A DNA stretch of 15,470 nt from Thiobacillus sp. (lineage in GTDB: Bacteria > Pseudomonadota > Gammaproteobacteria > Burkholderiales > Thiobacillaceae): contig JAIWOL010000099.1 in NCBI GenBank assembly GCA_020216925.1, positions 1 to 15,470 on the forward strand, written 5' to 3'. The notes under the pieces were generated by a model. That model was given only the letters and a program-made list of their open reading frames with translations, had not been told where the DNA came from and did not search any database. Both the position numbers and the translations under genes were made by a program. Of this stretch, positions 1 to 15,470 are shown piece by piece. Position 1 is the stretch's first letter. Every line of letters begins with the position of its first letter.

Positions 1-1
1 C

Positions 2-622
2 GCAGCGCTGGCGCCGGGACTGCCGACGCCGCCCGTGCCGGCGCCGGGCGCGGCCCTGCTGCCGATGCTGGCGCTGGAAGCGCTGTGGGGCGGCGGGCTT
101 GCGCTGAGCGTGGCTATTGTCTTCTCGCTGGCGCGGCTGGTCGTGCTGTGGACCGGCCATACCGCCACCGCCGGCCTGCTGACGCTCACGCCGGAACAGG
201 CCGAAACCGCAGACGCCCCCTGGCGGGCGCTGGCTGGCTGGCTGGCGCTGCTGGCATTTTTGGGGGCGGGCGGGCATCTGCTGGTGGTTGCCGCGCTGCG
301 CGAAAGTTTTGCGGTGATGCCGGTGGCGGGACTGCCCGCAATGGATGGACTGCGTGGCCTTGGCGAATCGGGCGTCTGGCTGTTCGCCACCGGCGCGGCG
401 CTGGCCCTGCCGCTGCTGGCGCTGGCGCTGCTGATGCAGCTGGCCTTTTTTGTGCTGGCGCGCACCGCGCCCGGGCTGGACATGTTTTCGACCGGCCTGG
501 GACTGGCCGCCGCGGGCCTGCTCGCTGCCTGGATCGTCGCCGTGCCCATGATAGTGCGCGGCCTGAGCGACGGGCTCACGCAGATGAGCTCTTGGTTCGC
601 TGCCCTGACGGGCGTGCAATAG
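2..622 (+). CDS. fliR: FliR/SctT-family export-apparatus membrane protein, 5'-truncated by window edge
   Basis: The reading frame is open from base 2, so the gene begins outside the window; an internal GTG at 35 is probably not the start. About 206 residues are visible, and FliR is usually about 260 residues. The protein is very hydrophobic. The stretch GGHLLVVAALRESFAVMPV matches the FliR signature (GHLLLIRAL.ESF..LP), and LAFFVLARTAPGLDMFSTG matches the later FliR signature (L..LARVAPQLNVFS.G). FliR sits in the inner membrane with FliP and FliQ and forms the export gate of the flagellar type III system. The usual conserved segment between these helices (GLGFATLFDP-like) is replaced by LTLTPEQAETADAPW, so the protein is divergent. 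SctT of a non-flagellar type III system is the alternative. No other flagellar gene is in view to decide. Confidence 0.7.
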   Translation, partial: AALAPGLPTPPVPAPGAALLPMLALEALWGGGLALSVAIVFSLARLVVLWTGHTATAGLLTLTPEQAETADAPWRALAGWLALLAFLGAGGHLLVVAALRESFAVMPVAGLPAMDGLRGLGESGVWLFATGAALALPLLALALLMQLAFFVLARTAPGLDMFSTGLGLAAAGLLAAWIVAVPMIVRGLSDGLTQMSSWFAALTGVQ

Positions 623-697
623 GGTTTTGCACGGCTAATGCATTAAAATGCCCGGATTTATCGATGATCCCGCCCGGTTCGGGCAAGCGGAACCACC

Positions 698-1588
698 ATG
701 TCGGAAATGAAAATGATCCGGGGCAGCCTGGTCGCACTTGTCACGCCCATGTCGGAGGATGGCGCGCTCGACCTCGACGCGCTGCGCCGCCTGGTTGACT
801 GGCACATCGCCGAAGGCACGGACGGCATTGTCATTGTCGGCACCACGGGCGAATCGCCCACGGTCGATTTCGACGAGCACTGCCAGCTCATCCGCACCGC
901 TGTCGAACAGGCGGCGGGCCGCGTACCCGTGATTGCGGGCACCGGCGCCAACTCCACCCGCGAAGCCGTCGAACTCAGCGCCTGCGCCAAAGCTTCTGGC
1001 GCGGCAGCCGGCCTGTCAGTCGTGCCCTACTACAACAAGCCCACGCAGGAAGGCCTGTATCTGCACTACAAGACCATAGCCGAATCGGTCGAGTTGCCGC
1101 TCATTCTCTATAACGTCCCCGGCCGCACCGTGGCCGACCTGTCGAACGACACGGCGCTGCGACTCGCGCAGGTGCCCGGCGTGATCGGCCTCAAGGACGC
1201 CACCGGCAACATGGAACGCGCCTCCGATCTGCTGCGGCGTGCGCCGGCACATTTCGCGCTCTATAGCGGCGATGACGCCTCGGGCCTGCCTTTCATGCTG
1301 CTGGGCGGCCACGGCGTGATTTCGGTAACGGCCAACGTGGCACCGAAACTCATGCGCCAGATGTGCGAAGCGGCATTTGCAGGGAACCTCGCCCTGGGGC
1401 GTGAAATCAACAACAAGCTGCTGCCGCTGCACAGCAGGTTGTTTGTCGAGGCCAACCCGATTCCCGTCAAATGGGCGGTGTCGCAGCTTGGTCTGATGCC
1501 CGCCGGCGTGCGCCCCCCGCTCACACCGTTGTCCGCGACTCACCATGAAACCCTGCGTCAGGCAATGCGCCACGCCGGCCTGATGTAA
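698..1588 (+). CDS. dapA: 4-hydroxy-tetrahydrodipicolinate synthase (DapA)
   Basis: DapA condenses pyruvate with aspartate semialdehyde, the first committed step of the diaminopimelate/lysine pathway, in the cytoplasm. The protein aligns along its whole length with E. coli DapA. It has GTTGES with the two threonines at 49-50, YNVPGRT with Tyr138 and Arg143, and the Schiff-base lysine at 166 in GLKDATGN. It also has [18 protein letters not shown] and the C-terminal NPIPVKWA. The length, 296 aa, is slightly long because of five extra residues. Methionines at residues 4 and 6 (707, 713) are alternative starts, and M6 gives the family-typical [12 protein letters not shown] beginning. A short GCCCG/CGGGC hairpin (672-684) lies just before the start. 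bamC follows after 15 nt, the same pairing as in E. coli. Confidence 0.97.
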
Positions 1589-1603
1589 ACAAGGACACCA
1601 TCC

Positions 1604-2686
1604 ATGCGTTATCTGTCTCTCCTTCTGGCCGCCTCGCTCGTTGCGGGCTGCGGCATCCTCGAAACCAAGAAAATCGACTACAAGTCCGCGCAGAAGGCCC
1701 CCACGCTCGAACTGCCGCCCGACCTCATCGCTCCGTCTTCCGACAACCGCTACGCCATTCCCAACACGCAGGGCAGCGGCACCGCAACCCTGTCGACCTA
1801 CGACCGCGAACGCAAAGCGGCGCCGGCCGGCATGCAGACCCTGCTGCCGGCACAGGACAAGGCGCGTATCGAACGCGCCGGCACGCAGCGCTGGCTGGTG
1901 GTGAACGCCACGCCGCAGCAGGTGTGGCCGGTAATCAAGGATTTCTGGCAGGAAACCGGCTTCATCGTGAACATCGAGTCGCCCGAAACCGGCGTGATCG
2001 AAACCGACTGGGCGGAAAACCGCGCCAAAATTCCCCAGGACGCCATCCGCCGCACGCTCGGCAAGGTGCTCGACGGCCTGTACTCCACGGCCGAACGCGA
2101 TAAATTCCGCACCCGCATCGAACAGGGCCGCGACGGCACCGAAATCTACGTGAGCCATCGCGGCATGATCGAGGTGTTCGCCACCGAAGGCAAAGACAAA
2201 ACCGTCTGGCAACCGCGTCCCGCCGACCCCGAGCTCGAAGCCGAAATGCTGCGTCGCCTGATGCTGCGTTTCGGCGTGGAAGACGCGCGCGCCGACACCC
2301 TGCTGGCCAAGCAGCAGACGCCCGAGCAGGCCCGTATCGTCAAGGACGGCGGGGCAAACAGTCTCGAAATGGACGAAAGTTTCGACCGCGCCTGGCGTCG
2401 CGTCGGCCTCGCGCTCGACCGCGTCGGCTTTGCCGTGGAAGACCGCGACCGCTCCAAGGGCGTGTACTTCGTTCGCTACATCGACCCCGAAGTCGACAAC
2501 GACAGCAAGCGCGACGACGGCATTCTCGCCAAGTTCGCGTTCTGGAAGAGCAAAAAACCGCAGACCTCACCGCAGGTGCAGGTCGTGGTCACCGAGGCGG
2601 GCGAAAAATCCCGCGTGACTGTGGCCGGCGCGGATGCGGGCACGCAGAACCGCATCGTCAACCTGCTGCACAAGGAACTGAAATAA
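1604..2686 (+). CDS. bamC: Outer membrane protein assembly lipoprotein BamC
   Basis: BamC is a lipoprotein of the BAM complex, which folds beta-barrel proteins into the outer membrane; it binds BamD. The N-terminus is a lipoprotein signal ending in LVAGC, with the lipidated cysteine at residue 16. A probably flexible segment follows, with the BamC-type NRYAIPNTQGSG stretch that in E. coli lies along BamD. Two helix-grip-like domains come next (about 90-215 and 240-360): the first starts at RWLVVNATPQQVWPVIKDFW and the second contains FDRAWRRVGLALDRVGFAVEDRDRS. The length, 360 aa, is close to E. coli BamC (344 aa). A good ribosome site, AAGGA at 1591-1595, supports the ATG. It is probably co-transcribed with dapA. 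The next gene begins 10 nt after its stop. Confidence 0.94.
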   Translation: MRYLSLLLAASLVAGCGILETKKIDYKSAQKAPTLELPPDLIAPSSDNRYAIPNTQGSGTATLSTYDRERKAAPAGMQTLLPAQDKARIERAGTQRWLVVNATPQQVWPVIKDFWQETGFIVNIESPETGVIETDWAENRAKIPQDAIRRTLGKVLDGLYSTAERDKFRTRIEQGRDGTEIYVSHRGMIEVFATEGKDKTVWQPRPADPELEAEMLRRLMLRFGVEDARADTLLAKQQTPEQARIVKDGGANSLEMDESFDRAWRRVGLALDRVGFAVEDRDRSKGVYFVRYIDPEVDNDSKRDDGILAKFAFWKSKKPQTSPQVQVVVTEAGEKSRVTVAGADAGTQNRIVNLLHKELK

Positions 2687-2696
2687 GGCAGGCGAG

Positions 2697-3455
2697 GTGC
2701 GTTTTTGCAGCCTGGGCAGTGGCAGTGAAGGCAACGGCCTCGTGATCGAGGCCGGCATGACCCGCGTGCTGCTCGACTGCGGGTTTGGTCTTGCCGACTG
2801 TGTGAACCGGCTCGCGCGCCAGGGCGTGCAGGCCAACGAGCTGGCAGGCATTGTGGTCACCCACGAACACAGCGACCACATTGGCGGAGTAGGGCGCATG
2901 GCGCGCAAGTTCGGGCTGCCGGTGTGGCTCACGGCGGGTACCCGCGCAATGGCCCAGGATCTGGACGGCGTCGACATCCGGGTGATCGACAGTCACACCC
3001 GGTTTAGCGTCGATGCGCTCGACATCCAGCCGTTTCCGGTGCCGCACGACGCGCGCGAGCCGGTGCAGTTCGTGTTTGGCGACGGCAATCGCCGGTTGGG
3101 CGTGCTCACCGACCTGGGCTGCGTCACGCCGCACGTCGAGGCCATGCTCGGCGGCGTCGATGCCCTGGTGCTGGAGTGCAACCACGATGCCGGCATGCTG
3201 GAAAACGGCCCGTATCCAGCGAGCCTCAAGCGACGCGTCAGCGGGCGCTTCGGCCATCTGGAAAACGGCCAGGCTGCGGCGCTGCTGCGCAAGCTCAAGC
3301 ACGACGGCCTGCAATGCGTGATGGCCGCGCACGTCTCAAAAAAGAACAACACCCACGCGCTGGCGCAAACCGCGCTGGCAAAAGCGCTGGGCTGCAACGC
3401 AGACGAGGTGCGCGTGGCGTGCCAGACGAACGGTTTCGATTGGATAAGACTTTGA
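2697..3455 (+). CDS. YycJ/WalJ-like metallo-beta-lactamase-fold hydrolase
   Basis: This is a cytoplasmic MBL-fold protein of the YycJ type. The GTG start gives MRFCSLGSGSEGN, the family's characteristic first residues, and is preceded by an AAGG-containing ribosome site around 2686-2692. The metal motif THEHSDH supplies His56, His58, Asp60 and His61. Later family landmarks are LTDLGCVTPHV, LVLECNHD and MAAHVSKKNNTHA, which carry further metal-binding and substrate-pocket residues. The length (252 aa) is normal for the family. YycJ relatives have been proposed to act as nucleases; the substrate here cannot be told from sequence. It lies 10 nt after bamC, and its stop codon overlaps the start region of the helicase gene, so translation is likely coupled along this block. 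Confidence 0.9.
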   Translation: MRFCSLGSGSEGNGLVIEAGMTRVLLDCGFGLADCVNRLARQGVQANELAGIVVTHEHSDHIGGVGRMARKFGLPVWLTAGTRAMAQDLDGVDIRVIDSHTRFSVDALDIQPFPVPHDAREPVQFVFGDGNRRLGVLTDLGCVTPHVEAMLGGVDALVLECNHDAGMLENGPYPASLKRRVSGRFGHLENGQAAALLRKLKHDGLQCVMAAHVSKKNNTHALAQTALAKALGCNADEVRVACQTNGFDWIRL

Positions 3456-4858
3456 CCACTTTTGCCGAACTCGGGCTCGCGCCCGACATCCTGCGGGCCC
3501 TGGACGACATGGGCTACGTCACGCCGACGCCCATTCAGGAACAGGTGATTCCGCTTGCCATGCGCGGCGGCGACATCCTTGGCGCGGCACAGACCGGCAC
3601 CGGCAAGACCGCCGCGTTCGCGCTGCCCCTGATCCAGCGCCTGCTGCCGTTTGCCAACAGCAGCACCTCGCCGGCCAAGCACCCCATCCGCGCGCTCATC
3701 CTCACCCCCACGCGCGAACTCGCGATCCAGGTCGAGGAAAGCATCAACGCCTACTGCAAGCACGTGCCGATCCGGTCGCTGGTCGTCTACGGCGGCGTCA
3801 ACATCAACACGCAGATTCCCGTCTTGAAGACCGGTATCGAAATCCTTGTTGCCACGCCGGGACGGCTGCTCGATCACGTGCAGAACAAGACGCTCTCGCT
3901 CAACCAGGTGAACACCCTGGTGCTCGACGAGGCCGACCGCATGCTGGACATGGGTTTCATGCCCGATCTCAAGCGCATCGTCTCCCTTCTGCCCGCCGCG
4001 CGCGTGAACATGATGTTCTCGGCCACCTTTCCAGAAGAAATCAAGAAACTCGCCGACAGCATCCTCAACAGCCCGACCTTCATCGAAGTGGCACGCAACA
4101 CCACGGCGGTGACGGTGACGCAGGTGGTGCATCCGGTGCATCACGAGCGCAAGCGGCAGTTGCTGGCGCACCTGATCAAGCATCGCGATCTCAGCCAGGT
4201 TCTGGTGTTTACCGGCACCAAGCTGGGCTGCAACCGGCTCGCCAACGAACTCAACAAGCTCGGCCTGCACGCCGACGCCATCCACGGCGACAAGACCCAG
4301 CAGGAGCGCATCAAAGCGCTCGACGCCTTCAAGGCGGGCACCCTTCGCGTGCTGGTCGCCACCGACGTCGCGGCGCGCGGCATCGACATCGAGGCGCTGC
4401 CCTTCGTGGTCAACTACGATCTGCCGCACAACGCCGAGGACTACGTGCATCGCATCGGCCGCACCGGGCGCGCCGGCGCGAAAGGCGAAGCGATCTCGCT
4501 GGTGAGCGAGTCGGAGACGCGCTACCTCAAGGACATCGAAAAGCTCATTGGCAATCCGATCGAAACCGTGATGGTGCCCGGCTTCGAACCCGGCGCCGCC
4601 GACATGCCGGCTTACGATGCCCGCCCGCCGCGCGGCGATCGGCGCGACCGACCAGAGCGAGAGGCGCGCGGCCAACGCCCCGCGCCGCCAGCCCGCAGCA
4701 AACCCGCCGCCTCGCGCGACACACTCTTCGACGCACCCTACGAGCCGGACACCTCCCGCGTCGATGCACCCGCACCGGCCCCCGCGCGCAACGGCCCGCG
4801 CAAACAGGTCGCCGCCCTGTTCCGTTCACCCGCCAAACCGGAAACGGCCGGACAGTGA
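3452..4858 (+). CDS. rhlE: DEAD-box ATP-dependent RNA helicase, RhlE type
   Basis: An RNA helicase that unwinds structured RNA during ribosome assembly or mRNA turnover. All core motifs are present, counting from the chosen start: Q motif with TPTPIQ (24-29), AAQTGTGKT (45-53), PTREL (86-90), TPGR (135-138), DEAD (159-162), SAT (190-192), LVFTGTK (251-257), ATDVAARGID (303-312) and HRIGRTGR (333-340). After about residue 380 comes a proline- and arginine-rich tail without domain structure, typical of RhlE-like helicases. The start is inferred. No ATG fits, and TTG at 3452 gives MTTFAELGL, the usual RhlE opening, with GGATAAG just upstream; TTG 3440 and GTG 3419 are in-frame alternatives. TTG 3452 overlaps the TGA of the preceding gene, and the stop overlaps the next gene. 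Confidence 0.93.
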   Translation: MTTFAELGLAPDILRALDDMGYVTPTPIQEQVIPLAMRGGDILGAAQTGTGKTAAFALPLIQRLLPFANSSTSPAKHPIRALILTPTRELAIQVEESINAYCKHVPIRSLVVYGGVNINTQIPVLKTGIEILVATPGRLLDHVQNKTLSLNQVNTLVLDEADRMLDMGFMPDLKRIVSLLPAARVNMMFSATFPEEIKKLADSILNSPTFIEVARNTTAVTVTQVVHPVHHERKRQLLAHLIKHRDLSQVLVFTGTKLGCNRLANELNKLGLHADAIHGDKTQQERIKALDAFKAGTLRVLVATDVAARGIDIEALPFVVNYDLPHNAEDYVHRIGRTGRAGAKGEAISLVSESETRYLKDIEKLIGNPIETVMVPGFEPGAADMPAYDARPPRGDRRDRPEREARGQRPAPPARSKPAASRDTLFDAPYEPDTSRVDAPAPAPARNGPRKQVAALFRSPAKPETAGQ

Positions 4859-5199
4859 GCTGGGAACTGGGCCTGCTAGCCGTCTTCGGGCTGCTTGCCT
4901 GGTACTGGTATGCCGGGATGCACGCGCGCGAGCAGGCCATCGCTGCCGGACGGCGCGCCTGCCAGAGTGCGGGCGTGCAGTTTCTGGATGAAAGCGTGGC
5001 GCAGACGCGCACCCGCCTCGCGCGCAACGCTCAGGGGCAACTGGTGCTGCAGCGCGATTTCCGCTTCGAATTTTCCGACACCGGCGACAATCGCCGTCCG
5101 GCCGTGGTGCGCATGGTCGGCGAACGGGTGGAATGGGTGAGTCTGGATGGCGAGTGGCAGCCAGGGCACCTCGCCAGCGTCAGCCGCCTGCCTGAATAG
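4855..5199 (+). CDS. DUF3301 single-pass membrane protein
   Basis: A 114-residue protein starting with GTG inside the helicase stop (GTGA overlap). Residues 4-20 (ELGLLAVFGLLAWYWYA) form one membrane helix. The rest is soluble and has the DUF3301 pattern: AAGRRACQSAGVQFLDESVA, then LQRDFRFEFSDTGDNR and a final VEWVSLDG strand. The family is widespread in beta- and gammaproteobacteria and its function is not established. The 4-nt overlap implies coupled translation with rhlE. It is the last gene of the rightward block, and only 9 nt separate its stop from the stop of the convergent metallo-hydrolase gene. No intrinsic terminator is visible in that gap. Confidence 0.88.
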   Translation: MSWELGLLAVFGLLAWYWYAGMHAREQAIAAGRRACQSAGVQFLDESVAQTRTRLARNAQGQLVLQRDFRFEFSDTGDNRRPAVVRMVGERVEWVSLDGEWQPGHLASVSRLPE

Positions 5200-5208
5200 A
5201 TCCGCTGC

Positions 5209-6147
5209 CTATTCCTGCTCCACTTCCAGGATCGCCAGGCTGATCTGCGGGCCCAGGTTCAGTTCCCACTCGGCCCAGTTTCTGTAAGCCTTCAGTTTTT
5301 CGACGAGCACGGGTTTCATCTCGAAGTCGCTCTTGCCTTCGTTGTACATGCGGCGCACTTCGGGCAGGAGGATGTCGAACCAGGCTTTCTGCTCTTCGAC
5401 CAGTTTGCGGTCGCCACTCTTGCCGTGGCCGGGTACGTAGACCTTGGCCTTGACGGCCAGGGCACGGTCGGTGGCTCTCATCACGCCTTTGAAGGTGCCG
5501 TCGCGCAGGTTCATCACCTGGCGGGCCAGCACGTTGTCGCCGGTGAATAGAATGCGATCCTCGACCACCTCGATCATGTCGTCGGTCTTGCTGTGGGCGT
5601 CGCTGGAAGAATGGATGCGGAAGGTCTTGCCGCCAATCCTGAATTCCTGGCCGTCAGTCGTCGGCACGGTGGGAATTTCGGCGCGGGTGCCGTCGGTGTA
5701 ACCCTGGGTCATGTCCGACATGAGCTTGAGCCAGAAGGCATCTGCACCTTCCTTGGCCAGGCGGATCATGTCCGGGTGGGCAATGATCGTGGCCTTCGGC
5801 CAGGCTTCGAGGATGGCGTGGTTGCCCAGCCAGTGGTCGCCGTGAATGTGGGTATTGAACACGTGGGTGACCGGCAGTTTGGTGGCTTTGCGGATTTGCG
5901 CCACCACCATGCGTCCAGCCTGCACACTGGAACCGGGGTCGATCACCACCACGCTGTCTTGCGTCACCACCCAGGCCGGGTTGTTCATGAAACCCTGGTT
6001 TGCAACAGATGGCACGCCCTGCGGGCCGTGGATGACCCAGGTCGACGCGCTTACTTTCTGGGCGGCGTGCGTACGCACGGTGTCCCTGGGGCCGGCGATT
6101 GCGGCCGCGCTGATGGCGGTGGCGAGCAGGATAAGCATGCGCATCAT
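5209..6147 (-). CDS. Exported metallo-beta-lactamase-fold hydrolase
   Basis: A 312-residue protein with a signal peptide (MMRMLILLATAISAAAIAG), so probably periplasmic. The full MBL zinc site is visible: HIHGDH (His100, His102, Asp104, His105), His185 in SSDAHSKTDD, Asp204 in LFTGDN and His241 in VPGHG. The opening VIDPGSSVQAG and NTHIHGDHWLGNH resemble the SoxH / quinoprotein-associated hydrolases, but no sox or PQQ gene is in view and the substrate is unknown. The reading frame extends upstream to 6204, but the perfect AAGGAGG six bases before the ATG at 6147, plus the signal peptide, fix the start. It lies 73 nt downstream of the flavin reductase gene on the same strand, with an inverted repeat in the gap. 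Confidence 0.88.
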   Translation of the reverse strand: MMRMLILLATAISAAAIAGPRDTVRTHAAQKVSASTWVIHGPQGVPSVANQGFMNNPAWVVTQDSVVVIDPGSSVQAGRMVVAQIRKATKLPVTHVFNTHIHGDHWLGNHAILEAWPKATIIAHPDMIRLAKEGADAFWLKLMSDMTQGYTDGTRAEIPTVPTTDGQEFRIGGKTFRIHSSSDAHSKTDDMIEVVEDRILFTGDNVLARQVMNLRDGTFKGVMRATDRALAVKAKVYVPGHGKSGDRKLVEEQKAWFDILLPEVRRMYNEGKSDFEMKPVLVEKLKAYRNWAEWELNLGPQISLAILEVEQE

Positions 6148-6153
6148 GAGAAG

Positions 6154-6160
6154 CCTCCTT
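6154..6160 (-). promoter_or_regulatory. Strong ribosome binding site deciding the hydrolase start
   Basis: On the minus strand this reads AAGGAGG, followed by six bases and ATG ATG. It places the start at 6147 rather than at the upstream in-frame GTG or ATG codons. Confidence 0.85.
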
Positions 6161-6181
6161 GAGTGTGTTGGCATCCGAACC

Positions 6182-6200
6182 TTACACAGTCCGGGTGTAA
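6182..6200. repeat. Inverted repeat TTACAC-N7-GTGTAA, operator candidate
   Basis: Perfect 6-bp arms separated by seven bases lie in the 73-nt gap between the flavin reductase stop and the hydrolase ribosome site. The size and position suit a dimeric repressor or activator site controlling the hydrolase gene separately from msrB. No promoter hexamers could be fixed around it, so the role is inferred. Confidence 0.4.
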
Positions 6201-6220
6201 CCATTAATAGTCGAAAAGCG

Positions 6221-6925
6221 CTACCACCATTTTTCGAAGATGATGCGGCTCATCGGCACCCCCTGGTCGTGCAGCAGCGTGCTCATGTCCTCGACCATGC
6301 CCTTGGGGCCGCACAGGTAGTACAGAGTGTCGTCGGGCACGTGCAGGGTGTGCAGCTTGGCCGGGTCGATGCGGCCGGTGAGTCCGTGCCAGCGCGGGTC
6401 GGGCTGGGTGACGGTAATGCTCACGTGCAGGTTGTCGTGGTCGCGCGCGGCCGCAGCGAGTTCGTCATGGAACAGAATCTCGCGGCTGTCCGACACGCTG
6501 TAGAGCAGGTGCGCCCGGGTGGCGAGCCGGGCGTCGCGGATGTGGCGAAAAATCGAAAGCAGGGGCGTCACGCCCACTCCGCCGCCGATCAGCACCACGT
6601 TCTCGCTCATCTCGGGCAGATAGACGAACGGCCCCTGTCCCTGCGTGACACGCACCGTGTCGCCCACTGCGCCGCGTTCGTGCACCCAGCGCGCAACCGG
6701 GTGCCTGCTGCTGGCCTTGACGGCCAGTTCGATCTCGCCGGCATGCAGGGGCGAGGTGGTGATCGAATAGCCGCTGGTCTGTAATTTATCATCGACTTTT
6801 ACCGACAGATCGACCCATTGCCCCGGCAAAAAGCGGAAGGCCGGGTCGTCGATGGCGAGGCGCAGCGTGCGGATGCTGGGCGTGGCGACGTCGAGCGCCG
6901 TCACGCGGGCGTCAAAAATGCGCAA
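6221..6925 (-). CDS. OXNAD1-like FAD/NAD(P)-binding oxidoreductase
   Basis: A 234-residue one-protein reductase of the ferredoxin-NADP reductase superfamily. The N-terminal FAD barrel has LPGQWVDL and SGYSITTSP (51-59), where the usual Arg of the RxYS flavin motif is Ser. The NAD(P) domain has LIGGGVGVTPLLSI (112-125) and YYLCGPKGM (202-210). The C-terminus FEKWW is the ending seen in OXNAD1-type proteins. No 2Fe-2S domain is present, so an electron-accepting partner is needed. The start is TTG at 6925, three bases after the msrB stop, with AGGA eight bases upstream; no nearby ATG fits. It is therefore almost certainly co-transcribed and perhaps translationally coupled with msrB, hinting at a redox link, although MsrB is normally reduced by thioredoxin. 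Confidence 0.85.
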   Translation of the reverse strand: MRIFDARVTALDVATPSIRTLRLAIDDPAFRFLPGQWVDLSVKVDDKLQTSGYSITTSPLHAGEIELAVKASSRHPVARWVHERGAVGDTVRVTQGQGPFVYLPEMSENVVLIGGGVGVTPLLSIFRHIRDARLATRAHLLYSVSDSREILFHDELAAAARDHDNLHVSITVTQPDPRWHGLTGRIDPAKLHTLHVPDDTLYYLCGPKGMVEDMSTLLHDQGVPMSRIIFEKWW

Positions 6926-6928
6926 GAC

Positions 6929-7342
6929 TCAATCCTGGCCGGGTTGGGGGCCGGTTTCCTCGAAACTGAGCGAAGCCGAATTGATGCAGTAGCGCATTCC
7001 GGTGGGGGCGGGGCCGTCCGGGAACACATGCCCCAGATGCGAACCGCACTTGTGGCACAGCGCCTCGGTACGCACCATGCCATGCGTGGTGTCGGTTTTC
7101 TCCGCCACGGCCCCTGGTTTGAGCGCCTGATAGAAACTCGGCCAGCCGGTGCCGGAATCGAACTTGGCCGACGACTCGAACAGCGGTTCGCCGCAAGCCG
7201 CGCAGCGATAGAAGCCGCGTGCGTGATGGTCCCAATACTTTCCGGTAAATGCGCGCTCGGTGCCTTTTTCGCGCAGGATGCGGTATTGCTCCGGCGAGAG
7301 TATGGCGCGCCATTCGGCGTCGGTTTTGTTATCGGCTGTCAT
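6929..7342 (-). CDS. msrB: Peptide-methionine (R)-S-oxide reductase MsrB
   Basis: MsrB reduces the R form of methionine sulfoxide in proteins, repairing oxidative damage. This 137-residue cytoplasmic protein carries the whole family set: zinc cysteines in CAAC (47, 50) and CHKC (96, 99), [10 protein letters not shown] (61-70), [10 protein letters not shown] (101-110) and the catalytic Cys119 in RYCINSAS. At residue 65 it has Thr where many MsrB proteins have the recycling Cys (GCGWPSF), so this is the class that lacks the canonical resolving cysteine. No signal peptide is seen. The start has GGAGGG (7348-7353 on the other strand) five bases upstream. It is the first gene of the leftward block and is transcribed divergently from rubrerythrin. 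Confidence 0.96.
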
Positions 7343-7498
7343 GGCTACCCTCCGTACAAGCCGTGAAGTTTACCTGCAAGGCGGGGGTTTGCCTGTCTCA
7401 TTTTTCTGGCGGCCAAGAGGGTGGACGGGCAAGGCTGCACAAGCCGTGCGCCGTGTGCCTGCTGGCGAATGAATTTTCAACAAATCAAACGCCAACGG

Positions 7499-7526
7499 TT
7501 GACAAGGTCATGCGTCCCGGTTTAAT
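7499..7526 (+). promoter_or_regulatory. Sigma-70 type promoter of rubrerythrin
   Basis: TTGACA at 7499-7504 is a perfect -35 hexamer, and TTTAAT at 7521-7526 matches TATAAT at five of six positions, with a 16-base spacer. Transcription would start near 7533, giving a leader of about 110 bases. This is the strongest promoter-like sequence in the window. Confidence 0.7.
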
Positions 7527-7538
7527 CTTCGTTCAGCT

Positions 7539-7555
7539 TTTAGACTTAGTCTAAA
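7539..7555. promoter_or_regulatory. Perfect 17-bp palindrome, operator candidate
   Basis: TTTAGACT-T-AGTCTAAA is a perfect 8-bp inverted repeat around one central base, placed just downstream of the predicted transcription start, where a bound protein would block transcription. Its inner 15 bases agree with the PerR box TTATAATnATTATAA at 10 of 14 defined positions. A Fur/PerR-family peroxide sensor is therefore a reasonable but unproven reader. Confidence 0.55.
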
Positions 7556-7569
7556 CACTGCATTTCATC

Positions 7570-7592
7570 CTGTCGCCCAATTGTGGCGACAG
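7570..7592 (+). promoter_or_regulatory. Hairpin in the rubrerythrin 5' leader
   Basis: CTGTCGCC and GGCGACAG form a perfect 8-bp stem with a 7-base loop. No T-run follows, so it is not an intrinsic terminator. It lies 51 bases before the ATG and may stabilise the mRNA or serve as another protein site. Confidence 0.5.
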
Positions 7593-7643
7593 ATGGGAAA
7601 CCCCTGCCGCAAGGCAATCACCTAAATATATTGGAGATAGGTT

Positions 7644-8063
7644 ATGCAACTCAAAGGCTCGAAAACCGAAGAACATCTGAAGGCCGCCTTCGCCGGCGAA
7701 TCCCAGGCCAACCGCCGTTACCTCTACTTTGCAGCCAAGGCTGACGTGGAAGGCTACAACGACGTAGCCGCTGTCTTCCGCTCCACCGCCGAAGGTGAAA
7801 CCGGCCACGCTCACGGCCACCTCGAGTATCTGGAAAAGTGCGGCGACCCTGCTACCGGCATGGCTTTCGGCCCCACCGCCGACAACCTCAAGACCGCCAT
7901 CGCCGGCGAAACCCATGAATACACCGACATGTATCCTGGCATGGCCAAGGATGCGCGTTCGGAAGGTTTCGATGAAATCGCCGACTGGTTTGAAACGCTG
8001 GCCAAGGCCGAGCGCTCGCACGCCAACAAATTCCAGAAGACTCTGGACAGCCTGGGTGCCTGA
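7644..8063 (+). CDS. rbr: Rubrerythrin, di-iron domain only
   Basis: A 139-residue ferritin-like di-iron protein that reduces hydrogen peroxide in the cytoplasm. All seven expected iron ligands can be placed: Glu19 (AGES), Glu52 and His55 (GETGH), Glu89 (AGET), Glu92, Glu123 and His126 (KAERSH). The C-terminal rubredoxin domain with its CxxC pairs is absent, and the protein has a single cysteine (66), so electrons must come from another protein. The ribosome site TTGGAGATAGG directly precedes the ATG. The gene has its own promoter, palindrome and leader hairpin upstream and an intrinsic terminator downstream, so it is expressed mostly as a single gene. Downstream lie an Fe-S protein and a DUF3501 protein, a neighbourhood seen with rubrerythrin in other proteobacteria. 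Confidence 0.93.
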
Positions 8064-8079
8064 TTTCGCCTAAGCTTGA

Positions 8080-8107
8080 AGCGGGTCGCGTGCGGCCCGC
8101 TTTTTTT
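8080..8107 (+). terminator. Intrinsic terminator of rubrerythrin
   Basis: AGCGGGTCG pairs with CGGCCCGCT (nine pairs, one T-G wobble) around the loop CGTG. The stem runs directly into seven T residues (8101-8107), the first of which is also the last stem base. It begins 17 bases after the rubrerythrin stop. Confidence 0.9.
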
Positions 8108-8155
8108 GACCCGTTTTATCTGACAGCAGTCCCCATACCAATACATGGAGCCCAC

Positions 8156-9484
8156 ATGAGCACCCGCGAAGGCAGCCTCGAAGCCCCCACACGCCACCCG
8201 CTCGACTGGAAGACCCCCGATTTCTACAACGAGGATTCGCTCAATCACGAGCTCGAACGCATCTTCGACATCTGCCACGGCTGCCGCCGCTGTGTGTCGC
8301 TGTGCACGGCGTTTCCCACACTGTTCGATCTGGTCGACGAATCGCCCACCATGGAAGTGGACGGCGTCGAGAAAAAGGATTACTGGAAAGTGGTCGACGA
8401 ATGCTATCTGTGCGACCTGTGCTACATGACCAAATGCCCTTACGTGCCGCCGCATCCGTGGAACCTCGATTTTCCGCATACGATGTTGCGCGCCAAGGCC
8501 ATCAAGTTCAAAAAGGGCGAGACCACCTTCCGCGACAAGCTGCTTTCCAGCACTGACGCCATGGGCAAGCTCGCTTCGATTCCCGTGGTGGTGCAGGCTG
8601 TGAACGCCTCGCTGAAGAGCGCGCCCGTGCGCCGCCTGCTCGACAAGAATCTGGGCATTCACGCCGACCGTATCCTGCCGCAGTACGACAGCGCCAAGTT
8701 CCGCGCCACCGCCAGGCCCAACGGCGATTTTCCGGTACGTGCCGGAGAAAGAACTCCCGGCAAGGTCGCCATCTACGCCACCTGCTACGTGAACTACAAC
8801 GAGCCCGGCATCGGCCACGACCTGCTGAAGATTCTGGCGCACAACGAAATCCCTGCCGTGCTGGTCGAGAAGGAAGCCTGCTGCGGCATGCCCAAGCTGG
8901 AACTGGGCGACCTTGAAGCCGTGCAGTCGCTGAAGGAAACCAATATTCCGCACCTGGCCAGACTGGCACGCGCCGGCTACGCCATTCTCACCGCCGTGCC
9001 CTCGTGCACGTTGATGTACAAACAGGAACTGCCGCTCATGTTCCCCGGCGATGCCGACGTGCAGGCGGTGAAAGAAGCCATGTGGGACCCCTTCGAGTAT
9101 CTGATGGCGCGCAACGCCGACGGCCTGCTCAAGTCCGACTTTACCCGGCCGCTGGGCAAGGTGTCTTATCACGTACCCTGCCACCAGCGCGTGCAGAACA
9201 TCGGCAACAAGACGCGCGATGCCCTGCAACTGGCCGGTGCCGAAGTGAACATGGTGGAGCGCTGTTCCGGCCATGATGGCACCTGGGGCGTGAAAACCGA
9301 GTGGTTCGCCAAATCGATGAAGATCGGCAAGCCCGTGTTTCGTCTCATGGCCGAATCGCAGCCCGATTACGTCAGCTCCGACTGTGCGATTGCCGCCCGC
9401 CACATCCTGCAGGGCATGGGCGAGGGCACCACTGCGGTAAAAGAGCATCCCATCACCCTCATGCGTATTGCCTACGGCCTTTAA
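8156..9484 (+). CDS. Fe-S protein with two 4Fe-4S sites and two CCG domains (GlpC/HdrD-like)
   Basis: A 442-residue cytoplasmic redox protein. The N-terminal half has two ferredoxin-type clusters: [11 protein letters not shown] (Cys40, 43, 46, 50) and [12 protein letters not shown] (Cys83, 86, 89, 94). The C-terminal half has two CCG modules of the heterodisulfide-reductase/GlpC type. The first has Cys210, EACCGMP (242-243) and Cys284; the second has PCH (342), ERCSGHDG (370) and Cys410. In the second the double cysteine is C-S. The start at 8156 is chosen for GGAG at 8147-8150; the frame runs further upstream, but into the terminator. No GlpA or GlpB partner is near, so glycerol-3-phosphate oxidation is unlikely. 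An electron-transfer role with rubrerythrin and DUF3501 is inferred from position. Only a weak promoter (CTGACA at 8120) lies between terminator and gene. Confidence 0.9.
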
Positions 9485-9508
9485 CCAGAGCAGAAAGGAC
9501 AGAGACCC

Positions 9509-10093
9509 ATGCCGCACATTACCCGCGAAAGTCTGATGACCCTGGAAGCCTATTCCAAGGTGCGTCCCGCCTTGCGCAGCGAAATCATTGCGCACAAGAA
9601 GAACCGTTTCGTCATGCTGGGCGAGCACATCAGCCTGCATTTCGAAGACGAAAAAACCATGCGCTACCAGATTCAGGAAATGCTGCGCGCCGAGCGCACC
9701 TTCGAGGATTCCGGCATCCAGGACGAACTCGATGCCTACAATCCGCTGGTGCCGGACGGCACCAACTGGAAGGCGACGATGATGATCGAATATCCCGACC
9801 CCGAGGTGCGCAAGGTGGAGCTTGCCAGGCTCAAGGGAGTGGAAGACCGCGTGTTCGTGCAAGTGGCCGAAGGCCCCAGGATCTACGCCATTGCCGACGA
9901 AGACATGGACCGCGAGAACGAGGAAAAAACCTCATCGGTGCATTTCCTGCGGTTTGAACTCGACGCCACCTCGATCGCCGCCGCCAAGGCCGGCAGCCCC
10001 ATATACGTGGGGATCGACCATCCTGCCTGTCCGCTGCCGGCCACGGCTCTGGCCGATAACGTCCGCGCCGCGCTGGTGGTGGATCTGGCCTGA
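9509..10093 (+). CDS. DUF3501 family protein
   Basis: A 194-residue soluble protein without signal peptide or membrane helix, recognised as DUF3501. It has [20 protein letters not shown] at the start, [20 protein letters not shown], then [14 protein letters not shown], and [11 protein letters not shown] near the end. The family has no established function. It is a regular neighbour of the rubrerythrin and the CCG-type Fe-S protein. It starts 24 nt after the Fe-S gene, with AAAGGA upstream, so the two are probably one transcript. No cysteine cluster is present (only one Cys), so it is unlikely to carry Fe-S. The acidic stretch [10 protein letters not shown] (about residues 131-140) could bind metal, but that is speculation. 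Confidence 0.88.
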
Positions 10094-10099
10094 CCGACC

Positions 10100-11308
10100 A
10101 TGCTCAATGCGCTTCTGGTCAAGGAAGTCAAACACCGGATCGCTGCCAGCGGCCTGCCGCTGGCGGTTGAACTGTGGAACGGCGACGCCTTTGGCGCGCC
10201 CCGGGAAAGCGCGCGGGTGGTCATGCGCATCAACAGCCCGGTCGTACTCAAGTCATTAGGCAAACCCGGTCTGGGCATGCTGGCGCGGGCTTACGTGCAG
10301 GGCGGGCTCGACCTGGAAGGTGACATCCAGGACATCCTGTCCCTGGGCAACCAGCTCTGCAATGCCGATAATTGCCGGCCGCGCAAGCGCAGCGCCGCCT
10401 GGAAATGGTGGCGGCACACCCGCAGCCGCGACCGCAAGAACATCCAGTACCACTACGACGTTTCCAACGATTTTTACGGTCTGTGGCTGGACGCCGAACG
10501 TGCGTATTCCTGCGCCTACTTCCGCGACGAGGGCACGAGTCTGGATGACGCCCAGATCGCCAAATTCGACCACATCTGCCGCAAGCTCGCGCTCCAACCC
10601 GGCGAGCGCTTTCTGGATATAGGCTGCGGCTGGGGCGGCCTCATCCGCCACGCCGTGCGCCATTACGGCGTGCACGCCGTGGGCATCACGCTGTCTGATG
10701 AGCAGCACGCCTACGCCACCGCCCGGGCGCGCGAACTGAATCTGGCCGACCGCATCGACGTGCGCCGCATGGACTACCGCGACGTGCCCGAAACCGGCGG
10801 CTTCGACAAGATCGCCAGTGTGGGCATGTTCGAACACGTGGGGCGCGGCAACCTGGGCACCTACTTCGGCAAAATACACAGCCTGCTCGCGCCGGGCGGT
10901 CTCGTGCTCAACCACGGCATCACCTCTGCGGCCCTCAAATCGCAGGGTCTGGGCGGCGGCATAGCCGAATTCGTCGACGAATACGTCTTTCCCGGCGGCG
11001 AACTCGTGCATGTTTCAGAAGTGCTCGGCGCTGCCGGACAGTCCGGCCTGGAATGCCTGGATGCCGAAAACCTCCGCCCTCACTACGCCGCCACCCTGTG
11101 GCACTGGGTGCGCCGGCTGGAAACCCAGGCCAGCCGCGCCGTCGAACTCATCGGCCAGGAAAAATACCGCATCTGGCGCATCTACATGGCCGGCTCCGCC
11201 CATGCCTTCGACCGCGGCTGGCTGGAACTATGGCAAGTACTGGCCGGCAAGGCGGTCGACGCCGCTCAGCCCAACTATCCGTTCCGGCGGGATTACATGT
11301 ACCGCTGA
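10100..11308 (+). CDS. cfa: Cyclopropane-fatty-acyl-phospholipid synthase
   Basis: Transfers a methylene group from S-adenosylmethionine to the double bond of unsaturated acyl chains in membrane phospholipids, a stress and stationary-phase modification. The SAM motif LDIGCGWGG is at 172-180. The bicarbonate-binding active-site residues of E. coli Cfa all have counterparts: Cys138 (YSCAYF), Glu245 (MFEHVG), His272 and Ile274 (NHGI), and Tyr329 (HYAATLWHW). The C-terminal Cys354 of E. coli is Ser here (GSAHAF), in keeping with its not being catalytic. The length, 402 aa, is slightly above E. coli (382). It begins 6 nt after DUF3501 with a poor ribosome site, so coupled translation is likely. 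The downstream gap to the convergent usp gene holds small GC hairpins without T-runs. Confidence 0.93.
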   Translation: MLNALLVKEVKHRIAASGLPLAVELWNGDAFGAPRESARVVMRINSPVVLKSLGKPGLGMLARAYVQGGLDLEGDIQDILSLGNQLCNADNCRPRKRSAAWKWWRHTRSRDRKNIQYHYDVSNDFYGLWLDAERAYSCAYFRDEGTSLDDAQIAKFDHICRKLALQPGERFLDIGCGWGGLIRHAVRHYGVHAVGITLSDEQHAYATARARELNLADRIDVRRMDYRDVPETGGFDKIASVGMFEHVGRGNLGTYFGKIHSLLAPGGLVLNHGITSAALKSQGLGGGIAEFVDEYVFPGGELVHVSEVLGAAGQSGLECLDAENLRPHYAATLWHWVRRLETQASRAVELIGQEKYRIWRIYMAGSAHAFDRGWLELWQVLAGKAVDAAQPNYPFRRDYMYR

Positions 11309-11411
11309 GGGGCAGGGCGCGTGCGGCGCCTTGCAGGCCCGCAACACAGAAGCAAGGCGGGCAGGGGCGTCAGAGGGAAACTTGCGCTGCGCTTGCAGGT
11401 GCGGATTTGGC

Positions 11412-12308
11412 TCACGATTCGCGCCACCCGCAGATCACCAGCACATCGCCCTGCGATTCGGCCAACACGTGCTTGGTCACGCTGCCAAGCAGCAATTCCT
11501 CCATCGCATGCTGGCCGTGCTTGCCCATTACGATGAGGTCGCAGTCGCGTTCCTGCTCCTGTTCGATGATCTGCTGCGAGGGATCGCCATGCACCACAAG
11601 CGGCGTGTAGCCGTCGATGCCGAGTCCGGTCTGTAGCGCAAGCTGACGCATACGCTGCCACGCTTCCTCGCGTGCGGCGTCGCGGTAGCGCTGGATCACG
11701 CCCTCCTCGACGCCAGCGTAGGCCAGCTTGCCCTCGAAAGGCGCCTCGAAGGCGTTCAACAGGACGATGTCGGCAGTTGGGGCGAGTTGACGGGCGAAAC
11801 CAATCGCCTGCACCGAGACGGGCGAAAAATCGACCGGAATCAGCAGGCGGCGATAGGCCTCATGCGGCACCTGCTTGACCACCAGCACGGGATGGCGCGT
11901 TGTCTTGCGCAACAGGCGCGACGCCATCGAACCCAGCGCCAGATGGCGCAGGAAGCCGCTGCCATGCGCGCCCAGCACCAGCAAATCGGCATCGAGGGCA
12001 GCGGCGCGCTCGATGATCGTGGCCAGCGGCGAGCCGGATACGATCGTCGCTTCTGCGGCCACGCCGCGAGAAAGAACACGCAATTGTTGGGCGAGCGTTT
12101 CCCGCGCCTGGTCTTCGAGCTTGCGCTTGACGTCAGCGAGATTGTCTCCGAGCCATTCGCGCATGGCGTCCATCGCATCCAGATCGAGCGCGTGGAGCAC
12201 GCTGAAGCCTGCGCCCGTTTCAGCAGCAATGCGAACACCGCGCTCGACTGCGTGGCGTGCGGGCGCCGAAAGATCCGTGGCGGCAAGAATGCGGGTGATC
12301 GGTTTCAT
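11412..12308 (-). CDS. Universal stress protein with two UspA domains
   Basis: A 298-residue cytoplasmic protein made of two UspA domains (about 4-146 and 153-294). Each ends in the ATP-binding pattern G-2x-G-9x-G-S: Gly113, Gly116 and Gly126-Ser127 in the first, Gly262, Gly265 and Gly275-Ser276 in the second. Both domains therefore look able to bind nucleotide. Tandem Usp proteins of this kind often accompany ion transporters and may tune them under stress. The ATG overlaps the stop of the upstream Kef gene by four bases (ATGA), and GGAG lies inside the end of that gene, so expression is coupled to it. It ends convergently with cfa, with a 103-nt gap. Confidence 0.92.
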   Translation of the reverse strand: MKPITRILAATDLSAPARHAVERGVRIAAETGAGFSVLHALDLDAMDAMREWLGDNLADVKRKLEDQARETLAQQLRVLSRGVAAEATIVSGSPLATIIERAAALDADLLVLGAHGSGFLRHLALGSMASRLLRKTTRHPVLVVKQVPHEAYRRLLIPVDFSPVSVQAIGFARQLAPTADIVLLNAFEAPFEGKLAYAGVEEGVIQRYRDAAREEAWQRMRQLALQTGLGIDGYTPLVVHGDPSQQIIEQEQERDCDLIVMGKHGQHAMEELLLGSVTKHVLAESQGDVLVICGWRES

Positions 12309-13945
12309 TGACGGTTCTCCTTCGGCCGGATCAGCTCGGTGAGTGCTTCGACGGCATAGTCTACGGCGTTGCGCATCGGGTAGAGGATGGTGGGGGCGCC
12401 CAGGTGCTTGAGGGCGACACCTTCAAAATCCTCGCGCGCCACGATGGCGACTTCGCCGGGATAACGGTGTTCGCGCAGGGCTTGCAAAAGGCTGCGATTG
12501 GAGGCGAGATCCGGCAGCGTGCTGATGATCCAGCTGGTCTGCGCCAGCGGCAGACTCTCGATAAACTCCGCTGCCACGCCGTCGCCGTAGCGCACCACCA
12601 TCCCCTGGCGGCGCATGGCGCGCGCCACTTCCGGATCGAATTCGACGCCCAGCACCTTCAGGCCGGCGTCCTTGAGCCCGAGCGCCAGGCGGGCACCATA
12701 GCGGCCGAGACCAAAGACGATCACGTCCGCCTCTTTTAGATCGTGCCGTTCCGCCGCCACGGCCAGTTCGCGGAAAGGCCGCCGGCGCTCGAACCACCCC
12801 AGCCAGGGCGCAAGCTTTTCATACAGCGGGTGCGAATAGAGAATCATGTAAGTCGACAGCGCAATCGTGGTAATGCCGACCAGCGTGGTCAGCCCCAGGG
12901 CTTCCTTGCCGACATGGCCGAGCGAAATGCCCATGGCGACGAAGATGATGGAGAACTCGCTGATCTGCGCCACGGTGAGGCCTGCGAGGAAGCCGGTGCG
13001 CTTGCGGTAGCCCATGTAGCCCATGATCGCCATGACGATCAGCGGGTTGCCGATCAGGACAAACAGCGACAGGATCGCCGCCGGCCAAAGCTCGCCGCCG
13101 AGCGTGGAAAAATCCAGCTTGGCGCCAAGGTCGATGAAAAAGAACAGCAGCAGGAAATCGCGGATGCCGGTAAGCCGCGCGTTGATGGCGTCGCGGTAAT
13201 GCGTCGAGGCCAGCGAAAAACCAGCCAGGAAAGCGCCGGCTTCCTTGGAAAAGCCGGCCCATTCGCCCAGCGCCGCCAGTCCGGTGCCCCAGGCGATGGC
13301 GAAGACAAGCAGCAGTTCCTGCGAGCGCGCCATCAGCTCCACCACCTTCGGCAACACATAACGCATCAGCAGGTAGATGGCGGCGGCGGCCACCGCAACG
13401 CGCCCGATCAGCGAAACCGCCACCTCCGCCATGGCGGCCTCGCCGCTGCCGCGCAGGGTGCTCATCGCCATCATCGCCAGCACCACCGCCAAATCCTGCA
13501 CGATCAGAAAGCCGACGGCGATGCGGCCATGCAGCGAGTCGATCTCGCGTTTGTCGGAGAGCAGCTTGACGATACCGTCACGCATCACCACGGCGTGCAA
13601 AGACAGCATGCTGCGGATCGCATCGAGCAATTTCTCGGCCTTGCCATCCTGCAGAAAGCCGATCAGGGCGTTGATGAACACCACGCCGACGATGACCGCC
13701 GTGTCGATCCTGTGCCCCAGCGCCGCGGTAACGCCCGCCGCGCCGAGCAGCACATAGATCAGAATGTTGTGAAACTGGAGCAGAAAACGGATCAGCGGTC
13801 CGCGCCTTTTTGGCGGCGTCAGACAGTTGGGGCCGTGCTCGGCAAGGCGCTTCCTTGCCTCACCTGTGGATAGACCGGCAGCCGTGACACCCTGCGCCGC
13901 GAACACTTGTTCCGGCTTTGCCGCATGCCAGATCGGGTTCGACAT
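12305..13945 (-). CDS. Chimeric protein: P-type ATPase N-terminus fused to truncated Kef-type cation/proton antiporter
   Basis: Residues 1-124 are the start of a P-type cation ATPase: the cytoplasmic N-domain (GLSTGEARKRLAEHGPN) and the first two membrane helices (LLQFHNILIYVLLGAAGV, DTAVIVGVVFINALIGFLQD). They end at VVMRDG, where the actuator domain should begin. From residue 125 (IVKLLSDKREIDSLHGRIAV) the protein is a Kef/CPA2 antiporter. It keeps the Gln150-Asp151 ion motif, about eight helices, GAFLAGFSLA and a C-terminal TrkA-N Rossmann domain (FGLGRYG 411-417, acid Glu435). The ATPase DKTGT and TGES motifs and roughly the first four Kef helices are absent. The frame is open through the join, near 13571-13576. 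GAGGGGGTG precedes the ATG. Whether it transports anything is doubtful. It is coupled to the Usp gene by ATGA overlap. Confidence 0.88.
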   Translation of the reverse strand: MSNPIWHAAKPEQVFAAQGVTAAGLSTGEARKRLAEHGPNCLTPPKRRGPLIRFLLQFHNILIYVLLGAAGVTAALGHRIDTAVIVGVVFINALIGFLQDGKAEKLLDAIRSMLSLHAVVMRDGIVKLLSDKREIDSLHGRIAVGFLIVQDLAVVLAMMAMSTLRGSGEAAMAEVAVSLIGRVAVAAAAIYLLMRYVLPKVVELMARSQELLLVFAIAWGTGLAALGEWAGFSKEAGAFLAGFSLASTHYRDAINARLTGIRDFLLLFFFIDLGAKLDFSTLGGELWPAAILSLFVLIGNPLIVMAIMGYMGYRKRTGFLAGLTVAQISEFSIIFVAMGISLGHVGKEALGLTTLVGITTIALSTYMILYSHPLYEKLAPWLGWFERRRPFRELAVAAERHDLKEADVIVFGLGRYGARLALGLKDAGLKVLGVEFDPEVARAMRRQGMVVRYGDGVAAEFIESLPLAQTSWIISTLPDLASNRSLLQALREHRYPGEVAIVAREDFEGVALKHLGAPTILYPMRNAVDYAVEALTELIRPKENRQ

Positions 13946-14303
13946 GATGACACCCCCTCAATATCAAACGGTACCAGCAATACGTTGCTGCGACATAGTA
14001 CAACCCATTCCGGCTGACGCCGCCGAAGCAGGCCCCTCGATTCGCATCACGCCATGCACGCCCGCCTTGGACGTGGCTGATGGCCTAGCGCGCATCCTGA
14101 TGGGTTGGCAGGCCGGGCAGGGGAAGAGCGCACAGCCGGTTTTCCGGTTGCGCCTGGCGCGGGTGGATGCGGCTGGTATTCGGCGGCCTGCGACCGAATC
14201 AGTCCCGCCGTGACGCGCACGTTGCAGAACTCGCCGGATCAGACGGGCAAAGTGTCGCTGGACACGGATAAACAACCCGCCAGCCAATCGGGCCGGGGAT
14301 AGT

Positions 14304-14327
14304 CCCGGAACGGAGCGTTTTTCCGGG
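14304..14327. repeat. Inverted repeat CCCGGAA-N10-TTCCGGG
   Basis: Perfect 7-bp arms with a 10-base loop. The loop contains part of a T-run (14318-14322), but the arms are not followed by Ts, so it is not a standard terminator for either direction. Confidence 0.45.
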
Positions 14328-14344
14328 GCGAAAATGCCGGGTTT

Positions 14345-14371
14345 GCGCACCGGCACGAATTGCCGGTGCGC
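14345..14371. repeat. Perfect 11-bp-arm palindrome upstream of parA
   Basis: GCGCACCGGCA and TGCCGGTGCGC are exact reverse complements around the five bases CGAAT. It lies 150 bases before parA, immediately before the A/T-rich patch that may hold the parA promoter. It is not followed by a T-run on either strand. A regulator or recombination-protein site is more likely than a terminator; the role is inferred. Confidence 0.6.
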
Positions 14372-14390
14372 GTTATAAACTTCGCATAAT
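14360..14390 (+). promoter_or_regulatory. Possible parA promoter
   Basis: TTGCCG (14360-14365) and CATAAT (14385-14390) are separated by 19 bases, longer than ideal; TATATT at 14392 is another possible -10. The -35 lies inside the palindrome. The call is weak and rests mainly on the local A/T-rich patch. Confidence 0.25.
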
Positions 14391-14458
14391 GTATATTCCA
14401 CGATTCGCGCCGGCTGCACCTTGGGTGAATACCCCGAGGAATAGCGCAGGTATGTCTT

Positions 14459-14480
14459 TGCTGCGGAATGCATCGCAGCA
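14459..14480. repeat. Inverted repeat TGCTGCG-N8-CGCAGCA
   Basis: Perfect 7-bp arms around GAATGCAT, 41 bases before the parA start and so probably in its leader. It could be a protein site or an mRNA hairpin. Confidence 0.4.
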
Positions 14481-14521
14481 GTTGATCGTGTTCGCTTCCC
14501 ATTTCAAACCTGGGGAGGGAT

Positions 14522-15394
14522 ATGATCAAGTTCACTGTACTGAGTACCAAGGGCGGAGTAGGTAAGACCACTCTAGCTGCCAATCTTGGCGCGCTGATGG
14601 CTGATATGGGCCTGCGCGTTTTGCTGGTTGACGCGGACGTACAGCCCGCGCTCTCCAAGTATTTCAGGATCCGACGCGAGGCCCCATTCGGACTGACCAA
14701 GGTCATCACGACCGGTTACGTCACCGAAGACTGCATCTCGCAAACTGAAATCGATGGTCTGGATGTTATCCGATCAGATGATCCGGATGGAAGCCTTCAA
14801 ACATGGCTCCTTCATCGCATTGATCGTGGTGAACGCCTCGGAAATGCACTCAATTCGCCTGCTGTATCAGATGATTACTACGACTGCGTTCTGATCGACA
14901 CGCAAGGTACAGTTGGACCGCTGCAAGACACAGCAGCACTCGCTGCAACCCAGATCATTTCGCCAATCAAGCCGGAAATCCTGTCTGCTCGGGAGTTCAA
15001 GACCGGGACGATGGAGCTGTTGGCGCGCCTTGAGCCGAGCCCAAATTCTCAGTATCGGGTTGGCCCTGTCAAAGCAGTCATTTCAATGCAGGACAGAACC
15101 GCTGACGCCCGGATCATTGCCGAGTCGATTCGGCAGGACTTCCTGAAACTGGGAGGCCGAGTCACGGTTCTGGACACCGTGGTTCCGGATGCCAAGTCCT
15201 ACAAGGAATCCGCAACGATGTGCGTGCCTGCGCATCGTCACGAACCATCTCGTAAAGGCACCATGCCTTCTGCCTACGAGACCATGCACGCCCTTTTGTG
15301 GGAGCTTGTTCCAAGTCTTGCGGGGCATTACGCGGGGTCCGGGCACCCTTCGCCCGGCTCATCAGCTGCAGACAACGGCGGAGCGGACGAATGA
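14522..15394 (+). CDS. parA: ParA/Soj ATPase of the integrative conjugative element type
   Basis: A 290-residue deviant-Walker ParA ATPase, used for partition or maintenance of excised elements. Residues 7-19 hold STKGGVGKTTLAA with the signature lysine at 10. LLVDADVQP (34-42) and LIDTQGTVGPLQD (124-136) complete the nucleotide site. The block SPIKPEILSAREF and the ending VPAHRHEPSRKG..PSAYETMHALL are features of the ParA proteins encoded near one end of ICEclc/PFGI-1/SPI-7-like elements rather than of chromosomal ParA. GGGGAGGG lies just before the ATG. Three hand-counted 60-base lines in its first half give about 48% GC, against about 62% for one line in rhlE, so a separate origin is likely. 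The tail after residue 270 is Gly/Ser-rich. The stop overlaps the next start (ATGA). Confidence 0.93.
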   Translation: MIKFTVLSTKGGVGKTTLAANLGALMADMGLRVLLVDADVQPALSKYFRIRREAPFGLTKVITTGYVTEDCISQTEIDGLDVIRSDDPDGSLQTWLLHRIDRGERLGNALNSPAVSDDYYDCVLIDTQGTVGPLQDTAALAATQIISPIKPEILSAREFKTGTMELLARLEPSPNSQYRVGPVKAVISMQDRTADARIIAESIRQDFLKLGGRVTVLDTVVPDAKSYKESATMCVPAHRHEPSRKGTMPSAYETMHALLWELVPSLAGHYAGSGHPSPGSSAADNGGADE

Positions 15395-15470
15395 TGGTGA
15401 ACCGCAAGAAACCACCGCTGCTCGGAATCCCGCCGTCCGTCAAAATCACTGATCTGGCTGCCCGCCATGG
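15391..15470 (+). CDS. Start of unidentified gene downstream of parA, cut by window end
   Basis: An ATG overlapping the parA stop (ATGA) opens a frame that runs to the window end, 26 full codons. It begins MMVNRKKPPLLGIPPSVKIT, continuing to DLAARHG. The tight overlap argues for one operon with parA. In related elements a replication or partition gene often sits here, but the visible residues are too few to name a family. Confidence 0.55.
   Translation, partial: MMVNRKKPPLLGIPPSVKITDLAARH

Follow-up and report, generated by a model that had tools for sequence, protein, structure and literature searches.

An in-frame fusion of P-type ATPase and Kef antiporter gene remnants in a Thiobacillus draft genome, most likely left by a deletion

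The window, that is, the whole 15,470-nucleotide stretch of Thiobacillus sp. DNA analyzed here, contains on its reverse strand a reading frame (12305-13945) that is open without a stop codon over 546 amino acid residues in translation, and in which the beginning of a P-type cation ATPase continues in frame as the later part of a Kef-type antiporter. The most likely explanation is a recent lesion that put both transporters out of action, not a new kind of protein. We consider it fairly probable that a cluster of ATPase, Kef, and universal stress protein (Usp) genes was hit by a recent deletion of approximately 2.7-2.9 kb, and that the remnant is likely non-functional as a transporter. A first-pass annotation had proposed such a fusion, and both the open frame and the Pfam split bear it out. 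The features are collected in Table 1.

Table 1. Features of the fusion gene and its surroundings; positions are those of the window.
Feature	Position	Strand	Basis
Candidate ribosome-binding site GAGGGGG of the former ATPase gene	13953..13959	-	
ATPase-derived part, residues 1-124, comprising the N-terminal segment and the first helix pair (P2-type cation ATPase)	13574..13945	-	
Cation_ATPase_N, residues 6-72	13730..13930	-	Pfam, 1.8e-15
Join, ATPase Gly124/Kef Ile125, in frame	13573..13574	-	Codon comparison with L131 ATPase and L033 Kef
Kef/CPA2 antiporter part, residues 125-546, beginning at residue 129 of the intact protein and running to the stop	12305..13573	-	
TrkA-N (RCK/KTN) domain, complete	12377..12724	-	Pfam TrkA_N, residues 408-523
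Tandem universal stress protein (Usp), intact	11412..12308	-	Pfam Usp, 1.7e-49, two stretches

Pfam reveals no ATPase domain in the fusion other than Cation_ATPase_N. The Na_H_Exchanger match (residues 125-363; 2.4e-28) starts as late as position 121 of the 375 in its profile, whereas TrkA_N is matched over positions 1-116 of 116 (1.6e-14); the membrane domain is thus incomplete and the RCK domain present whole, in agreement with the earlier description of an antiporter entered mid-membrane with its TrkA-N domain intact. NCBIfam concurs, with P-type ATPase models on the first part and Kef-type models from approximately residue 125. P-type ATPases are characterized by the motifs DKTGT in the phosphorylation domain and TGE(S) in the actuator; both are absent from the fusion translation, as had been noted. 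Residues 1-124 had been read as the N-domain plus the first helix pair: the helix pair stands, but what precedes it is the N-terminal segment and not the nucleotide-binding N-domain. The ATPase start, MSNPIWHAA, is common to the fusion and the intact ATPase of locus L131, where GAGGGG likewise precedes the start codon, and the GAGGGGG found 5′ of the fusion probably served the former ATPase gene as its ribosome-binding site. At the other end, the Kef stop and the Usp start overlap as ATGA (12305-12308), so that the coupling claimed at first pass has been kept. The Usp is 80% identical to that behind Kef in locus L033.

Gly124 (13574-13576) is the last residue common to the ATPases and Ile125 (13571-13573), equivalent to Ile129 in P0003, an intact relative, is the first common to the antiporters; the break therefore lies between 13573 and 13574, within the six positions originally suggested. 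At the DNA level, the L131 ATPase (approximately 80% identical) and the L033 Kef (approximately 88% identical) served as proxies for the parents, and these share 0-1 nt at the join (1 nt to the left, 0 nt to the right).

Three protein searches, with the whole protein, residues 1-124, and residues 70-185 across the join, gathered 343 proteins including P0001, the window's own. The best 120 of at least 7999 matches to the whole protein are antiporters of 488-559 residues aligned over 76-84% of the query, the closest among the matches listed being P0002 (94%) and P0003 (93%). With residues 1-124 as the query, P-type ATPase domains are present in all of the best 120 of 736 matches, and 107 of these proteins are 860-920 residues long; the best listed, P0122, is a P-type ATPase of 892 residues with 83% identity over all 124 positions. 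The query across the join again yielded antiporters or ATPases among the matches listed. The first half is matched by 121 of the 343 proteins and the second by 223, P0001 being counted in both; of the other 342, 120 match the first half alone, 222 the second half alone, and none both. That residues 1-124 might instead be the usual N-terminus of a poorly known Kef subfamily is opposed by all three observations (antiporters that cover only part of the query, ATPase domains in the relatives of the first half, and P0001 as the sole protein matched by both); nothing was found in its favor, and within the sampled proteins it is refuted, leaving it a negligible probability.

Neither a sample of 398 further genomes from the order (E limit 1e-60, three candidates per genome) nor 55 other genomes of the genus yielded the join, and among 60 genomes of relatives, the window's own included, it occurs only in its own assembly. 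As these counts refer to matches listed or genomes sampled, a rare second copy could escape. Among 424 matching plasmid records, three have one place covering at least 80%, and the best plasmid match combines fragments of Kef and ATPase genes that have separate annotations. In the open-access literature searched, which is a part of the whole, no description of such an ATPase–Kef fusion was found, and the two Pfam names of the architecture occur together only in a yeast genome paper.

The arrangement of the parental genes can be judged from related loci. Twenty-seven loci with a match to the Kef C-half and an ATPase N half at 50% identity or more were fetched, two of which are the window itself; three of the remaining 25 (L043, L044, and L132) are nearly identical. 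In 21 of these 25, Kef is preceded by the ATPase in the same orientation, four have other arrangements, and a Usp follows Kef in many of the ATPase–Kef loci, so that relatives with the gene order proposed at first pass do exist. Measured from the start of the ATPase to the Kef join residue, the distance, accurate to approximately 20 nt as the alignments start at residues 1-7, is 3083-3232 nt in 13 loci (one being L130 of G022, from the same genus as the window) and 4677-5472 nt in eight, versus 372 nt in the window. If the ancestor had the tight arrangement, 2711-2860 nt are missing, which supports the original proposal that a few kilobases were deleted between neighboring genes. P0004 (Kef, 92%) and P0132 (ATPase, 80%) are both listed with a 25,672-base contig from one source, and are probably neighbors. 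In G060, the metagenome-assembled genome (MAG) of L033 and the nearest one with DNA available, the ATPase and Kef lie on different contigs, which counts against the deletion, as adjacency in the direct ancestor is an inference. The missing parts are absent from the window's own assembly: P0122 finds only the window stretch and distant pieces in two other ATPases (30-41%), P0132 likewise finds no remainder of the ATPase, and the whole of P0003 finds the window stretch and two distant paralogues at 29%, with no second place for Kef residues 1-128; overall, such distant paralogues are 28-42% identical. Since the assembly is 84.6% complete, this absence is not proof.

The deletion would have taken the ATPase gene from codon 125 onward, the spacer, and the first 128 Kef codons, leaving the frame open by chance. 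The product would consist of the cytosolic N-terminus and first helix pair of the ATPase, followed by what is left of Kef TM5b, by TM6-TM13 oriented as in the native antiporter, and by the RCK domain. P-type ATPases have a first helix pair that begins and ends in the cytosol; the end of TM5 is likewise cytosolic, so the remaining Kef helices could keep their orientation. KefC is described as a protein of 13 helices whose N-terminus faces outward; TM5 and TM12 are broken helices within a core of six, TM1 contacts TM8 in the dimer, and K+ is held by Q155, D156, T127, and the S125 carbonyl (PMC11150392). Intact P0003 has a match to KefC that spans residues 20-508 (6e-37), and its S124, T126, Q154, and D155 align with S125, T127, Q155, and D156. 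The Kef part of the fusion starts at the equivalent of KefC residue 130; consequently TM1-TM4, TM5a, and the TM5 break are gone, while TM6-TM13 and the RCK domain are kept. The QD ion-site motif of TM6 survives (Q150-D151, aligned with KefC Q155-D156), but the TM5 break with the other two K+ ligands is not present. The earlier estimate of about four lost helices is thus correct for whole helices, but in KefC numbering the first half and break of a fifth went with them.

With most of the actuator and all of the phosphorylation and nucleotide domains gone, the protein should not pump by ATP hydrolysis; without TM1 for dimer contact, the initial portion of the core, or the TM5 break, K+/H+ exchange is most probably impossible. 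Judged from the sequence, exchange is probably dead, transport by either mechanism unlikely, and the likeliest present role as a transporter is none. By way of its ATGA overlap, the remnant may still deliver translating ribosomes to the Usp gene, which is intact. The predicted structure of the fusion has a mean pLDDT of 61.8 and a pTM of 0.35, from an alignment of 31 rows of which only four are Kef relatives, and residues 106-154 fall below a pLDDT of 50 on this thin alignment; the intact control P0003 gave 63.5 and 0.56 with 37 rows, a depth unlike that of the fusion, and both predictions are weak.

One question is whether either half has decayed. At the 182 alignment columns that 97% or more of 219 relatives conserve, the Kef half never departs from the conserved residue; the ATPase half has one departure at 45 columns (120 relatives), a number equaled or exceeded by 28 of them. 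The comparison of dN/dS on both halves, proposed at the outset, gave 0.08 for the Kef half against L033 (16/14/118 differences at codon positions 1/2/3) and 0.20 for the ATPase half against L131, as compared with 0.19 for Usp and 0.17 for the intact pair L033-L034; it leaves the Kef half without decay. The terminal branch of the Kef half in the tree is 0.048, versus 0.041-0.049 in intact sisters. Relaxed selection on this half since the fusion is therefore unsupported by conserved columns, dN/dS, or branch length. For the ATPase half the signals conflict. Its terminal branch is 0.19 (rank 29 of 121), where sister P0123 has 0.041 and the median is 0.084; this length could reflect faster change after the fusion or the lack of a close sampled relative. 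In contrast, branches calculated from pairwise identities in a trio of the window, G060, and P0004/P0132 are 3.8% (Kef) and 12.6% (ATPase) for the window, 2.9% and 9.2% for G060, and 4.0% and 7.6% for P0004/P0132; the resulting ATPase/Kef ratios of 3.3, 3.2, and 1.9 reveal no clear excess in the window.

An undecayed Kef half points either to a young event or to a join created in assembly, and it counts against a deletion in that it fits selection or artefact equally well. In the case of an assembly or strain-mixture artefact, the genome would have a normal ATPase–Kef pair, of which the contig skips approximately 2.8 kb, and the Kef gene would look undecayed as it would truly be intact. The assembly is indeed a draft (196 contigs, 84.6% complete), and the join is unique to it among the genomes and proteins searched. 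However, the skipped pieces are not on any other contig, the proxies, at the identities given above, show no repeat that could have collapsed, the frame was kept (a chance of approximately one in three), and the joined genes are neighbors in relatives. On balance we regard an artefact as unlikely, though a serious contender.

Selection for the hybrid, in which the ATPase pair would anchor what remains of the Kef membrane part while the RCK domain takes on a new regulatory or leak-channel role, perhaps with Usp, appears improbable to us. The open frame, the retained start, RCK domain, and ATGA overlap, and the strong purifying pattern of the Kef part against L033 agree with it, but most of the divergence must predate the fusion, so the measured conservation cannot demonstrate such selection. 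Moreover, the join has no second copy in the genomes and proteins searched, the entrance of the core and half of the K+ site are gone, and the model, though built on a thin alignment, is poor around the join. No finding speaks for a working hybrid, and a newborn one, in which the ATPase pair replaces five lost Kef helices to give an RCK-gated leak or regulator with the coupled Usp, is quite doubtful. Were it real and functional, it would be a transporter hybrid caught soon after birth, and would test whether an elevator antiporter survives losing half its core. Among the three fates raised at first pass (dead, selected, or assembly error), we favor recent loss of function: more likely this is plain gene loss by deletion within an accessory ion-transport cluster, for which the automatic label "cation:proton antiporter" would mislead.

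In the surroundings, dapA shares 79-81% identity with its counterparts in three same-genus genomes and 70% with that of G060, a Rhodocyclaceae MAG, and Cfa mirrors this pattern, whereas for the Kef half the identity is 93% to G060 and 66-69% to the majority of same-genus copies. In same-genus G011, Cfa is followed by no Usp or Kef match within the stretch read. On these identities the Usp-Kef part (11412-13945) was probably acquired horizontally. Beside it, at the contig end, lies a ParA-type ATPase gene (14522-15394) with a GC3 of 0.59, versus 0.76-0.86 in the other measured genes; its plasmid matches are only short ones, to ParA genes on three plasmids, and no tRNA was found in the window. 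This gene is possibly the edge of a mobile element. Elsewhere in the genus, a related Kef gene is interrupted by TAG in G027 (C159:12819-14129), which makes the antiporter seem dispensable, and another in G002 (C9:11125-12648) matches as two pieces at 74% and 51%; together these cases suggest that the antiporter may be lost or altered repeatedly within the genus.

By comparison with KefC (PDB 8bxg, 8by2, and 9emb), residues 125-546 are alike in the QD motif, the later core helices, and the RCK domain, but are without TM1-TM4, TM5a, and the TM5 break bearing the S125/T127 ligands. Residues 1-124 share the start and the M1-M2 stretch with the P2-type ATPases P0122, P0123, P0126, and P0132 (78-83% identity); everything past residue 124 in these proteins, catalytic domains included, is missing from the fusion. 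Bacterial gene fusions by deletion between neighbors are of a known kind, and the present case resembles them in joining adjacent co-directional genes in frame; unlike them, it has its join inside a transporter core, and only the RCK domain stays a complete functional unit.
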